Part shown: piece by piece, positions 1 through 64,000 of the stretch
Layout: every line of letters begins with the position of its first letter
Position numbering within the stretch: position 1 is the first letter of the stretch
Origin: Sphingomonas sp. Y38-1Y
GTDB lineage: Bacteria; Pseudomonadota; Alphaproteobacteria; Sphingomonadales; Sphingomonadaceae
Direction of reading: 5' to 3'
NCBI RefSeq assembly: GCF_032391395.1
Contig: NZ_CP135916.1
Location: 992,001-1,056,000, forward strand
Length of the DNA stretch: 64,000 nucleotides
Program-made: the position numbers and the translations under genes
Notes under the pieces: generated by a model
The model's database searches: none
Seen by the model: the letters and a program-made list of their open reading frames with translations, nothing else
Told to the model about the DNA's origin: nothing

Positions 1-728
1 TCGTGCGCGTTGGTGCCGATCGCCTCCAAGTCGGTGTCCATCGCCAGCAGCACGTTGGACGTGCCGATGAAGCGGTCGCCCAGCCCCTCCTTCACCGCCT
101 CGACGCACCAGCGCTGCCAGAGGAAGCCGTGGCGCCGCCGCGTGCCGAAGTCGGAGAGGACGAGGTCGGGAAGCGTGCGCAGCCGCTCCACCTTGGCCCA
201 CATCCGCGCCTTGGCCCGCGCATAGAGGATGTCAAGCGCGAACCGGTCCTTGCCGCGCATCGCCGCGCGGGCGCGCAGCTCGTTGACGATCGAGAGGGCA
301 GGGATCTCCCACATCGTCGTGTGCGTCCACGGGCCAGCGAAGCGCAGTTCGAACTGGCCGTCCACCGTCCTCAGCTCGTAGTCGGGCAGCTGGAAGTCGC
401 GCAGCCAGGCGAGGAACTCGGGCTCGAACATCCGCGCGGTGCCATAGAAGCTGTTGCCCGCCAGCCAGATCAGCTCCTTCTTGCCGAAGCGGAGCGTCCG
501 CGCATGGTCGAGCTGCGCGCGAAGCTCGCCCTCGTCGATCACATCGGCCAGCCGCACCGACCTGGTGCGGTTGATGAGCGCGAAGGTCGCGTGCGTATCG
601 CGATGCAGCCGCCAGATGAGCTGGAGCATCAACAGCTTGTAGAAGTCGGTGTCGAGCAGGCTGCGAACGATCGGGTCGAGCCGCCAGCTGTGATTATAGG
701 TGCGCAAGGCGATGTCGGTGAAGACCAT
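1..728 (-). CDS. pncB: Nicotinate phosphoribosyltransferase, 3' end cut by the window
   Basis: The gene is read leftward from an ATG at 728 and runs off the window, leaving 242 codons. PncB makes nicotinate mononucleotide from nicotinate and PRPP with ATP hydrolysis, in the cytoplasmic NAD salvage (Preiss-Handler) route. The N-terminal part shows the family motif [13 protein letters not shown] near residue 19, then DFGTRRR, then GTSN, and it ends in GTNAHE. The His of this last motif matches the phosphorylated active-site His of the enterobacterial enzyme. The start lies 5 bp after the stop of the DJ-1 family gene, so trmB, the DJ-1 gene and pncB look like one leftward operon. Identity is clear from motif order; only the C-terminal half is unseen. 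Confidence 0.9.
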
Positions 729-733
729 CCGGC

Positions 734-1348
734 TCAGCCGTCGATCGCGAACGGGTCGTTGTCCGGATCGTCGTTCCAGACATATTCCGCCCGGGCGGCG
801 GCCGCCTCTGCCTCGTCCCGGCCGTAGAGCGCTGCCACCAACGCCAGCGCCATGTCGGTGCCTGCGGAGACGCCCGACGACGTGTAGAACCGCCCGTCCG
901 CGACCCAGCGTGCGCGTTTCTGCCAGTTCACTTGGGCGGCAAGGCCGGCGACCCAGTCGAACGCCACCTTGTTGGTCGTCGCGCGCCGCCCGTCGAGCAG
1001 CCCCGCCTTCGCCAGCAGCGCCGCGCCCGTGCACACCGATGCCGTCCAGCGCGCAGCCGCCGATCGCTCGCGCAGGAAATCGAGCATCGCGCCATTCTCG
1101 ACCTCGCGCCGCGCACCCATCCCGCCGGGCACCAGCAGCACGTCAATCGCCGGCGCATCGGCAAAGCCGTGATGCGCGACCGTCTCGATGCCCTGCGACG
1201 ATCGTGCCGGTCGGCCATCCTCCGTCACGACGACGAGACGATGACCGGGCAGCCGCCCCAGCATCTGCACCGGCCCGAACACGTCGAGCGTCTCGAACTC
1301 CGCGAACAGGACAATGCCGATCACCCGCTTCGCATCGTCGTCGCTCAT
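734..1348 (-). CDS. DJ-1/PfpI (ThiJ) family protein
   Basis: A 204-residue single-domain protein of the class I glutamine amidotransferase-like fold. It opens with a beta strand ([18 protein letters not shown]) typical of the isonitrile-hydratase-like and AraC-N-terminal branch. The nucleophile elbow [17 protein letters not shown] places the expected reactive Cys near residue 104, and VLLVPGGMG carries the glycine-rich turn. Substrate cannot be read from the sequence: family members include isonitrile hydratases, proteases, deglycases and chaperones. There is no DNA-binding domain, so it is an enzyme-like member, not an AraC-type regulator. It sits 13 bp after trmB and 5 bp before pncB in a leftward operon. 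Confidence 0.82.
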
Positions 1349-1361
1349 CGCACCCTCGCTA

Positions 1362-2042
1362 TCAGAGTCGGACGTAGCGGAAATACCACACCTCGTGCCC
1401 CTTGCGGCGTGCCTTGCGCTCGTAGCGTGTCTCGGGCCAATCGGCGGGGCGGGTGAGGAAGTCGGCGGCGCTCGTCGCCTGCCATTCGAAATCGCGGCGC
1501 TGGTTCATCACCATCATCGACCAGCGGCAATAGGTCGGATCGTCGGTGCCGAGGCGGAACTCGGCGCCCGGCTTCAGCTTGGCGGCGACGAGGTCGAGCG
1601 GGCCGTGATTGACCATCCGCCGCTTGGCGTGGCGCGCCTTGGGCCAGGGATCGGGGTGAAGCAGATAGAGGCGCGAGAGACTCTGGTCGGGCAGTCGTTC
1701 GAGCACTTCCAGGGCGTCGCCCATGTGCAGTCGGACATTGCCCAAGTCGCCGTCGCGAACGTGGCCGAGCGCCGAGACGACGCCGTTGAGGAAGGGCTCG
1801 CAACCGATGAAGCCGGTGTCCGGTCGCGCCGCGGCCTGGCCCGCCAGATGCTCGCCGCCACCGAAGCCGATCTCGAACTCGAGCGGGCGATCGTCGCCGA
1901 ACAGACGCGCGGCATCGAGCGGGCCGTCCGCGGGCACGCTGATGCGCGGCAGCAGGTCCTCGACCAGCGCGGCCTGGCCGGCGCGCAGCTTGTGGCCCTG
2001 GCGGCGGCCATAGAGACGGCGGATCGTGGCGGGATCGTTCAT
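1362..2042 (-). CDS. trmB: tRNA (guanine-N7-)-methyltransferase
   Basis: TrmB uses S-adenosylmethionine to methylate G46 in the variable loop of tRNAs. The 226-residue protein has the usual TrmB order: a basic N-terminus (IRRLYGRRQGHKL), the SAM-binding motif LEFEIGFGGGEHL near residue 55, the acidic GCEPF loop, the motif LYLLHPDPWPKARHAKRR near residue 127, and the C-terminal RYERKARRKGHEVWYFRY. Length is normal. It is the first gene of the leftward trmB / DJ-1 / pncB group. The 748 bp upstream contain no convincing gene. Confidence 0.95.
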   Translation of the reverse strand: MNDPATIRRLYGRRQGHKLRAGQAALVEDLLPRISVPADGPLDAARLFGDDRPLEFEIGFGGGEHLAGQAAARPDTGFIGCEPFLNGVVSALGHVRDGDLGNVRLHMGDALEVLERLPDQSLSRLYLLHPDPWPKARHAKRRMVNHGPLDLVAAKLKPGAEFRLGTDDPTYCRWSMMVMNQRRDFEWQATSAADFLTRPADWPETRYERKARRKGHEVWYFRYVRL

Positions 2043-2239
2043 GGGCTGGGGCCTGTGGCGTGGACGGGGGCCGATGTCGAGGGGGGCTTGCAGCCCGCAG
2101 GCGATCGGCTATCCGGCCGCCGCCCCGGCCCGCGCGAGTCGCCCGGTGTCATCCCCACGATCCACGCTTTCCACAGGCGCGCCGCACGATTTGCCGCTTG
2201 GCGCGACTCGGCGCGCATGAGACGCTTTGCAGGTAGCCG

Positions 2240-2698
2240 GAGCAAGGCGGTTCGAGAAATCGAAGCAAATCGAAACGGTTATGCGAAGTCGGCGGCGTCG
2301 CGCAGGTGCCTTTGGGAAACCGCGAGAGGCCAGGACTTCGGGCGAACGAAGCGATGGACGCGGCATGATGATCGGACCTTCGGTCGGATCGGAAAGCCGG
2401 GACCGAAGCAGAGAACGCAAACCGCCGGACGGCGACGCTCCCTTGGGAGCCAAGCGGAAGGGCGGGCCGAAGCGGCCAAAGCCAGGCGCCCTCGGGCAAA
2501 TGGCGGATGGCGGCGGAAGCACAGGCGGCAGGCGGTACCCCTGTCGTTGGCCATCGAGGCCGGAGCGCGGGCACAGCAAGCACCCTGGTGCGCGCAGGAT
2601 CCCGCATCCGGCCCCGGTGACCGGAGCCCGGCGGCACGACCCGACAAGGGAAGGAAGCGGGGTTTGAAGGGGCTGGCGGCGACGCCGGCCCCTTTTGC
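2240..2698 (+). ncRNA. Candidate structured RNA of unknown class
   Basis: The plus strand shows many compact hairpins separated by purine linkers such as AAAG and GAAA. Examples are GCTCCC/GGGAGC at 2437-2450, GGCCG/CGGCC at 2465-2477, GCACC/GGTGC at 2580-2591 and a CCGGT/ACCGG pair near 2612-2622. The segment ends in a 9-bp hairpin followed by T4. Hallmarks of RNase P RNA, tmRNA, 6S RNA and SRP RNA were searched by eye on both strands and not found. The 5' end is not defined; 2240 is only where the composition changes. This is an inference from structure and composition, not a homology call. Confidence 0.3.
2669..2696 (+). terminator. Rho-independent terminator of the candidate RNA
   Basis: Nine-base arms GGGGCTGGC (2669-2677) and GCCGGCCCC (2684-2692) pair with one G-T wobble around a 6-nt loop and are followed by TTTT. 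The T run is on the plus strand, so it would end a rightward transcript although no rightward protein gene precedes it. Confidence 0.6.
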
Positions 2699-2790
2699 CG
2701 TGCCCGCGACCTTTTTTTTCGACGCGTCCCCCTTCCATCGCGCCCGCGCCGCCCAAGATAGCCGCCGCAATCCTTCCCCTGGAGGCGGAC

Positions 2791-3570
2791 ATGAAGACGA
2801 GCGGCAACACCATCCTCATTACCGGCGGCGGTTCGGGCATCGGCGCGGCGCTGGCGCACCGGCTCGCGGGCGCGGGCAACACGGTGATCGTCGCCGGGCG
2901 CCGCCAGTCGGCGCTCGACGAGGCGATCGCGGGGCACGAGAACATGCACGCGCTGACGCTCGACATCGAGGATGCCGCGGCGATCAAGGCGTTCGCGGCC
3001 GAGGTGATCGCGCGCTTTCCCGCACTCAACGCTGTCGTCCACAATGCCGGCATCATGCGCTTCGAGACCGTCGATGCCGCGCGCGACCTGTCCGATGCGG
3101 AGGCGACAATCACCACCAACCTGCTGGGGCCGATCCGGCTGACCGATGCGCTGATTGATCATCTGGTGGCGCAGCCCGATGCCGCGATCGTCACCGTGAC
3201 CTCTGGCCTCGCCTATGTGCCGCTGGTTGCGACGCCGACCTATTCGGCGACCAAGGCGGCGGTGCACAGCTACACCGTCAGTCTGCGTGAGGCGCTGGTG
3301 GGCAAGGTCGAGGTGATTGAGATCGCACCGCCCGCGGTCCGCACCGAACTGACGCCCGGCCAGTCGGATCGCGAAGGCTATATGCCGCTCGACGCCTTTG
3401 CCGACGAGGTGATCGCCTTGTGGTCGCAATCCCCGACGCCGCCCGAGATCATGGTCGAGCGCGTGAAGCCGCTGCGCTTCGCCGAACGCGAAGGCGCGTT
3501 CGACGAGCGGCTGAACATGATCAACGACTTCGCCCGCGCCGAGCGTGAGAAGGCGGGCGGGGCGGCGTAG
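2791..3570 (+). CDS. Short-chain dehydrogenase/reductase, DltE-like
   Basis: A 259-residue classical SDR. The NAD(P)-binding motif TGGGSGIG is near residue 10, the NAG motif (HNAGIM) near residue 89, the catalytic Ser in VTSGLAY near residue 138 and YSATK near residue 151. The C-terminal part (PPAVRTELTPGQ) is typical of DltE/YdfG-like oxidoreductases. Substrate is unknown. The ATG at 2791 is chosen because GGAGG lies at 2781-2785 and the translation begins directly with the first Rossmann strand; the frame stays open upstream, but that part has no SDR character. The gene stands alone, with 162 bp before rarD. Confidence 0.85.
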   Translation: MKTSGNTILITGGGSGIGAALAHRLAGAGNTVIVAGRRQSALDEAIAGHENMHALTLDIEDAAAIKAFAAEVIARFPALNAVVHNAGIMRFETVDAARDLSDAEATITTNLLGPIRLTDALIDHLVAQPDAAIVTVTSGLAYVPLVATPTYSATKAAVHSYTVSLREALVGKVEVIEIAPPAVRTELTPGQSDREGYMPLDAFADEVIALWSQSPTPPEIMVERVKPLRFAEREGAFDERLNMINDFARAEREKAGGAA

Positions 3571-3732
3571 CGACAGGCGCTGTCACGGCGATGGCGGGTA
3601 GTGGGTGTGTCGCACCTGCGGCCCGCCCTCGCCCACGCCGGAGTAGGATCTGGTTCCGCTCGCAACTTTTCTTTCCCGCGGGCAACGCCATGCGCTTTGC
3701 CGCATCGCAGCGGCGCGACTATCTGACCGGGC

Positions 3733-4632
3733 ATGACGCAGCAGCCTGCCGACGCCGCCAGCCGCTCCACCCGCATCGGGCTGATGCAGGGCGCGGGCGC
3801 CTATCTGCTGTGGGGGCTGCTTCCGCTCTATTTCATGCCGCTTCGCGCAGTCGATGCGGGCGAGGTCGTGTCGGCGCGGGTCGTCGGGTCGCTGGCGCTC
3901 CTGTTCGCGATCGTCGCGATCCTCCGGCGAGGCTCGCTCCTCTGGCTGGCGCTGTCGACGCCGCGGACGCTCCGCCTGCTCGCGCTCAGCGCCGCGCTGA
4001 TCTCGGTCAACTGGCTGGTCTATATCTGGTCGGTGCAGCACCATCATGTGCTGGAGGCGAGCCTCGGCTATTTCCTCAACCCGCTGGTCAACGTGCTGCT
4101 CGGCGTCGTCGTGTTGCGCGAGAAGCTGACGCGGCCGCAACTCGCGGCGGTGGTGCTTGCCACGGCGGGCGTGCTGGTGCTCGCCAGCCAGGCGGCGGCA
4201 GGCTTGTGGATCAGCCTGACGCTGGCGCTGTCGTTCGGGCTCTATGGCCTGGTCCGCAAGATCGCGCCGGTCGAGTCGATCGAGGGGCTGACGGTCGAGA
4301 CGCTGCTGCTGACGCCGGTCGCGCTCCTCTATCTGTTCTGGCTGGCGGGGCATGGCGGGCTGGCGCTGGGCGGCGACGCCAGGATCACCGCGCTGCTGTC
4401 GGTGGCGGGGGTCATCACCGCGGTGCCGCTCCTCCTGTTCGCGGCGGGGGCGCGGCGGTTGCCCTATTCGGTGATCGGGCTGCTCCAGTATCTCGCGCCG
4501 ACGATCCAGTTCGGGCTGGCGATCACGCTGTTCGGTGAGACGGTGACGACCGCGCACCTGATCTGCTTCGCGCTGATCTGGTCGGGCCTTGGCGTCTATG
4601 TCCTGGGGAGCCTGCGCGCGCGCCGCGTTTGA
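3733..4632 (+). CDS. rarD: RarD-type EamA transporter
   Basis: A 299-residue inner membrane protein with about ten hydrophobic segments, i.e. two EamA repeats. The N-terminus GAYLLWGLLPLYF is characteristic of the RarD subgroup, as is NWLVYIWSV. RarD was named for a chloramphenicol-resistance association, but the transported substrate is not established. Length is normal for the family. argS starts 33 bp downstream in the same direction, so transcription may be shared. The 162 bp upstream show no feature I can name. Confidence 0.85.
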   Translation: MTQQPADAASRSTRIGLMQGAGAYLLWGLLPLYFMPLRAVDAGEVVSARVVGSLALLFAIVAILRRGSLLWLALSTPRTLRLLALSAALISVNWLVYIWSVQHHHVLEASLGYFLNPLVNVLLGVVVLREKLTRPQLAAVVLATAGVLVLASQAAAGLWISLTLALSFGLYGLVRKIAPVESIEGLTVETLLLTPVALLYLFWLAGHGGLALGGDARITALLSVAGVITAVPLLLFAAGARRLPYSVIGLLQYLAPTIQFGLAITLFGETVTTAHLICFALIWSGLGVYVLGSLRARRV

Positions 4633-4665
4633 TGCGGGCGCGCCGCTCGGCTAAGGGCGCGCGCC

Positions 4666-6396
4666 ATGACGATCTACGCGCAATTCGCCGCCCATCTCGA
4701 CTCGATCCTCGACGCGCTGACCGCCGAGGAAACGCTGCCCGCCGGTCTCAACCGCCGCGCGGTGACGGTCGAGCCGCCGCGCGATGCGAGCCATGGCGAC
4801 CTTGCCACCAACGCGGCGATGGTGCTGGCGAAGCCCGCGGGCACCAACCCGCGCGCGCTGGCCGAAGCGATTGCGGCGAAGCTGGGCGCGCTGCCCGAGG
4901 TCGCGTCGGTGGCCGTCGCAGGTCCGGGGTTCATCAACCTGACGCTTGCTGAGGATCGCTGGCGCGAGGAACTGCGCGCGATCCATGCGGCGGGCGGCGA
5001 TTATGGCCGGTCGGACGGCGGGGCGGGGATCACCGTCAATGTCGAATATGTCTCGGCCAATCCGACCGGGCCGATGCACATGGGCCATTGCCGCGGCGCG
5101 GTGGTGGGCGATGCGCTGTCCAGCCTGCTGGAGCATGTCGGACACAAGGTCGTGCGAGAATATTATGTCAACGACGCGGGCGGCCAGGTCGACGTGCTCG
5201 CCCGCTCGGTCCACCTGCGCTATCGCGAGGCGCTGGGCGAGGACGTCGGTGCGGTGCCGGAGGGACTCTATCCCGGCGACTATCTGGTCCCGGTCGGCCA
5301 GGCGCTCGCCGCCGAATATGGTGACCGCTATGCCGCCGCGCCCGAGGGCGAGTGGCTGGCGCTGTTCCGCACCCGCGCGGTCGCTGCGATGCTGGAGCTC
5401 ATCAAGGCCGACCTGGCGCTGCTCGGCATCCATCACGACCTGTTCTCGTCCGAAGCGGAGCTCCAGGCGGCGGGCAAGCCCGAGGAGGCCGAAGCGTGGC
5501 TGCGGTCGCGCGACCTCGTCTATGACGGCGTGCTCGAGGCACCCAAGGGCGAGACACCCGAGGACTGGGAGCCGGTGGAGCTGCCGCTGTTCCGCTCCAC
5601 TCAGTTTGGCGACGATCAGGATCGGCCGATCAGGAAGTCGAACGGGCAATGGACCTATTTCGGTGCCGACCTCGCCTATCACTTCCAAAAGGCGGCGGGC
5701 GCGGACCAGCTGATCGACATCTGGGGCGCCGACCATGCGGGCACCGTCAAGCGCATCGTCGCGGCGGTTCAGGCGTTGACGGAAGGGCGGACGCGCTTCG
5801 ACGTCAAGCTCATCCAGATGGTGCGGCTGCTGCGCGGCGGCGAGCCGGTCAAGATGTCGAAGCGGGCGGGCAATTTCGTCACGCTCGCCGACGTGGTCCG
5901 CGAAGTCGGCAAGGACGTCGTCCGCTTTACCATGCTGACGCGCAAGGCCGATGCGCAGATGGACTTTGACTTCGCCAAAGTGGTGGAGGCGTCGAAGGAC
6001 AATCCCGTCTTCTACGTCCAGTATGCCCATGCCCGCGTCCATTCGCTGCGCCGGCGCGCGGGCGAAGCGGGGATCGCGCCGACCGACGCGCCCGATCTGT
6101 CCCGGCTTGACACGGCGGAGCTCGCGCTCGTCCAGCGGCTGGCGCAGTTCCCGCGCGTGGTCGAAGGGGCGGCGCAGGCGCGCGAACCGCATCGGATCGC
6201 CTTTTATCTCTATGACTTGGCGGCCGAGTTCCATGCCGCGTGGAACGCGGGCAACGACGATCCATCGCGCCGGACGGTGATCGCCGGTGACGCGACCTTA
6301 ACGCAAGCGCGGCTTTATCTGGCGGATGCGATCGGGCAGATCATCCGGTCGGGCCTCGGCATCATGGGAGTCGAGGCGGTCGAGGAGATGAAGTGA
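4666..6396 (+). CDS. argS: Arginyl-tRNA synthetase
   Basis: A class I aminoacyl-tRNA synthetase charging tRNA-Arg in the cytoplasm. The 576-residue protein has the ArgRS-specific N-terminal tRNA-contact domain (residues 1-100), the HIGH-type signature [14 protein letters not shown] with HMGH at 138-141, the [11 protein letters not shown] stretch that follows it in ArgRS, and a complete KMSKRAGN loop at 396-403. The C-terminal helical domain contains [12 protein letters not shown], the conserved anticodon-binding region. Its stop codon overlaps the start of the SPOR gene, a common alphaproteobacterial arrangement. Confidence 0.97.
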
Positions 6397-7148
6397 TGGC
6401 GCCAGCCGCCGACGACGCCGCAATGGCCGACGAGGATCGGCTGCCCTGGCTGGAAACGGTCGAGGAGCGGTATGAGGAAGGCGCGCCGATCGGCCGCGTG
6501 ATTCTGCTCGTCGTGCTCGGTCTCGCCATCATCGGTGCGGCGATCGCGGGGCTCTATTGGTGGCAGGATCGCGCGCCGTCGACCGGCGGTGGCTCCGGCG
6601 AACTCATCAACGCGGCCGAGGGCGACTACAAGATCAAGCCCGACGAGCCCGGCGGCATGCAGGTCGCGGGCGAGGGCGACAGCGTGTTCAAGACGAGCGA
6701 CGGCGGCCAGACCGCCAACGCCTCGGTCGACCTGTCCGCGGTGCCCGAGGCGCCGCTGGCAACCGGCGCGCGCCCCGCGCCCAAGGCGGCGCCGTCGCCC
6801 GCCGCGGGTGCCGCGCGCGTGACCGAGGCGGTGCCGCCGCCCTCGCGCAGCGACACGCCCGCGGGCAAGGCGGGCGTGCGCCTGCCCCCCGTCGCGACCG
6901 GCGGCGCGGGCGGGGCGATCGTCCAGCTCGGCTCCTTCCCCAGCGCCGCGGCGGCCAATGCGGCGTGGAAGCAGCTGTCGGGCCGCTTCGGCTATCTCGC
7001 CGGGCTCGGCCAGTCGGTGCAGCCGGCGGAGGTCAACGGGCGCACCGTGAACCGTCTCCGCGTCAACACCGGCAGCAACGCGCAGGCGCGCGAGGTTTGC
7101 GGCAAGCTGAAGGTCGCGGGCGAGGCGTGCTTCGTGGTGGCGGAGTAG
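6396..7148 (+). CDS. SPOR-domain membrane protein
   Basis: A 250-residue bitopic protein. Residues 1-30 are cytoplasmic and acidic, one transmembrane helix (VILLVVLGLAIIGAAIAGLY) follows near 32-52, then a long Ala/Pro-rich periplasmic linker, and residues 170-250 form a SPOR domain (IVQLGSFPSAAAANAAWKQL). SPOR domains bind denuded glycan strands at the septum, so a role in division or cell-wall remodelling is likely by family. The ATG at 6396 overlaps the argS stop by one base; a GTG at 6393 in the same frame is also possible. nagZ, a peptidoglycan-recycling gene, is next after a repeat-rich gap. Confidence 0.85.
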   Translation: MAPAADDAAMADEDRLPWLETVEERYEEGAPIGRVILLVVLGLAIIGAAIAGLYWWQDRAPSTGGGSGELINAAEGDYKIKPDEPGGMQVAGEGDSVFKTSDGGQTANASVDLSAVPEAPLATGARPAPKAAPSPAAGAARVTEAVPPPSRSDTPAGKAGVRLPPVATGGAGGAIVQLGSFPSAAAANAAWKQLSGRFGYLAGLGQSVQPAEVNGRTVNRLRVNTGSNAQAREVCGKLKVAGEACFVVAE

Positions 7149-7190
7149 GGGGGCGAGACGGTCGAAGGGGCCTGAGGACGAACTCTTTCT

Positions 7191-7316
7191 CGTCACCCCG
7201 GACTTGTTCCGGGGTCCACTTCGCAACTCGTCTGGCCGCTGGTTGAAGCGCGGTACTGCCACCACGCACGTTCGCCTGAGCGGCGAGGTGGACCCCGGAA
7301 CAAGTCCGGGGTGACG
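7191..7316. repeat. Inverted repeat with CCCCGGACTTG core
   Basis: Two perfect 29-bp arms (7191-7219 and 7288-7316) flank a 68-bp centre. The arms carry CCCCGGACTTGTTCCGGGGT, which is itself partly palindromic. Related cores recur at 37051-37130 and, with a different centre, at 52975-53079, so this is a dispersed family of intergenic hairpins. It lies after the SPOR gene and may stabilise or end its transcript. Confidence 0.8.
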
Positions 7317-7348
7317 GTTGGGGGCTTGGGACGCGAGCCGTTTCACGT

Positions 7349-7431
7349 CCAGCGTTCGTTTCGAGCGTCGTCGAGAAACGGCCCCACGCGCTCCCCCAGC
7401 GTTTCTCGACTTCGCTCGAAACGAACGCTGG
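7349..7431. repeat. REP-like hairpin, 32-bp arms and 19-nt loop
   Basis: Arms at 7349-7380 and 7400-7431 pair with two mismatches. The arms contain CGTTCGTTTCGAGCG and GTCGAGAAACG. The same architecture (32-bp arms, 19-nt loop, related words) appears at 27158-27240, which marks a second dispersed family. With the preceding repeat it fills most of the 334-bp gap between the SPOR gene and nagZ; nothing else is visible there. Confidence 0.8.
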
Positions 7432-7482
7432 CGGTGTTAGCGCCCCCTTCCGCGAAGGGCCACCCGCCGCTAACCCTCCTCC

Positions 7483-8490
7483 ATGCTTCCCGTCATCTAC
7501 GGCCTGTCCGGCCCGACGCTCACTGCCGACGAGCGCGCCTTCTTTCGCGATGCCGATCCGCTCGGCTACATCCTGTTCGGGCGCAACGTCGTCGATCGCG
7601 GCCAGCTTCGCGCGCTCACCGACGATCTGCGCGCGCTGTCCGGCCGTGACGACCTGCCCATCCTGATCGACCAGGAGGGCGGCCCGGTCGCGCGGTTGAA
7701 GCCGCCCGAATGGCCCGCCTTTCCTGCCGGCCCGGCCTTTGCCAGGCTGTGGGAGATCGCGCCCGTCTCCGCGATCGAGGCGGCGCGGGCGAACGCGCAC
7801 GCGATCGGGCTGATGCTAAGCGAGGTTGGGATCAGCGTCGATTGCCTGCCACTGCTCGACGTCGCCGGTCCTGACACGACGCCCGCCATCGCCAGCCGCG
7901 CTTATGGCGAGGCGCCGATGCAGGTCGCCGCGATCGGCCGCGCGGTGCTCGACGGACTCGCCGCGGGCGGCTGCATCGGCGTGGTCAAGCACATCCCCGG
8001 CCACGGGCGCGCGCGCGTCGACAGTCACCACGAACTGCCGCGCGTGGCGGCGAGCGATGCCGAGCTCGAGATCGACCTCGAACCCTTTCGCACGCTGTCG
8101 CACGCGGGCATGGCGATGACCTGTCACGTCGTCTTCGAGGCCTGGGACGCCGAGCGGCCCGCGACGCTGTCACCCACGGTGATCGAGGAGGTGATCCGCG
8201 GCCGCATCGGCTTCGACGGTCTGCTCATGACCGACGACATCGACATGAAGGCGCTGTCGGGATCGGCCGGCGACAAGGCCGCAGGCGCGCTCGCCGCGGG
8301 CTGCGACGTGGTGCTCGACTGCTGGGCGCGGATGCCGGAGATGGTCGACATCGCCGGGCGATTGACGCCGGCCGGGGACGCAGTGCTCGCGAGGCTGGGG
8401 CGGGCGATGGCGGGGCGCTGCGCCGCTGAGGGTGACTTTGCGGAACTGGTCGCCAAGCGGGATGCGTTACTTGGGCTGCCCGTCGGTTAG
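7483..8490 (+). CDS. nagZ: Beta-N-acetylhexosaminidase (GH3), peptidoglycan recycling
   Basis: NagZ removes N-acetylglucosamine from anhydromuropeptides in the cytoplasm. The 335-residue single-domain GH3 enzyme shows the signature KHIPGHG at 169-175 followed by DSHHELP, the flexible-loop Asp/His pair that acts as general acid/base in NagZ. The nucleophile-containing segment is LLMTDDIDMKAL. IDQEGGPVARL near residue 65 is also conserved. It stands between the SPOR gene and the scpA-scpB-tatABC block, the usual alphaproteobacterial neighbourhood, except that an extra gene (8557-9036) intervenes here. Confidence 0.95.
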   Translation: MLPVIYGLSGPTLTADERAFFRDADPLGYILFGRNVVDRGQLRALTDDLRALSGRDDLPILIDQEGGPVARLKPPEWPAFPAGPAFARLWEIAPVSAIEAARANAHAIGLMLSEVGISVDCLPLLDVAGPDTTPAIASRAYGEAPMQVAAIGRAVLDGLAAGGCIGVVKHIPGHGRARVDSHHELPRVAASDAELEIDLEPFRTLSHAGMAMTCHVVFEAWDAERPATLSPTVIEEVIRGRIGFDGLLMTDDIDMKALSGSAGDKAAGALAAGCDVVLDCWARMPEMVDIAGRLTPAGDAVLARLGRAMAGRCAAEGDFAELVAKRDALLGLPVG

Positions 8491-8556
8491 CCACCTGTAC
8501 GTGGTCGACGTTGTCGCCCACCAGCGGTTATGCGGCGAAGCTGGGTGACGATAGCT

Positions 8557-9036
8557 ATGGCCACAATCCTATTGCCAATTGTCAAGGACGGCGTCGAGAC
8601 TTGGCGAGCAGTGGAGGTCACGCCGTTTACGGGCAATGAATACCGCGTTGAAGGTGTTGAGCCAGCCGGAGAAGTTTGGAAATTCCCTCCCGGCAGCATC
8701 ATCGACGTAAGATGGAAGAAGTTCGATAATGGCAACTGGCATCTGGTGCCCAATGGTCTGTCGCCCACGGTAGGTTCGATATTGCCCGATCATCGCGACC
8801 GAAACCTCGGAATATTCGCCGGAACGATACCGTTACTACTCGCCATGGTTTGGTTCATGAACAATGTCGATGGAGGGTTGAGGACGGCTTCGTTCCAGGT
8901 TGTTGCCATCTCGTACGCGCTCATCGCCGGATTCGTCAGCTTTCGGTACATGCCGAAGACATTGGTCCTCAGATGGACAGCATGGTCGGCGTTGGCGTTC
9001 GGTGCGCTGATGAGCGTTCTGATCTTATTTGGCTGA
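8557..9036 (+). CDS. Hypothetical membrane protein of atypical composition
   Basis: I do not recognise this 159-residue protein. Residues 1-80 are soluble and beta-rich (TGNEYRVEGVEPAGEVWKF), and three hydrophobic segments follow (GTIPLLLAMVWFM, FQVVAISYALIAGFVSF, WTAWSALAFGALMSVLILF). The gene is visibly poorer in G and C than its neighbours and uses A/T-ending codons freely. It interrupts the nagZ-scpA order, which suggests recent insertion. The start at 8557 is the first Met with a plausible N-terminus; a frame open from 8530 adds nine residues. Confidence 0.6.
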   Translation: MATILLPIVKDGVETWRAVEVTPFTGNEYRVEGVEPAGEVWKFPPGSIIDVRWKKFDNGNWHLVPNGLSPTVGSILPDHRDRNLGIFAGTIPLLLAMVWFMNNVDGGLRTASFQVVAISYALIAGFVSFRYMPKTLVLRWTAWSALAFGALMSVLILFG

Positions 9037-9097
9037 TAGCAGGGGCATAGAATCCCTCCGACTTGCCCCCGCCGCCACCGTCATGCCAAGCATCGCC

Positions 9098-9826
9098 ATG
9101 GCCGATGCCGACACGCTGACGATCTCGCTGGAGAGCTGGGAGGGGCCGCTCGACCTGCTCCTGGGGCTCGCGCGGACGCAGAAGGTCGATCTTCGGGCGA
9201 TCTCGATCCTCGAACTGGTCGACCAGTATCTCGCATTCATCGCCACGGCGCGCGAGCTTAAGCTGGAGGTCGCCGCCGACTACCTCGTGATGGCGGCGTG
9301 GCTCGCCTATCTCAAATCCGCGCTGCTCCTCCCGCGCGATCCGGAGGAGACGCCGAGCCCGGAGGAGCTGGCGCTCCGCCTGACGCTGCGGCTCGCGCGT
9401 CTGGATGCGATGCGTGAGGCGGGGGCGCGGCTGATGGCGCGCGACCGGCTGGGGCGGGACGTGTTCCCCCGTGGCCGCCCGGAGGGGCTCAGGACGATCC
9501 GCCGCACGCGCTGGGATGCGAGCCTCTACGACCTCATCGCCGCCTATGGACGAGTGAGTGCGCGGTCGCGGCCGGTGCTCCACGTCGTGCGGCGGCGGCC
9601 TGTGATGACGCTGGAGACGGCGCTAGCCCGCGTGTCGGCGATGCTGGGCGAGGCGATCGACTGGACGGTGCTGGAACGCTTCATGCCCGAAGGCGGGGAG
9701 GCGGCGTGGCGGCGCTCGGCGCTGGCGTCGAGCTTCCTTGCCGCGCTCGAACTCGCCAAGCAGGGGCGCGTCGAGCTTGCGCAGGACGGGCCGTTCGCGC
9801 CGCTCTATGTCCGGGCGATCGCATGA
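9098..9826 (+). CDS. scpA: Segregation and condensation protein A (kleisin)
   Basis: ScpA is the kleisin that links SMC head domains and recruits ScpB in the chromosome condensation complex. The protein has about 242 residues with the conserved N-terminal block LESWEGPLDLLLGLARTQKVDL, followed by ELVDQYLAFI and ADYLVMAAWLAYLKSALLLP, all standard ScpA signatures. The C-terminal winged-helix part is present. I chose the ATG at 9098 because family members begin with a short acidic leader; 9083 is also possible, and 9029 would overlap the previous gene. The stop overlaps the scpB start. Confidence 0.9.
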   Translation: MADADTLTISLESWEGPLDLLLGLARTQKVDLRAISILELVDQYLAFIATARELKLEVAADYLVMAAWLAYLKSALLLPRDPEETPSPEELALRLTLRLARLDAMREAGARLMARDRLGRDVFPRGRPEGLRTIRRTRWDASLYDLIAAYGRVSARSRPVLHVVRRRPVMTLETALARVSAMLGEAIDWTVLERFMPEGGEAAWRRSALASSFLAALELAKQGRVELAQDGPFAPLYVRAIA

Positions 9827-10401
9827 GCCCGCCGGACGAGACGGTGCGCGCGGTCGAGGCGATCCTGTTCGCCGCTGCCGAGCCGCTGACGCCATCCGAC
9901 ATCGCCGCTCATCTGGGCACCGCCGACGGCATCGCCGCAGCGCTGGCAGCGCTGGAGGGCGACTATGCCGGGCGCGGCATCAATCTCGTCCGGCGCGGCG
10001 ACCATTGGCATTTCGAGACGGCGGGCGACATGGCGCATGTCCTGCGCCGCGACCGCGAGGACAGCCGCCGGTTGAGCCGGGCGGGAATCGAGACGCTGGC
10101 GATCATCGCCTATCACGAACCCGTCACGCGAGCGGAGATCGAGGCGATCCGCGGCGTCCAGGTCGCGAAGGGAACGATCGACGTGCTGATGGAGGCCGGC
10201 TGGGTGCGCCCGGCCGGACGGCGTGAGGTGCCGGGGCGGCCGCTCACCTATGCGACCACCGCCGGCTTCCTCGATCATTTCGGGCTGGCGAGCCGCCGCG
10301 ACCTTCCCGGCATCGACGATCTAAAGGCCGCGGGGCTGCTCGATCCGGTCGATCTCGCCCTTGAACACGTATCAGTGGAAAAGGGCGACGAGGACGCCTA
10401 G
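9823..10401 (+). CDS. scpB: Segregation and condensation protein B
   Basis: A 192-residue tandem winged-helix protein and partner of ScpA in the SMC complex. Conserved segments are VEAILFAAAEPLT at the N-terminus and LSRAGIETLAIIAYHEPVTRAEIEAIRGV near residue 80, then TYATTAGFLDHFGL. The ATG at 9823 overlaps the scpA stop (ATGA), indicating translational coupling. tatA follows after 27 bp. Confidence 0.95.
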   Translation: MSPPDETVRAVEAILFAAAEPLTPSDIAAHLGTADGIAAALAALEGDYAGRGINLVRRGDHWHFETAGDMAHVLRRDREDSRRLSRAGIETLAIIAYHEPVTRAEIEAIRGVQVAKGTIDVLMEAGWVRPAGRREVPGRPLTYATTAGFLDHFGLASRRDLPGIDDLKAAGLLDPVDLALEHVSVEKGDEDA

Positions 10402-10428
10402 ATAGAGGGAACCTCGAGGAGATTCGTG

Positions 10429-10650
10429 ATGGGTAGTTTCAGCCTGGTCCATTGGCTGGTGTTCGGTGTGATCGCGATCCTGCTGCTGGGCGGCGGTCGT
10501 TTCTCGAACCTGATGGGCGACGTCGCCAAGGGCATCAAGAACTTCAAGAAGGGCATGGCCGAGGAAGAGGCCGAGCCGACGCGGATCGAGGCGCAGCGCG
10601 CCGCCGAGCCCGCCTACAAGACCGAAGAGCGCGCGCGCGAGCAGCGCTGA
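10429..10650 (+). CDS. tatA: Twin-arginine translocase subunit TatA
   Basis: TatA forms the protein-conducting assembly of the Tat pathway for folded proteins. The 73-residue protein has one N-terminal transmembrane helix ([18 protein letters not shown]), the hinge, and an amphipathic helix ([16 protein letters not shown]), followed by a short charged tail. The ATG at 10429 follows a GAGGA site at 10416; an in-frame GTG lies at 10426. The Phe-Gly motif after the helix is FGVIA...GGGRFS, a normal alphaproteobacterial variant. Confidence 0.95.
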
Positions 10651-10733
10651 CGCCGACCGGATGACGCGGCGGCGGGCATCGTGCTCGCCGACCGTACGAT
10701 AGCGTACAGCGAAGGCGGGGCCGACAGGGCGAG

Positions 10734-11156
10734 ATGCTCGATTTCAACATGAGCGAGATGATGGTGGTCGCCGTCGTCGCGCTGCTCGTCATCGGCCCCA
10801 AGGACCTGCCCAAGGCGATGCGCTTCGTCGGCTATTGGGTCGGCCGCGCGCGCGGGGTCGCGCGCCAGTTCCGCTCGGGCTTCGACGCGATGGTGCGCGA
10901 GGCCGAGCTCTCCGAAATGGAAAAGAAGTGGGCGGACGAGAACGCCCGCATCATGCGCGAGCATCCGCCCGAGCCCGAGGCGCAGCCCGTCGCGCTCGAA
11001 GGACCGCCGGCACCGGATGCTCCCGTCGCGGCTGAGGGCGCCGATGCGGCACCAGCCGGCCTGCCGCCGGCGACCACGCCGCAGCCCGTGATCCGCGACG
11101 AGGCTCCCGCCGCGCCCGTGCCGACCACCGATCCGGCCGAGAAGGGCCAGCCGTGA
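10734..11156 (+). CDS. tatB: Twin-arginine translocase subunit TatB
   Basis: TatB, with TatC, makes the signal-peptide receptor. The 140-residue protein has a transmembrane helix (MMVVAVVALLVIGPKDLP) with the Gly-Pro hinge, a long amphipathic helix (MRFVGYWVGRARGVARQFRSGF) and a Pro/Ala-rich tail from about residue 75. The GPKDLP motif separates it from TatA. The tatC GTG start overlaps the tatB stop. Confidence 0.95.
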   Translation: MLDFNMSEMMVVAVVALLVIGPKDLPKAMRFVGYWVGRARGVARQFRSGFDAMVREAELSEMEKKWADENARIMREHPPEPEAQPVALEGPPAPDAPVAAEGADAAPAGLPPATTPQPVIRDEAPAAPVPTTDPAEKGQP

Positions 11157-11923
11157 AGGATATCGACGACACCCAGGCGCCGCTGCTCGAGCACCTGATC
11201 GAGCTTCGCCGCCGGCTGTTCTTCTGCATGCTGACGATCGCGGTGGCGTTCGGCGTCTGCTATTATTTCGCCGAGCAGATCTTCGCCTTTCTGGTCCAGC
11301 CGCTGCTGGCGGCGGGGCAGAAGAAGGTGATCTTCACCCAGCTGTTCGAGGCGTTCTTCGTCCGCATCAAGGTCGCGTTCTTTGCGGCGATGATGATCTC
11401 GTTCCCGGTGCTCGCCAACCAGCTGTGGCAGTTCGTGGCGCCGGGGCTCTATCGCAGCGAGAAGAAGGCGCTGCTGCCCTTCATCCTGGCCACGCCGATC
11501 CTGTTCACGATGGGCGCGGCGCTCGCCTATTACGTCACCATCCCGGTGGCACTTCACTTCCTCCTCGGCTTCCAGGGCAATTTCGGCGGCATCCAGCAGG
11601 AGGCGTTGCCCTCGGTCGGCAACTATCTCTCCTTCATCATGCAGTTCCTGTTCGCGTTCGGCATCTCGTTCCTGCTGCCGGTGCTGCTGATGCTGCTGGA
11701 GCGGGCGGGCATCGTCACGCGCAAGCAGCTGGTCGGCGCGCGCCGTTATGCCATCGTCGCGGCGTTCGGCCTGGCGGCGGTGCTGACGCCGCCCGACATC
11801 GGTTCGCAGTTCCTGCTCGCGATCCCGATGATCCTGCTCTACGAGCTCGCGCTGATCGGCATCTGGTTCACCGAGCGCAAGCGCGCCAAGGTCGCCGCCG
11901 ACGAGGCCAGCGAACCCGCCTGA
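11153..11923 (+). CDS. tatC: Sec-independent translocase subunit TatC
   Basis: TatC is the six-helix membrane core that binds twin-arginine signal peptides. The 256-residue protein begins APLLEHLIELRRRLFFCML, the conserved cytoplasmic N-terminus, and has six hydrophobic segments, with FQGNFGGIQQEALPSVGNYLSF in the third periplasmic region. It starts at a GTG overlapping the tatB stop and ends the tat operon at a strong hairpin. Confidence 0.96.
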   Translation: MKDIDDTQAPLLEHLIELRRRLFFCMLTIAVAFGVCYYFAEQIFAFLVQPLLAAGQKKVIFTQLFEAFFVRIKVAFFAAMMISFPVLANQLWQFVAPGLYRSEKKALLPFILATPILFTMGAALAYYVTIPVALHFLLGFQGNFGGIQQEALPSVGNYLSFIMQFLFAFGISFLLPVLLMLLERAGIVTRKQLVGARRYAIVAAFGLAAVLTPPDIGSQFLLAIPMILLYELALIGIWFTERKRAKVAADEASEPA

Positions 11924-11930
11924 CACGAAA

Positions 11931-11962
11931 AAGGCCGCGTCCCGGCGTGGAACGCGGCCCTT
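11931..11962. terminator. Hairpin terminator between tatC and the entericidin-like gene
   Basis: AAGGCCGCGT pairs with ACGCGGCCCTT around a short loop. A and T tracts on both sides let it serve both convergent genes. Confidence 0.75.
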
Positions 11963-11983
11963 CGCAATGCTTGGATTGTCGGC

Positions 11984-12109
11984 TTAGTTGGCTGCGTCTT
12001 CGACGGCCGAACCGGCCGACTTCACGTCCCTGCCGACGCCCTCGACGGTGTTGCACGCGCCGACCATCAGCGCACCTGCGACCATCGCCAGACCCAGAAG
12101 CTTGCGCAT
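11984..12109 (-). CDS. Entericidin EcnA/B-like small lipoprotein
   Basis: A 41-residue lipoprotein precursor: MRKLLGLAMVAGALMVGAC is a signal peptide with lipobox VGAC, and the mature part (NTVEGVGRDVKSAGSAVEDAAN) matches the entericidin pattern. Such peptides are frequent targets of the alphaproteobacterial general stress response. The gene sits directly beside that locus here. The start is the Met before RKLLG, preceded by GGAG on the minus strand. Confidence 0.85.
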   Translation of the reverse strand: MRKLLGLAMVAGALMVGACNTVEGVGRDVKSAGSAVEDAAN

Positions 12110-12204
12110 AATCATCTCCATCAAACGATACCGGTGGCGACACAATGCCGCGCACGGGCTTTCGTTCCGGAGGTGCAATCAGCGATGTTGGGGAGAGACG
12201 GTAA

Positions 12205-12299
12205 AGGCCTGGAAGCGTCGCCGGGGGGGGGGGAGGGTCGACGCTTCCAGGCCTCATGTCGCGGACAGCGAGAGCGGGGGGGCAAAAGGTCGCTGTCCG
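12205..12299. repeat. Twin hairpins with G-rich 18-nt loops
   Basis: The first hairpin has perfect 16-bp arms (12205-12220 and 12239-12254); its 18-nt loop contains a run of 11 G (12223-12233) followed by AGGG. The second has perfect 10-bp arms (12262-12271 and 12290-12299) and again an 18-nt loop, with a run of seven G. They lie between phyP and the entericidin-like gene, both leftward, so in that transcript the loops are C-rich. Confidence 0.8.
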
Positions 12300-12349
12300 A
12301 AGGTCTGAACGAGCACTCGCCACCGGGGTTCCGGCGCGGTCGATTTTTT

Positions 12350-13957
12350 TTAGGCGCGCCCGATCACCGGCACCGCGATCTCATAGGCGCCGCTCAGCGG
12401 GTCATGGTGGAGCGGCGATCGGAGCTGCCGCGCGAGACCCGCGATCACCCGGCCATAGCGGGTCGCGAGCAACGCTTCCAGTTCGTCGGTCTGGATCAGC
12501 CCGGTCGACACGACGCGCAGCGTCCCGATCTTCGGATCGTCGGCGCGCTCGCGAAGGCTGATGCGCGCCTGTGTTTCCGGATTGGCGGTCATCGCCAGCT
12601 CGAGCAGTTCGGTGACGAGGAAGGCGACGGCGATCGCGGTGTCCTGCGACACCATCACCGGCTCGACCTCGACCAACACGGCAAAGCGCTGCGCGCTCTG
12701 GGGCGCGCCGGCGCGGATGCCGGCGGCTAGCTCGCCGATCACCGCGCGCATCTCGACGCCGCGATTCTCCTCAAGCTCGGCGAAGTGATAGCGATGGACG
12801 ACCGCCAGCGCGTCGACGCGCCGCTGGATCGAGGCATAGGCGGCGGCCGCCTCGGCGCTCTCGGCGCCGCGCGCGTGGAAGTTGATGAGGCTGGAGATGA
12901 CCTGAAGGTTGTTCTTGACGCGGTGGTGCACCTCGCGGGTCAGCTTGGTCTGACGAACGAGCCCCTCGGCCAGCCCAGCCTCGTGCGCGACGACGGTGCG
13001 GGTGATGTCGCGGAACGTCTCGCCCAGCTGGCCGATCTCGGTCGCGGGAACCGCGCCGTAATCGACGGGGCCGAGGATCGTGCCCGGCGCATAGGCGCCG
13101 ACGCTGGTGCGCAGCCGGCGGAGCGGGCGGATCAGCAGCCGGTCGACGACGAACCATGCGATCGCGGCGGCGAAGATCCACATCAGGAACGGCAGCAGCA
13201 TCGCCACCACCAGCGGGGAGGTGATCGGCGCGCCGCGGACAGTCATCTCAACGACCAGGCCGTCGATGCCGATCGGCGTGGCGGCGTTTTCCGTCCGGCT
13301 GAGCACTCCCGAACCTTCGAGCACGTCGAGATCAACCGCTTCCTCGTCGTCCCGCAGCGTCAGGCCGTTTTCCGGAACGACGCCGCTCGGCCGGGCGATG
13401 GGGGCGAGGAAAGTCGTCGGGAAGAAGGCGGTGCCGACCACCTCGTCGCGCGTGTCGGCGATCGCGAGGACGATGCCGTCGTCGACTACCCGAGCGGCGA
13501 TGCGGCCGGGGAACAGCTCGCCGCGATCGATGCTCTGGTTGGGAGCGAGCGGGCTGCCGCAGAGCAGGCGTCCGCTGCGTTCGTTGATCGCGAAGCGAAG
13601 GCCGGCGGCGTATTGCTGCGCGAACACGCCCTGCGTCCGGGCGCAGACGGCATCGTTGGTGCGGTCGGCGGCAAGCGCCGCGACCGCGCTGCGAAGTGCG
13701 CTCATGTCGCCGAGCAGTTCGTTCGACAGCGTTCGCGCGCTTTCGGCAAGCGCTACGCGCAGCTGCGATCGCGCTTCCAGGTCGGCGATCCGCGTCGTCT
13801 GAACGGTGGCGAGGAACGCGATCAGCGCCAGCGGCAGCAGCGCGCCGCCCAGGATCAGGAAGACGCGCGCGCCCGTCGGCAGCCGCGAGAGCCAGCGCCG
13901 CTTGTCGCTGTCGGGGTCGTCGCTGGAATTGTCGGATGCAGGGTCGGTCATCGCCAT
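12350..13957 (-). CDS. phyP: PhyP-like sensor histidine kinase homologue of the general stress response
   Basis: A 535-residue membrane protein. A first transmembrane helix near residues 30-50 and a second near 252-275 enclose a periplasmic sensor region; a HAMP-like linker and a HisKA_2 domain follow (EVHHRVKNNLQVISSLINFHAR, His near 342), the hallmark of PhyR-directed kinases. The C-terminal ATPase region is degenerate: the N-box expected after LVTEL reads LLELAMTANPE, without the Asn that binds Mg-ATP, and no G-box is visible. PhyP of Sphingomonas, encoded at this locus, is known as a negative regulator acting as a PhyR phosphatase, which fits. It lies 90 bp after nepR in the same direction. 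Confidence 0.8.
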   Translation of the reverse strand: MAMTDPASDNSSDDPDSDKRRWLSRLPTGARVFLILGGALLPLALIAFLATVQTTRIADLEARSQLRVALAESARTLSNELLGDMSALRSAVAALAADRTNDAVCARTQGVFAQQYAAGLRFAINERSGRLLCGSPLAPNQSIDRGELFPGRIAARVVDDGIVLAIADTRDEVVGTAFFPTTFLAPIARPSGVVPENGLTLRDDEEAVDLDVLEGSGVLSRTENAATPIGIDGLVVEMTVRGAPITSPLVVAMLLPFLMWIFAAAIAWFVVDRLLIRPLRRLRTSVGAYAPGTILGPVDYGAVPATEIGQLGETFRDITRTVVAHEAGLAEGLVRQTKLTREVHHRVKNNLQVISSLINFHARGAESAEAAAAYASIQRRVDALAVVHRYHFAELEENRGVEMRAVIGELAAGIRAGAPQSAQRFAVLVEVEPVMVSQDTAIAVAFLVTELLELAMTANPETQARISLRERADDPKIGTLRVVSTGLIQTDELEALLATRYGRVIAGLARQLRSPLHHDPLSGAYEIAVPVIGRA

Positions 13958-14047
13958 CCAACGCTAGCGCAAAATGGGCGGCAAACCATCGCTGTTCGAG
14001 AAAAGAGCCGCGCGCGCCGCGCGATCACGAGGCGTGGGACGTGCGAA

Positions 14048-14197
14048 TCAGCCGAGCTTCTTGAGAAGGTCGAGCAGATCGTCCGGCACCTGTTCCTCGA
14101 CAGCTTCCCGATAGACGGCACGAAGGGCGTCCCCGACATTCTTGTTCTGCGGCTTGGACGGTTCCGTCGTACTGGGTTTCTTCTGTTCTGAACGCAC
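14048..14197 (-). CDS. nepR: Anti-sigma factor NepR
   Basis: A 49-residue protein that holds sigma EcfG inactive until phosphorylated PhyR takes it away. The C-terminal half, VGDALRAVYREAVEEQVPDD followed by LLDLLKKLG, carries the two NepR helices and the conserved LR..Y and VPDDLLDLL words. The N-terminus is short, polar and probably disordered. Translation begins at a GTG (14197) preceded by AGGGGGA; an in-frame GTG further upstream at about 14224 lacks a spaced ribosome site. It is transcribed divergently from phyR and toward phyP. Confidence 0.92.
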   Translation of the reverse strand: MRSEQKKPSTTEPSKPQNKNVGDALRAVYREAVEEQVPDDLLDLLKKLG

Positions 14198-14310
14198 GAC
14201 GTCCCCCTGCAGCCCGTTCACCCCCTTGCCGGATCACGGGTACGACAATGTCCAGAGGCGCCATCGCAGCGCCCCGCCGTTCGCGCAATCGTTGCGCAGT
14301 CGGTGCGATG

Positions 14311-14336
14311 AAACCAAAAAGCGCGTCGTTGGTTCC
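14311..14336 (-). promoter_or_regulatory. Probable EcfG-dependent promoter of nepR-phyP
   Basis: On the minus strand, GGAAC (14336-14332) is followed after 17 bases by GTTT (14314-14311), matching the general stress response consensus GGAAC-N16/17-GTT. It points at nepR and would leave a leader of about 100 nt. Its placement implies feedback, with the sigma factor raising its own anti-sigma factor. Confidence 0.65.
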
Positions 14337-14444
14337 GTGGGTCGTGGCATTTCCGGGGGGAAGGCTCCTTCGCCTATCCGCGTCGTCACGAAAAGACCGA
14401 ACGGCCGTCCGTTTCAGGCGGCAGTGGAGGAGACTGAAATTACC

Positions 14445-15254
14445 ATGTCGCTTGGCCAGCAGCTTGCCCCGCATCTTCCTTTTCTCCGTCGGTATGGCCG
14501 TGCGCTAACCGGCAGCCAGACCGAGGGCGACCGCTATGTCCGCGCGACGCTGGAGGCGATCGTCGCCGCGCCCGACCAGTTCCCGCGCGACGTCGACCCG
14601 CGCCTCGGCCTGTATCGCACGTTCCAGGCGATCTGGGGCTCGACCCAGATTGACGAGCATGACGGCGGCGACTTGAGTGCGCAGGGCAGCGACCAGGAGG
14701 CGATCGCCCGCGCCCGCCTCGCCCGGATCGCGCCGCTGTCGCGCCAGGCGCTGCTGCTGACCGCGATGGAGGGCTTCACCGTCGAGGACACCGCGTACCT
14801 GATCAACGTCGACACGCCCGAGGTCGATGCGCTGGTCGCCGACGCGCTTGCAGAGATCGAGCAGCAAACGCGCGCCCGCGTGCTAGTGATCGAGGACGAG
14901 CCGATCATCGCCATGGACTTGGAGACGATCGTCCGCGACCTGGGCCACGAGGTGACCGGCGTCGCCGTGACCCGCGACGAGGCGGTGGCGCTGGCGATGG
15001 AGGATCGCCCCGGCCTGGTCCTCGCCGACATCCAGCTGGCCGACGACAGCTCGGGCATCGACGCGGTCAAGGATATCCTGGCGCAGTTCAACGTGCCGGT
15101 GATCTTCATCACCGCCTTCCCCGAGCGCCTGCTGACGGGCGAGCGGCCGGAGCCGACCTTCCTCATCACCAAGCCGTTCCAGCGGTCGACGGTGAAGGCG
15201 GCGATCAGCCAGGCGCTGTTCTTCGACCAGTCGACGGTCCCCGCGGCGGCGTAA
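14445..15254 (+). CDS. phyR: Response regulator PhyR (anti-anti-sigma factor)
   Basis: PhyR mimics a sigma factor to titrate NepR. The 269-residue protein has an N-terminal sigma-like domain (residues 1-135: region 2-like HLPFLRRYGRALTGSQTEGD and region 4-like LSRQALLLTAMEGFTVEDTAYLI) and a C-terminal receiver (RVLVIEDEPIIAMDLE, phospho-acceptor Asp in LVLADIQL, conserved Lys in LITKPF). The ATG at 14445 has GGAGGAG upstream (14427-14433). The open frame extends further upstream, but that part carries no PhyR homology and overlaps the nepR promoter region. Confidence 0.96.
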   Translation: MSLGQQLAPHLPFLRRYGRALTGSQTEGDRYVRATLEAIVAAPDQFPRDVDPRLGLYRTFQAIWGSTQIDEHDGGDLSAQGSDQEAIARARLARIAPLSRQALLLTAMEGFTVEDTAYLINVDTPEVDALVADALAEIEQQTRARVLVIEDEPIIAMDLETIVRDLGHEVTGVAVTRDEAVALAMEDRPGLVLADIQLADDSSGIDAVKDILAQFNVPVIFITAFPERLLTGERPEPTFLITKPFQRSTVKAAISQALFFDQSTVPAAA

Positions 15255-15313
15255 CGCCGCGGGAAACCGGCAAAAGTAACGGACCCAAAACGAAGCTGGG
15301 GGGTTGAAGCGTC

Positions 15314-15451
15314 ATGGCCGATCCAAACGAACAAGTGCACATCGACACCGACCGCGCGCGCGCCGGGTCGACCCCCCACATGACCCGCTATATCCTGCCG
15401 ATCTCGCTGGCGCTGGTGATCGCGATCTTCGCATATCTGGTGCTGGCCTGA
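15314..15451 (+). CDS. 45-residue single-helix membrane peptide between phyR and ecfG
   Basis: The start at 15314 follows a GGGGGG tract (15298-15303). The peptide has a polar N-terminus (MADPNEQVHIDTDRARAGST) and one C-terminal transmembrane helix (YILPISLALVIAIFAYLVLA). It lies 59 bp after phyR and 107 bp before ecfG in the same direction. I know no function. Position in the stress locus and the clean start, ribosome site and helix support a real gene; it may be a stress-induced membrane peptide or simply a leader. Confidence 0.65.
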   Translation: MADPNEQVHIDTDRARAGSTPHMTRYILPISLALVIAIFAYLVLA

Positions 15452-15558
15452 GTACGGTACAGCCGCGACCGATCGCGCCGGGGGTGGCCATTGCCGAGCC
15501 GGCCCCCTATGTTCTCGAGCCGGCCCGCGTCACGCTTGGCCTTTCCGAACGGAGCCGC

Positions 15559-16203
15559 ATGTCTGAGTCTGCCGATGAAGAGCCGGGCGGCGTCGAGCCC
15601 GAGCGCGAGCATGTCTCGCTGTCGGACCCCGAGTTCAAGGCGCAGCTGACGCAGGTCATCCCGCACCTGCGCGCATTCGGCCGCTCGCTGTCGGGCAGCC
15701 GCGATACGGCCGACGATCTGGTGCAGGAGACGCTCCTCAAGGCTTGGGCCGCGCGCAAGCGCTTCCAGGCGGGCACCAACATGCGCGCATGGACCTTCAT
15801 CATCCTGCGCAATCTCTATCTCAGCCAAATGCGCCGTGCGCGCTTCAAGGGCGAGTGGGACGATCTGGTCGCCGACCGGCTGCTCGCCGCGCCGGCCAGC
15901 CAGGATCGCCATGTCGAGCTGACCGACATGCAGCGCGCGTTGCTGCATCTGCCGCGTCCGCAGCGTGAAGCGCTGATCCTCGTCGGCGCGGGCGGCTTCG
16001 CCTATGAGGAAGCGGCCGAGATCTGTCAGGTGGCGGTCGGCACGATCAAGAGCCGCGTGGCCCGCGGCCGTGTCGCGCTCGAAAACCTGTTGACCGACGG
16101 ATCGCTCCCCAGTCGCGCGTTGCACCAGATGGGCGACAAGAGCGCGCTCGACACGATCATGGGCGAGGTCGACGATCTCAGCCGCGATCGTGACATCCAC
16201 TGA
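15559..16203 (+). CDS. ecfG: General stress response ECF sigma factor EcfG
   Basis: A 214-residue ECF sigma factor of the EcfG group. Region 2 contains HLRAFGRSLSGSRDTADDLV and QETLLKAWAARKRFQAGTNM (near residues 35-75), and region 4 contains LPRPQREALILVGAGGFAYEE and the helix-turn-helix EICQVAVGTIKSRVARGR (near 135-175). An acidic N-terminus of about 25 residues precedes region 2. The ATG at 15559 follows GGAG at 15551-15554. It directs RNA polymerase to GGAAC...GTT promoters when NepR is removed by PhyR. It converges on the second NepR-like gene. Confidence 0.95.
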   Translation: MSESADEEPGGVEPEREHVSLSDPEFKAQLTQVIPHLRAFGRSLSGSRDTADDLVQETLLKAWAARKRFQAGTNMRAWTFIILRNLYLSQMRRARFKGEWDDLVADRLLAAPASQDRHVELTDMQRALLHLPRPQREALILVGAGGFAYEEAAEICQVAVGTIKSRVARGRVALENLLTDGSLPSRALHQMGDKSALDTIMGEVDDLSRDRDIH

Positions 16204-16225
16204 TCGCACTCAGCCAAAAAATCAA

Positions 16226-16300
16226 CGTTGAGCCTGTCGAGATGCTGCGCTTGCTTCGCCCGTGCGGGTGAAGGGGGCGGGCATTTCGGCAGGCCCAACG
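16226..16300. repeat. Imperfect inverted repeat between ecfG and the NepR-like gene
   Basis: Arms near 16227-16244 (GTTGAGCCTGTCGAGATG) and 16282-16299 pair with about four mismatches. GAGCCTGTCGA is the word shared with the REP-like hairpins at 27158-27240 and 32841-32941. Its site at the convergent ends of two genes fits a terminator or transcript-stabilising role. Confidence 0.55.
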
Positions 16301-16349
16301 CGTAAGGGCTGCTGTCGGTATTAATTAGGTCGGGCAGACCGCGTCGATT

Positions 16350-16529
16350 TTACGACCGGCCGACCGTCTGCTGGTCGAGTTCGCGCAGCAGCCGCACCAT
16401 GTCGTCGGGCAGGCCGTCGCCGCGGCCATAGGCACAGCGGAGCGTCTCGCTCAGGCGATCGGGCGCGCTGGGCGGCGCAACCTGGAAGCGCTGAAATGCG
16501 TGGCGCTGCGTGGACGACGAGTGGTTCAT
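16350..16529 (-). CDS. Second NepR-like small protein
   Basis: A 59-residue protein starting at an ATG at 16529. Its C-terminal half, LSETLRCAYGR...GLPDDMVRLLRELDQQ, repeats the NepR pattern LR..Y...(V/L)PDD..LL..L seen in nepR of this window, with a spacing two residues shorter. The N-terminal part (STQRHAFQRFQVAPPSAPDR) is unlike NepR. It is convergent with ecfG and divergent from glnE. The likely role, by similarity only, is binding to EcfG, PhyR or a related protein. It could instead be an unrelated short helix protein. Confidence 0.55.
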   Translation of the reverse strand: MNHSSSTQRHAFQRFQVAPPSAPDRLSETLRCAYGRGDGLPDDMVRLLRELDQQTVGRS

Positions 16530-16604
16530 GGATGCTATAACGCAGGTCAAGGTCGATCGTTTCTTGACAATACGGCCTTTCCGTCGCTTCGGCGCAACTG
16601 TGAC

Positions 16605-19283
16605 ATGAACGAGACGGTAAACTCCCAAGCAATTTCCGCTGCATTGACGCGGGCATGCGACGAATCGCCGTTCCTGAAGCTTGCCGCACAGCGCGAGCCC
16701 GGCGTGGCGAGCGATCCCGCGCGGCTGCTCCTCGATCCGCTTGTGGCGGTCTTTGACGGGCTCGACGGCTTGCCGGTCGCGACCCGGTTGCGGCGTGCGC
16801 GGTGGCGGATTGCCTTGCTTGCGGCGCTGGGCGACCTGTCGGGCGAGTGGTCGCTGGAGACGGTGGTCGGGACGCTGACCGAATTCGCCGATCGGGCGCT
16901 CGACATCGCAATCCGCGCGGCTATCGCGGAACGGACGCCGGATGCCGACCCCGTCGGGTTCGTCGCGATCGCGCTCGGCAAGCAGGGCAGTCGCGAGCTC
17001 AATTATTCATCCGATATCGATCCGATCCTGCTGTTCGATCCCGAAACGCTGCCGACACGCCCGCGTGAGGAGCCACAGGAAGCGGCGGTGCGGATCGGCA
17101 AGCGCGTGGTCGAGCTGCTCCAGGCGCGCGACGGCGACGGCTATGTCCTGCGCGTCGACCTGCGCCTTCGCCCATCCAGCGAGGTGACGCCGATCGCGCT
17201 GCCGGTCGAGGCGGCGATCGGCTATTACGAGTCCGCTGCGCTGCCATGGGAGCGCGCGGCGTTCATCCGCGCGCGCGCCTGTGCCGGCGACGTTGCGCTG
17301 GGCGAGCGCTTCCTTGCCGCGATCCGGCCGTTCGTCTGGCGGCGCAGCCTCGACTTCGGGGCGATCGCCGAGATCCGCGGCATCACCGCGCGCATCCGTG
17401 ACCATCATGCGCAGGGGCAGGCATTCGGACCAGGATACGACCTGAAGCGCGGGCGCGGCGGCATTCGCGAAGTCGAGTTCTTCGCGCAGGTGCACCAGCT
17501 GATCCATGGCGGGCGCGAACCGGCGCTGCGCGTGCCCGCGACGCTCGACGCGCTCGCGGCACTGGGGGCGGCAGGCCGCATCGACGCGCGCGATGCCGAG
17601 ACGCTCGCCGCCGCCTATCGCCGGCTGCGCACGGTCGAGCATCGGGTGCAGATGATCGACGATCGCCAGACGCATGCGCTGCCCGCGGGCGAGGCGCTGG
17701 ATCGGGTGGCGCGGCTCGACGGGCTGGCGGACGGTGCGGCGTTGCTCGCGGACCTCTCCGCCCATGTCGAGGCGGTCGGCCCGATCTATGACGCGATCGA
17801 GCCCGACACCGCCGATCGCCTGCCCGATGCCGAGGCGGGGCTTGCCACGCGATTGAGCGAGGCCGGATTCGCCGATCCGGCGAGCGCCGTGCGCCGTGTC
17901 GCCGAATGGCGGTCGGCCGCCTATCCGGCGCTCCGGTCAGCGCCGGCGCGCGCGGCGCTGGAGGATGTGTTGCCCGGCCTGATCGCGGCGCTGGGCGAGG
18001 CGCCCGATCCCGATGCGGCGCTGCTGCGGTTCGACCGGATGCTGGCTGGCTTGCCGAGCGCGATCAACTTCTTCCGACTGATCGACGCGCAGCCGCAGCT
18101 TGCCCGACTGCTCGCGACGGTGTTGTCGCTGGCGCCGACGCTGGCCGACGCGCTGGGGCGGCGGGCCGAGCTGCTGGACGGGTTGATCGACGCGAGCGCG
18201 CTGGAGCCGGTGGGCGAGGTCGCCGACCTGGTCCGCGCGATGGCGGCGGGGCGGCTGGAGTATGAGCAGCGGCTCGACCATGTCCGCCGCGTCGTCGCGG
18301 AAACCCGCTTCGCGCTCGGCGTGCAGATCGTCGCGGGCGTGCGCGATCCGCTGGAGGTCGCGGGCGGCTATGCCCGCCTTGCCGAGGCGGCGATCGAGGC
18401 GCTTGCCGCGGCCACGGTCGCGGAGTTCGAGCGCGCGCATGGCCGGGTGTCGGACAGCGAGCTCGTCATCCTCGCCCTGGGCCGGCTGGGCGGCGGCGCG
18501 CTGACGCATGCCAGCGACCTCGACCTCGTCTATCTTTTTACCGGCGACCATGCGGCCGAGAGCGACGGAAAGCGGCCGCTGGGCGCCGTTCATTACTACA
18601 ACCGACTGGCGCAGCGGGTGACGGCGGCCCTGTCGGTGCCGACCGCGTCCGGCCCGCTCTATCCGGTGGACACGCGGCTGCGGCCTTCGGGCAATCAGGG
18701 CCCACTGGTCGTGTCGCTGGAGGGGTTCCGCCGCTACCAGACCGAGAGCGCGTGGACGTGGGAGCATATGGCGCTGACCCGCGCGCGGCCGGTGTTCGGC
18801 TCGGCCCAGGCGCGCGAGCGGACGCAGGCGATCATCGCCGCGGTGCTCGGCGGCGAGCGGCCCGAGCGCGACATCGCCGCCGACGCGCGGACGATGCGGG
18901 CCGAGATGCGCGCGCACAAGCCGGCGCAGGGGCCGCTCGATGCCAAGCTGCTCGACGGCGGGCTCGTCGACCTGGAATTCGCGGTGCATGTCCGGCAGCT
19001 TGCGCACCGCGCCGGCTTCTCGCCCGATCTTGCCGCCGCGATCCTGATGCTGGCGGAGGCGGGGCTGGTCCCGCCCGACCTGATCGCCGCGCACGATCTG
19101 CTGACACGGCTGATCGTCACATTGCGGCTGGTCGCGCCCGATGCGCAGGTGCCGCCGCCCCCGACTCAGGCCCTGATTGCCCGCGCACTCGGCCTCGCCG
19201 ATTGGAACGCGGTGACGACCGCGATGGATCGGGTGCGCGAACAGGTCTGCGCGGCGTGGGAAGCGGCACAAGGAGACGAATGA
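16605..19283 (+). CDS. glnE: Bifunctional glutamine synthetase adenylyltransferase/adenylyl-removing enzyme
   Basis: GlnE adenylylates glutamine synthetase to switch it off and removes AMP to switch it on, under PII control. The 892-residue protein has two nucleotidyltransferase domains, each with the G-S-x9-SDxD signature: GKQGSRELNYSSDIDPILLF near residue 125-145 (adenylyl-removing) and GRLGGGALTHASDLDLVYLF near 625-645 (adenylyl-transfer). RRLRTVEHRVQMIDDRQTH near 375 is the conserved helical linker. The ATG at 16605 was chosen over an upstream in-frame ATG at 16500 because the added residues are not GlnE-like and overlap the divergent NepR-like gene. Confidence 0.96.
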   Translation: MNETVNSQAISAALTRACDESPFLKLAAQREPGVASDPARLLLDPLVAVFDGLDGLPVATRLRRARWRIALLAALGDLSGEWSLETVVGTLTEFADRALDIAIRAAIAERTPDADPVGFVAIALGKQGSRELNYSSDIDPILLFDPETLPTRPREEPQEAAVRIGKRVVELLQARDGDGYVLRVDLRLRPSSEVTPIALPVEAAIGYYESAALPWERAAFIRARACAGDVALGERFLAAIRPFVWRRSLDFGAIAEIRGITARIRDHHAQGQAFGPGYDLKRGRGGIREVEFFAQVHQLIHGGREPALRVPATLDALAALGAAGRIDARDAETLAAAYRRLRTVEHRVQMIDDRQTHALPAGEALDRVARLDGLADGAALLADLSAHVEAVGPIYDAIEPDTADRLPDAEAGLATRLSEAGFADPASAVRRVAEWRSAAYPALRSAPARAALEDVLPGLIAALGEAPDPDAALLRFDRMLAGLPSAINFFRLIDAQPQLARLLATVLSLAPTLADALGRRAELLDGLIDASALEPVGEVADLVRAMAAGRLEYEQRLDHVRRVVAETRFALGVQIVAGVRDPLEVAGGYARLAEAAIEALAAATVAEFERAHGRVSDSELVILALGRLGGGALTHASDLDLVYLFTGDHAAESDGKRPLGAVHYYNRLAQRVTAALSVPTASGPLYPVDTRLRPSGNQGPLVVSLEGFRRYQTESAWTWEHMALTRARPVFGSAQARERTQAIIAAVLGGERPERDIAADARTMRAEMRAHKPAQGPLDAKLLDGGLVDLEFAVHVRQLAHRAGFSPDLAAAILMLAEAGLVPPDLIAAHDLLTRLIVTLRLVAPDAQVPPPPTQALIARALGLADWNAVTTAMDRVREQVCAAWEAAQGDE

Positions 19284-19738
19284 TGAAGGAAGGCGACCCG
19301 ATCCCGGCGGTCAAGGTGACGCTGCCCGATGGCAGCGAGCGGTCGCTTGCCGAGTATGCCATGCCGCTGGTCGTCTATTTTTATCCCAAGGACGACACGT
19401 CGGGCTGCACCAACGAGGCAAAGGACTTCTCCGCCGCGATGGCCGACTTCGCGGCGGCGGGGGTCGAGGTGCTCGGCATCTCCAAGGACCCGCCCGCCAA
19501 GCACGCGAAGTTCACCGCCAAGTACGAGCTGACCGTCCCGCTCGCCACCGACGCCGACGACCGCGTGTGCGAGGCGTTCGGCACCTGGGTCGAGAAGTCG
19601 ATGTACGGCAAGAAGTACATGGGCATCGAGCGTGCGACCTTCCTGTTCGGCAAGGACGGCAAGCTCGCGCGCGTCTGGCGCAAGGTGAAGGTGCCGGGCC
19701 ACGTCGCCGAGGTGCTGGAGGTCGCGAAGACGCTGTGA
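19283..19738 (+). CDS. bcp: Bcp/PrxQ-type peroxiredoxin
   Basis: A 151-residue thiol peroxidase that reduces hydroperoxides with thioredoxin. The active-site block VVYFYPKDDTSGCTNEAKDF contains the peroxidatic Cys at residue 42. The second Cys usual five residues later in enteric Bcp is absent (CTNEA is followed by K), so resolution would use another Cys, such as the one in DDRVCEAFG, or an external thiol. AGGAG at 19271-19275 favours the ATG at 19283 over 19280. It overlaps the glnE stop and the next gene's GTG. Confidence 0.9.
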   Translation: MKEGDPIPAVKVTLPDGSERSLAEYAMPLVVYFYPKDDTSGCTNEAKDFSAAMADFAAAGVEVLGISKDPPAKHAKFTAKYELTVPLATDADDRVCEAFGTWVEKSMYGKKYMGIERATFLFGKDGKLARVWRKVKVPGHVAEVLEVAKTL

Positions 19739-20553
19739 GCCGGAGCGTTGCCGAAGCGGTGCATGCCGTCCTCACCGCGGCCGAGCCGCGCGAGAAGGTG
19801 AAGGCGGCGCGGGCGGCGTCGCGCGACTGGCGGATGGGGCGGCTCGATCACCGTTTCGACGTGGCCATGCCCGATCGACCCGCGCGCCCGGCGGCGCCCG
19901 AGCTGCTGCCGCCCAACCGCATGCCCAAGCGCGGTCGCGGCGGGTCGGAGCGGGGTCGCATCGCGTTGATCCACGCGCTTGCCCATATCGAGTTCGTCGC
20001 GATCGACCTCGCCTTCGATGCGGTGGGGCGGTTCGGGGCGGAGTTCCCGCGCGGCTTCGTCGACGACTGGATGGCGGTGGGCGCCGACGAGGCGATGCAC
20101 TTCGCGGTGATCGAGCGGCGGTTGCGCAGCCTGGGCAGCTTTTATGGCGCGATGCCGGCGCATGACGGGCTATGGGACGCCGCCTTTGCGACGCGGCACG
20201 ATGCGCTGGGCCGGCTGGCGGTCGTGCCGATGGTGCTGGAGGCGCGCGGGCTGGATGTAACGCCGCAGACGATCGACCGGTTCGCCAGCGCCGACGACGC
20301 GCCGACCGTGCGCATCCTTCGCCGCATCCTGACCGACGAGATCCGCCACGTCTCGGCGGGCACGCGCTGGTACGGGTGGGGGTGCGTCCGGGATTCGCTG
20401 AACCCGGCCGAGCACTGGCAAAGCCTGGTTTCCCGCTACTTTCGGGGAGCCATTAAGCCACCGTTCAACGATTCAGCGCGCGCCGCAGCCGGTTTGACGC
20501 GCGATTTCTATGCGCCCCTTGCTGACACCAATGTTACCGGACACACAGCCTGA
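19735..20553 (+). CDS. DUF455 ferritin-like protein
   Basis: A 272-residue soluble protein of the DUF455 family with ferritin-like helices. Metal-ligand-type motifs are visible in order: HALAHIEFVAIDLAFDAV, DEAMHFAVIERRL and LTDEIRHVSAGTRWYGWG, i.e. E..H pairs on successive helices as in diiron proteins. The reaction is not known to me. It starts at a GTG (19735) overlapping the bcp stop, so it is translationally coupled to a peroxide-removing enzyme, which would suit an iron or oxygen-linked role (inference). Confidence 0.8.
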   Translation: MSRSVAEAVHAVLTAAEPREKVKAARAASRDWRMGRLDHRFDVAMPDRPARPAAPELLPPNRMPKRGRGGSERGRIALIHALAHIEFVAIDLAFDAVGRFGAEFPRGFVDDWMAVGADEAMHFAVIERRLRSLGSFYGAMPAHDGLWDAAFATRHDALGRLAVVPMVLEARGLDVTPQTIDRFASADDAPTVRILRRILTDEIRHVSAGTRWYGWGCVRDSLNPAEHWQSLVSRYFRGAIKPPFNDSARAAAGLTRDFYAPLADTNVTGHTA

Positions 20554-20646
20554 CGTCACGAGACGCGGGTGGGGCTGCGAACGGGACATCTTCACAAGCG
20601 GCCGGGCATCCTGCCCGCTCCCGCGTGTCTGGGTCGCAAGCGCTTT

Positions 20647-21795
20647 ATGTCTGAACTGTCGAACGCCAATAACGTACCGACCCGGCAAAAGGCTCCTTTC
20701 CTCCGTACCCGCCAGTTCCTGATCCACGATGGCCGCAAGGCGCGCCGCGTGGCGGTCAAGCCGATCCACCAGCTGATGCTCGCGGGCGCCGCGATGGCGA
20801 CGCTGTCGATGAGCGGCTATGGCGCGGTCCAGGCGATGACCGCCCCCGACGGCAAGGTAGAGGCGATGCAGGCCGAGGTCGCCAAGATGCGCGCCGACGT
20901 CGTCGCAGTCCGCGATGCGGCAAAGGCGCATGCCGCCCGCGTCGAAAAGCGCCAGGCGCTGATCGCCGCGGTGCTGAGCGGCAGGGGCGATCCCGAGCAG
21001 CTCGCCGACCTGGCCGAAGCGCCCGAGCTTCGCGCCGAGGCCGCTGCCGCCCAGATCCTCGCGCCGCTGCACCAGGTCGAGGCGCGTCAGGTCGAATATG
21101 CGATGGCCGCGCGCGAGGCGACCGACGCCCGCCTCGCCGCCACCGCGCGCCAGCTCAAGAAGCTGGGCGTCAAGCCCGAGCGCGTCCTGGCCCGCGCCGG
21201 CATGGGTGGGCCGCTGATCCCGCTCGACAGCAAGGACGCCGCCGAGGCCGCGGCCGACACCAATGCCGATGCGCAGTTCCGCTCGCTGTTCCAGAGCTGG
21301 AAGAAGCTCGACACGCTCGAGCAGGCGGTGATCGCCATTCCGTCGCTCCAGCCGGTCGAGAACGTCGCGCTCACCTCTTCGTTCGGCGTCCGCTCCGACC
21401 CGTTCCGCGGCACCGCCGCGATGCATGCCGGCGTCGACATTCCCGGCCCGATCGGCACGCCGGTCTATGCGACCGCTGACGGCATCGTGTCGCGCGCACA
21501 GCGCGCCGGCGCGTACGGCAACCTCGTCGAGATCAATCACGGCAAGGGCATCGAGACGCGCTACGGCCATCTCAGCAAGATCCTGATCGGCGGCAGCACG
21601 CGCGTGAAGCGCGGCCAGCTGATCGGCCTGATGGGTTCGACCGGCCGTTCGACCGGTAGCCACCTCCATTACGAGGTCCGCATCGGCGGTCGCGCGGTCA
21701 ATCCGCTTCCCTATATGCAGACCGCCGATCTTCTGTTAGGGGCGCAGGACAAGGCGCTGCGCCAGCGCGGCGCCGTCGGCGGCCCTGCCAAGTAA
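20647..21795 (+). CDS. M23 (LytM) family metallopeptidase
   Basis: A 382-residue murein hydrolase or division activator. An uncleaved N-terminal hydrophobic segment (LMLAGAAMATLSMSGYGAVQAM, near residues 47-68) anchors it, a coiled-coil-like region (VEAMQAEVAKMRADVVAVRDAA) follows, and the M23 domain lies near 245-365. The zinc ligands look intact: HAGVD, then H in RYGHLS, and GSTGRSTGSHLHYEVR. It is therefore probably enzymatically active. The start at 20647 skips a poorly conserved upstream extension. The 93 bp before it contain a CGGGCA/TGCCCG hairpin. Confidence 0.88.
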   Translation: MSELSNANNVPTRQKAPFLRTRQFLIHDGRKARRVAVKPIHQLMLAGAAMATLSMSGYGAVQAMTAPDGKVEAMQAEVAKMRADVVAVRDAAKAHAARVEKRQALIAAVLSGRGDPEQLADLAEAPELRAEAAAAQILAPLHQVEARQVEYAMAAREATDARLAATARQLKKLGVKPERVLARAGMGGPLIPLDSKDAAEAAADTNADAQFRSLFQSWKKLDTLEQAVIAIPSLQPVENVALTSSFGVRSDPFRGTAAMHAGVDIPGPIGTPVYATADGIVSRAQRAGAYGNLVEINHGKGIETRYGHLSKILIGGSTRVKRGQLIGLMGSTGRSTGSHLHYEVRIGGRAVNPLPYMQTADLLLGAQDKALRQRGAVGGPAK

Positions 21796-21877
21796 GGCCG
21801 CCACCAGGGTTTGAGAGGTAGGGGAGGAGAGGGGTCGTCCATTGATGGCGACCCCCACTTCCCTTATCTCCACCTCC

Positions 21878-22222
21878 ATGACCGACCTCCACACCGCCGC
21901 CGACATCGCGCTGAGCCCCGCCGCTGCCGCGCGCGTCGCCGCCATTGCCGATCGCCAGAAAAAGCCAGCGATCCTGCGCCTTTCAGTCGAAGGGGGTGGG
22001 TGCTCGGGCTTCCAGTACCGCTTCGGTCTCGCCGAATGGGTCGATAGCGACGACAGCGTGGCCGAAACCAATGGCGTCAAGCTGGTAGTCGATTCGGTCA
22101 GTCTGGACCTCGTCCGGGGAGCGGAGGTCGATTTTGTCGAATCGCTCGGCGGCGCGGCGTTCCGGGTGAACAATCCGGTCGCTGCCTCGGGCTGCGGCTG
22201 CGGCACCAGCTTCTCGGTCTGA
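21878..22222 (+). CDS. erpA: Iron-sulfur cluster insertion protein ErpA
   Basis: An A-type Fe-S carrier of 114 residues that hands clusters to apoproteins. The three conserved Cys are present: one in [13 protein letters not shown] and two in the C-terminal [11 protein letters not shown]. The start at 21878 gives the usual length. xth follows after 8 bp and is probably cotranscribed. Confidence 0.93.
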
Positions 22223-22230
22223 CGGCGCAC

Positions 22231-23001
22231 GTGCGGATCGTCAGCTACAACGTCAACGGCATCAAGGCGCGGCTGCCCCGCCTCCTCGAATATCTCGAGG
22301 AGCAGCAGCCCGATGTCGTCTGTCTTCAGGAACTCAAGTCGAGCGACGAAACCTTTCCGGAGGCCGATATTCGGGGCGCCGGGTACGGCGCGGTGTGGCA
22401 CGGACAGAAGGGCTTCAACGGCGTCGCGATTCTGGCCAAGGGCGCCGATCCGTTCGAGCGTCAGCGGGGCCTGACGGGCGAGCCGGAGGACGAGCATAGC
22501 CGCTATTTGGAGGCCGAGGTGGATGGCGTCGTCATCGCCTCGATCTACCTGCCCAACGGCAATCCGGTGCCCGGTCCCAAATTCGACTACAAGCTGCGCT
22601 GGATCGAACGATTGTCGGCGCGTGCGCGCGATCTGCTCGCCGAGGAGCGGCCGGTGGTGCTGGCGGGCGACTATAACGTCATTCCCAATGACGACGACAC
22701 CTTCTCCGTCCGCGCGATGGAAAGCGATGCACTGATGCAGCCTGAATCGCGCCAAGGCTATCGCCGGCTGGTCGCGCAGGGGTGGACCGATGCGCTGCGC
22801 ACGCGCTTTCCCGGCGGCGGCGTCTGGACGTTTTGGGACTATCAGGCGGGCGCATGGCAGCGCGACGCGGGGTTCCGCATCGATCATCTGCTGCTCAGCC
22901 CGACTGCCGCCGACCGCCTAGTCGATGCCGGCGTCGACAAGGAATATCGCGGGCGGGAGAAGGCGAGCGATCACGCGCCGACCTGGGTACGGCTGCGCTG
23001 A
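22231..23001 (+). CDS. xth: Exodeoxyribonuclease III (AP endonuclease)
   Basis: A 256-residue Mg-dependent exonuclease/AP endonuclease of base-excision repair. Catalytic blocks are in order: VSYNVNGIKAR, CLQELK, the LAGDYNVIPND Asp/Asn pair near residue 150 and the terminal SDHAPTWVRL His. Translation starts at a GTG (22231), 8 bp after erpA. The length is standard. Confidence 0.95.
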   Translation: MRIVSYNVNGIKARLPRLLEYLEEQQPDVVCLQELKSSDETFPEADIRGAGYGAVWHGQKGFNGVAILAKGADPFERQRGLTGEPEDEHSRYLEAEVDGVVIASIYLPNGNPVPGPKFDYKLRWIERLSARARDLLAEERPVVLAGDYNVIPNDDDTFSVRAMESDALMQPESRQGYRRLVAQGWTDALRTRFPGGGVWTFWDYQAGAWQRDAGFRIDHLLLSPTAADRLVDAGVDKEYRGREKASDHAPTWVRLR

Positions 23002-23060
23002 GCCGTTAACCGGACGACAGCCTCTGCGGATTAGGGTCTGCGGCTTCACTGGGGGTGAAG

Positions 23061-24248
23061 ATGGAAGCGGGCGGGTTCGGACTGGCGGCGAATGTCGGCG
23101 TGGCGCTGTTGTTCGCGCTGAGCTTTGGCGCGATCGCCGCAACCGACCCCAGCCAGCGCCACGCGCGACTGTTCGCTGCCGCCTATCTGCTCGGCATGTT
23201 GACGCCGCTGTGCGAGCTGCTGGTCCGCTATACCTCACTGCCGACCTTCTTCTCGCTTGCCGGTTATGCGAGCTTTCTCGCCTCGATGCTCGTCACCGCG
23301 TACAGCGTCGCGACCTTCTTCGGCCAGCGCAGCTCGCGACGATTGCTGATGGCGCTGTTCGTCGGCGGCGTCGCGCTCCGGATGATGATCTGGGGCGGAC
23401 CGCGCGACTGGCTCCCTTACGAGCTTGCCTATCAGGCGCCGTTCGCGCTCGCGATGCTGGCGGCGACGCTTGCCGCCTCGCGCGTGCGGCCGCGACGGCT
23501 GCTGACCGTCGTGCTCACGGTCGATTTCGCGCTGGTGGCTGCGCATTTTCCGCTGAAGGCGGTCGCGTCCGTGTGGCTCGGTTCGGGCGCTACCGCGCGC
23601 GATTATGCCGCGAGCAACTATGCCGCGCTGTCCCAAGCGGTGACGGGGCTGCTGCTCACGTCCGCGGGACTCGTCCTGTTGCTGCTGGTGCACGAAGCGG
23701 CGGTGCTGCGGTCGCGGAGCGAGGCGAACAGCGATCCGATGACCGGCCTCGACAATCGCCGCGGTTTCTTCGCGCGGCTCGATCGGTTGCTGGCCGAGGC
23801 CGACCGGTCGCACCGGCCGGTACCGGTGGTGCTGTTCGACCTCGACCAGTTCAAGGCGATCAACGACCGGCACGGCCACGCCGCCGGCGACCGGGTGATC
23901 GGTGCGTTCGCAGCGGTCCTGGAGGCGCATGTGCCGCCGGGCGGCGCAGTAGCACGGCTGGGCGGCGAGGAGTTCGCGATGGTGCTGCCGGGGCTCGGCC
24001 TCGACGCCGCCTGGCGCTTGGCCGAGCGGGTGCGCCATGTCGCGGCGACGGCGCCGGTGGAGGGGATCGCCTATACCGTCAGCGGCGGCGCGGCCGAGCG
24101 AATGCCTGGCAGGCCGATGGACGCCGCGCTCGCCCGCGCCGACCGCGCGCTCTACGCGGCGAAGGCGCAGGGTCGCAACCGCATCGCCCGCGCCGCCGCC
24201 GAGCCCGAGCGCGGCGCCGAGATCCTGGCGCTCGACCGGGCGGGTTGA
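23061..24248 (+). CDS. Membrane-bound diguanylate cyclase (GGDEF)
   Basis: A 395-residue protein with six to seven transmembrane helices (residues 5-215) and a C-terminal GGDEF domain (about 225-385) that makes cyclic di-GMP. The active-site motif is intact (ARLGGEEFAMVLPG), and the substrate-binding DLDQFKAINDRHGHAAGD is present. No RxxD inhibitory site precedes GGEEF, so product inhibition of the usual type is not expected. The membrane part is not a sensor type I can name. The ATG at 23061 is best spaced from GGGGG at 23050-23054. Confidence 0.88.
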   Translation: MEAGGFGLAANVGVALLFALSFGAIAATDPSQRHARLFAAAYLLGMLTPLCELLVRYTSLPTFFSLAGYASFLASMLVTAYSVATFFGQRSSRRLLMALFVGGVALRMMIWGGPRDWLPYELAYQAPFALAMLAATLAASRVRPRRLLTVVLTVDFALVAAHFPLKAVASVWLGSGATARDYAASNYAALSQAVTGLLLTSAGLVLLLLVHEAAVLRSRSEANSDPMTGLDNRRGFFARLDRLLAEADRSHRPVPVVLFDLDQFKAINDRHGHAAGDRVIGAFAAVLEAHVPPGGAVARLGGEEFAMVLPGLGLDAAWRLAERVRHVAATAPVEGIAYTVSGGAAERMPGRPMDAALARADRALYAAKAQGRNRIARAAAEPERGAEILALDRAG

Positions 24249-24294
24249 GCACCGGCGGATTTCGCCAACCCTTCGCAGCTTCTGCCGACTACAA

Positions 24295-24316
24295 GTGTAA
24301 TCGACAGTCGTTACAC
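24295..24316. promoter_or_regulatory. Operator-like palindrome before the small secreted protein
   Basis: GTGTAA (24295-24300) and TTACAC (24311-24316) form a perfect inverted repeat around ten bases, about 100 bp before the gene at 24419. The half-sites resemble the TACA/TGTA type bound by BlaI/CopY-like repressors, but no such regulator is encoded in the window. Confidence 0.35.
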
Positions 24317-24418
24317 CGGCAACTTGTTGAAAACAGGGGACCGGCCGATCTGGCACGCGCCGTGCAATCTTCCGTGCGTCGCCAGCCCCCGCAGCGACGC
24401 AAAGTGGAGGAGGACCCC

Positions 24419-24667
24419 ATGTCGATCATTACGAGCACCGCCATCTTCGTCGCCAGCCTTGGCATCGCCGCCGCGGCGCCCGCGCTTGCCGAAGATCCCA
24501 AGCCGGCTGGCGCGCCGGCGCGTCCTGCGGCGTCGGTCCCCTATCAGGCGTCGGACAGCACGCGCGTCTGCATCCGCGACACGATCACCGGCTCGCGCGT
24601 GCCGCGCAAGGTCTGCAACACGATGAAGGACTGGAAGGCCAAGGGCATCGACCCGTTCCAGCGCTGA
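24419..24667 (+). CDS. Small secreted protein with CxRDxxTGSR and VC motifs
   Basis: An 82-residue precursor: a Sec signal peptide ending in APALA (cleavage near residue 24), a Pro/Ala-rich spacer, and a compact C-terminal motif VCIRDTITGSRVPRKVCNTM followed by KDWKAKGIDPF. The two Cys could form a disulfide in the periplasm. I cannot assign a function. A strong GTGGAGGAGG site lies at 24403-24412, and a palindromic operator candidate lies upstream. It converges on the ceramide synthase-like gene across a terminator. Confidence 0.75.
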   Translation: MSIITSTAIFVASLGIAAAAPALAEDPKPAGAPARPAASVPYQASDSTRVCIRDTITGSRVPRKVCNTMKDWKAKGIDPFQR

Positions 24668-24680
24668 TCGCGACGACACC

Positions 24681-24705
24681 GCTCCGGGGCCGTGTGCCCC
24701 GGAGC
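24681..24705. terminator. Bidirectional hairpin between convergent genes
   Basis: Perfect 10-bp arms (GCTCCGGGGC / GCCCCGGAGC) around CGTGT lie between the stops of the small secreted protein and the ceramide synthase-like gene. No T run follows, so it may be a weak or Rho-assisted terminator. Confidence 0.55.
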
Positions 24706-24712
24706 CGGCGGA

Positions 24713-25858
24713 TCAGAGCGCTTTCTCGAAGATCGTGTAGCGCTTGTTGATCCGGCTCTGGATCGCGTCGGCGATCGCGATCATCCCCTGATTGTCGTCG
24801 AGGATCCAGCCGATCTCCCCGCGCGATGCGCCGTAATGCGCGACCGCGTCGCGGCGGATATATTCGATCATCATGAAGGCGAGCTGGCTCGCCATTCGCG
24901 ACGCCTGAAGCCGCTTGACCACGCCCATCAGCGGCACGCGCATCGTCCGCGCCTTGGGCCGGCGCAGCCACAGGAGCAGCTTGGCCCAGCCGAAGGGGAG
25001 GAGGTTGCCCTTGAGCGGCGCCACCGCCTCGTTGAGGTCGGGCAGCGTAATCATGAACGCCACCGGCTCGCCATCCAGTTCGGCGATGCGGATGAGGTCG
25101 TTGAACACGATCGGCTTCAGCTTCTTGCCGACATCGTCGATCTCTGGCTGGGTCAGCGGCACGAAGCCCCAATTGTCGCCCCAGGCGTCGTTGAGGATGC
25201 CCAGGATGATCGCCGCTTCCTCGGCGAATTTCGCCTTGTCGACCTCGCGCACGCGGATGCGCGCATTGCGCTCGCCCGCGGCGACGATGCGCTGGACGAT
25301 CGGCGGGAATTCCTGGGTAATGTCGAGCTCGTAGGTGACGAGTTCCTTCGCCGGCGTATAGCCCGCCGCCTCGACCCAGCCGCGCTGTTCGGGCTTGTTG
25401 TGGCCCATCAGCACCGTCGGCGGATGATCGAAGCCTTCGGTCAGGAGGCCCGGCTGTTCCCAGATCGACAGGCTGATGGGGCCGAGCGCGCGCGTCAGCC
25501 CCTTGCCCTTCAGCCATGCTTCCGCCGTGCGGATGAGCGCGGCCGCGACCTCGCCATCCTCTGCCTCCAGCAGGCCCCATTGGCCGGTGCCGGGACCAAA
25601 GCCGCGGTCGGCGGGCATGGTCAGCGCGAGCGTGTCGACATGCGCGGAAATGCGACCCACCACCTTGTCGCCGCGCTCGGCGAGGAAGAGCTGGCCCTCG
25701 GCATGGCTGAACCAGCCGTTCTTCTTGGGGCTGATCGTTTCCGCCACTTCCTGTCGCAGCGGCGGTACCCAGTTCGGGTCGTCGGCGTTCAGGCGATAAG
25801 CAAGGTCGATGAAGGCGCGGGTATCGGCCTTGGTGGCGACGGGGCGAACCTGGATCAT
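24713..25858 (-). CDS. Probable bacterial ceramide synthase (sphingoid base N-acyltransferase, GNAT-like)
   Basis: A 381-residue cytoplasmic protein of a GNAT-like family often labelled N-acetyltransferase or dATP pyrophosphohydrolase. The N-terminus (MIQVRPVATKADTRAFIDLAYRLNADDPNWVPPLR), GLLEAEDGEVAAALI, the motif ILNDAWGDNWGFVPLTQPEI near residue 225 and the C-terminal RYTIFEK are its constant features. The Caulobacter member is known as bCerS and adds the fatty acyl chain to the sphingoid base. Here it lies 5.7 kb from spt, acp and cerR, with lptFG between. The family match is from recognised motifs; the ceramide role is inferred from that homology and the neighbourhood. Confidence 0.7.
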   Translation of the reverse strand: MIQVRPVATKADTRAFIDLAYRLNADDPNWVPPLRQEVAETISPKKNGWFSHAEGQLFLAERGDKVVGRISAHVDTLALTMPADRGFGPGTGQWGLLEAEDGEVAAALIRTAEAWLKGKGLTRALGPISLSIWEQPGLLTEGFDHPPTVLMGHNKPEQRGWVEAAGYTPAKELVTYELDITQEFPPIVQRIVAAGERNARIRVREVDKAKFAEEAAIILGILNDAWGDNWGFVPLTQPEIDDVGKKLKPIVFNDLIRIAELDGEPVAFMITLPDLNEAVAPLKGNLLPFGWAKLLLWLRRPKARTMRVPLMGVVKRLQASRMASQLAFMMIEYIRRDAVAHYGASRGEIGWILDDNQGMIAIADAIQSRINKRYTIFEKAL

Positions 25859-25941
25859 GGGAGCTTCACGTCCTCCTGCGGGGCGACGCTGTCAAGCGTC
25901 CAGAACCGCCGGATTGCACGCCAACATACTGCCACTATCTC

Positions 25942-27060
25942 ATGTCAATGGATGCGATCATGAACATGCTGACGGTGAACCAGATCGACGCGAGCGGCGT
26001 CGCCGCGCGGCGGATGGCGGCGCCGGTGCGCGACCGCATGGCGGAGGACAAGGCGATGCTCCGCACCGCCGCCGAGCTGACGCGCGACCTGTTGAAGCCC
26101 AATCCGACGATCTACTGGACCGACCTGATCGCGTCGAGCGCGCTGGGCTATGGCGCGTTGATCGCGTCGATGACGCTGGCTTCGACCGGCTGGGCGGTGG
26201 CGGCGTTCGTCGTCGCGGTGCTCGCGCTCTATCGCGCGGCGAGCTTCATCCACGAAGTGAGCCACATCAAGCATTCGGCACTGCCGGGGTTTCGCACCGG
26301 CTGGAACGCGCTGATCGGCGTGCCGCTGCTGGCGCCGTCGTTCCTGTATGAGGGCGTCCACAACCTCCACCATCAGCGGACCAAGTACGGCACCGCCGAC
26401 GATCCCGAATATCTGCCGCTGGCGCATATGAAGCCGTGGAGCGTGCCGCTGTTCGTGCTGGTCGCCGCGCTGGCGCCGATCGGCTTCCTGATCCGCTTCG
26501 GCATCATGGTGCCGGTCGGGCTGGTCAGCCCGAAGCTGCGCGCCGAGATCGATGCGCGCTTCTCGGCGCTGGCGATCAATCCCGACTTCCGCCGCCGTCC
26601 GATCGAGGGCGAGGCGCTGACGCTGTTCCGCCGCTACGAGCGCGCGGCGAGCGTCTGGGCGATCACGCTGGTGGCGCTGACGGTTGCGGGCGTCGTGCCG
26701 CTCAAGGCGTTCGCCATCTATCTCGGCGCGATCTCGGCGCTGATGATCATCAACCAGGTCCGCACGCTCGTCGCCCATCTCTGGGAGAATGAGGGCGAGG
26801 CGATGTCGGTGACGTCGCAGTATCTCGACTCGGTCAACGTGCCGCCGCCGGGAATGCTGCCGTTACTGTGGGCGCCGGTGGGCCTGCGCTATCATGCGCT
26901 CCACCATCTCCTGCCGGGGCTGCCCTACCACTCGCTGGGCGAGGCGCATCGCCGTTTGTCCGGCGTGCTGGAGGCGCATTCGCCCTTCCATGCCGCGAAC
27001 CATCGCGGATTGCCGGGGCTGCTCGTGCGGCTGGTGCGCGGGACGTTGGGCCAGCGCTGA
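25942..27060 (+). CDS. Membrane fatty acid desaturase family protein
   Basis: A 372-residue integral membrane diiron enzyme. Three histidine boxes are present: HEVSH (near residue 103), HNLHH (near 139) and HALHH (near 317), in the spacing of membrane desaturases/hydroxylases, with hydrophobic segments between. It is divergent from the ceramide synthase-like gene (83 bp between starts), so it could act on sphingolipid or phospholipid acyl chains. The actual substrate cannot be read from the sequence. Confidence 0.85.
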   Translation: MSMDAIMNMLTVNQIDASGVAARRMAAPVRDRMAEDKAMLRTAAELTRDLLKPNPTIYWTDLIASSALGYGALIASMTLASTGWAVAAFVVAVLALYRAASFIHEVSHIKHSALPGFRTGWNALIGVPLLAPSFLYEGVHNLHHQRTKYGTADDPEYLPLAHMKPWSVPLFVLVAALAPIGFLIRFGIMVPVGLVSPKLRAEIDARFSALAINPDFRRRPIEGEALTLFRRYERAASVWAITLVALTVAGVVPLKAFAIYLGAISALMIINQVRTLVAHLWENEGEAMSVTSQYLDSVNVPPPGMLPLLWAPVGLRYHALHHLLPGLPYHSLGEAHRRLSGVLEAHSPFHAANHRGLPGLLVRLVRGTLGQR

Positions 27061-27068
27061 GCGCGCTG

Positions 27069-27146
27069 GTGCTCCCGCGCAGGCGGGAGCCCAGGGTGGC
27101 GAACGCTGTTCCGCGTGGCTCTGTGCTCCAGCCTGCGCGGGAGCAC
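27069..27146. repeat. Inverted repeat with GTGCTCCCGCGCAGGC arms
   Basis: Perfect 16-bp arms at 27069-27084 and 27131-27146. The left arm also forms its own small hairpin (GCTCCCGC/GCGGGAGC). It lies just after the desaturase gene. Confidence 0.7.
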
Positions 27147-27157
27147 GGCACCGTTCA

Positions 27158-27240
27158 CCCGTTCGTGCTGAGCTTGTCGAAGCACGTGTCAAAGCGTAGC
27201 GCCACATAACACGTCCTTCGACAGGCTCAGGACGAACGGG
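27158..27240. repeat. REP-like hairpin, 32-bp arms and 19-nt loop
   Basis: Arms at 27158-27189 and 27209-27240 pair with few mismatches around 19 nt. The consensus words are GTTCGTCCTGAGCCTGTCGA and GAAGGACG. It matches the geometry of the element at 7349-7431 and shares words with 32841-32941. It fills the space between the convergent desaturase and lptG. Confidence 0.8.
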
Positions 27241-27248
27241 GTGTCAGT

Positions 27249-28346
27249 TTATTCCTCCGTCCGGATCAGCACCGCTTCGCCGATCAGGAAGAACAGCAGG
27301 AACGGCGCCCACGCCGCGAGGAAGGGCGGGTAGGCACCGAGATTGCCCATCGCAAGCGCGAAATTGTCGGCGACGAAGTATGCGAAGCCGAGCCCCATGC
27401 CGATCACCGCGCGGACGAACAGCTTGCCCGACCGCGCGACACCGAACGCCGCGACGGCGCCCAGCAGCGGCATCAGCACGGACGACAGCGGGCCGGACAG
27501 CTTGTGCCATAGCGCGCCTTCTAGCGCCTTGGTCGGGCGACCGGCGGTCTCCAGCTCGTCGATTGCGCTCGCCAGGGCAGAGAAGGACAGGCCGTCGGCA
27601 TCGACGCTGGCGAGCGTGAACTGGTCCGGGCTGATGCCGTCGCCGATATGCGCGCTGCCCAAATTCTCGAGCCGGCCCGCCGCGACGTCGAACCGCTTGG
27701 CACCCTCGACGCGCCAGCCCTGACCCTCGCGCCGGCCGGTGGTGGCGCTCAGGACCGAGCGGAGCGTGCCGCCGTCGCGGACATAGAGCGTGATGCCCGC
27801 GATCCGCACGGCGTCGCCGCGGCCCGCGACCTGGCGGACGTTCATCAGGTTGTTGCCCTCTCGCACCCACACGTTGGCGCGGTCGCCGCGATCGACGGGG
27901 AGGGGGCCGTAATCGACCCGCTGCCACTGGTCGAGCGTGGCGGTGGCGCGGGCGACGACGCGCTCGTTGAAGGTGAAGCTCACCACCGCGACGCCGAGCG
28001 CGGTGACGATCAGCGGCGCCAGCACCTGATGCGCCGACAGCCCGGCCGCCTTCATCGAGACGACCTCGCTGTTCTGGTTGAGCGTCGACAGTGTGATGAT
28101 CGTGCCGAGCAGCACCGCAAAGGGCAGGAAGCGGGCGATGATCTCCGGCGTGCGAAGGCTGACATAGCGCAGCACCTCGCCCTGGCCGTTGCCCGCATAG
28201 GCAAGGATGCGGCCGCTTTCGGAGAGCAGATCGAGCGCCTGGAGGACGAGCACCAGCGCCGCCAGGATGGCGAAGGTGCGCACCAGGAACATCTTGCCCA
28301 TGTAGAGCGTGACGGTGCGCGACGGGAAGAAGCTGGCCGCGCTCAT
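27249..28346 (-). CDS. lptG: LptG-type LPS/lipid export permease
   Basis: A 365-residue YjgP/YjgQ family permease, half of the LptF-LptG dimer that, powered by LptB, extracts lipid from the inner membrane. It has three N-terminal and three C-terminal transmembrane helices around a periplasmic beta-jellyroll domain (residues 125-255). RFLPFAVLLGTIITLSTLNQNSEVVSMKAAG is the conserved coupling region. Start and lptF stop overlap by 4 bp. Sphingomonads carry glycosphingolipids in place of LPS, and this pair sits inside the sphingolipid region rather than beside lptD. Confidence 0.85.
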   Translation of the reverse strand: MSAASFFPSRTVTLYMGKMFLVRTFAILAALVLVLQALDLLSESGRILAYAGNGQGEVLRYVSLRTPEIIARFLPFAVLLGTIITLSTLNQNSEVVSMKAAGLSAHQVLAPLIVTALGVAVVSFTFNERVVARATATLDQWQRVDYGPLPVDRGDRANVWVREGNNLMNVRQVAGRGDAVRIAGITLYVRDGGTLRSVLSATTGRREGQGWRVEGAKRFDVAAGRLENLGSAHIGDGISPDQFTLASVDADGLSFSALASAIDELETAGRPTKALEGALWHKLSGPLSSVLMPLLGAVAAFGVARSGKLFVRAVIGMGLGFAYFVADNFALAMGNLGAYPPFLAAWAPFLLFFLIGEAVLIRTEE

Positions 28347-29533
28347 GCCATCCGCCTCCGGCCGGGCAGTCGCCGGGCGATCGCCGATGCCGCCTTGCCG
28401 AACCAGCGTTCGAGCGCGGCGATCGGCTGGCCGCCGGGGACATAGGCGGTCTGATAGAACATCCAGACGATCAGCGCGGCGAACACCGTGAACGGTCCCC
28501 ACAAGGCGATGATCGGATCGACGCGGCCGAGCCCGCCGATCGCTTCGCCATATTCGTTGATCTTGTGATAGGTCACGATCATCACGATCGACAGGAAGAC
28601 GCCCAGCGCCGAGGACGATCGCTTCGGCGGGATGCCGAGCGCGAGCGCCAGCAGCGGCAGCAGGAACATCGTCGCCACCTCGACCACGCGGAAGTGGAAG
28701 GCGGCGCGGCTGGTGTCGCGGATCTCCTCCGTCACGCGCGGATCCTTGCCGAGCACGACGAGCTCCGGCAGCGTGCGTTCGAGGTTGCGGTCGCCGCGCG
28801 CGCGGAACTGGCCGAACTGCGGCAACGGGATCGGCAAATCGTGACTGGTGAAGGTCAGTACGCGCGGCTGGGTGAAGCCGGGCGAATTATGGACCAGCGC
28901 TCCGCGCGTCAGGCGGAAGATGATCGTGTTGGGATCGTCGGTGCGCAGGAACTGGCCCTTTTCGGCGGTCGCGGCGTACCAGCTGTTATCCTTCGACCGG
29001 AAATGGACGAAGATGCCCGACAGGTCGGCGCCGTTCTTGCGGCTTTCCTCGATACGGAGCGCCATGTCGGGGCCGAAGCTCGTAAACTCGCCGACCTTGA
29101 TCGAGGCGCCGAGCGCACCCGAGCGCAGCTCGAACCGCAGCTCCTCATAGGCGTAGCGCGCCTTGGGCTGGACATAGCCGACGATCGCCAGGTTCAAGGC
29201 GGCCAGCGCAATCGTGTAGAGATAGGGGACGCGCAGCAGCCGCGAATAGCTCATGCCGACACCGCGCAGCACGTCGAGCTCGCTTTGCGCCGCAAGCTTG
29301 CGGAAGGCGAGGAGGATGCCGAGCATCAGCCCGATGGGAATGCCGAGGCCGAGATATTCGGGCAGCAGGTTGGCCAGCATCTTCCACACGACGCCGACCG
29401 GGCCGCCCTCTGTTGCGACGAAGTCGAACAGGCGCAGCATGCGGTCGAGCACCAGCAGCATCGCCGCGATGACCAGGGTCGAGAACAGCGGCACCGCGAT
29501 CAGGCGGGCCATGTAGCGGTCGATCGAGGCCAT
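28343..29533 (-). CDS. lptF: LptF-type LPS/lipid export permease
   Basis: A 396-residue partner of LptG with the same layout of three helices, periplasmic domain and three helices. The N-terminus IDRYMARLIAVPLFSTLVIAAMLLVLDRM and the coupling region GIPIGLMLGILLAFRKLAAQSELDVLRGVG are typical of LptF. It precedes lptG in the leftward direction with a 4-bp overlap and lies 85 bp after the hybrid kinase. Whether this is the only LptFG pair of the organism cannot be told from the window. Confidence 0.85.
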   Translation of the reverse strand: MASIDRYMARLIAVPLFSTLVIAAMLLVLDRMLRLFDFVATEGGPVGVVWKMLANLLPEYLGLGIPIGLMLGILLAFRKLAAQSELDVLRGVGMSYSRLLRVPYLYTIALAALNLAIVGYVQPKARYAYEELRFELRSGALGASIKVGEFTSFGPDMALRIEESRKNGADLSGIFVHFRSKDNSWYAATAEKGQFLRTDDPNTIIFRLTRGALVHNSPGFTQPRVLTFTSHDLPIPLPQFGQFRARGDRNLERTLPELVVLGKDPRVTEEIRDTSRAAFHFRVVEVATMFLLPLLALALGIPPKRSSSALGVFLSIVMIVTYHKINEYGEAIGGLGRVDPIIALWGPFTVFAALIVWMFYQTAYVPGGQPIAALERWFGKAASAIARRLPGRRRMA

Positions 29534-29618
29534 GGGGGCTGTGGCGGTGCCTTTTCACGCAGGTCGGGGACCGCGGGGGACGGCCGGCATCGTCTATAGG
29601 GCCTCGCCGACGCGCTTG

Positions 29619-31538
29619 TCAGCCCCCGGCGGCGGCCGCGATCGCATGCGACAGCGCCGCGAGCGTGAAGGGCTTTCGGATCACCGAATCGTGGCCGAGC
29701 GCGTCGTCGTCCAGATCGCCGGCGAACCCGGTCATGAACAGGACGCGCAGGTCGGGGCGGTCGGTGCGGAGCGCCTGGACCAGCTCGGGCCCGGTCTGGC
29801 CGGGCATCAGCACGTCGGAAAGGATCAGGTCGACGCGCGGCATAGCGGCGATGGCGCGGGGCGCGTCTGCCGGATCGCCGCAGCCGACCGCACGATGACC
29901 GAGTTCGCCGAGCGCGGCGAGCACCGACTTGAGCACGCGCGCGTCATCCTCGACGACGAGGATGTCCAGACCGGTGCCGGGTTCGCTCGGGACGTCGGCG
30001 GGCTCGGCCGGCGCGGGGACGGCGGCGGCGTCCTGGAAGCGGGGCAGATAGAGCGTGACCGTCGTGCCCTCGCCGGGTGCCGACTCGATGGCGATCTCGC
30101 CGCCGAAGCGGCGCACGGTGCCGAACACCTGGCTGAGGCCGAGGCCGGTACCGCGCCCGACCGGCTTGGTGGTGAAGAAGGGCTCGAACACGCGCGCCTT
30201 GATCTCGGGCGTCATGCCGTGGCCGCTGTCGGTGACGGCAAAGGCGACATGCTCGCCCGCCGAACACCCGCCCACCTCCGCCGCCCCAAGCTTCACCGCC
30301 CGCGCGGTGAGCGTCAGCGTGCCGCGCCCTTCCATCGCGTCGCGCGCGTTGACGGCGAGGTTGAGGATCGCGTTTTCGAGCTGATGGCGGTCCGCCCACA
30401 CGCACCAGCCCTGCGCCTCGTCGCGCGTCTCGATGCGGATCGCGTCGCCCAGCGTGCGGTCGAGCAGCGGGGTCATGCCGGCGATCAGCGCCGGCGGGTC
30501 GATCGCCTCCGGCGCGACGGGTTCGGCGCGGGCGAAGGCGAGCAGCTGGCGCGTGAGCGCGGCGGCACGCTGACCACCCTCTGCCGCAAGGTCGAGGTGG
30601 CGGGCGAGCGCCGGATCGGTGGCGGCGTGACGGCGCGCGAGCTCGATTCCGCCGAGCACGACGGCGAGCATGTTGTTGAAGTCATGGGCGATGCCGCCGG
30701 TCAGCTGGCCGATCGCCTCCATCTTCTGCGCCTGGCCGAGCTGTGCCTCCGCCGCCGCGCGCTCGGCCTGTTCGGCGCGCAGGCTTTCGGTCGCGGCGGC
30801 GACGGCGGCCTCGAGTTCGGCGGCGCGGGCGCGTTCCGCGTCGGCTTCGTCGGCGGCAGCGCGGCGCTCGGCGATCGCCTGGAGAAGATGCCAACCGACG
30901 AACAGGCCGATGGCGAGCAGCGCAATGCCAAGCGCGAGGAGAAAGCCCGCAAGCCGGTTCGATCGTGCGACCGTCGCGTCGAGCTCGATCGAGCGGGCAT
31001 CGAGCAGCAGCCGCTCTGCCGCCATCGTCTGACCGAGCAGTTCGTCGATCCGGCGCAGCGATGCGCTGTCGCGGGCGTCGTAGAAGGCGGCGATCGCGCG
31101 ATCGGGTTGGAGGTCCGCCGCGCCGGAAGCGATCGTCGCCAGTTCGCGTCCGCGCGCGTGATACGCCCGGTCGAGCGCCACGACCCGCGACCGCTGAAGC
31201 GCGTTGTCGCCCATCATCCGCGCGAGCAGGTCCATCTGGCGGCCGGCCGAAGCCCATTCGCGCGCGAACCGCACGCCCAGCTGCTTGTCACCGCTGATGA
31301 CGAAGCGGCCGAGCGCCGCCTCCGCCTGAGACAGGTTTTCCCCCAGCGAGCGGGCGAGGATCATAACCTCGAAACTGTGCGAGCGGCGCTCGATCGCGCG
31401 GTCGCGGGCGGTGTTGGCGTCGACGACGGTGCGCACCAGCGCGAACGTCACCGCCATGCCGAGCACGAGGATCAGCGCGACCGCCCAGCCGCGCCAGTCG
31501 TCGTGCAGCCAGCGCGGGCGGCGGAGCCTTTCGTTCAC
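29619..31538 (-). CDS. Hybrid sensor histidine kinase with CHASE3-like sensor and receiver
   Basis: A 639-residue protein. A transmembrane helix ([18 protein letters not shown]) is followed by a periplasmic CHASE3-like helical domain (about residues 35-180), a second helix ([19 protein letters not shown]), a coiled coil, a HisKA domain with [17 protein letters not shown] (His near 281), an HATPase domain (N-box [27 protein letters not shown]) and a C-terminal receiver ([12 protein letters not shown], Asp in [10 protein letters not shown], Lys in IRKPF). All catalytic residues look intact. The GTG start lies 14 bp after the spt stop, so the kinase is probably translated from the spt transcript. 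Confidence 0.87.
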
Positions 31539-31552
31539 GCCGCCCCCGCAGG

Positions 31553-32821
31553 TCAGCCGATCACGCCGACGGCGCGTCCGGCTTCGGCGAACATCGCGCT
31601 GATCGCCTCGATCTGCTCGGGCCGGTGCTCGGCACAGAGCGAGCAGCGAAGGAGGAAGGTGCCGGCCGGCGTCGCGGGCGGGCGGGCCATGTTGACGTAG
31701 AGGCCTGCCTCCAGAAGTGCCTGCCACATCATTACCGCCTGTTGCTGGTCGGTGAGGATGACGGCGATGATCGCGCTGTCGGCGTCCTCGGTGCCGAGCT
31801 TGAACCCGAGTGCCTTGAGGTTTGCGTGCAGCGTGCGGGCGTTGGTCCAAAGCCGCTCGCGCTTTTCCGTCGCGGTCATCAGCTTGGTGATGGAGGTCGC
31901 GGCGGTCGCGACCACCGACGGCGGCAGCGATGCGGTGAAGATGTACGGGCGGCAGGCGAGGCGCATCACCTCGAACTTGGGATGGTTCGAGACGCAGAAG
32001 CCGCCGACGGTGCCGACCGACTTGGAAAAGGTGCCGATGACGAAATCGATGTCGCGGCCGAGTTCCAGCCCCTGCGCCTCATAGACGCCGCGGCCATGCT
32101 CGCCGAAGAAGCCCATCGAGTGCGCCTCGTCGGAGAGCGTCATCGCGCCGTGCTTGCGCGCGACCGCGACCATCTGGTCGAGGGGGGCGATGTCGCCGAG
32201 CATCGAATAGACGCCCTCCAGCACGACGAGCTTGCCCGCTTCCTTGGGCAGGCGCCCGAGCCGCTTGTCGAGGTCCTCGACCGAATTGTGGCGGAAGCGG
32301 ACGACCTCTGCATTGCCGAGCGCGCAGCCGTCGTAGATCGAGGCATGACTGTCGGCGTCGAGGATGATGTAGTCGCCCTTACCGGCGATGGTCGAAATGA
32401 TGCCGAGATTGGCCTGGTAGCCGGTCGAGAACACCATCGCATGGTCGGCGCCGTAGAAGGCGCGCAGCGCGTCCTCAGCGGCGATATGGTCGCGGAAGGT
32501 GCCGTTGAGCATCCGGCTGCCGTTGGTACCGGATCCGAACGCGTCGAGCGCCGCCTTGCCCGCGGCGATCACGTCCGCATCGAAGGTCATGCCCATGTAA
32601 TTGTAGGTGCCGGCGAGGATCGTTTCCTTGCCGCGGATCACCGCCTCGGTCGGCGAATGCACCTCGTCCATCACGATCGCGAACGGGTCGCGCACGCCGG
32701 TGGCGAGCAGCGCCTCACGCTCGGCGATCAGCGCGTCGAACTTGGAAAAGAGGTCGCGTTCGGCCGGGGCGGCTGGCGCTTCGGCGGGGAGTTCGTGGGC
32801 GGTGGCGGCGGCTTCGGTCAT
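31553..32821 (-). CDS. spt: Serine palmitoyltransferase
   Basis: Spt condenses L-serine with a long-chain acyl thioester to 3-ketosphinganine, the first step of sphingolipid synthesis. It is a soluble, PLP-dependent alpha-oxoamine synthase of 422 residues. By my count His159 (in LDADSHASIYDG) stacks on PLP, Asp231 and His234 (in LSDEAHSMGFFG) bind the cofactor ring, and Lys267 (in GTFSKSVGTVGGF) forms the Schiff base. These agree closely with the Sphingomonas paucimobilis enzyme. An acyl carrier protein gene precedes it, separated by a 128-bp gap with a repeat; the hybrid kinase follows 14 bp later. Confidence 0.95.
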   Translation of the reverse strand: MTEAAATAHELPAEAPAAPAERDLFSKFDALIAEREALLATGVRDPFAIVMDEVHSPTEAVIRGKETILAGTYNYMGMTFDADVIAAGKAALDAFGSGTNGSRMLNGTFRDHIAAEDALRAFYGADHAMVFSTGYQANLGIISTIAGKGDYIILDADSHASIYDGCALGNAEVVRFRHNSVEDLDKRLGRLPKEAGKLVVLEGVYSMLGDIAPLDQMVAVARKHGAMTLSDEAHSMGFFGEHGRGVYEAQGLELGRDIDFVIGTFSKSVGTVGGFCVSNHPKFEVMRLACRPYIFTASLPPSVVATAATSITKLMTATEKRERLWTNARTLHANLKALGFKLGTEDADSAIIAVILTDQQQAVMMWQALLEAGLYVNMARPPATPAGTFLLRCSLCAEHRPEQIEAISAMFAEAGRAVGVIG

Positions 32822-32840
32822 CGGTCTGCTTTCAACAATT

Positions 32841-32941
32841 CCGTTCGTGCTGAGTAGCCGCTGAGCCTGTCGAAGCGGCGTATCGAAGCATCCTTCGATA
32901 CGGGCCTTCGCCTCCGCTCAGTCCCTACTCAGGACGAACGG
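32841..32941. repeat. Compound inverted repeat between acp and spt
   Basis: Outer arms CCGTTCGTGCTGAGTAG (32841-32857) and CTACTCAGGACGAACGG (32925-32941) enclose an inner hairpin GTATCGAAG/CTTCGATAC and the word GAGCCTGTCGA. It belongs to the same word family as 27158-27240 and interrupts the acp-spt transcript, so it could tune the ratio of the two products. Confidence 0.7.
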
Positions 32942-32949
32942 TCTTTGGC

Positions 32950-33195
32950 TTAGTCCTGCTTCAGCTTCTGCACCGCGTCGACGAGCTGGCCGACGGTCTC
33001 GATCTCGGCCTGCATGTTCATGGTGATGAGGATGTCGAACTCGTCCTCGATCGCGGCGACGAAATCCATGACGGTTAGGCTGTCCCATTCGAGATCGCCG
33101 GCAAAGGTCGTCGCCTCGGTGAGCGCCACGCCCTTCTTGTTGAAGGGCTCGATCTGGGCGGCGACGGTGTCGAAAACGGCCTGGCGGTCGGACAT
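32950..33195 (-). CDS. Acyl carrier protein of the sphingolipid cluster
   Basis: An 81-residue ACP. The phosphopantetheine attachment Ser lies in the motif WDSLTVMDFVAAIEDEFD (near residue 39), followed by the usual acidic recognition helix. It differs from housekeeping AcpP in the DSL context and in ITMNMQAEIETVGQLVDAV. Linked ACPs supply the acyl thioester to Spt in Caulobacter (AcpR), so the same role is likely. It is read leftward, 66 bp after cerR. Confidence 0.88.
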   Translation of the reverse strand: MSDRQAVFDTVAAQIEPFNKKGVALTEATTFAGDLEWDSLTVMDFVAAIEDEFDILITMNMQAEIETVGQLVDAVQKLKQD

Positions 33196-33261
33196 TCGGG
33201 CTCTTTCTCAAGTCTCAGAGGCCGCATGTGACAGGGCAATGCGGCGGCTTTTCGGCGGGGC

Positions 33262-34160
33262 TTATAGCAAGCCGGCGGCGCGATACCACTCGGCGGTGGC
33301 GGCAAGGCCGGGCTCGGTCGCGATCGACGGGCGCCACAGCGCGGGCGGGGGGCGGCGATCGGCGCGGACGACCCAGTCGGGATGGCTGAAATAGGCGGCG
33401 CGGTCGGGGGTGAGCTTCGCCCGGTCACCCTGCACCGCGCGGGCGATGGACGCGGAGAGCATCAACAGCGCGCGCGGTGTCGAGAGCGGCAGGACGCGGC
33501 GCCCGACCGCGCGGCCGAGCGCGCGGGCAAAGTCGACATGCGACCAGCCCATCGGCGCCTCGTCATCCACCTCGAACACGCCCGCGGCGTCGCTGCCGGC
33601 GAGCGCGAGGAGCAGGTCGGCGAGGTCGTCGACATGAATCGTCGAGAAGCGGCCGGGCGGGGGGAGGGGAACGACGCCCTTCTTTGCCAGCCGGAACAGC
33701 TCCAGCATCTCGAGGTCGCCGGGGCCGTAGATGGCGGGCGGCCGCACGATCGCGGCGTTCGGCAGCGCCGCGGCGACGCGCGCCTCGCCCTCCGCCTTCG
33801 ACCAGCCATAGGTGGAGAGCGCGGGCTCCCGCGCCGAGAGCGAGGAGACGTGGACGAAGCGGGGCGTGCCGGCGGCTTGCGCGGCGGCGATCACCGCCTC
33901 TGTGCCGGTGACGTTGCCGGCGACGAAGCCGGCGCGGTCGGGCGCGTTGACGACGCCGGCGACGTGGATGACAACGTCCGCGCCTTCGACGAGCGATGCG
34001 AGCGCCGCCGGCTTGTCGAGCGCTCCGGCGATCCAGGTGACGCCTTCGCGGTCCGGCTGGTTGCGGCGGGTGAGAGCGCGGATGGTGTGGCCCACCCCGA
34101 GCGCGCGATCGATCAGGCGCTTGCCGACGAACCCCGTGCCGCCGGTAATTGCGATTACGC

Positions 34161-34164
<4 letters not shown>
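33262..34164 (-). CDS. NAD(P)-dependent epimerase/dehydratase family, probable ceramide reductase CerR
   Basis: A 300-residue extended SDR. GGTGFVGKRLIDRAL is the nucleotide-binding loop, VHVSSLSAR carries the catalytic Ser, and YGWSKAEGE (near residue 119) the Tyr-x3-Lys pair. RPPAIYGPGD is typical of the epimerase branch. In Caulobacter the equivalent gene next to spt and acp encodes CerR, which reduces the 3-keto group during ceramide formation. The 4-bp overlap with proB downstream and the adjacency to acp support that role, which remains an inference. Confidence 0.75.
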
Positions 34165-36373
<2,209 letters not shown>

Positions 36374-36559
36374 TTAGCGCAAAGGGGGCGGGGCGTCACC
36401 CTTTCGCGAGCCCGGGGTTGTCCAACCGGGCCAAAGGGGCCATGTTGTGGGTGCTATAGTCGCAAATCGACGGTTCTCGCTTTGCGGCGCTTTCCTTCTT
36501 TCCCTGCTGACCGGCAACCGGTCCCGCGACACGCGCGGGCGAACAGAAAGGAAATCCAC

Positions 36560-36772
36560 ATGGCCATCACCGGCACCGTCAAGTTCTTCAACATGGACAA
36601 GGGCTATGGCTTCATTGCGCCCGACAATGGCGGCAACGACGCCTTCGTCCACATCAGCGCGGTCGAGCGGTCGGGCATGGTGACGCTGCAGCAGGACCAG
36701 CGCGTCACCTATGAGCTCGAAGAGGATCGCCGCGGCAAGATGGCGGCGGTCAACCTGAACGCGGCCGACTGA
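36560..36772 (+). CDS. Cold-shock protein, CspA family
   Basis: A 70-residue single cold-shock domain with RNP1 (KGYGFIAP) and RNP2 (DAFVHISAV), which binds single-stranded RNA and DNA. AAAGGAAA lies 8-12 bp upstream of the ATG at 36560. The gene has a leader of at least 100 nt with an ACCGG/CCGGT hairpin, in line with the leader-based control common in csp genes, but no promoter can be fixed. Confidence 0.93.
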   Translation: MAITGTVKFFNMDKGYGFIAPDNGGNDAFVHISAVERSGMVTLQQDQRVTYELEEDRRGKMAAVNLNAAD

Positions 36773-36833
36773 CCTAATCCTCGCGTGCGGCGGCGATCGT
36801 CGCCGCACGCGCCCCATACCGATAGGAGGCACC

Positions 36834-37016
36834 ATGGCCGACGACGCCACGACTTTTCGCGATCGCGCGACCCAGGCTCGCGCCGATGCCGCCAACACCA
36901 GCCTCCAGAACGTCCGCGAACGCTGCGAGCGGTCCGCCGCGACGTGGGAAGCGATGGCGGTCCGCGCCGAACGCGTCGCGCACGAGCGGGCGATGAAGGT
37001 GGCGGCCCAGTCCTGA
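36834..37016 (+). CDS. Small conserved-looking hypothetical protein
   Basis: A 60-residue, highly charged, probably all-helical protein (DDATTFRDRATQARADAANT...NVRERCERSAATWEAMAVRA). AGGAGG lies 7 bp before the ATG, a strong site. It follows the csp gene by 61 bp in the same direction. I do not recognise a function; composition and ribosome site support a real gene. Confidence 0.65.
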   Translation: MADDATTFRDRATQARADAANTSLQNVRERCERSAATWEAMAVRAERVAHERAMKVAAQS

Positions 37017-37050
37017 CGCGCTGAGCCGCATCCGGCTTCTACCGTCTTCG

Positions 37051-37130
37051 TCATCCCGGACTTGATCCGGGATGACGCTTCTTCCTTTTACGATTGCCAA
37101 GAAAGCGGGACCCCGGATCAAGTCCGGGGC
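37051..37130. repeat. Paired palindromes with CCCGGACTTGATCCGGG core
   Basis: TCCCGGACTTGATCCGGGA near 37054-37073 and its near inverse near 37111-37129 flank about 40 bp. Each half is itself a palindrome, so two small hairpins or one large one can form. It is the same family as 7191-7316 and sits between convergent genes. Confidence 0.75.
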
Positions 37131-37156
37131 GACGAGAACGCTTGACCTCTGTCCGT

Positions 37157-37732
37157 TCAGCCCTGCGACCGCACCAGCGCCCCGAGGGCCAGCCGGCGCG
37201 CCGTGTCGCGCGGCAGGCCCAGCGCCCGCGTCATCGACCCGCCCAGCAGCGCATCGCCGAGCGCCAGCAGCACCAGGTGCAGCGTGTCGGCATGGATCGG
37301 CTTGTCCGGCCGTGCGACGTCGGCGAGTTCGTCGACCAGCCGGTGAATCGCTTCCAAGATCGGGTCGAGTGCATCCTCGTTGCCGGTCAGGATCATCCAG
37401 CTCGCCAGCGCGCCCGCGCCCTCGATATCGAAGGCGTCGAAGGTGAGGTCGACGACCTCGCGCGGCTCCTGTTCGCCCGCGCGCGCGCGGAGCGCCGCTT
37501 CGCCGATCTTGGCGGTGATGGCGTCGGCCATGCTGCCTGCCAGCGCCTTTTGCAGCCCGGATGCCGAGCCGAAATGATGGAGCAGGTTGGCGTGGGTACG
37601 GCCGATTCGCGTCGCCACTGCCTTCAGCGTCACCGCCTGCGGCCCCGCCTCGATCAAAAGGTCGCGCGCGGCCTGGAGCGCGGTATCGCGTGAGGCTTCG
37701 GGGGACAGGCGGCGGCGGGCGACTATTGACAT
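37157..37732 (-). CDS. TetR family transcriptional regulator
   Basis: A 191-residue repressor. The N-terminal helix-turn-helix is near residues 10-55 (ALQAARDLLIEAGPQAVTLKAVATRIGRTHANLLHHFGS), and the C-terminal ligand domain has no recognisable specificity. The ATG at 37732 leaves 44 bp to the divergent PF10118 gene, so it most likely controls that gene and itself from the shared region, which contains TTTACTTACACC on the minus strand. The inducer is unknown. Confidence 0.88.
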   Translation of the reverse strand: MSIVARRRLSPEASRDTALQAARDLLIEAGPQAVTLKAVATRIGRTHANLLHHFGSASGLQKALAGSMADAITAKIGEAALRARAGEQEPREVVDLTFDAFDIEGAGALASWMILTGNEDALDPILEAIHRLVDELADVARPDKPIHADTLHLVLLALGDALLGGSMTRALGLPRDTARRLALGALVRSQG

Positions 37733-37776
37733 TGGTGTAAGTAAACTCCAGCTTCGCGGCAATCTGGAGGATAATG

Positions 37777-38619
37777 ATGGCGAACGCAAAGACCCCCGCC
37801 GACCTCACCATCACGCCGCGGGATCGCCGCTTCGGGCGCGAGCGGCGGCCCGACCGCTGGTGGCTGAACGGCGACCCGATCGCCACCGCCTTCTACAACG
37901 CGCTTTCGGTCACATTTCCGAAGGGCGAGGCCTTCTTCGTCGACAGCGTGCGCAAGTTCCGCGACGGCACCCCGCCGCGCCTTGCCGCCGAGATCCAGGC
38001 GTTCGTGAAGCAGGAGGTCATCCACACGCGCGAGCATGTCGCGTTCAACCGGCACGTGATCGACCAGGGATACGACACCTCGCGCCTCGAAAAGCGCGTC
38101 GATGACGAGATCGCGCTGACCCGCGACAAGCCGCCGATCGGCTCACTCGCGGCGACGATGTGCCTCGAGCATTTCACCGCGATCCTCGCGCACGAGCTCG
38201 TCGCCAATCCGCGTCACCTGGCGGGCGGGGATGGCGAGGCGGCCGCGCTGTGGCGCTGGCACGCGATCGAGGAGATCGAGCACAAGGGCGTCGCGTACGA
38301 CACCTGGCTCCACGCGACGCGCGACTGGCCGCGGTTCCGACGCTGGTGGATCAAGACGCTCGTGATGCTGACCGTCACGCGCAAGTTCCTGGTCGGCCGG
38401 TGGATCGGGATGCTCGACCTGCTCGAACAGGACGGGCTGACCGGCTGGCGCGTGAAGGTGCGGGTGCTCCGCTATGCGCTGGGGCGGCCGGGGATGGCGC
38501 GCAAGGTGATGGGGGCGTGGCTCGCCTTCTTCTTGCCGGGCTTCCACCCCTGGAACCATGACGACCGCGAGCTGATCGGCGTGGTCGACAGCGAGTTCGC
38601 GATGGCGCGGGTGGCGTAA
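37777..38619 (+). CDS. Predicted metal-dependent hydrolase (PF10118 family)
   Basis: A 280-residue soluble protein with a ferritin-like arrangement of acidic and His ligands: QEVIHTREHVAFN (near residue 85), CLEHFTAILAHEL (near 130) and IEEIEHKGVAYDTW (near 170). The family is named metal-dependent hydrolase by prediction only; the reaction is not established. CTGGAGG at 37764-37770 favours the second of two adjacent ATG codons (37774, 37777). The divergent TetR gene is the probable regulator. Confidence 0.82.
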   Translation: MANAKTPADLTITPRDRRFGRERRPDRWWLNGDPIATAFYNALSVTFPKGEAFFVDSVRKFRDGTPPRLAAEIQAFVKQEVIHTREHVAFNRHVIDQGYDTSRLEKRVDDEIALTRDKPPIGSLAATMCLEHFTAILAHELVANPRHLAGGDGEAAALWRWHAIEEIEHKGVAYDTWLHATRDWPRFRRWWIKTLVMLTVTRKFLVGRWIGMLDLLEQDGLTGWRVKVRVLRYALGRPGMARKVMGAWLAFFLPGFHPWNHDDRELIGVVDSEFAMARVA

Positions 38620-38620
38620 A

Positions 38621-38816
38621 CCTTCTCCCCCTGAGGGAGAAGGATACCGCAGCTTGGTCGCGAAGCGACTTAGCGGAGGTTGGATGAGGGGTGGCGAGCC
38701 GAAGGCTCGCGTGGCCGCAAGTGCGACCACTTACCCCTCACCCAGCTACGACTAGGCCCGCGCGAAGTGCGCGGACCAAGTCTCCGCAACCCTCTCCGCC
38801 AGCGGGGGAGAGGGAG
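38621..38816. repeat. Complex inverted-repeat element with CTTCTCCC and CCTCTCC hairpins
   Basis: CCTTCTCCC/GGGAGAAGG at the left edge and CCTCTCC/GGAGAGG at the right edge form local hairpins. GAGGGGTGG and CCCCTCACCC pair across the centre, and GCGCGAAGTGCGC adds a further hairpin. The element fills the gap between convergent genes and belongs to neither of the two repeat families described above. Confidence 0.65.
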
Positions 38817-38820
38817 GTGG

Positions 38821-39327
38821 TTAAAGCTTTCCGCTGTGCAGATTTTCGAGATGCTTCAGATGCTCGGTGATCTGGCCCTTCGCCAGCATCGCGACGTGGC
38901 GCATGTCCGGGTTGCGGCCCGACGCCAGGTAGCGCTCCTGCACCTGGAGGAGCTTGCGGTGGCCGTCGGTTTGCGCCGCGATGTACGCCGTCTCGAACGC
39001 GCGGCCGGTGGCGGCGTTGAGGCGGGCCATGATCGCGCGCGCCTCGGCATCGGGCGGGGGCGGGGCCATGCCGGTCGCCTCGCGAAGGATCTGCGCGATC
39101 GTCGTCTGCTCGGCGACCTCGAACGTCGCGAAGTCGCGCACGGGGCCGTTCGCCTTGCGCTGCGCAAGCTCGCTCGACTGAAGCGCGAGGCTGCCGATGC
39201 GCAGCGTCTCCATCGCATGCTCGCGCTCCGGCCCGCCGGCCGGTGCCTGTGCAAAGGCGAGGGCCGGCATGCTCGCCACGCAGACCGCGCCCATCACCAA
39301 TGTCTGTGCCAATTGCCGCCTGTTCAT
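38821..39327 (-). CDS. Secreted DUF4142 protein
   Basis: A 168-residue protein with a Sec signal peptide (LVMGAVCVASMPALAFA, cleavage near residue 26) and a helical DUF4142 domain (MRIGSLALQSSELAQRKANG-like start, FATFEVAEQTTIAQIL, GRNPDMRHVAMLAKGQITEHLKHL). It should be periplasmic. The biochemical role of the family is unknown. It stands alone. Confidence 0.82.
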   Translation of the reverse strand: MNRRQLAQTLVMGAVCVASMPALAFAQAPAGGPEREHAMETLRIGSLALQSSELAQRKANGPVRDFATFEVAEQTTIAQILREATGMAPPPPDAEARAIMARLNAATGRAFETAYIAAQTDGHRKLLQVQERYLASGRNPDMRHVAMLAKGQITEHLKHLENLHSGKL

Positions 39328-39398
39328 CGCATCGCTCCTGACAGCCGCCCCGCACCGCCCAACGATACTTAGTGACTGTAGTTGCGACGTTTTTTCCG

Positions 39399-39938
39399 TT
39401 ACGCGGCGAGCGCTCTGGGTTGCTGCCGCAGGTCAATGACATGCATCAGGCAATCGACCTCTTGGCCGCGTGCGACCGAGTAACGACGGCGGATTTCTCC
39501 GGTCGGACGAAAGCCGATCCGCTCGAGCACGCGCCCCGAGGCGGCATTGCCGACATAATGGCCGGACACCAGCGACTCGATGCCAAAGCTGGCCGACAGC
39601 GACGCGACAAAGGCGCTGGCCGCCTCGCGCATCAGGCCGCGGCCCCAGGCGGCGGGGGTCAGCCAATAGCCGAGCTCGCGCGCGCCATGTTCGTCGCGGT
39701 GCACGCCGATGCCGCCGATCACCGGCGCACCTTCAGCCCGCCGGTCGACGATCAGGAGCCGCGGCTCGTCGATCACCTCGGGCAGCGAGAGGACGCCGCG
39801 CGCATCGTCGATGGTGTAGGGCCAGGGCGCGCGCGCGAGCATGGCCACGACACGCTCATGCGCGATCGCATGGGCAAGGGCGGGCGCATCCTCGGCCCAG
39901 CCGGGACGCAGCGTCAGCCGTTCGGTCAGCACGAACAT
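39399..39938 (-). CDS. GNAT family N-acetyltransferase (RimJ/RimL-like)
   Basis: A 179-residue acetyltransferase of the Acetyltransf_3 group. It has the N-terminal TERLTLRPGWAEDAPAL, the central ELGYWLTPAAWGRGLMREA acetyl-CoA-binding segment and NAASGRVLERIGFRPTGE, all usual in RimJ-like enzymes. Acceptor substrate unknown. It lies downstream of rpmA, beyond the terminator at 39999-40032. Confidence 0.87.
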   Translation of the reverse strand: MFVLTERLTLRPGWAEDAPALAHAIAHERVVAMLARAPWPYTIDDARGVLSLPEVIDEPRLLIVDRRAEGAPVIGGIGVHRDEHGARELGYWLTPAAWGRGLMREAASAFVASLSASFGIESLVSGHYVGNAASGRVLERIGFRPTGEIRRRYSVARGQEVDCLMHVIDLRQQPRALAA

Positions 39939-39998
39939 GGGTCAGCTCTCCTCGTGTCGCGCGCACCGGGCGGGTGCGGGCGGGGGCGAGGGGAGCAA

Positions 39999-40032
39999 GA
40001 AAAAAGGGAGCCGGGGCGGACCCGTCTCCCTT
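39999..40032 (-). terminator. Terminator of the rplU-rpmA operon
   Basis: On the minus strand AAGGGAG (40032-40026) and CTCCCTT (40010-40004) pair and are followed by a run of T (TTTTTTC). It lies 67 bp after the rpmA stop. Confidence 0.8.
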
Positions 40033-40098
40033 CCTCTGGCTGGTTCCGAAACCGGAACCCGGGTCTGCCCGCGTTGGGCAACCCGGCCGGTTACCCGA

Positions 40099-40368
40099 TT
40101 ATTCGGCGGCTTCCGCCATCGGCTGGACCGCACAGAAGGTGCGGCCGAGGCGACCACGCGAAAACGCGACCTGACCCTCGGTCAGCGCGAACAGCGTGTG
40201 GTCCTTGCCGATGCCGACGTTCGGCCCCGGATAGTATTTCGTGCCGCGCTGGCGGATGATGATGTTGCCCGGAATGACGTGCTCGCCACCGAACTTCTTC
40301 ACGCCAAGGCGCTTGCTCTCCGAATCGCGGCCGTTGCGCGACGAGCCGCCAGCTTTCTTATGTGCCAT
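40099..40368 (-). CDS. rpmA: 50S ribosomal protein L27
   Basis: An 89-residue L27 with the normal start [20 protein letters not shown] and the [22 protein letters not shown] block. It lies near the peptidyl-transferase centre of the 50S subunit. It follows rplU by 25 bp and ends before a clear terminator. Confidence 0.97.
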
Positions 40369-40393
40369 TGTCTGGGTCTCCTTCCGCTACGAA

Positions 40394-40699
40394 TCAGGCC
40401 GCGTCGCCGATCGACACGATCTTCAGGATCGTGTGATTCTGGCGGTGGCCGTTCTTGCGGCGATAATTGTGACGGCGGCGCTTCTTGAAGACGATGACCT
40501 TCTCGCCCTTCGCCTGCGCGACGATCTCGGCAGCGACGGTCAGGCCGGCGACCGACTTGAGGTCGGCGCCTTCGCCCGCGAGCAGGACGTCGTCCAGCGT
40601 GACCGAATCACCGGCCTCGCCGCCGAGCTTCTCGACGACGATCTTGTCTCCAGCGGCAACGCGATACTGCTTGCCGCCCGTGCGCACGACTGCGAACAT
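40394..40699 (-). CDS. rplU: 50S ribosomal protein L21
   Basis: A 101-residue L21 that binds 23S rRNA. The N-terminus [25 protein letters not shown] and [19 protein letters not shown] are family constants. It is first in the rplU-rpmA operon. The 129 bp before it, toward hspQ, would contain the operon promoter, which I could not pinpoint. Confidence 0.97.
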
Positions 40700-40828
40700 G
40701 GCCCTAAATCTCTTCCAGCAATACGATATCCCGCACCGACACCATGGCCGTGCGAGAGGGAAGGCGTCCGTTATGCGGGTGAGGTGATTCTGTCAACTGG
40801 TGTTGGGGTCATCGCCGACGCGACAAAC

Positions 40829-41209
40829 TCAGTGCCGGTGGACGGGCTTCAGCCTGTAGCGGTTGCCGGCGACATGGTCGAACAGGCCATCGATCGCGGG
40901 ATGCTCGACCGGCTCCTCGCTCTCGTCCTCGATCAGGTTCTGCTGGCTGACATAGGCGACATAGCTCGATTCGCCGTTCTCCGCGAGCAGGTGGTAGAAG
41001 GGCTGGTCCTTGCGCGGGCGCACCGCCTCCGGGATCGCTTCGTACCATTCCTCGCTGTTGGCGAAGACGGGATCGATGTCGAACACCACGCCGCGAAAAT
41101 CGAACAGCCGGTGCCGCACCACGTCGCCCACGTTGAAGCGCGCATGCGCGACCGCGGGAAGGGCGACATCGGGGTCGAGAGGCAGGGTATTCGTATCGAG
41201 GCGATCCAT
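40829..41209 (-). CDS. hspQ: Heat shock protein HspQ (YccV-like)
   Basis: A 126-residue HspQ-domain protein: [25 protein letters not shown] and [21 protein letters not shown] are the diagnostic blocks. In enterobacteria HspQ acts as an adaptor and specificity factor for Lon. The family identity is firm; the same function here is assumed. Gene stands alone between rplU and the tRNA gene. Confidence 0.9.
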
Positions 41210-41327
41210 CCCCCAAACTTAATGTCGTTTCGCGCCTGCACAAGCTGGGGCTTGCGGACCTCTTCGCATTGAGCTAACCGCCCCGCCTCCGACCGACAGG
41301 CCGTTCGCGGCCACAGGGGACCTCTGC

Positions 41328-41418
<91 letters not shown>

Positions 41419-41462
41419 CCCCGCCGCTGGCAATCCGGCCGCGGCCCGACTAACGGACCGAC

Positions 41463-42494
41463 ATGAGCGAGACGATTTCGACGGGCGCCGCGCGCCTGGA
41501 GCGGCGCATGGCGCGCGGATGCGAGTTTCTGGGGTCGGAGGTCGCGATCCTGTGCGGCGCGATGTCATGGGTGAGCGAGCGCAACCTGGTCGCCGCGATC
41601 TCGAACGCGGGCGGGTTCGGCGTGATCGCGTGCGGCGCGATGAGCCCCGAACTGCTCGACAAGGAAATCGCCGCCACGCGGGAGCGGACCGAGCGGCCGT
41701 TCGGCGTCAACCTCATCACCATGCACCCGCAATTGTTCGAGCTGATCGAGGTGTGCGGGCGCCACCGCGTCGGCCATGTCGTACTTGCCGGCGGGCTGCC
41801 GCCCAAGGGCGCGCTGGAGGCGATCAAGGCGACGGGGGCAAAGGTCGTGGCGTTCGCACCGGCGCTCAGCCTGGCCAAGAAGCTCGTCCGATCGGGCGTG
41901 GATGCGCTGGTGATCGAGGGGATGGAGGCCGGCGGTCACATCGGCCCGGTGTCGACCAGCGTGCTCGCGCAGGAGATCCTGCCCGAGGTCGCCAGCGACG
42001 TGCCGGTGTTCGTCGCGGGCGGCATCGGCCGCGGCGAGGCGATCGCCGGCTATCTCGACATGGGCGCGGCGGGCGTCCAGCTCGGCACGCGCTTCGTCTG
42101 CGCCACCGAATCGATCGCGCACCCCAATTTCAAGCGCGCCTTCATCCGCGCCTCGGCGCGCGACGCGGTGGCGAGCGTGCAGGTGGATGCACGGCTTCCG
42201 GTCATTCCCGTCCGCGCGCTCAAGAATTCGGGGACCGAGCTCTTCACCGCCAAGCAGCGGGAGGTCGCCGCCAGCCTGGATGGCGGCGCGGTCGAGATGG
42301 CGGAGGCGCAGCTCCAGATCGAGCATTATTGGGCCGGCGCGCTGCGCCGTGCGGTGATCGACGGCGATGTCGAGCATGGCAGCCTGATGGCCGGCCAGTC
42401 GGTCGGCATGGTGACCAAGGAAGAGCCCGTCGCCGACATCATCGCCGCGCTGATGGGCGAGGCGGCGGCGGCGCTGGAGAAGCGCGCCGCCTGA
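41463..42494 (+). CDS. Nitronate monooxygenase / FabK-like flavoprotein
   Basis: A 343-residue FMN-dependent TIM-barrel enzyme of the 2-nitropropane dioxygenase family. Flavin-binding segments are visible: ILCGAMSWVSERNLVAAISNAGGFG at the N-terminus, DALVIEGMEAGGHIGP near residue 150 and VPVFVAGGIGRGEAIAGYLDMGAAGVQLGTRF near 180-215. Members are either nitronate monooxygenases or enoyl-ACP reductases, and the sequence alone does not decide. It begins 44 bp after the tRNA-Ser gene and converges on the LysR gene. Confidence 0.82.
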   Translation: MSETISTGAARLERRMARGCEFLGSEVAILCGAMSWVSERNLVAAISNAGGFGVIACGAMSPELLDKEIAATRERTERPFGVNLITMHPQLFELIEVCGRHRVGHVVLAGGLPPKGALEAIKATGAKVVAFAPALSLAKKLVRSGVDALVIEGMEAGGHIGPVSTSVLAQEILPEVASDVPVFVAGGIGRGEAIAGYLDMGAAGVQLGTRFVCATESIAHPNFKRAFIRASARDAVASVQVDARLPVIPVRALKNSGTELFTAKQREVAASLDGGAVEMAEAQLQIEHYWAGALRRAVIDGDVEHGSLMAGQSVGMVTKEEPVADIIAALMGEAAAALEKRAA

Positions 42495-42498
42495 CGCC

Positions 42499-43395
42499 TC
42501 AGCTCGGGTCGCCCTCGCGGATCGCGTCGATGAAGGCGCGGAGCGTCGCGGGGACGTGGCGGTGGCTGGCGTAATAGAGGCACCCGCCCGGAAACGGCGG
42601 TGACCAGTCCTCCAGCAGCAGCACGAGCCGCCCGGCATCGAGCGGTTCGCGGGCATAGGCCTCGGGAACGAAGGCGATGCCGAGGCCCTGTTCCGCCGCC
42701 TCGACCATCAAGGCGCTGTTGTCGAGGATGAGCGTGCCGGGCACCTCGAGCGCGATCTCGCGCCCGGCACGCTCGAACTCCCAGCGATAGGGACGGCCGC
42801 TCGGCAGGCGCTGGCGGATGCAGGGATGGTCGGCGAGGTCGGCGGGCGCCCGCGGCCGGCCGTATCGCTCGACATGCGCAGGCGCGGCGACGGCGAGGAA
42901 GCGCGTCGTCCCGCCGAACGGCACTGCGATCATGTCCTGCGGCACCGCCTCCAGCAGGCGCACGCCCGCATCGAACCCTTCGGCGACGATGTCGACCAGC
43001 CGTCCTTCGGTGACGAGATCGAGCGTGACGCGCGGGTGGCGCGCGGCGAAGATTGGCACCGCGTGGCGCAGCAGCCAGCGGGCGCCGCCCTCATTGGCAT
43101 TGATGCGGAGCGTCCCGGTGAGTTCGCCTGCGGGCCGGCCGGCTTCGGCGAGCGCCGCATCGAGATCGCCGAGCAGCGGCGCGATCCGCGCGAGCAGCGC
43201 CTCGCCCGCCTCGGTCGGCGCGACGCTGCGCGTGGTGCGGTGGAGCAGGCGGATGTCCAGCCGCCGTTCGAGCGAACGCAGCGCATGGCTGAGCGCCGAG
43301 CGCGAGGTGCCGATCTCCTCGGCCGCGCGGCGGAAGCTGCGATATTGTGCCACCGCGGCGAAGGCGCGCAGGTCAGACAGGCTGACGTCGTTCAT
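42499..43395 (-). CDS. LysR family transcriptional regulator
   Basis: A 298-residue LysR-type regulator. The winged helix-turn-helix is at residues 5-65 (LRAFAAVAQYRSFRRAAEEIGTSRSALSHALRSLERRL), and the periplasmic-binding-like effector domain covers about 90-295. It starts 89 bp from the divergent SDR gene, which is its most probable target. The gene ends four bases from the nitronate monooxygenase stop. Confidence 0.93.
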   Translation of the reverse strand: MNDVSLSDLRAFAAVAQYRSFRRAAEEIGTSRSALSHALRSLERRLDIRLLHRTTRSVAPTEAGEALLARIAPLLGDLDAALAEAGRPAGELTGTLRINANEGGARWLLRHAVPIFAARHPRVTLDLVTEGRLVDIVAEGFDAGVRLLEAVPQDMIAVPFGGTTRFLAVAAPAHVERYGRPRAPADLADHPCIRQRLPSGRPYRWEFERAGREIALEVPGTLILDNSALMVEAAEQGLGIAFVPEAYAREPLDAGRLVLLLEDWSPPFPGGCLYYASHRHVPATLRAFIDAIREGDPS

Positions 43396-43484
43396 TGGTG
43401 AGCAGTCCTCACGGGCTCATGCCGATTGCGCCGGATTATCACATCAGTCCGAACCGCTAAATGGAGCGTCGAGGGAGACGCAGC

Positions 43485-44309
43485 ATGAAGACCTGGTTCA
43501 TCACCGGCGCATCATCGGGCCTGGGCCTGACAATGACCCGAAAGCTTCTGGAACGCGGCGACCGTGTGATCGCGAGCGCGCGGCGGTTGCAGCCGCTGGA
43601 GGTGCTGGCCGCCGAGCATGGCGAACGGCTGATGCTCGCCAGCTTCGACGTGACCGACACGGCGGCGATGCGGCGGGAGGTCGAACGCGTGTTCGCGGCG
43701 GCCGGGCGGATCGACGTGGTCGTCAGCAATGCCGGCTACGGGCTGTTCGGCGCGGTCGAGGAAGTGAGCGACGCACAAATCGACCGCCAGATCGCGACCA
43801 ACCTGACCGCCTCGATCCAGCTGATCCGTGCGGTGATCCCACATCTTCGCGAGCAGGGTGGCGGCCGCATCCTCCAGGTGTCGTCCGAAGGCGGGCAGAT
43901 CGCCTATCCCAATTTCGGCCTCTACCATGCGAGCAAATGGGGCATCGAAGGCTTTGTCGAAACGGCGGCGCAGGAGGTCGCGCCGTTCGGGATCAGCATG
44001 ACCCTGATCGAACCCGGCCCGACCGCCACAGCCTTTGCCGAGGGCCTCGACCGCGCGCCGGAAAATCCCGTCTATGACGCGACACCCGCGGGCGCGGTGC
44101 GACAGGCGCTGGCGGCGGGCGCGTTCGCGATCCGCGGCGACGCCGATCGCACCGTCGACGCGATGATCGCGGCGGGCGACGCGGCAGAGCCGGCACTCCG
44201 CGTCGCGCTCGGCAGCACGGCGTACGAGCATATCGAGGCGGCGTTGGAGGGGCGGCTGGCCGAGCTCAGGGCGCAGCGGGACGTCGCCTATTCGGCCGAT
44301 GCTGACTGA
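43485..44309 (+). CDS. Short-chain dehydrogenase, probable LysR target
   Basis: A 274-residue classical SDR: TGASSGLG (residue 7), SNAGYGLFG (near 80), catalytic Ser in LQVSSEGG and YHASKWGIEGF (near 147). The ATG at 43485 follows GAGGGAG; it shares a divergent promoter region with the LysR gene. LysR-SDR pairs of this type often react to aldehydes or quinones, but the substrate is unknown here. Not related by position to the other SDR genes of the window. Confidence 0.87.
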   Translation: MKTWFITGASSGLGLTMTRKLLERGDRVIASARRLQPLEVLAAEHGERLMLASFDVTDTAAMRREVERVFAAAGRIDVVVSNAGYGLFGAVEEVSDAQIDRQIATNLTASIQLIRAVIPHLREQGGGRILQVSSEGGQIAYPNFGLYHASKWGIEGFVETAAQEVAPFGISMTLIEPGPTATAFAEGLDRAPENPVYDATPAGAVRQALAAGAFAIRGDADRTVDAMIAAGDAAEPALRVALGSTAYEHIEAALEGRLAELRAQRDVAYSADAD

Positions 44310-44376
44310 ATGGTCTGGCTGCTTCGCCGTCGGAGGGCTAGACTGAAGCCTGGCCTCCTTCGACGGCATCGGAGCC

Positions 44377-44802
44377 ATGATGGACCTGCTTGCATTGACG
44401 ATGTTGATCGCTGGCGTCTCACCGGCTCAGGACTTCGACGCGGTGACGGCGGCACCCGCCAGTCACCGTGTCCTGCTGGAGGACGCGAAGGTTCGCGTGT
44501 TGCGGGTCGAGGTGGCGCCGGGCGCGACCGAGCCCGTTCACGATCACCGCTGGCCGAGCATCATGATCTTCGAGCAGCCCCAGCCGATCACCTATATCGA
44601 ATACAGGCTGGTCGACGGCCGCCTCGTGGAGACCCGGCGCGTCGATGCGCCTGCGCTCAAGGCCGATCAGACCGTGCGCGGGGAGGCCGAAGGGCTTCAT
44701 GCAGTGCTGAACCGAGGATCTGCCCCCTTCGTCGCGCGATCCGCGTCGAGTTCAAGGATGTGGGTCGCTAGAGGTCGGCCCCACCTCTTAACCTCATCTT
44801 AG
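44377..44802 (+). CDS. Secreted cupin-like protein with a probable 3' frameshift
   Basis: A reading frame of 141 codons. Residues 1-18 are a signal peptide (LLALTMLIAGVSPAQ), and the body HRVLLEDAKVRVLRVEVAPG followed by HDHRWPSIMIFEQ is a cupin-like fold. After GSAPFVAR the frame continues into a Ser/Arg-rich tail (SASSSRMWVARGRPHLLTSS) unlike the family. The alternative frame reads AIRVEFKDVGR and stops at 44771, which is the sort of ending expected. A one- or two-base indel around 44730-44745 is therefore likely, real or a sequencing error. Function unknown. Confidence 0.6.
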   Translation: MMDLLALTMLIAGVSPAQDFDAVTAAPASHRVLLEDAKVRVLRVEVAPGATEPVHDHRWPSIMIFEQPQPITYIEYRLVDGRLVETRRVDAPALKADQTVRGEAEGLHAVLNRGSAPFVARSASSSRMWVARGRPHLLTSS

Positions 44803-44847
44803 CCATATCGGGCGACTCTCTCCCCGCCTCGTCCAGGGAGTCGACCG

Positions 44848-45612
44848 ATGCTGCGTACCCGCTTCGCCCTTGCCCTGCTGCCACTTGCGCTTGCCGGTTG
44901 CGGCAAGTCGAAGACTGCGGTGGTCGCCGCGCCGCCCCCTGCACCGGTTGCGGTGGTCGAGCGGCCGATGCCGCGCCCGCCGATGGGCGCTGCCGCGAAC
45001 CTGACGCTGCCGATCGCGGGGCCGGACGGCGCGTTCGCCACGCCCAACCGCAACCTGTCGGCGATCGCCGCGCAATGGCATCTGCGCGCCGCGCTCAACG
45101 TCGCGGTGCTCCAGTGCGTCCGCGCGGGCGACCCGATGGAGGCGCAGTATAACGGCTTCCTCGCGACGCATAAGAAGGCGATGACGCGCGCGCATGACGG
45201 GCTGAAGGCCGAATATCGCACGCGCTTCGGAGCCGAGTGGCAGGACCGCTTCGACGACGACATGACGCGGCTCTACAATTTCTATGCGCAGCCGCCCGCA
45301 CGCGCCGCCTTCTGCGCCGCCGCCCAGCCGCTGATCGCCGCCGCCGCCGCGACGCCGGCCGGGGCGCTCGACGAGTTCGCCGCGACCGCGCTCCAGTCGC
45401 TCGATGTGCCCTTCACCGATTTCTATCGCGCCTATGCCGACTATCGCGCCGATCTGGCCGCCTGGCAGACCGACCGGACGCAGCCGGCGCCAGGCCAGAT
45501 TGCGCCCGTCCAGATCGCGGCGGTGCAGCCGGTGCCGCTCACCCGCGCGCCGGTGCTGACGGTCGCGCGCGACCTGTTGATGGCCGACACCGGCGTGACC
45601 GGCGGCGATTGA
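44848..45612 (+). CDS. Lipoprotein of unknown function
   Basis: A 254-residue precursor with a lipobox (LALAGC, Cys 18), a Pro-rich linker and a mainly helical mature domain rich in Ala and Tyr (FTDFYRAYADYRADLAAW). No known domain is recognised. It should be anchored in the periplasmic face of a membrane. It precedes ptsP by 49 bp in the same direction; no functional link is implied. Confidence 0.7.
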   Translation: MLRTRFALALLPLALAGCGKSKTAVVAAPPPAPVAVVERPMPRPPMGAAANLTLPIAGPDGAFATPNRNLSAIAAQWHLRAALNVAVLQCVRAGDPMEAQYNGFLATHKKAMTRAHDGLKAEYRTRFGAEWQDRFDDDMTRLYNFYAQPPARAAFCAAAQPLIAAAAATPAGALDEFAATALQSLDVPFTDFYRAYADYRADLAAWQTDRTQPAPGQIAPVQIAAVQPVPLTRAPVLTVARDLLMADTGVTGGD

Positions 45613-45661
45613 GCGGCGCGGGCGCTTTAGCCCGCCCGCGCGATCTGTTACCCGGGGGGTC

Positions 45662-47938
45662 ATGCCGACCTCTGCCGCCGCTGCCGCCCGCGAGATCCTC
45701 GTCCGCCTTCACGAGGTGATGGCCGCGCGATCGGGCGCCCAGGCCAAGCTCAACGCCGTCGTCAACATCATCGGCGAGGCGCTGGATAGCGAGGTCTGCT
45801 CGATCTACCTGCTGCGCGAAGGCGTGCTGGAGCTCTTCGCGACCCGCGGCCTGGATGAGCGCGCGGTGCACGTCACCAAGCTGGCGCCGGGCGAGGGCCT
45901 GGTCGGCACGATCGCCAAGAATGTCGAGACGCTGAACCTGGATGAGGCGGCGACGCATCCCGACTTCGCCTATCGCCCCGAAACCGGCGAGGACCGCTTT
46001 CACAGCTTCGCCGGCGTGCCGATCATCCGGCGCGAGCGCGCGGTGGGCGTGCTGGCGGTCCAGCATGTCGATCCGCGCCGCTATGCCGATGTCGAGATCG
46101 AGGCGCTTCAGACCGTCGCGATGGTGCTGTCGGAACTGATCGCCAATGCCGGGCTGATCGACACCGCCGGCGCCTCCTCCGCCCGCCCGCAGCCGACGAC
46201 GACGCAACGGATCGAGGGCTTTCGCCTGGTCGACGGCATGGCGAGCGGCGTCGCGGTCTTTCACCAGCCGCGCGTCGTCATCGAGCATGTCGTCGCCGAG
46301 GATGTGGAGGCCGAGCGCCACCGCGTCTATGCCGCGTTCGACAAGATGCGCGACCAGATCGAGCGCTTTGCCAGCCAGGCCGAATTCGGCGTCGGCGGCG
46401 AGCATGACGAGGTGCTCGAGACGTACAAGATGTTCGCCTATGACGAGGGCTGGGCACGGCGCATCAACGAGGCGATCGACAGCGGCCTGACCGCGGAGGC
46501 GGCGATCGAGCGCGTGCAGCAGCGCACGCGGATGCGGATGCGCGAGATCGACGATCCGCTGCTGCGCGACCGCATGCACGATCTGGAGGACCTGTCGAAC
46601 CGGCTGCTGCGGATCGTCGCGGGGCAGCTCGGTACCGCGGCGCAGATGGGGCTTCGTCAGGACACGATCCTGATCGCTCGCAACCTGGGGCCGGCCGAGC
46701 TTCTCGAATATGACCGTCGCCGGTTGAAGGGCGTGGTGCTGGAGGAAGGGTCGCTGACTGCGCACGTCACGATCGTCGCGCGGGCGATGGGCGTGCCGGT
46801 GCTGGGCCGCGTGCGCGACGTGAAGCGATTTATTGGGGAGGGCGACCGCCTGCTCCTGGACGTGACGTCGGAGGCGGTGCTCGCGCGTCCCACGGCGGCG
46901 ATCGAGGAGGCGTTCGAGGCCAAGCTCGCCGCCAGCCAGAAACGCCGCGCGGCGTTCGCGGCGCTCAAGACCGAGCCGCCAGTGACCAGGGACGGGCATC
47001 GGGTCACGCTGATGGTCAATGCCGGGCTGCGCGACGACGTCGCCGCGCTCGACCTGACCGGCGCAGACGGCATCGGCCTGTTCCGCACCGAGTTCCAGTT
47101 CCTCGTGTCCGCGACCCTGCCCGCGCGCGAGCGCCAGCAGCGGCTCTATCGCGACGTGCTGGAGGCGGCGGGCGACCGGCCGGTCGTGTTCCGCACCGTC
47201 GATATCGGCGGGGACAAGGCGCTTCCCTATCTCGACCATGACGAGGATCATCTCGAGGAGAACCCCGCGATGGGCTGGCGCGCGCTGCGGTTGGCGCTGG
47301 AGCGGGAGGGGTTGATGAAGGCGCAGGCGCGCGCGCTGCTGGAGGCGGCGTCGGGGCGCACGCTCAACGTCATGTTCCCGATGGTCAGCGAGCCCTGGGA
47401 ATTCGATGCCGCACAGGCCCTGTTCGAGGCGCAGCGCAGCTGGCTCGCCTCGCGCGGGCGCAAGCTGCCGAACGAGGTTCGCTACGGCGCGATGCTGGAG
47501 GTGCCGGCGCTGGCCGAGGTGCTCGACCTGCTGCTCCCCAAGCTCGACTTCCTGTCGATTGGCACCAACGACCTGACGCAGTTCCTGTTTGCCGCCGACC
47601 GCGCCCACCCCAAGCTGGCGATGCGATACGACTGGCTGTCGGTGCCGATCCTGCGCTTCCTTCGCCGCGTCGTCGTGCCGGCGCGCGCCGCGAACAAGCC
47701 CGTCGCGGTCTGCGGCGAGATGGGCGGGCGCCCGCTGGAGGCGATGGCGCTGCTCGGGCTCGGCATCGAGCGGCTGTCGATCACCCCGGCCGCAGTCGGC
47801 CCGGTCAAGGCGATGGTGCGAACCCTCGATCTCGCCAGGCTGCGGGACGACATCGCCGCGATGCTCGACACGCCATCGGAACCGCTGCGTCCGAAGCTCG
47901 AAGCCTGGGCGGCGGTGAACGGCGTCGAGCTCGCCTGA
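45662..47938 (+). CDS. ptsP: Phosphoenolpyruvate-protein phosphotransferase, nitrogen PTS enzyme I
   Basis: PtsP (EI-Ntr) starts the regulatory phosphorelay to NPr and EIIA-Ntr. The 758-residue protein has a GAF domain (residues 5-165: VCSIYLLREGVLELFATRGLD, GEGLVGTIAKN) that senses nitrogen signals in other bacteria, the PEP-utiliser N-terminal region, the phosphorylatable His in GSLTAHVTIVARAMGVPVLG (near 368), and the TIM barrel (GLFRTEFQFL, FRTVDIGGDKALPYL, EVPALAEVLDL, FLSIGTNDLTQFLF). It precedes rodZ in the same direction after 104 bp. Confidence 0.95.
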   Translation: MPTSAAAAAREILVRLHEVMAARSGAQAKLNAVVNIIGEALDSEVCSIYLLREGVLELFATRGLDERAVHVTKLAPGEGLVGTIAKNVETLNLDEAATHPDFAYRPETGEDRFHSFAGVPIIRRERAVGVLAVQHVDPRRYADVEIEALQTVAMVLSELIANAGLIDTAGASSARPQPTTTQRIEGFRLVDGMASGVAVFHQPRVVIEHVVAEDVEAERHRVYAAFDKMRDQIERFASQAEFGVGGEHDEVLETYKMFAYDEGWARRINEAIDSGLTAEAAIERVQQRTRMRMREIDDPLLRDRMHDLEDLSNRLLRIVAGQLGTAAQMGLRQDTILIARNLGPAELLEYDRRRLKGVVLEEGSLTAHVTIVARAMGVPVLGRVRDVKRFIGEGDRLLLDVTSEAVLARPTAAIEEAFEAKLAASQKRRAAFAALKTEPPVTRDGHRVTLMVNAGLRDDVAALDLTGADGIGLFRTEFQFLVSATLPARERQQRLYRDVLEAAGDRPVVFRTVDIGGDKALPYLDHDEDHLEENPAMGWRALRLALEREGLMKAQARALLEAASGRTLNVMFPMVSEPWEFDAAQALFEAQRSWLASRGRKLPNEVRYGAMLEVPALAEVLDLLLPKLDFLSIGTNDLTQFLFAADRAHPKLAMRYDWLSVPILRFLRRVVVPARAANKPVAVCGEMGGRPLEAMALLGLGIERLSITPAAVGPVKAMVRTLDLARLRDDIAAMLDTPSEPLRPKLEAWAAVNGVELA

Positions 47939-48042
47939 CTTTTTTCAAGCGGTTCGCCGCGCCGCACTCGATTGATCTAAATTGTCGGGTTAAAGGCTGA
48001 CGCGACGCGAAAAATCTGGGTCGTCACCATGCGTCGGAGAGA

Positions 48043-48834
48043 ATGATGGTCGATGAAGCCGCCGGTTCCCCTGCTCCTCAGGGCCGTGAGCGCGTAGGCG
48101 ATCGCCTTCGCGCCGCGCGCGAGGCGGCCGGGCTGACGCTGGCGGACGTCGGCCAGCGCACGCGCATCCCGCTTCGCCACCTGGAGGCAATCGAGACCTC
48201 GACCTATGGCTCGCTGCCGTCGATCACCTATGCGATGGGGTTCGTCCGCGCCTATGCCCGCACGGTGGGTGCCGACGAGGTATCGCTTGCCGGCGACCTG
48301 CGCGGCGAGCTGTCGACCACCTGGGCGCCCAAGGCGCGGCACGAGCCCTATGCGCTGGCCGAGCCCGCGCGGCTGCCCCCTCGTGGACTGGCGCTGGCGG
48401 GCGTATTCGTCGCGGTGCTGATCCTGGCGGGCGTGGCGCTGTGGTACGGCACCTCGATCTTCCGCGGTGAGGAAGCGCCGCAGGTCGCCGCGGTGCCCGT
48501 CGATGCATCGCCCGTGCAGCCCGCCGCCGTGCCGCAGCCGGCGCCGACACCCACCGGCGGCCAGGTCCGCCTGACTGCGACGGATGAGGTGTGGGTCCGC
48601 GTCTATGACGCCGCCAACGACACGCTCCTTATCAAGACGATGCAGAAGGGCGAGACGTTCGACGTGCCCGCGAACGCCAACCGTCCGCAGATCAACGTCG
48701 GCCGCCCCGACAAGCTGGCGATCACCATCGATGGTCAGGCGGTGCCCGCGCTCGGCACCGGCGAGCGGCCGATCAAGGATGTCGGCATCAGCGCCGACGC
48801 GCTGCGCGCAAGGGCTGCGCCTGCAGGCGCTTAA
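48043..48834 (+). CDS. rodZ: RodZ-like protein (HTH, transmembrane helix, DUF4115)
   Basis: A 263-residue cytoskeletal adaptor-like protein. The HTH_25 domain (residues 18-85: VGDRLRAAREAAGLTLADVGQRTRIPLRHLEAIE) binds MreB in RodZ. A transmembrane helix (LALAGVFVAVLILAGVALWY) is near 120-140, then a Pro/Ala/Thr linker, and the DUF4115 periplasmic domain (VRLTATDEVWVRVYDAANDTLL...INVGRPDKLAITIDG). Two adjacent ATG codons (48043, 48046) are possible starts. It is followed by cpoB. Confidence 0.87.
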   Translation: MMVDEAAGSPAPQGRERVGDRLRAAREAAGLTLADVGQRTRIPLRHLEAIETSTYGSLPSITYAMGFVRAYARTVGADEVSLAGDLRGELSTTWAPKARHEPYALAEPARLPPRGLALAGVFVAVLILAGVALWYGTSIFRGEEAPQVAAVPVDASPVQPAAVPQPAPTPTGGQVRLTATDEVWVRVYDAANDTLLIKTMQKGETFDVPANANRPQINVGRPDKLAITIDGQAVPALGTGERPIKDVGISADALRARAAPAGA

Positions 48835-48903
48835 GGGTGGCGACAGCTTGGCGGGTTCATTAAGGATATCGCCGAAACCGTCACCGGGGGGTGCGAGAAG
48901 CCG

Positions 48904-49824
48904 ATGATCCGTCCGTTCCTGATCCTGTTGTCCTGCGGCGCCGCCGCGATTTCCGCATCCGCCGCTGCGCAGGATGGCGTGACCCAGCGCGTCGATCGGC
49001 TGGAGCGCGAGATGCGCGCCGTCCAGCGCAAGGTCTTTCCCGGTGGCAATGGCCAGCTGATCGAGCCGCAGATCACCGCGCCGCAATCGCAGGCCGCCAC
49101 GCCCGGCGTGCCCGCGACCAGCGCGGTCGCCGACCTGACCGCGCGCGTCAGCTCGCTCGAATCGCAGCTGTCCAGCCTGACCGGCCAGATCGAGCAGAAT
49201 CAGTACCAGCTCCGCCAGCTGCAGCAGGCGTTCGAGGCGTATCGCAAGTCGACCGATGCCAAGCTGGCCGCCGGCGTCGCCCCGCCGCCGGTCATCTCCG
49301 ATGCGGCGCCGCCGCCGCGCGACGTCGCGGCCGCGGGCGACACGCGCGACGCCCCGCCGCCGCGCATCACCGTGCCCGCCACCGGCGGCAACCGCGCCGC
49401 CCAGGTCGCGGCTGTGGCGAAGCCGTCGAGCGGGGATGCGGGCGAGGATGCCTATACCTATGGCTATCGCCTGTGGCAGGCGAAGCTCTATCCGGAGGCG
49501 GCGACGGCGCTGAAGAAGATGGTCGCCGACTATCCGCAGCATCGCCGCGCGAGCTTTGCGCAGAACCTCCTCGGCCGCGCCTATCTGGACGATGGCAAGC
49601 CGAGTCTCGCGTCGATCGCCTTCTACGACAACTACAAGAAAATGCCCGACGGCGAGCGGGCGCCCGACAGCCTCCTCTATCTCGGCCAGTCGCTCGTCCA
49701 GCTCAAGAAGCCGGCCGATGCGTGCAAGGTCTATGACGAGCTTGGCGAGGTTTACGGCGACCGCATCTCCGCGGCGATGAAGGCCGACGTGGCCAGGGCG
49801 CGTACCGCTGCCAAGTGCAAGTGA
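48904..49824 (+). CDS. cpoB: Tol-Pal system protein CpoB/YbgF
   Basis: A 306-residue periplasmic protein: signal peptide (LILLSCGAAAISASAAAQ), an N-terminal coiled coil that trimerises (VTQRVDRLEREMRAVQRK and VADLTARVSSLESQLSSLTG), a Pro/Ala-rich linker, and C-terminal tetratricopeptide repeats (GEDAYTYGYRLWQAKLYPEAATAL, near 180-300). CpoB coordinates outer-membrane constriction with peptidoglycan synthesis at division. The tol-pal genes themselves are not in the window. tilS follows with overlapping or adjacent reading. Confidence 0.92.
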   Translation: MIRPFLILLSCGAAAISASAAAQDGVTQRVDRLEREMRAVQRKVFPGGNGQLIEPQITAPQSQAATPGVPATSAVADLTARVSSLESQLSSLTGQIEQNQYQLRQLQQAFEAYRKSTDAKLAAGVAPPPVISDAAPPPRDVAAAGDTRDAPPPRITVPATGGNRAAQVAAVAKPSSGDAGEDAYTYGYRLWQAKLYPEAATALKKMVADYPQHRRASFAQNLLGRAYLDDGKPSLASIAFYDNYKKMPDGERAPDSLLYLGQSLVQLKKPADACKVYDELGEVYGDRISAAMKADVARARTAAKCK

Positions 49825-49873
49825 CGCGCTGAACCCGGCATGGGTCGAGCGGTTTCGCGCCGACCTGTCGCAA

Positions 49874-50782
49874 TTGATCGATGTCGAGCGTGACACGCTG
49901 CTGGTCGCCGTCTCCGGCGGCGGCGACAGCCTGGCGCTGATGCTGCTCGCGCAGGCGCTGCTGGGGAAGCGCTGCGTCGCGGCGACGGTCGATCATGGGC
50001 TCCGGCCCGAAGCCGCAGGCGAGGCGGCGTTCGTCGCGGGGATCGCGGCGGAGCGCGGCATCGCGCACGCGACGCTGACCGGCGAGCTGCCGGCGAGGGC
50101 GGGGCGCACGGCCAACGTGTCGGCTCGGGCGCGGGCGCTGCGATATGCGCTGCTCGAGGCGGAGCGGGCGCGGGTGGGCGCGGCGGCGATCGCGACGGCA
50201 CACCATGCCGACGATCAGGTCGAGACGATGGTGATGCGGCTCAATCGCGGGTCAGGTCTGGCGGGGCTTGCCGGGATTCGCGCGCGCACCGGGCACATCG
50301 TCCGGCCGTTGCTCGGTTGGCGGCGAGCCGAGCTGGCAGCCGTGGTCGCTGCGCTGGGAATCGCGCCGGTCGCGGACCCCTCCAACACCGACGATCGCTT
50401 CGATCGCGCGCGGCTGCGCAAGGAACTCGCGGTGATGCCCTCGCTCGATCCCGGCGGCTGGCAGGCGAGCGCCAAGGCGCTGGGCGATGTCGAGGAAGCG
50501 CTCGCCTTCGCCGCCGAGCGGCTCATTGCCGAGCAGGTGACGACCGAGGCGGGCGGCGTTCGCCTGGCAGCGCGGGACCTGCCGTTCGAACTTGGGCGCC
50601 GACTCGTCCTGCTGTGCCTTCAGCGCATCGATCCGGCGATCGAGCCGCGCGGCGGCGAGGTGGCGGCGATGGTGAGTTCCTTGTCCGGGGGACGCCCGGC
50701 GACGCTCGGCGATGTACTCGTGCGGGTCGGCCGCGACGGTTCCTGGGTGTTTTCGAAGGCACCGCCCCGGCGATCATCCTGA
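49874..50782 (+). CDS. tilS: tRNA(Ile)-lysidine synthetase
   Basis: TilS converts C34 of tRNA-Ile to lysidine so that it reads AUA. The PP-loop is VAVSGGGDSLALMLL near the N-terminus, followed by TVDHGLRPEA, HHADDQVETMVMRLNRGSGLAGLAGI and RPLLGW...DPSNTDDRFDRARLR. The given start is a TTG, which yields an N-terminus about 15 residues shorter than usual; the in-frame codons before it (LNPAWVERFRADLSQ) look like native TilS sequence, so translation may begin at a non-ATG codon such as CTG at 49829. No ATG or GTG exists in that stretch. Confidence 0.88.
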   Translation: MIDVERDTLLVAVSGGGDSLALMLLAQALLGKRCVAATVDHGLRPEAAGEAAFVAGIAAERGIAHATLTGELPARAGRTANVSARARALRYALLEAERARVGAAAIATAHHADDQVETMVMRLNRGSGLAGLAGIRARTGHIVRPLLGWRRAELAAVVAALGIAPVADPSNTDDRFDRARLRKELAVMPSLDPGGWQASAKALGDVEEALAFAAERLIAEQVTTEAGGVRLAARDLPFELGRRLVLLCLQRIDPAIEPRGGEVAAMVSSLSGGRPATLGDVLVRVGRDGSWVFSKAPPRRSS

Positions 50783-50883
50783 TCGTCCCCATTCCGCCGA
50801 CCGATCACACTGATCGGCGCTGTTCCATTGCCATTAACCTGGCTTCGCCTATCTTGTCGGGTGAGAAGAGGTGACTCCATTCC

Positions 50884-52845
<1,962 letters not shown>

Positions 52846-52867
52846 GGCGCTCAACTCTGAATACCGA

Positions 52868-52898
52868 AACCCCGTCGCAGCGATGCGGCGGGGTTTTT
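52868..52898 (+). terminator. Terminator of ftsH
   Basis: A 12-bp stem (52868-52879 with 52884-52895, one G-T pair) closes on a GCGA tetraloop and is followed by five T. It lies 23 bp after the ftsH stop. Confidence 0.88.
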
Positions 52899-52974
52899 GG
52901 TTTGGAGGGGGCGGCTCTCGGCTCTCGCCTTCGTGGGACCGCGTATGTGAGCCCGTCCGATGCTTTCTCCTCCT

Positions 52975-53079
52975 TGTTCCCCGGCGAAGGCCGGGGTCCA
53001 GCTGGGAACGCCGTCGTGGTTGAGCACAGCGCGTCACTGAGCCGCCTCCCAACTGGACCCCGGCCTTCGCCGGGGAACA
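52975..53079. repeat. Inverted repeat with GTTCCCCGGCGAAGGCCGGGG core
   Basis: Arms of 32 bp (52975-53006 and 53048-53079) pair with one mismatch around 41 nt. The CCCCGG...CCGGGGTCCA words relate it to 7191-7316. It occupies most of the gap between ftsH and the MipA-like gene. Confidence 0.8.
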
Positions 53080-53185
53080 GCAGAAGGAGCGGCGTGCGAT
53101 CGTCGGAGGGCCAAGTCGCGCCCTCCACTCGGCGCAACCGCTTCAAACCAAAGGAACCTTGCGGCTGCGTAACGGTTTCTGCGCG

Positions 53186-53956
53186 ATGCGCACCCTGCTC
53201 CTGGCCACTGCCGCCCTCGTCGCCGCCCCCGCCATCGCGCAGGAGGCGCCAGACGACCGGCCGCGGCGAACGCGGGTCGGGCTGGGGCCGCAGCTGGTGC
53301 CGAGCTTTCCGGGCAGCGACAGCCACCGCATCCGCCCCTTCGTCGACGTGTCGCGCGCACGCGGCAACGACGAGTTCGCGTTCGAAGCCCCCGACGAGAG
53401 CGCCGGCTTCCCGCTGCTGCGCGGCGAGCGTTACGCGTTCGGCCCGTCGATCGGCATCGAGGGCAAGCGCCGGAGCCGCGACGTCGGCGGTGTGTTGTCC
53501 GAAGTCGGCTTCACCGTCGAGGTCGGCGGGTTCGCACAGGTCCAGCTGACCGACGCTGTCCGGCTGAGGATCGAGGGGCGAAAGGGCTTGGGCGGGCATC
53601 GCGGCTGGATCGGCATGGTCGGCGCCGACTATGTGCTGCGCGACGGCGATCGCTGGCTGGTGTCGCTCGGACCGCGTGTTACGCTTGCCGACAACCGGTA
53701 CATGGACGCCTATTTCGCGGTGACGCCGGACGATGCCGTGCGCTCCGGCCTCCCGGTCTTCGATGCCGGCGGCGGCGTGCAAGCGGTGGGTGCGACCGCG
53801 GGGGTGCTGCGCCAGCTGAGCGACCGCTGGGGTATCGCCGGCTATGCCAAGTACGACCGGCTGACTGCGGACGCGTCGGACTCGCCCGTCGTTGCGGCGT
53901 TCGGCGATCGCAACCAGGTTTCGGGCGGGATCGCGCTCAGCTACACCTTCGATTGA
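53186..53956 (+). CDS. MipA/OmpV family outer membrane protein
   Basis: A 256-residue precursor with a Sec signal peptide (LLLATAALVAAPAIAQ) and a series of amphipathic beta strands ending in an aromatic residue (ALSYTFD), as expected of an outer-membrane barrel. RTRVGLGPQLVPSFPGSDSHRIRPF is the characteristic MipA/OmpV opening. MipA scaffolds murein enzymes in E. coli; other members are porins, and the role here is open. The ATG at 53186 begins the signal peptide; a longer reading from a TTG at 53159 is less likely. Confidence 0.82.
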   Translation: MRTLLLATAALVAAPAIAQEAPDDRPRRTRVGLGPQLVPSFPGSDSHRIRPFVDVSRARGNDEFAFEAPDESAGFPLLRGERYAFGPSIGIEGKRRSRDVGGVLSEVGFTVEVGGFAQVQLTDAVRLRIEGRKGLGGHRGWIGMVGADYVLRDGDRWLVSLGPRVTLADNRYMDAYFAVTPDDAVRSGLPVFDAGGGVQAVGATAGVLRQLSDRWGIAGYAKYDRLTADASDSPVVAAFGDRNQVSGGIALSYTFD

Positions 53957-53989
53957 CCGGCATGGGCGGCAGGTCCTAACGCCCGAGGC

Positions 53990-54691
53990 ATGACGATCCA
54001 TATCCTTCTGACCGGCGCGAGCCGCGGCATCGGCGCGGCGATCGCCGGCGTATTGGCTGGGGACGATGTCCGGCTCGCCCGCCAGTCGACGCGCGAGCAT
54101 CTTGCCGCCGACTTCGCCGACCCTGCCGCGCCCGCCGACCTGTGGCAGCGCGCGCTCGACCAGCTGGACGGCCGCATCGACGTGCTCGTCAACAATGCCG
54201 GCGTGTTCGAAGCCTCGCCGCTCGATGCCGGGCATGACGAATGGGTCGCCGCCTGGGAGCGGACGATGCGCATCAACCTGACCGCCAGTGCCGAGCTGTG
54301 CCGGCTTGCGGTGCGCCACTGGCAGGAACGCGGCGCGGGCGGGCGCATCGTCAACGTTGCCAGCCGCGCCGCCTATCGCGGCGACAGCCCGGCGCACTGG
54401 CATTATGCCGCGTCGAAGGCGGGCATGGTCGGCATGACCAAGTCGATCGCGCGCGGCTATGCCAAGGACGGCGTCCTCGCCTTTGCGATCTGTCCCGGCT
54501 TCACGATGACGGGCATGGCCGAGGATTATCTGGAGAGCCGCGGCGGCGACAAGCTGCTCGCCGACATTCCGCTCGGCCGCGTCGCCGATCCGGCGGAAGT
54601 GGCGGCGATCGCGCGTTTCTGCGCGCTTGAGGCGCCCGCCTCGATGACCGGCGCGGTGCTGGACGTCAACGGCGCGAGTTACGTGCGATGA
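53990..54691 (+). CDS. SDR family oxidoreductase
   Basis: A 233-residue classical SDR, slightly short: TGASRGIG (residue 8), VNNAGVFEAS (near 65), catalytic Ser in VNVASRAAYRG and YAASKAGMVGMTKSIA (near 136). CPGFTMTGMA and DVNGASYVR are as in FabG-like enzymes. Substrate unknown. Its stop overlaps the prmA start by 4 bp, so the two are cotranscribed. Confidence 0.87.
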   Translation: MTIHILLTGASRGIGAAIAGVLAGDDVRLARQSTREHLAADFADPAAPADLWQRALDQLDGRIDVLVNNAGVFEASPLDAGHDEWVAAWERTMRINLTASAELCRLAVRHWQERGAGGRIVNVASRAAYRGDSPAHWHYAASKAGMVGMTKSIARGYAKDGVLAFAICPGFTMTGMAEDYLESRGGDKLLADIPLGRVADPAEVAAIARFCALEAPASMTGAVLDVNGASYVR

Positions 54692-55602
54692 GCGACAGCT
54701 GGAAAGTGACCCTGCCCTGCACGCGCGCGGAGGCCGAGGCGATCGATCCCGAGGGCGCGGCCTTCGCAGAAATGGCCGCGCCGCCCGTCCTCATGACCCG
54801 CGAACTCACTGAGGACGATGTCGAGGACTGGGTGCTCGACGCCTATTTCCAGGACGAGCCCGGCGCGCGCGAGATCGACATGCTGCGCGCGATGGTGCCG
54901 AGCGCGGGCGACCTGGCGGTGGCGCCCGAGCGGATCGCCGAGCAGGACTGGGTGACGCTCAGCCAGTCGGGGCTGGAGCCCGTGGCGACGCGCCGCTTCT
55001 ATGTCCACACCAGCGCCAACAAGGGCGAGGTGCCGGATGGCGCGCGCGCCTTTCATATCGAGGCGGGGCTCGCCTTTGGCACCGGGCATCATGAGACGAC
55101 CACCGGCTGCCTGATGACGCTGGAGGCGATGCGCGCCGCGGGGACGGTGGTGCGCAACCATATCGATGTGGGCACGGGCACCGGCCTGCTCGCCTTTGCC
55201 GCGATGCATCTGTGGCCGCGCGCGCGGGCGACGGCGTCCGACATCGATCCGATCTCGATCGACGTGACGCGCGGCAATGCCGCGGCGAACGACGTGAAGC
55301 TGGGCGAGGGGCCGGGCCGCCTGGCGCTCGCGGTCGCGCCGGGGATGGCGCATCGGCTGATCGAGCGGCGCGCGCCTTATGACCTGGTGCTCGCCAACAT
55401 CCTCGCCGCGCCGCTGATCGAGCTGGCGCCGGTGATCGCCGCGGCGACGGCGCCCGGCGGGACGGCGGTGCTGGCGGGGCTGCTCGACCGACAGGCGGAG
55501 GCGGTGTTGGCCGCGTATCGGCGGGCCGGGTTCCGGCTGGCCGGACGGGTGCAACTCGGCGACTGGCCGAGCCTCAGGCTGGTGAGGCGCGCGATCCGCT
55601 GA
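54688..55602 (+). CDS. prmA: Ribosomal protein L11 methyltransferase
   Basis: PrmA trimethylates L11 lysines. The 304-residue protein has an N-terminal substrate-recognition domain and a C-terminal Rossmann methyltransferase with HIDVGTGTGLLAFAAMHL (near residue 158), ASDIDPISIDVTRGNAAAN and LVLANILAAPLIELAP. The GHHETTTGCL motif before the SAM loop is the PrmA signature (TGxHxTT). It is translationally coupled to the SDR. Confidence 0.94.
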   Translation: MSDSWKVTLPCTRAEAEAIDPEGAAFAEMAAPPVLMTRELTEDDVEDWVLDAYFQDEPGAREIDMLRAMVPSAGDLAVAPERIAEQDWVTLSQSGLEPVATRRFYVHTSANKGEVPDGARAFHIEAGLAFGTGHHETTTGCLMTLEAMRAAGTVVRNHIDVGTGTGLLAFAAMHLWPRARATASDIDPISIDVTRGNAAANDVKLGEGPGRLALAVAPGMAHRLIERRAPYDLVLANILAAPLIELAPVIAAATAPGGTAVLAGLLDRQAEAVLAAYRRAGFRLAGRVQLGDWPSLRLVRRAIR

Positions 55603-55620
55603 GGTCGGCCGCCGATAGCG

Positions 55621-58600
55621 CTAGATCCGCCGTTCGATCGCGGCGCGGGTCGCGGCGGCTGCCGCCAGCAGTTCGGGCACCAGGGGCGATAGCGTCGCGC
55701 CGGCTTCGCAGGCGGTTTCGATGCGGCGCGCGACCTCGGCAATACGGTCCGCCCCCACGTTGAGCGCGGCCCCCTTCAACGCATGCGCCTCCGCCGCCGC
55801 GGCGACGCGCGCGTCGGTTTCGATCAGTCGCGCGATGCCTTCCGGCCGCGCGGCGACTTCGTCCCGCATCATCGCCAGCAATCGCCTGGCATTGTCCTCG
55901 CCGATCGTCGCGCGAAGCGCGTCGAGCTTGGCGGCATTGAGGATCGGACGCTCGTCGCGCGGCGCCGCGTCGGCGAGCTGGCGCAGGCGGTCTAGCAATG
56001 CGGCGCTGTCTATTGGTTTGGTGAGCAGGTCGGTGAGGCCCGCATCGGTATAGAGCGACCGCCGCTCCAGCGCGGCATCGGCGGTGAGCGCGAAGATCGG
56101 CGTGTCGGCATTGGGACCGCCGCCGCTGCGGATGACGCGGGTCGCCGACAGCCCGTCGAGCTCCGGCATCTGCATGTCCATCAGGATCGCGTCATAGCGG
56201 CGCACCGACGCCGCCTCGACCGCAAGCCTGCCGTTCTCGACGCTGTCGATCGCATGGCCGTCGCGGCGGATCAGCGCCTCCACAAGGGTGCGGTTGATCG
56301 CATTGTCCTCGGCGAGCAGCAGCGACAGCGGCCGGGTGGGCGCGGCGGTCGGTGCGCTGCTCGCGGGCAGCGTGTCCATGGGCGCGGCGAGGCGGAGTTC
56401 GAAGTGGAAGCAGGCGCCCTTGCCGGGCTCGCTCTCGACCCGGATCTCGCCGCCCATCGCCTCGACCAGCCGGCGGGTGATGGCGAGGCCCAGGCCCGTG
56501 CCGCCGAAGCGCCGCGTGGTCGACGGATCGGCCTGGACAAAGGGTTGGAACAGCCGCGCCTGTGCGTCGGCGGCGATGCCGATGCCGGTGTCGCGCACAC
56601 GCCCGCGCAGGAGCGGCGCCGATGCCGCGCCGGTCAGCGACAGCGACAGCTCAACGCTGCCCGTCGGCGTGAACTTGACCGCGTTGCTGATGAGGTTGGC
56701 GATCACCTGTCGCAAGCGCACGGGATCGCCGCGGACGTGCAGGTCGCGGCCGACCGGCAGCGACAGGCTGAGTGCCAGGCCCTTGTTGGCGGCGGCGTGG
56801 CTGAACAGGTCGATCGTGCTGCGCGCAAGCTCGCCAAGGTCGAAGTCGACTGCTTCCAGCGCCAGCGCGCCGCTCTCGATCTTGGAGAAGTCGAGCACGT
56901 CGTCGAGGACGGTCATCAGGAGCGACGCCGACTGCTCCAGATTGTCGAGATAGCGCGTGCGGTCATCGTCGGCCGGGCTGCCGCGCAGCAACTCGATCAT
57001 GCCGAGCACCCCGGTCATCGGCGTGCGGATCTCGTGGCTGACGGTTGCGACGAAGTCGCTGCGCGCGTCCGCCAGCGCATGCGCCTCGTCCCGAGCGGCG
57101 ATCAGCGCCTGCTCGATCGCGACCTGGTCGGTGACGTCGCGAAAGACGCCGACGATGCCGACGATCTGGCCGTCGAACGATCGTTCGGGCTGACCGTGCG
57201 ATTCGACGTCGCGCATTTCGCCGTCCTGCCGGCGGATGCGGGCGCGGAAGGTCCAGGGTTCGCCCGCTTCGATCCCGCGCGCGATCAGCGCCTCGACGCG
57301 CGCGCGGTCTTCGGCCGGATAGGCCTGCATGCCTTCGTCCAGCGTGGGCGTGTCGCCGATCTCGCGGCCGTGAATGCGGTACACTTCGTCCGACCAGATC
57401 AGGCGATTGTCGATGAGATCGTACCGCCAGTGGCCGATACCCGCCATCCGCTCCGCCATGGTCAGCAGTCGATAGCTCTCCTCCCGCTGCGCGGCGGCGC
57501 GCGCGGCCTCGATCTCCGCCTCCCGTCGCCGGCCGATGTCGCGGACGCTGGAGATGAACTCGACCGGCTCGCCGCTTGCGTCGCGAACGAGGCTGTAGGT
57601 CGCCTCTAGCCAGACATAGCGGCCGTCGGCATGACGCTGGCGGTAGGTGGCAGAGGGGTGCTCGACGCCCTCGAACAGCGACCGGCAGGCACGCTCGACA
57701 CGCGCGCGATCCTCGGCATGGATCGTGGTCAGCGGGCTTTCGCCGATCAGCGCGGCGGGTGGATAGCCCAGGATCGCCTGCGATGCGGGCGAAGCATAGC
57801 GGCGGATGCCATCCAGGCCGACGCGGACGATCATGTCGCCGCTGTGCCGCGCGAGCAGGCGATAGCTGCGCTCGCTCTCGCGCAGCCGGTCGGTCAGGCG
57901 GCGGCGCTCGACCAGCGTGGCGGCGACGGGAAGCGTCGACATGACGGTGACCGCGATGAACGTCTGAAGGTAGAGGACGCGCTCGCCGACCGAGTCGAGG
58001 AGGCCGGAGATGGGGCCGTGCCCCGACATCGTCTGGATTGAGGCGATGACCGCGACGATCGGTATCGTCAGCAGGACGCCCACGAACCGCAGGCGGAACG
58101 CGGCGAGCGTCAGGCCGGGCAGGATGATGAACAACGCGGGATATCGCGTCTGGTCGAACACCAGCACCGTGAGAAGGGCGGTGGCGAGCGCGGTTGCCGC
58201 CGCCTCGATCAATCGACCCTGCCGCAGCAGCGCGCGGCTGTCCGAATGGAAGGCGACGAGGATGATTGGGCCGACGACCAGCATGCCGAGCGCGTCGGCA
58301 GCAAACCAGTGGAGCACGACGAGCGAGAAGATGTTGTTGCCGCTCGCATGGACGACTGCGGCGCCCACCAGCGCCCCGATCAGCGACGCGACAAGCCCGG
58401 CGAACAGCATGAACTGGGCGAGATAGCGCGACGAATGGACCGGCAACCGTCCGAAGCGGCGGAGCAGGCATAGCGCCGTCGCGATCTCGATCATGTTGGC
58501 GAGCGCGAGCCCGACCGCCGCGATCGACAGCATGTCGGCAAGGACGTAGGCGCTGAACAGCCCCGCCGCGAACCCGGTCAGAATGAGGCGGAGTGGTAGC

Positions 58601-58770
58601 GACGGAAAGCGCAGCAGCAGCGCCACGACGACCGCGTTGGAAAGCCAGAGCGGCGCGATCCCCGGCTGCGACTTGGCGAGCAGGAGCCCGGGTACCGACA
58701 GCAGCGTGCTCAGCAGCCATGTGAGCGCTACCGTCGCCAATCGCGATCCGAAGGGATGCGCGGCACTCAT
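55621..58770 (-). CDS. MASE1 hybrid histidine kinase with receiver and HPt domains
   Basis: A 1049-residue multidomain kinase. It has a MASE1 membrane sensor (residues 1-285, about eight helices; LAKSQPGIAPLWLSNAVVVALLL, HWFAADALGMLVVGP), two PAS/PAC modules (about 300-420 and 430-560; SYRLLARHSGDMIVRVGLDG, ESYRLLTMAERMAGIGHW), HisKA (SDFVATVSHEIRTPMTGVLG, near 580), HATPase (LISNAVKFT, DTGIGI, GTGLGLAI), a receiver (LLLAEDNAINRTLV, ILMDMQMP, LTKPID; about 815-935) and an HPt domain (HALKGAALNVGADRI, near 1000). All phosphorelay residues are present. The LuxR-type regulator upstream on the same strand is the likely output. Confidence 0.9.
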   Translation of the reverse strand: MSAAHPFGSRLATVALTWLLSTLLSVPGLLLAKSQPGIAPLWLSNAVVVALLLRFPSLPLRLILTGFAAGLFSAYVLADMLSIAAVGLALANMIEIATALCLLRRFGRLPVHSSRYLAQFMLFAGLVASLIGALVGAAVVHASGNNIFSLVVLHWFAADALGMLVVGPIILVAFHSDSRALLRQGRLIEAAATALATALLTVLVFDQTRYPALFIILPGLTLAAFRLRFVGVLLTIPIVAVIASIQTMSGHGPISGLLDSVGERVLYLQTFIAVTVMSTLPVAATLVERRRLTDRLRESERSYRLLARHSGDMIVRVGLDGIRRYASPASQAILGYPPAALIGESPLTTIHAEDRARVERACRSLFEGVEHPSATYRQRHADGRYVWLEATYSLVRDASGEPVEFISSVRDIGRRREAEIEAARAAAQREESYRLLTMAERMAGIGHWRYDLIDNRLIWSDEVYRIHGREIGDTPTLDEGMQAYPAEDRARVEALIARGIEAGEPWTFRARIRRQDGEMRDVESHGQPERSFDGQIVGIVGVFRDVTDQVAIEQALIAARDEAHALADARSDFVATVSHEIRTPMTGVLGMIELLRGSPADDDRTRYLDNLEQSASLLMTVLDDVLDFSKIESGALALEAVDFDLGELARSTIDLFSHAAANKGLALSLSLPVGRDLHVRGDPVRLRQVIANLISNAVKFTPTGSVELSLSLTGAASAPLLRGRVRDTGIGIAADAQARLFQPFVQADPSTTRRFGGTGLGLAITRRLVEAMGGEIRVESEPGKGACFHFELRLAAPMDTLPASSAPTAAPTRPLSLLLAEDNAINRTLVEALIRRDGHAIDSVENGRLAVEAASVRRYDAILMDMQMPELDGLSATRVIRSGGGPNADTPIFALTADAALERRSLYTDAGLTDLLTKPIDSAALLDRLRQLADAAPRDERPILNAAKLDALRATIGEDNARRLLAMMRDEVAARPEGIARLIETDARVAAAAEAHALKGAALNVGADRIAEVARRIETACEAGATLSPLVPELLAAAAATRAAIERRI

Positions 58771-59004
58771 GCGCTCGGTGTGCGCCTGGATCCTGGATCG
58801 CGCGCGCGCCCACCGCGGAGCGGCGTCGCCGTCGGTACGAACATCGACCGTCCCCCTGTCGTCGGTCGCTCGCGTGGCAGAGGCCGGCGAAGGGGGAGCC
58901 CTTCTCGATCCGACCGTCGATCCGCGTGCGTGTGGCGGGTCGCCATCGATGCCGGTCGGCATCACGGCGGGCCTAGGGCTATGACGGGGGGTAGAAACGT
59001 ACCA

Positions 59005-59625
59005 TCACCCTATAGGATCACGCACGGCGTCGTGGAGGAGCAGCACCGCCTGAGTGCGGTTGACGACGCCCAATTTGCGCAGGATCGCCTTGACGTGCTG
59101 CTTGACGGTGATCTCCGAGAGGTTGAGTTCCCAGGCGATCTGCTTGTTGAGCCCGCCGCCGCGCATCGCGCGAAGCACCCGCGCCTCGGCCGGGCTGAGC
59201 GAGGCGAGACGCGCATCGGCGTCGTCGGGGGCGTGCGGTTCCAGGCCAGGCGTGAAATGCGTGCCGCCCTCGCTCACCGTGCGGATCGCGGCGGCGAGTT
59301 GATCGAGGGGGGCCGCCTTGCCGACGAACCCGGCGGCGCCATTGGCGGCGGCACGAACCTCGGTATCGGGTCGCTCGTCGCCGCTCATCACCAGGATCGG
59401 CGTGGTCGGGCGCGCGCGCGCGACCTCGATCAGGCTGGCGATGCCGCGGCTGTCGGCAAGGCCGAGATCGAGGATGACGAGGTCGGCATTATCCTCGTCG
59501 GCGAGCACGTCGCCGAGCGATGCGGCCTGTATGGCCTCCGCCGAAGGCGCGACGATCTGAAGCGCCAAGCGTGCCGCTTCCCGGCACATCGGATGGTCAT
59601 CGGCGATGATCGCGCGCTTGATCAT
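59005..59625 (-). CDS. NarL/LuxR-type response regulator
   Basis: A 206-residue regulator: receiver domain (RAIIADDHPMCREAARLAL, phospho-acceptor Asp in DLVILDLGLAD, Lys in GFVGKAAP) and C-terminal LuxR-type helix-turn-helix (LSPAEARVLRAMRGGGLNKQIAWELNLSEITVKQHVKAILRKL). The ATG at 59625 is 8 bp after AGGGG; an in-frame GTG lies at 59634. It precedes the MASE1 kinase by 234 bp on the same strand. That 234-bp gap shows nothing else I can identify. Its target genes are unknown. Confidence 0.9.
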   Translation of the reverse strand: MIKRAIIADDHPMCREAARLALQIVAPSAEAIQAASLGDVLADEDNADLVILDLGLADSRGIASLIEVARARPTTPILVMSGDERPDTEVRAAANGAAGFVGKAAPLDQLAAAIRTVSEGGTHFTPGLEPHAPDDADARLASLSPAEARVLRAMRGGGLNKQIAWELNLSEITVKQHVKAILRKLGVVNRTQAVLLLHDAVRDPIG

Positions 59626-59684
59626 AATTTGCACCCCTGACTCAGCACTTTAAACTCAATTCCTGTGCCAAGTCAGCGGGAAAA

Positions 59685-60359
59685 TCATCCAAGCTTGCCG
59701 AAGATCGCTTCATAGCCCGCCCGGTCGTTGTCGGCGAGCAGCCGCGCCTGTTCGTGCCAGCGGTCGCGGCCCATTCGCCCGGCGAACGGTCCGAGCTCTG
59801 CATCGAGCGCCGCGGCCTGTTCGGGAGAGAGGGCTGCGAGTTCGGCGATGCTGGCGATTCCGCGCTCTGCCAGCAGCGCGGCGGCCTTCGGCCCCAGGCC
59901 CTTCAGCTTCGTCAGGTCGGTCGCGATCGCGCTCGGCTGTGCGGGTGTCGCGGGCAGCGTGTCGGCAAGCGGCGGCGGTGCGGGCGAGACGGGCGGCGGT
60001 GGCGCCGGGGTGACCGGCGCAGGCGCGGCGGGTTCGATCGGCACCGCGGGTTCGGCCGCGGGCTGGACGACATGGGCAAGCCCGGCGTCGTTGGCGCCGG
60101 CATCGGCATCGCCGCCGGTATCCTGGACCGGTGCCTCGGCACCCACCTCGACCGTCGAGCCGCTTTCCTCGAGCGCGCGTTCGCCCGCGCGCCGCTGGCG
60201 CCAGCGACGTTGCCCCCAGACGATCATCAGGACGGTGAGGACGATCGCGATCGCGATCAGGACGAGATGGGTGATGGTGATCGGCATCATCGCGTCGGCG
60301 GCGCCGGCGGGCGTCGTCGAGGTGATCGTATCGGTCGGCGCGGGATTCGAACTGGCCAT
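59685..60359 (-). CDS. Membrane-anchored helix-hairpin-helix protein
   Basis: A 224-residue protein: a transmembrane helix (ITHLVLIAIAIVLTVLMIVWG, near 24-44), a basic stretch, a long Pro/Ala-rich spacer (70-145), and a C-terminal helix-hairpin-helix motif (LTKLKGLGPKAAALLAERGIASIAELAALSPEQ, near 155-190) of the kind that binds DNA or protein backbones. A tail (GRMGRDRWHEQARLLADND) resembles the C-terminus of other HhH proteins of alphaproteobacteria. Function unknown. It lies 37 bp after purD on the same strand. Confidence 0.75.
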   Translation of the reverse strand: MASSNPAPTDTITSTTPAGAADAMMPITITHLVLIAIAIVLTVLMIVWGQRRWRQRRAGERALEESGSTVEVGAEAPVQDTGGDADAGANDAGLAHVVQPAAEPAVPIEPAAPAPVTPAPPPPVSPAPPPLADTLPATPAQPSAIATDLTKLKGLGPKAAALLAERGIASIAELAALSPEQAAALDAELGPFAGRMGRDRWHEQARLLADNDRAGYEAIFGKLG

Positions 60360-60396
60360 GTCGATCCTTTCGGGGGTCGGCAGATATCGGGACGAA

Positions 60397-61662
60397 TCAA
60401 GCGCCTTCGCGTTCCACCTCGCGCCAGCCGATATCGCGCCGGCAAAAGCCGCCAGGGAAATCAATGGCATCGACACCGCGATAGGCAGCCGCCTGCGCCG
60501 CGGTCACGGTCGCGCCGGTGGCGGTGACCGCCAGCACGCGCCCGCCCGCCGCGACGAGCTTCCCGTCGTGATCTCGCGTGCCTGCCTGGAACACCGTCGC
60601 ACCCGCCGCCTCGGCGCGGTCGAGCCCGGCGATCGCGCCGCCGCGCTCGGGCGTGCCGGGATAGCCGTTCGCCGCCATGACGACGGTCAGCGCGGTCAGG
60701 TCGGCAAAGGCGGGGGCGGGCGCCTGTGCCAGCCGCCCTTCCGCCACCGCATGAAGCAGCGCGAGCAGGTCGCCCTCGTACCGCGCCATCAGCACCTGGC
60801 ATTCGGGATCGCCGAAGCGGCAATTATATTCGATCAGCTTCGGCCCGGTGTTGGTCAGCATCAGCCCGGCATAGAGCACGCCCGAATAGGGCATGCCCTC
60901 GGCTGCGAGCGTCTCGATCGTCGGGCGGACGATCTCGTCGATCGCGCGTTGCTCCAGCGCGGGCGTGAGGACGGGGGCTGGGGAATAGGCGCCCATGCCG
61001 CCGGTGTTGGGACCGGTGTCGCCGTCGCCGACACGCTTGTGGTCCTGAGCCGACCCAAAAGCGACATGCGCGGTGCCGTCGGTCAGCACGAACAGGCTGG
61101 CTTCCTCGCCGGACAGGAACTCCTCGATCACCGCCTCGCCGCCCGGTTCGGCGAAGAGGGCGGCGAGCGCCGCCTCAGCCTCGTCCGGGGTCATCGCGAT
61201 CGTCACGCCCTTGCCGGCGGCAAGTCCATCCGCCTTGATGACGACGGGCAGGCCGAAGGGGCTGAGCGCGGCGCGCGCCTCATCCAGCGACGTGACGTGC
61301 GCATAGCCGGCGGTGGGGATGTTCGCGCGGGTGCACAGCGCCTTGGTGAAGCCCTTCGACCCTTCGAGCTGCGCGGCTGCCTTTGACGGGCCGAACACCG
61401 CGATCCCGGCGGCGCGCAGGTCGTCGGCAAGGCCGGCGACGAGCGGCGCTTCGGGGCCGACAACGACCAGACCGATGGAATTGGCGCGGCAGAAATCGAG
61501 CACCGCGGCGTGATCCTCGACGGTCAGGCCGATGCACTCGGCATGCGCCGCGATGCCCGGATTGCCCGGCGCGGCGAACAGCGTAGAGAGGCCCGGCGAT
61601 TGCGCGAGCTTCCATGCGAGCGCATGTTCACGCCCTCCCGATCCGATCAGCAGGACGTTCAT
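60397..61662 (-). CDS. purD: Phosphoribosylamine-glycine ligase
   Basis: PurD makes glycinamide ribonucleotide in the second step of purine synthesis. The 421-residue ATP-grasp enzyme starts [21 protein letters not shown] and has [50 protein letters not shown] and [11 protein letters not shown], all signature segments. The ATG at 61662 overlaps, on the opposite strand, an ATG that could start xseA. Confidence 0.96.
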
Positions 61663-61678
61663 GCCCGATCCCTTTTCC

Positions 61679-63049
61679 ATGTCCGACGACGACAGGCCCG
61701 CGCTGTTAGCCGAGGCCCGCCCCGGCGACAACGCCGCGCCGATGAGCGTGGCTGAGCTGTCGGGACGGCTGAAGCGGATGGTCGAGGGCGAGTTCGGCCA
61801 TGTCCGCCTGCGCGGCGAGATTTCGGGCTACAAGCGCGCGGCGTCGGGCCATGCCTATCTGTGCCTGAAGGACGAGTCCGCGGTGATCGACGGGGTGATG
61901 TGGCGCGGCGCGGCGGGCAGCCTCGCCTTCTCGCCCGCCGACGGGATCGAGGTGGTCGCGACCGGCAAGCTCACCACCTATCCGGGCCGATCCAAATACC
62001 AGATCGTCATCGAGCGGATGGAGCTGGCGGGCGAGGGCGCGCTGATGGCGCTGCTCGAACGCAACAAGGCGCGGTTCGAGGCGGAAGGGCTGTTCGCCAA
62101 GTCGCGCGCGCGGGCACCGCTGCCGTTCATGCCGAGGGTGATCGGCGTCGTCACCTCGCCCACCGGCGCGGTGATCCGCGACATCCTCCACCGGCTGGAG
62201 GATCGCTGCCCGACCCATGTGCTCGTCTGGCCAGTGAAGGTGCAGGGCGACGGGTCGGCGAACGAGGTGGCGGCGGCGGTGCGCGGCTTCGATGCGATCG
62301 CCCCCGGCGGGCCGTTGCCGCGTCCCGACCTGGTCATCGTCGCGCGTGGCGGTGGGCCGATCGAGGATCTTTGGGCCTTCAACGAGGAAGCGGTGGTGCG
62401 CGCGGTCGCGGGGTGCTCGATCCCGATCATCTCGGCAGTGGGGCATGAGACCGACACGACATTGTGCGACTATGCCGCCGACCTGCGCGCGCCGACGCCG
62501 ACCGCGGCGGCGGAGATCGCGGTGCCCGTCCGTGCCGACCTGATCGAGCAGGTGGCGATGATGGGGCTGCGCACCGACCGCTGCGTGCGGCGATATCATG
62601 AGCGCGGCGGCGAGAAGCTGACGGCGCTCGCACGGCTGATGCCGAAGCGCGACGCGCTGCTCGGGCCCCAACGCCAGCGCGCGGACGACGCCGGGGCGCG
62701 GCTGGTGCGCGGGCTGGAGCGGCGGCTGACGGTGTCGCGCGGTCAGCTCGACCGTGCGGGGGCGGTGCTGCGGCCGGCGCTGCTCCACCGGCGGATCGAG
62801 CGGGCGGGGGCGGCGCTCGCCTCCGGCGCCCGCGCGCTCGCGGCGAACGATCCGGCGCGGCCGCTGGAGCGCGGCTATGCCTATGTCGAGGGGCGTGTGA
62901 GCGGGCGCGTGGTGGCCGACACGGGCGCGGCGCGGGCGGCGGGGGCGCTTCGCCTCCACTTCAAGGACGGCACCGTCGACGCGCGGGTTGAGCGCGGGGC
63001 CGGGCGTGCCTACACTGGTGAGACGCCCGAACAGCCCGATCTATTCTGA
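61679..63049 (+). CDS. xseA: Exodeoxyribonuclease VII large subunit
   Basis: XseA is the catalytic subunit of ExoVII, a metal-independent nuclease on single-stranded DNA. The 456-residue protein has an N-terminal OB fold ([26 protein letters not shown]), the central block [39 protein letters not shown], the active-site motif [29 protein letters not shown] and a coiled-coil C-terminus ending in the GYAYVEG repeat domain. Start options are 61661 and 61679; the second gives an acidic leader typical of the family. It is divergent from purD with almost no spacer. Confidence 0.94.
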
Positions 63050-63079
63050 AGGAGCCCCGGCGACGGGGATGCGACGCTC

Positions 63080-63280
63080 ATGCTGATGTCGAACACCGCC
63101 CGTCCCGCGCGCCTCCACTACATGGCCAACGGCTTTCGCGTGCTGACGCCGGGCGATCATGTCGTGTGCGCGGTGACGGGTGAGCGGATCGCGCTCGACA
63201 CGCTGAAATACTGGAGCGTGGGGCGGCAGGAAGCCTATGCCAATGCCGAGGTCGCGACGAAGGCTCTGGCCGGCGCGTGA
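63080..63280 (+). CDS. DUF2093 family small protein
   Basis: A 66-residue protein with the DUF2093 pattern (ARLHYMANGFRVLTPGDHVVCAVTGERIALDTLKYWSV, including a Cys and the LKYWSV word). The role is unknown. It follows xseA by 30 bp and its stop overlaps the GTG of the next gene. This order (xseA, DUF2093, M23 peptidase) is common in sphingomonads as far as I know. Confidence 0.85.
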   Translation: MLMSNTARPARLHYMANGFRVLTPGDHVVCAVTGERIALDTLKYWSVGRQEAYANAEVATKALAGA

Positions 63281-64000
63281 TCGCGCGGCGAGGGGTACTG
63301 GCAGGGGCGGGCGCGGCGCTGATCGCCGGGCGCGCCGCGGCGCAGGGTGACGGCTTCGCGCTGTCGGGCATGCCGCAGCAGGGGGCGCTGGTGCTCGGCA
63401 CCGTGCCCCGGGGAACCACGGCGCTGACGCTGGATGGCTTGGCCGTCGAGGTGGCGCGCGATGGACGCTTCGCGATCGCCTTCGACCGGGATGCGGGGCC
63501 GAGCGCGCGGCTGGTCGCGCGCGGATCTGGCGTGCTGCTCGACCGCACGCTGACCGTCGCGCCGCGGGCGTGGCGGATCGAGCGGCTGCCGACGCTGCCG
63601 CGCGTGTCACAGCCGAGCGCCGAGTTCCAGCGCCGCCGCCCGCCCGAACTCGCCCGCATCGCGGCGGCGCGCGCGAAGCAGACCGGCGCGGAGGGTTGGC
63701 GCCAACGCTTTGCCTGGCCGGTAACGGGGCGCATCTCGGGGCTGTTCGGATCGCAGCGTATCTATGCGGGGGAGCCGGGCGCCTATCATGGCGGCGTAGA
63801 CGTCGCGAGGCCGACGGGCACGCCGGTCGCGGCACCCGCCGATGGCGTCGTCATCCTGGCGGCCGACGCGCCGTTCACGATGGAGGGCAACCTGCTGATG
63901 ATCGATCACGGCATGGGGCTGAACAGCGCGTTCCTGCATCTGTCGCGCATCGATGTGCGCGAGGGCGATGCGGTGCGACAGGGGCAGCCGGTCGGCGCGA
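63277..64000 (+). CDS. M23 family metallopeptidase, 3' end cut by the window
   Basis: The gene starts at a GTG (63277) overlapping the DUF2093 stop and continues past the window end, leaving 241 codons. Residues 1-22 form a signal peptide (GVLAGAGAALIAGRAAAQ), and a domain with short strands follows (GALVLGTVPRGTTALTLDG). The M23 domain starts near residue 150 (FAWPVTGRISGLFGSQRIYAG, zinc ligand motif HGGVDVARPTGTPV, then LLMIDHGMGLNSAFLHLS). The last catalytic segment (HxH) lies beyond the window. It is a periplasmic murein peptidase or activator. Confidence 0.88.
   Translation, partial: MIARRGVLAGAGAALIAGRAAAQGDGFALSGMPQQGALVLGTVPRGTTALTLDGLAVEVARDGRFAIAFDRDAGPSARLVARGSGVLLDRTLTVAPRAWRIERLPTLPRVSQPSAEFQRRRPPELARIAAARAKQTGAEGWRQRFAWPVTGRISGLFGSQRIYAGEPGAYHGGVDVARPTGTPVAAPADGVVILAADAPFTMEGNLLMIDHGMGLNSAFLHLSRIDVREGDAVRQGQPVGA

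Follow-up and report, generated by a model that had tools for sequence, protein, structure and literature searches.

What does the LptFG pair carry in a genome without an LPS pathway, and why is it found among ceramide genes? LpxC catalyzes the committed step in lipid A synthesis, and no match to it was found in any of the 99 genomes of the order (0/99), Sphingomonas sp. Y38-1Y included, with the control positive in both E. coli and Caulobacter. In such a genome Lpt should have no LPS cargo, yet LptFG has been kept within the ceramide locus. PMC11324152 states that the route of sphingolipids to the outer membrane is not known. Based on sequence comparisons of the window (the whole stretch of 64,000 nucleotides analyzed here), we consider it quite probable that the region is a combined locus for making ceramide and exporting ceramide lipids, in which LptFG would be a dedicated sphingolipid exporter.

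The ceramide genes were compared with curated families. Spt (31553-32821, minus strand) passes the curated cut-off for alphaproteobacterial serine palmitoyltransferase (NF047603, 795.9 bits vs. 670), has 2jg2 as its best PDB match (residues 1-422) and is 47% identical to Spt of E. coli BL21. It adjoins a gene for an AcpR-type acyl carrier protein (32950-33195, minus strand; PP-binding, 36.2 bits against a cut-off of 20.8; DSL motif), which is followed by a CerR-type extended SDR (33262-34164, minus strand; Epimerase, 74.8 bits) with TGGTGFVG and YxxxK motifs and 34% identity (141 bits) to the SDR of the BL21 cluster. The chromosomal neighbors beyond are proB (glutamate 5-kinase, 34161-35309, minus strand, AA_kinase and PUA domains), which overlaps cerR by 4 nt, and the obgE GTPase gene (35294-36364, minus strand, GTP1_OBG). 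At a distance of 5.7 kb from spt, on the same strand, lies the bCerS gene (also CerS or Aca; 24713-25858), whose 381-aa product contains NDAWGDNWGFVP. All four of these assignments had been made in a first-pass annotation and were confirmed here. Its remark that the window lacks an AasR-type ligase also proved correct: a genome search detected one strong match elsewhere (C1:31976-33652, 504 bits), approximately 0.98 Mb from the locus, and eight others of at most 47 bits. This search was run with the AMP-binding gene that neighbors cerR-acp-spt in genome G189, which is itself not a proven AasR.

The same annotation had proposed that 24713-25858 encodes the sphingoid N-acyltransferase, and our comparisons support this as a likely function. 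Searches of Pfam, NCBIfam and PDB gave no match at the limits used. On the other hand, the protein aligns over its full length with the YghO protein of E. coli BL21(DE3) (383 columns, 40% identity, 275 bits), which the section of PMC9386255 on this gene set gives as the counterpart of Caulobacter CC_1154. This YghO-like family was detected in 38 of 241 genomes of the class (E ≤ 1e-15) and Spt in 37 (E ≤ 1e-90); every Spt genome carries bCerS (37/37), and 37 of the 38 bCerS genomes carry Spt. A second bCerS-like gene (C1:2354273-2355127, 30%) is probably not a second bCerS, being a weaker match with a GNAT domain and a very long branch.

The ceramide gene set itself is ordinary and already in print for two Sphingomonas species: according to the section of PMC9386255 describing it, S. 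wittichii and S. paucimobilis likewise have epi (CerR)-acpR-spt and, after some intervening genes, aca (CerS); their aasR is distant. That section is silent on the genes separating spt from aca, and Lpt is not a term used in the main text of that paper. In Sphingomonas sp. Y38-1Y the 5.7-kb gap is filled by four genes, and the first-pass reading of the region as the sphingolipid locus, which holds for the ceramide gene set by sequence, was incomplete in that it overlooked them. Nearest to bCerS is a divergent gene for a membrane enzyme of the FA_desaturase family (25948-27060, plus strand; PF00487, 85.3 bits scored on 25942-27060) with the His boxes HEVSH, HNLHH and HALHH. It is present in 66 of 80 named loci, always on the strand opposite to bCerS (66/66), and is a probable ceramide hydroxylase or desaturase. 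LptG (27249-28346, minus strand) and LptF (28343-29533, minus strand) overlap by 4 nt and are the sole LptFG pair of this complete single-contig genome. LptG scores 306.2 bits with the equivalog model TIGR04408 (cut-off 240), and LptF scores 200.2 bits with PF03739 and 226.1 with TIGR04407, slightly under the cut-off of 230. Between lptF and spt is a hybrid histidine kinase gene (CHASE3-HisKA-HATPase-receiver; 29619-31538, minus strand) with an HDFNN box; its start was chosen by codon use, and the Pfam domains were found on the longer ORF 29619-31850. The kinase occurs in 27 of 36 named loci holding Spt, LptF and LptG.

Phylogenetic analyses of LptF and LptG revealed two types. In the LptF tree (81 rows), one clade takes all 12 LPS-only rows and all 8 rows distal to bCerS; outside it are all 38 main rows from genomes lacking LpxC, together with all 8 bCerS-adjacent rows of LPS makers, the latter defined by LpxC alone. 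The LptG tree repeats this split with support 100. In both trees the window pair groups with the bCerS-adjacent pairs of LPS makers, on what we refer to as the sphingolipid (SL) side. An LPS-type position for LptF of the order was rejected (p-AU 7.5e-127) on 71 of the 81 rows. LptF-only rows account for three of the ten omissions (two copies from G003 and one row from G013); the other seven had long branches, and five of these are LPS-side or unplaced. The LptF tree with the E. coli pair was likewise built without these ten. From the 78 LptG rows, two were left out of the main tree and seven out of both the E. coli pair tree and the trimmed residue set. Not included in any tree were, among others, the G220 and G288 matches and a third match each from G018, G035 and G091; the trees contain none of the 80 named loci, and Caulobacter LptF2/LptG2 are not in them by name.

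The two types also differ at two residues of LptG. According to PMC6744409, K40 and K41 of E. coli LptG contact the lipid A 4'-phosphate and the inner core. Counted over 77 of 78 rows (L085 being unplaced), both positions (E. coli numbering) are basic in 19/26 LPS-type and 0/51 SL-type proteins, and in the trimmed set in 15/21 and 0/50, respectively. The basic pair is also missing from 7/26 LPS-type proteins, and the window LptG retains R at position 41. SL-type pairs share protein family and gene pair with the canonical LptB2FG LPS exporter but differ from it in having no basic pair at these sites (51/51 rows) and in standing apart in the trees.

A simple rule describes the number of LptFG pairs: one pair is expected if LpxC is present and one if bCerS is present. 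This sum gives the actual pair number in 67 of 80 genomes and fails in 13. In the open-licence papers covered by our literature search, neither this rule nor the split of the trees was stated in any title or abstract found. In 33/36 genomes of the order, bCerS has an LptFG match within 5 kb; in the class outside the order, 23/34 bCerS-bearing genomes have one within 8 kb. It might be argued that LptFG is a general exporter for another outer-membrane glycolipid and that its ceramide neighborhood is inherited gene order without shared function. In line with this, three genomes with Spt and bCerS gave no LptFG match at all (G145, a single contig, and G301 of the class, and G009 of the order, 160 contigs), implying that Lpt is not required everywhere. 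However, the linkage recurs in many families with different intervening genes, both types are present in 12 of 15 LPS makers with bCerS, the SL type usually near bCerS, and the ceramide cluster of E. coli BL21 includes a second pair, so we regard a general exporter as improbable. Further exceptions to a dedicated sphingolipid exporter are G121, G154 and G277, in which bCerS is accompanied solely by LPS-type LptFG; the second pair of G277 also falls with the LPS type in the trees.

Alternatively, the two types might reflect faster evolution after LPS loss, with the cargo unchanged. Relaxed constraint is conceivable since LpxC is absent from 19 bCerS-bearing genomes of the class and from all genomes of the order. 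On the bCerS tree, five LPS changes were counted, of which one alone is forced by well-supported branches, and several separate LPS losses are likely. Nevertheless, the SL type is also present beside bCerS in LPS makers that have two pairs, their adjacent rows being those placed without exception on the SL side; the SL type thus exists alongside LPS, which makes faster evolution a rather unlikely cause. That 24713-25858 is some other GNAT-type acetyltransferase with no ceramide role, as the names of the best 120 matches listed (N-acetyltransferase or hypothetical) and the lack of curated-family matches would allow, is hardly credible in view of its full-length similarity to YghO and the presence of the family in all Spt genomes.

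Sphingolipid export is not a new idea: the part of PMC11324152 dealing with Caulobacter already proposes LptF2/G2 as carriers of phosphosphingolipids. There, the CC_1152-CC_1168 cluster contains LptC2, LptF2 and LptG2, and cerS is adjoined by a second LptF and a second LptG, similar to our locus. Caulobacter has LpxC, whereas in Sphingomonas sp. Y38-1Y, without LpxC, the pair is the only one; and sphingomonad genes are termed scattered in that part of the paper, whereas spt, LptFG and bCerS lie together here. The cluster of E. coli BL21(DE3) from yghO to lptF also resembles this locus in combining bCerS, AMP ligase, SDR, ACP, spt and an lptGF pair. This second pair is directly beside spt and has D-D at LptG sites 40/41. 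We had expected it to branch with the alphaproteobacterial SL type; unlike the window pair, it clustered in each tree with the canonical pair of E. coli, and the LptF result carried a long-branch warning. Placement of its LptG with the SL type was not rejected (p-AU 0.21), so both shared origin and separate recruitment are compatible with the E. coli pair.

What was observed is the identity of the genes by sequence, their linkage and co-occurrence, the division of LptFG into two types, the absence of LpxC and an LptD match in the genome; from these we infer all enzymatic and transport activities, the sequence in which the steps occur, the involvement of LptB and what the kinase does. Spt would join serine and an acyl group from AcpR, itself charged by AasR encoded elsewhere; bCerS would attach the second acyl chain in amide linkage, CerR would reduce the keto group, and the product would probably be hydroxylated or desaturated by the desaturase-family enzyme. 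LptF and LptG, with LptB, may then lift the completed (glyco)sphingolipid out of the inner membrane and send it over the Lpt bridge to LptD at the outer membrane, a job that elsewhere is LPS export.

The outcome is one clear candidate exporter and a set of residues testable for cargo choice. Most likely, the sole LptFG pair of this genome carries sphingolipids to the cell surface, and the best reading of its name is that automatic annotation has labeled a putative sphingolipid exporter as "LPS export", a name which has also hidden the simple rule for pair numbers. For the Alphaproteobacteria as a whole, we lean toward the view that two cargo-specific kinds of LptFG exist, one for LPS and one for sphingolipids, and that the latter originated next to bCerS at a time when LPS was still produced, allowing several lineages, including sphingomonads, to drop both LPS and the LPS-type pair; a second pair of the BL21 ceramide-cluster kind, which may do likewise, is present in about three quarters of complete E. 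coli genomes.

Gene calling by codon use, together with Pfam and NCBIfam searches, confirmed the four ceramide genes where the first-pass annotation had placed them, all on the minus strand: the bCerS-like gene (24713–25858), spt (31553–32821), acp (32950–33195), and cerR (33262–34164). That annotation had overlooked four more genes between spt and bCerS, which encode a hybrid histidine kinase (29619–31538, minus strand), LptF (28343–29533, minus), LptG (27249–28346, minus), and a desaturase (25948–27060, plus). From right to left, the minus strand carries obgE, proB, cerR, acp, spt, the kinase gene, lptF, and lptG; beyond lptG lie the desaturase gene and then bCerS. The proB/cerR and lptF/lptG genes overlap by 4 nt each, and the intergenic gaps are short, at 66 nt (cerR–acp), 128 nt (acp–spt), 85 nt (kinase–lptF), and, provided that the kinase start is as called, 14 nt (spt–kinase). 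A predicted operon is likely to run from cerR (perhaps from obgE) to lptG. The kinase within it, a CHASE3 protein with an HDFNN box, was found in 27 of 36 named loci (loci of named bCerS relatives) having Spt and LptFG, and may tune the cerR–lptG operon. At 55621–58740 lies the gene for another hybrid histidine kinase, a large MASE1-PAS protein that also has receiver and Hpt domains.

The 24713–25858 protein matched no curated family in Pfam or NCBIfam and no solved-structure relative by sequence search at E-values up to 1. Its closest named relatives among the matches listed, at 94% in Sphingomonas spermidinifaciens and 92% in S. yantingensis, are both called N-acetyltransferase. The protein aligned over its full length with YghO of Escherichia coli BL21(DE3) (40% identity, 275 bits), and according to passages of PMC9386255 the counterparts of Caulobacter CC_1154 include yghO, Swit_3908, and DRN02_007910. 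Among 241 alphaproteobacterial genomes, bCerS was detected in 38 (E-value up to 1e-15) and Spt in 37 (up to 1e-90), all of them within the 38; G121 is the only bCerS genome without a Spt match. At 1e-90 the Spt search also matches the E. coli and Bacteroides controls, neither of which matched at 1e-150; the weakest of the 37 matches, in G277 where a contig end truncates it, has 3.6e-108, and the remainder are 7.5e-132 or better. The YghO similarity and the presence of bCerS in 37/37 Spt genomes support the earlier assignment as a putative sphingoid N-acyltransferase. The suggested genome search for an AasR-type ligase, queried with the AMP-binding protein whose gene adjoins cerR-acp-spt in G189, revealed one outside the window (46% identity, 504 bits), approximately 0.98 Mb from bCerS on the single contig (3,584,900 bases) of this genome. 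A distant aasR is likewise reported for Sphingomonadaceae in parts of PMC9386255; because the same arrangement appears there, the ceramide part of the locus is already known. This genome also encodes a distant bCerS-like protein with a C-terminal GNAT domain (L091:8561–9946).

Of the top 80 among 578 named loci, 66 carry the desaturase, which lies between LptG and bCerS on the opposite strand. Among the 14 named loci without it, three of four ORFs sent to Pfam were FA_hydroxylase (PF04116), as were five of eight ORFs taken from this gap in seven loci of families other than the window's. Ceramide-modifying enzymes are likely swapped at the LptG–bCerS gap. A Caulobacter DesA-type enzyme hydroxylates the acyl chain, as cited in a passage of PMC11324152. 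One MAG has a cyclodipeptide synthase ORF between LptG and bCerS (L138:5647–6456).

In the window's genome PF03739 matches LptF and LptG and nothing else, and an LptD match is present as well. LpxC, a proxy for LPS making, was matched in 0 of 99 Sphingomonadales genomes, this one included, and positive controls matched. In 36 genomes chosen from these 99, bCerS and Spt occur in all and LptFG in 35; in 33 of the 36 an LptFG match and bCerS are no more than 5 kb apart. Of the three exceptions, G009 has no match to LptFG, whereas G002 and G010 have LptFG and bCerS on different contigs. Among the same top 80 named loci, 72 extend 4 kb or more beyond bCerS on the upstream side, and 64 of these contain LptF as well as LptG. 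One locus (L022, from G003) has two separate extra LptF-like genes that lack an LptG partner within the stretch analysed.

LptFG and LpxC were also searched in 44 alphaproteobacterial genomes (34 bCerS carriers from outside the order, plus 10 selected from the 203 lacking bCerS). LpxC and bCerS co-occur in 15, and 13 of these have at least four LptFG matches, i.e., two pairs. The 19 genomes with bCerS and no LpxC have one pair in 17 and none in two (G145 and G301), and the 10 with LpxC and no bCerS have one pair in nine and two in G112. The 36 order genomes have exactly two matches (one pair) in 28, three or four in seven, and none in one. The rule that pairs equal LpxC plus bCerS fits 67 of these 80 genomes. 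Outside the order, LptFG lies within 8 kb of bCerS in 23 of 34 genomes; it is 14 and 24 kb away in G115 and G240, and the rest of the 11 comprise three with both pairs far off, four with bCerS on another contig, and two without LptFG. G145 (L089) and G301 have Spt and bCerS and match neither LptFG nor LpxC.

Phylogenetic analyses of LptF (81 rows) and LptG (76 rows) separated two types. A single LptF clade (SH-aLRT 96) contains 12 LPS-only rows (from genomes that lack bCerS or whose single pair is on the LPS side), eight bCerS-distal rows from two-pair genomes, and six further rows. Outside it are 38 main rows of LpxC-less genomes, eight bCerS-near rows of LPS makers, and four extra copies from LpxC-less genomes. 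All four two-pair genomes without a bCerS-near pair (G114, G212, G282, and G265, the last with broken contigs) place one LptF row on each side; the extra LptF of G112 stands alone on a very long branch. The same split appears in the LptG tree (support 100), and constraining the order's LptF to group with the LPS type lowers the log-likelihood by 137 units (p-AU 7.5e-127, ten rows removed). A putative sphingolipid-type pair was found in 12 of the 15 genomes with LpxC and bCerS, since G121, G154, and G277, which have bCerS, yielded none.

The types also differ at LptG positions 40 and 41 (E. coli numbering). According to passages of PMC6744409, K40 contacts the lipid A 4'-phosphate, K41 the inner core, and D37 the glucosamines. 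Positions 40 and 41 are both basic in 19/26 LPS-type versus 0/51 sphingolipid-type rows (15/21 versus 0/50 in a trimmed set), counts that are not independent events because the rows are related. Position 34, where K34 binds the 1'-phosphate (same passages), fails to separate the types, since most rows of both have D. Residues 34/37/40/41 are D-S-G-R in the window, K-D-K-K in canonical E. coli LptG, and N-N-D-D in the E. coli cluster.

This cluster in BL21(DE3) contains yghO, a fatty acyl-AMP ligase gene, an SDR gene, an ACP gene, spt, lptG, and lptF; canonical lptFG is also in the genome. At least 80% of its lptGF stretch is present in 4060 of 5426 complete E. coli genomes, some listed copies having insertion elements, and at least 80% of the spt stretch in 4047 (stretch presence, not intactness). 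The spt and second lptFG stretches of this cluster (L180:14283–22067) occur in about 75% of them, the second lptFG being named LPS exporter. The expected grouping with the sphingolipid type was not recovered: both trees put the cluster pair with the canonical E. coli pair, with a long-branch warning for LptF and the alternative not rejected for LptG (p-AU 0.21).

Sphingolipid transport by LptF2/G2 has already been proposed, without a test in the passages of PMC11324152 consulted, where sphingomonad genes are called scattered; its S. wittichii ortholog table may already show LptFG of the window's kind. A literature search of mostly open-licence papers, by title and abstract, turned up none that states the pair-count rule, describes trees with two LptFG types, or points out the residue switch. 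According to sections of PMC11087976, Spt and bCerS are cytoplasmic in Caulobacter and CerR periplasmic. Spt, bCerS, and CerR would act here as in Caulobacter, after which LptB2FG would carry the completed lipid to the LptD bridge.
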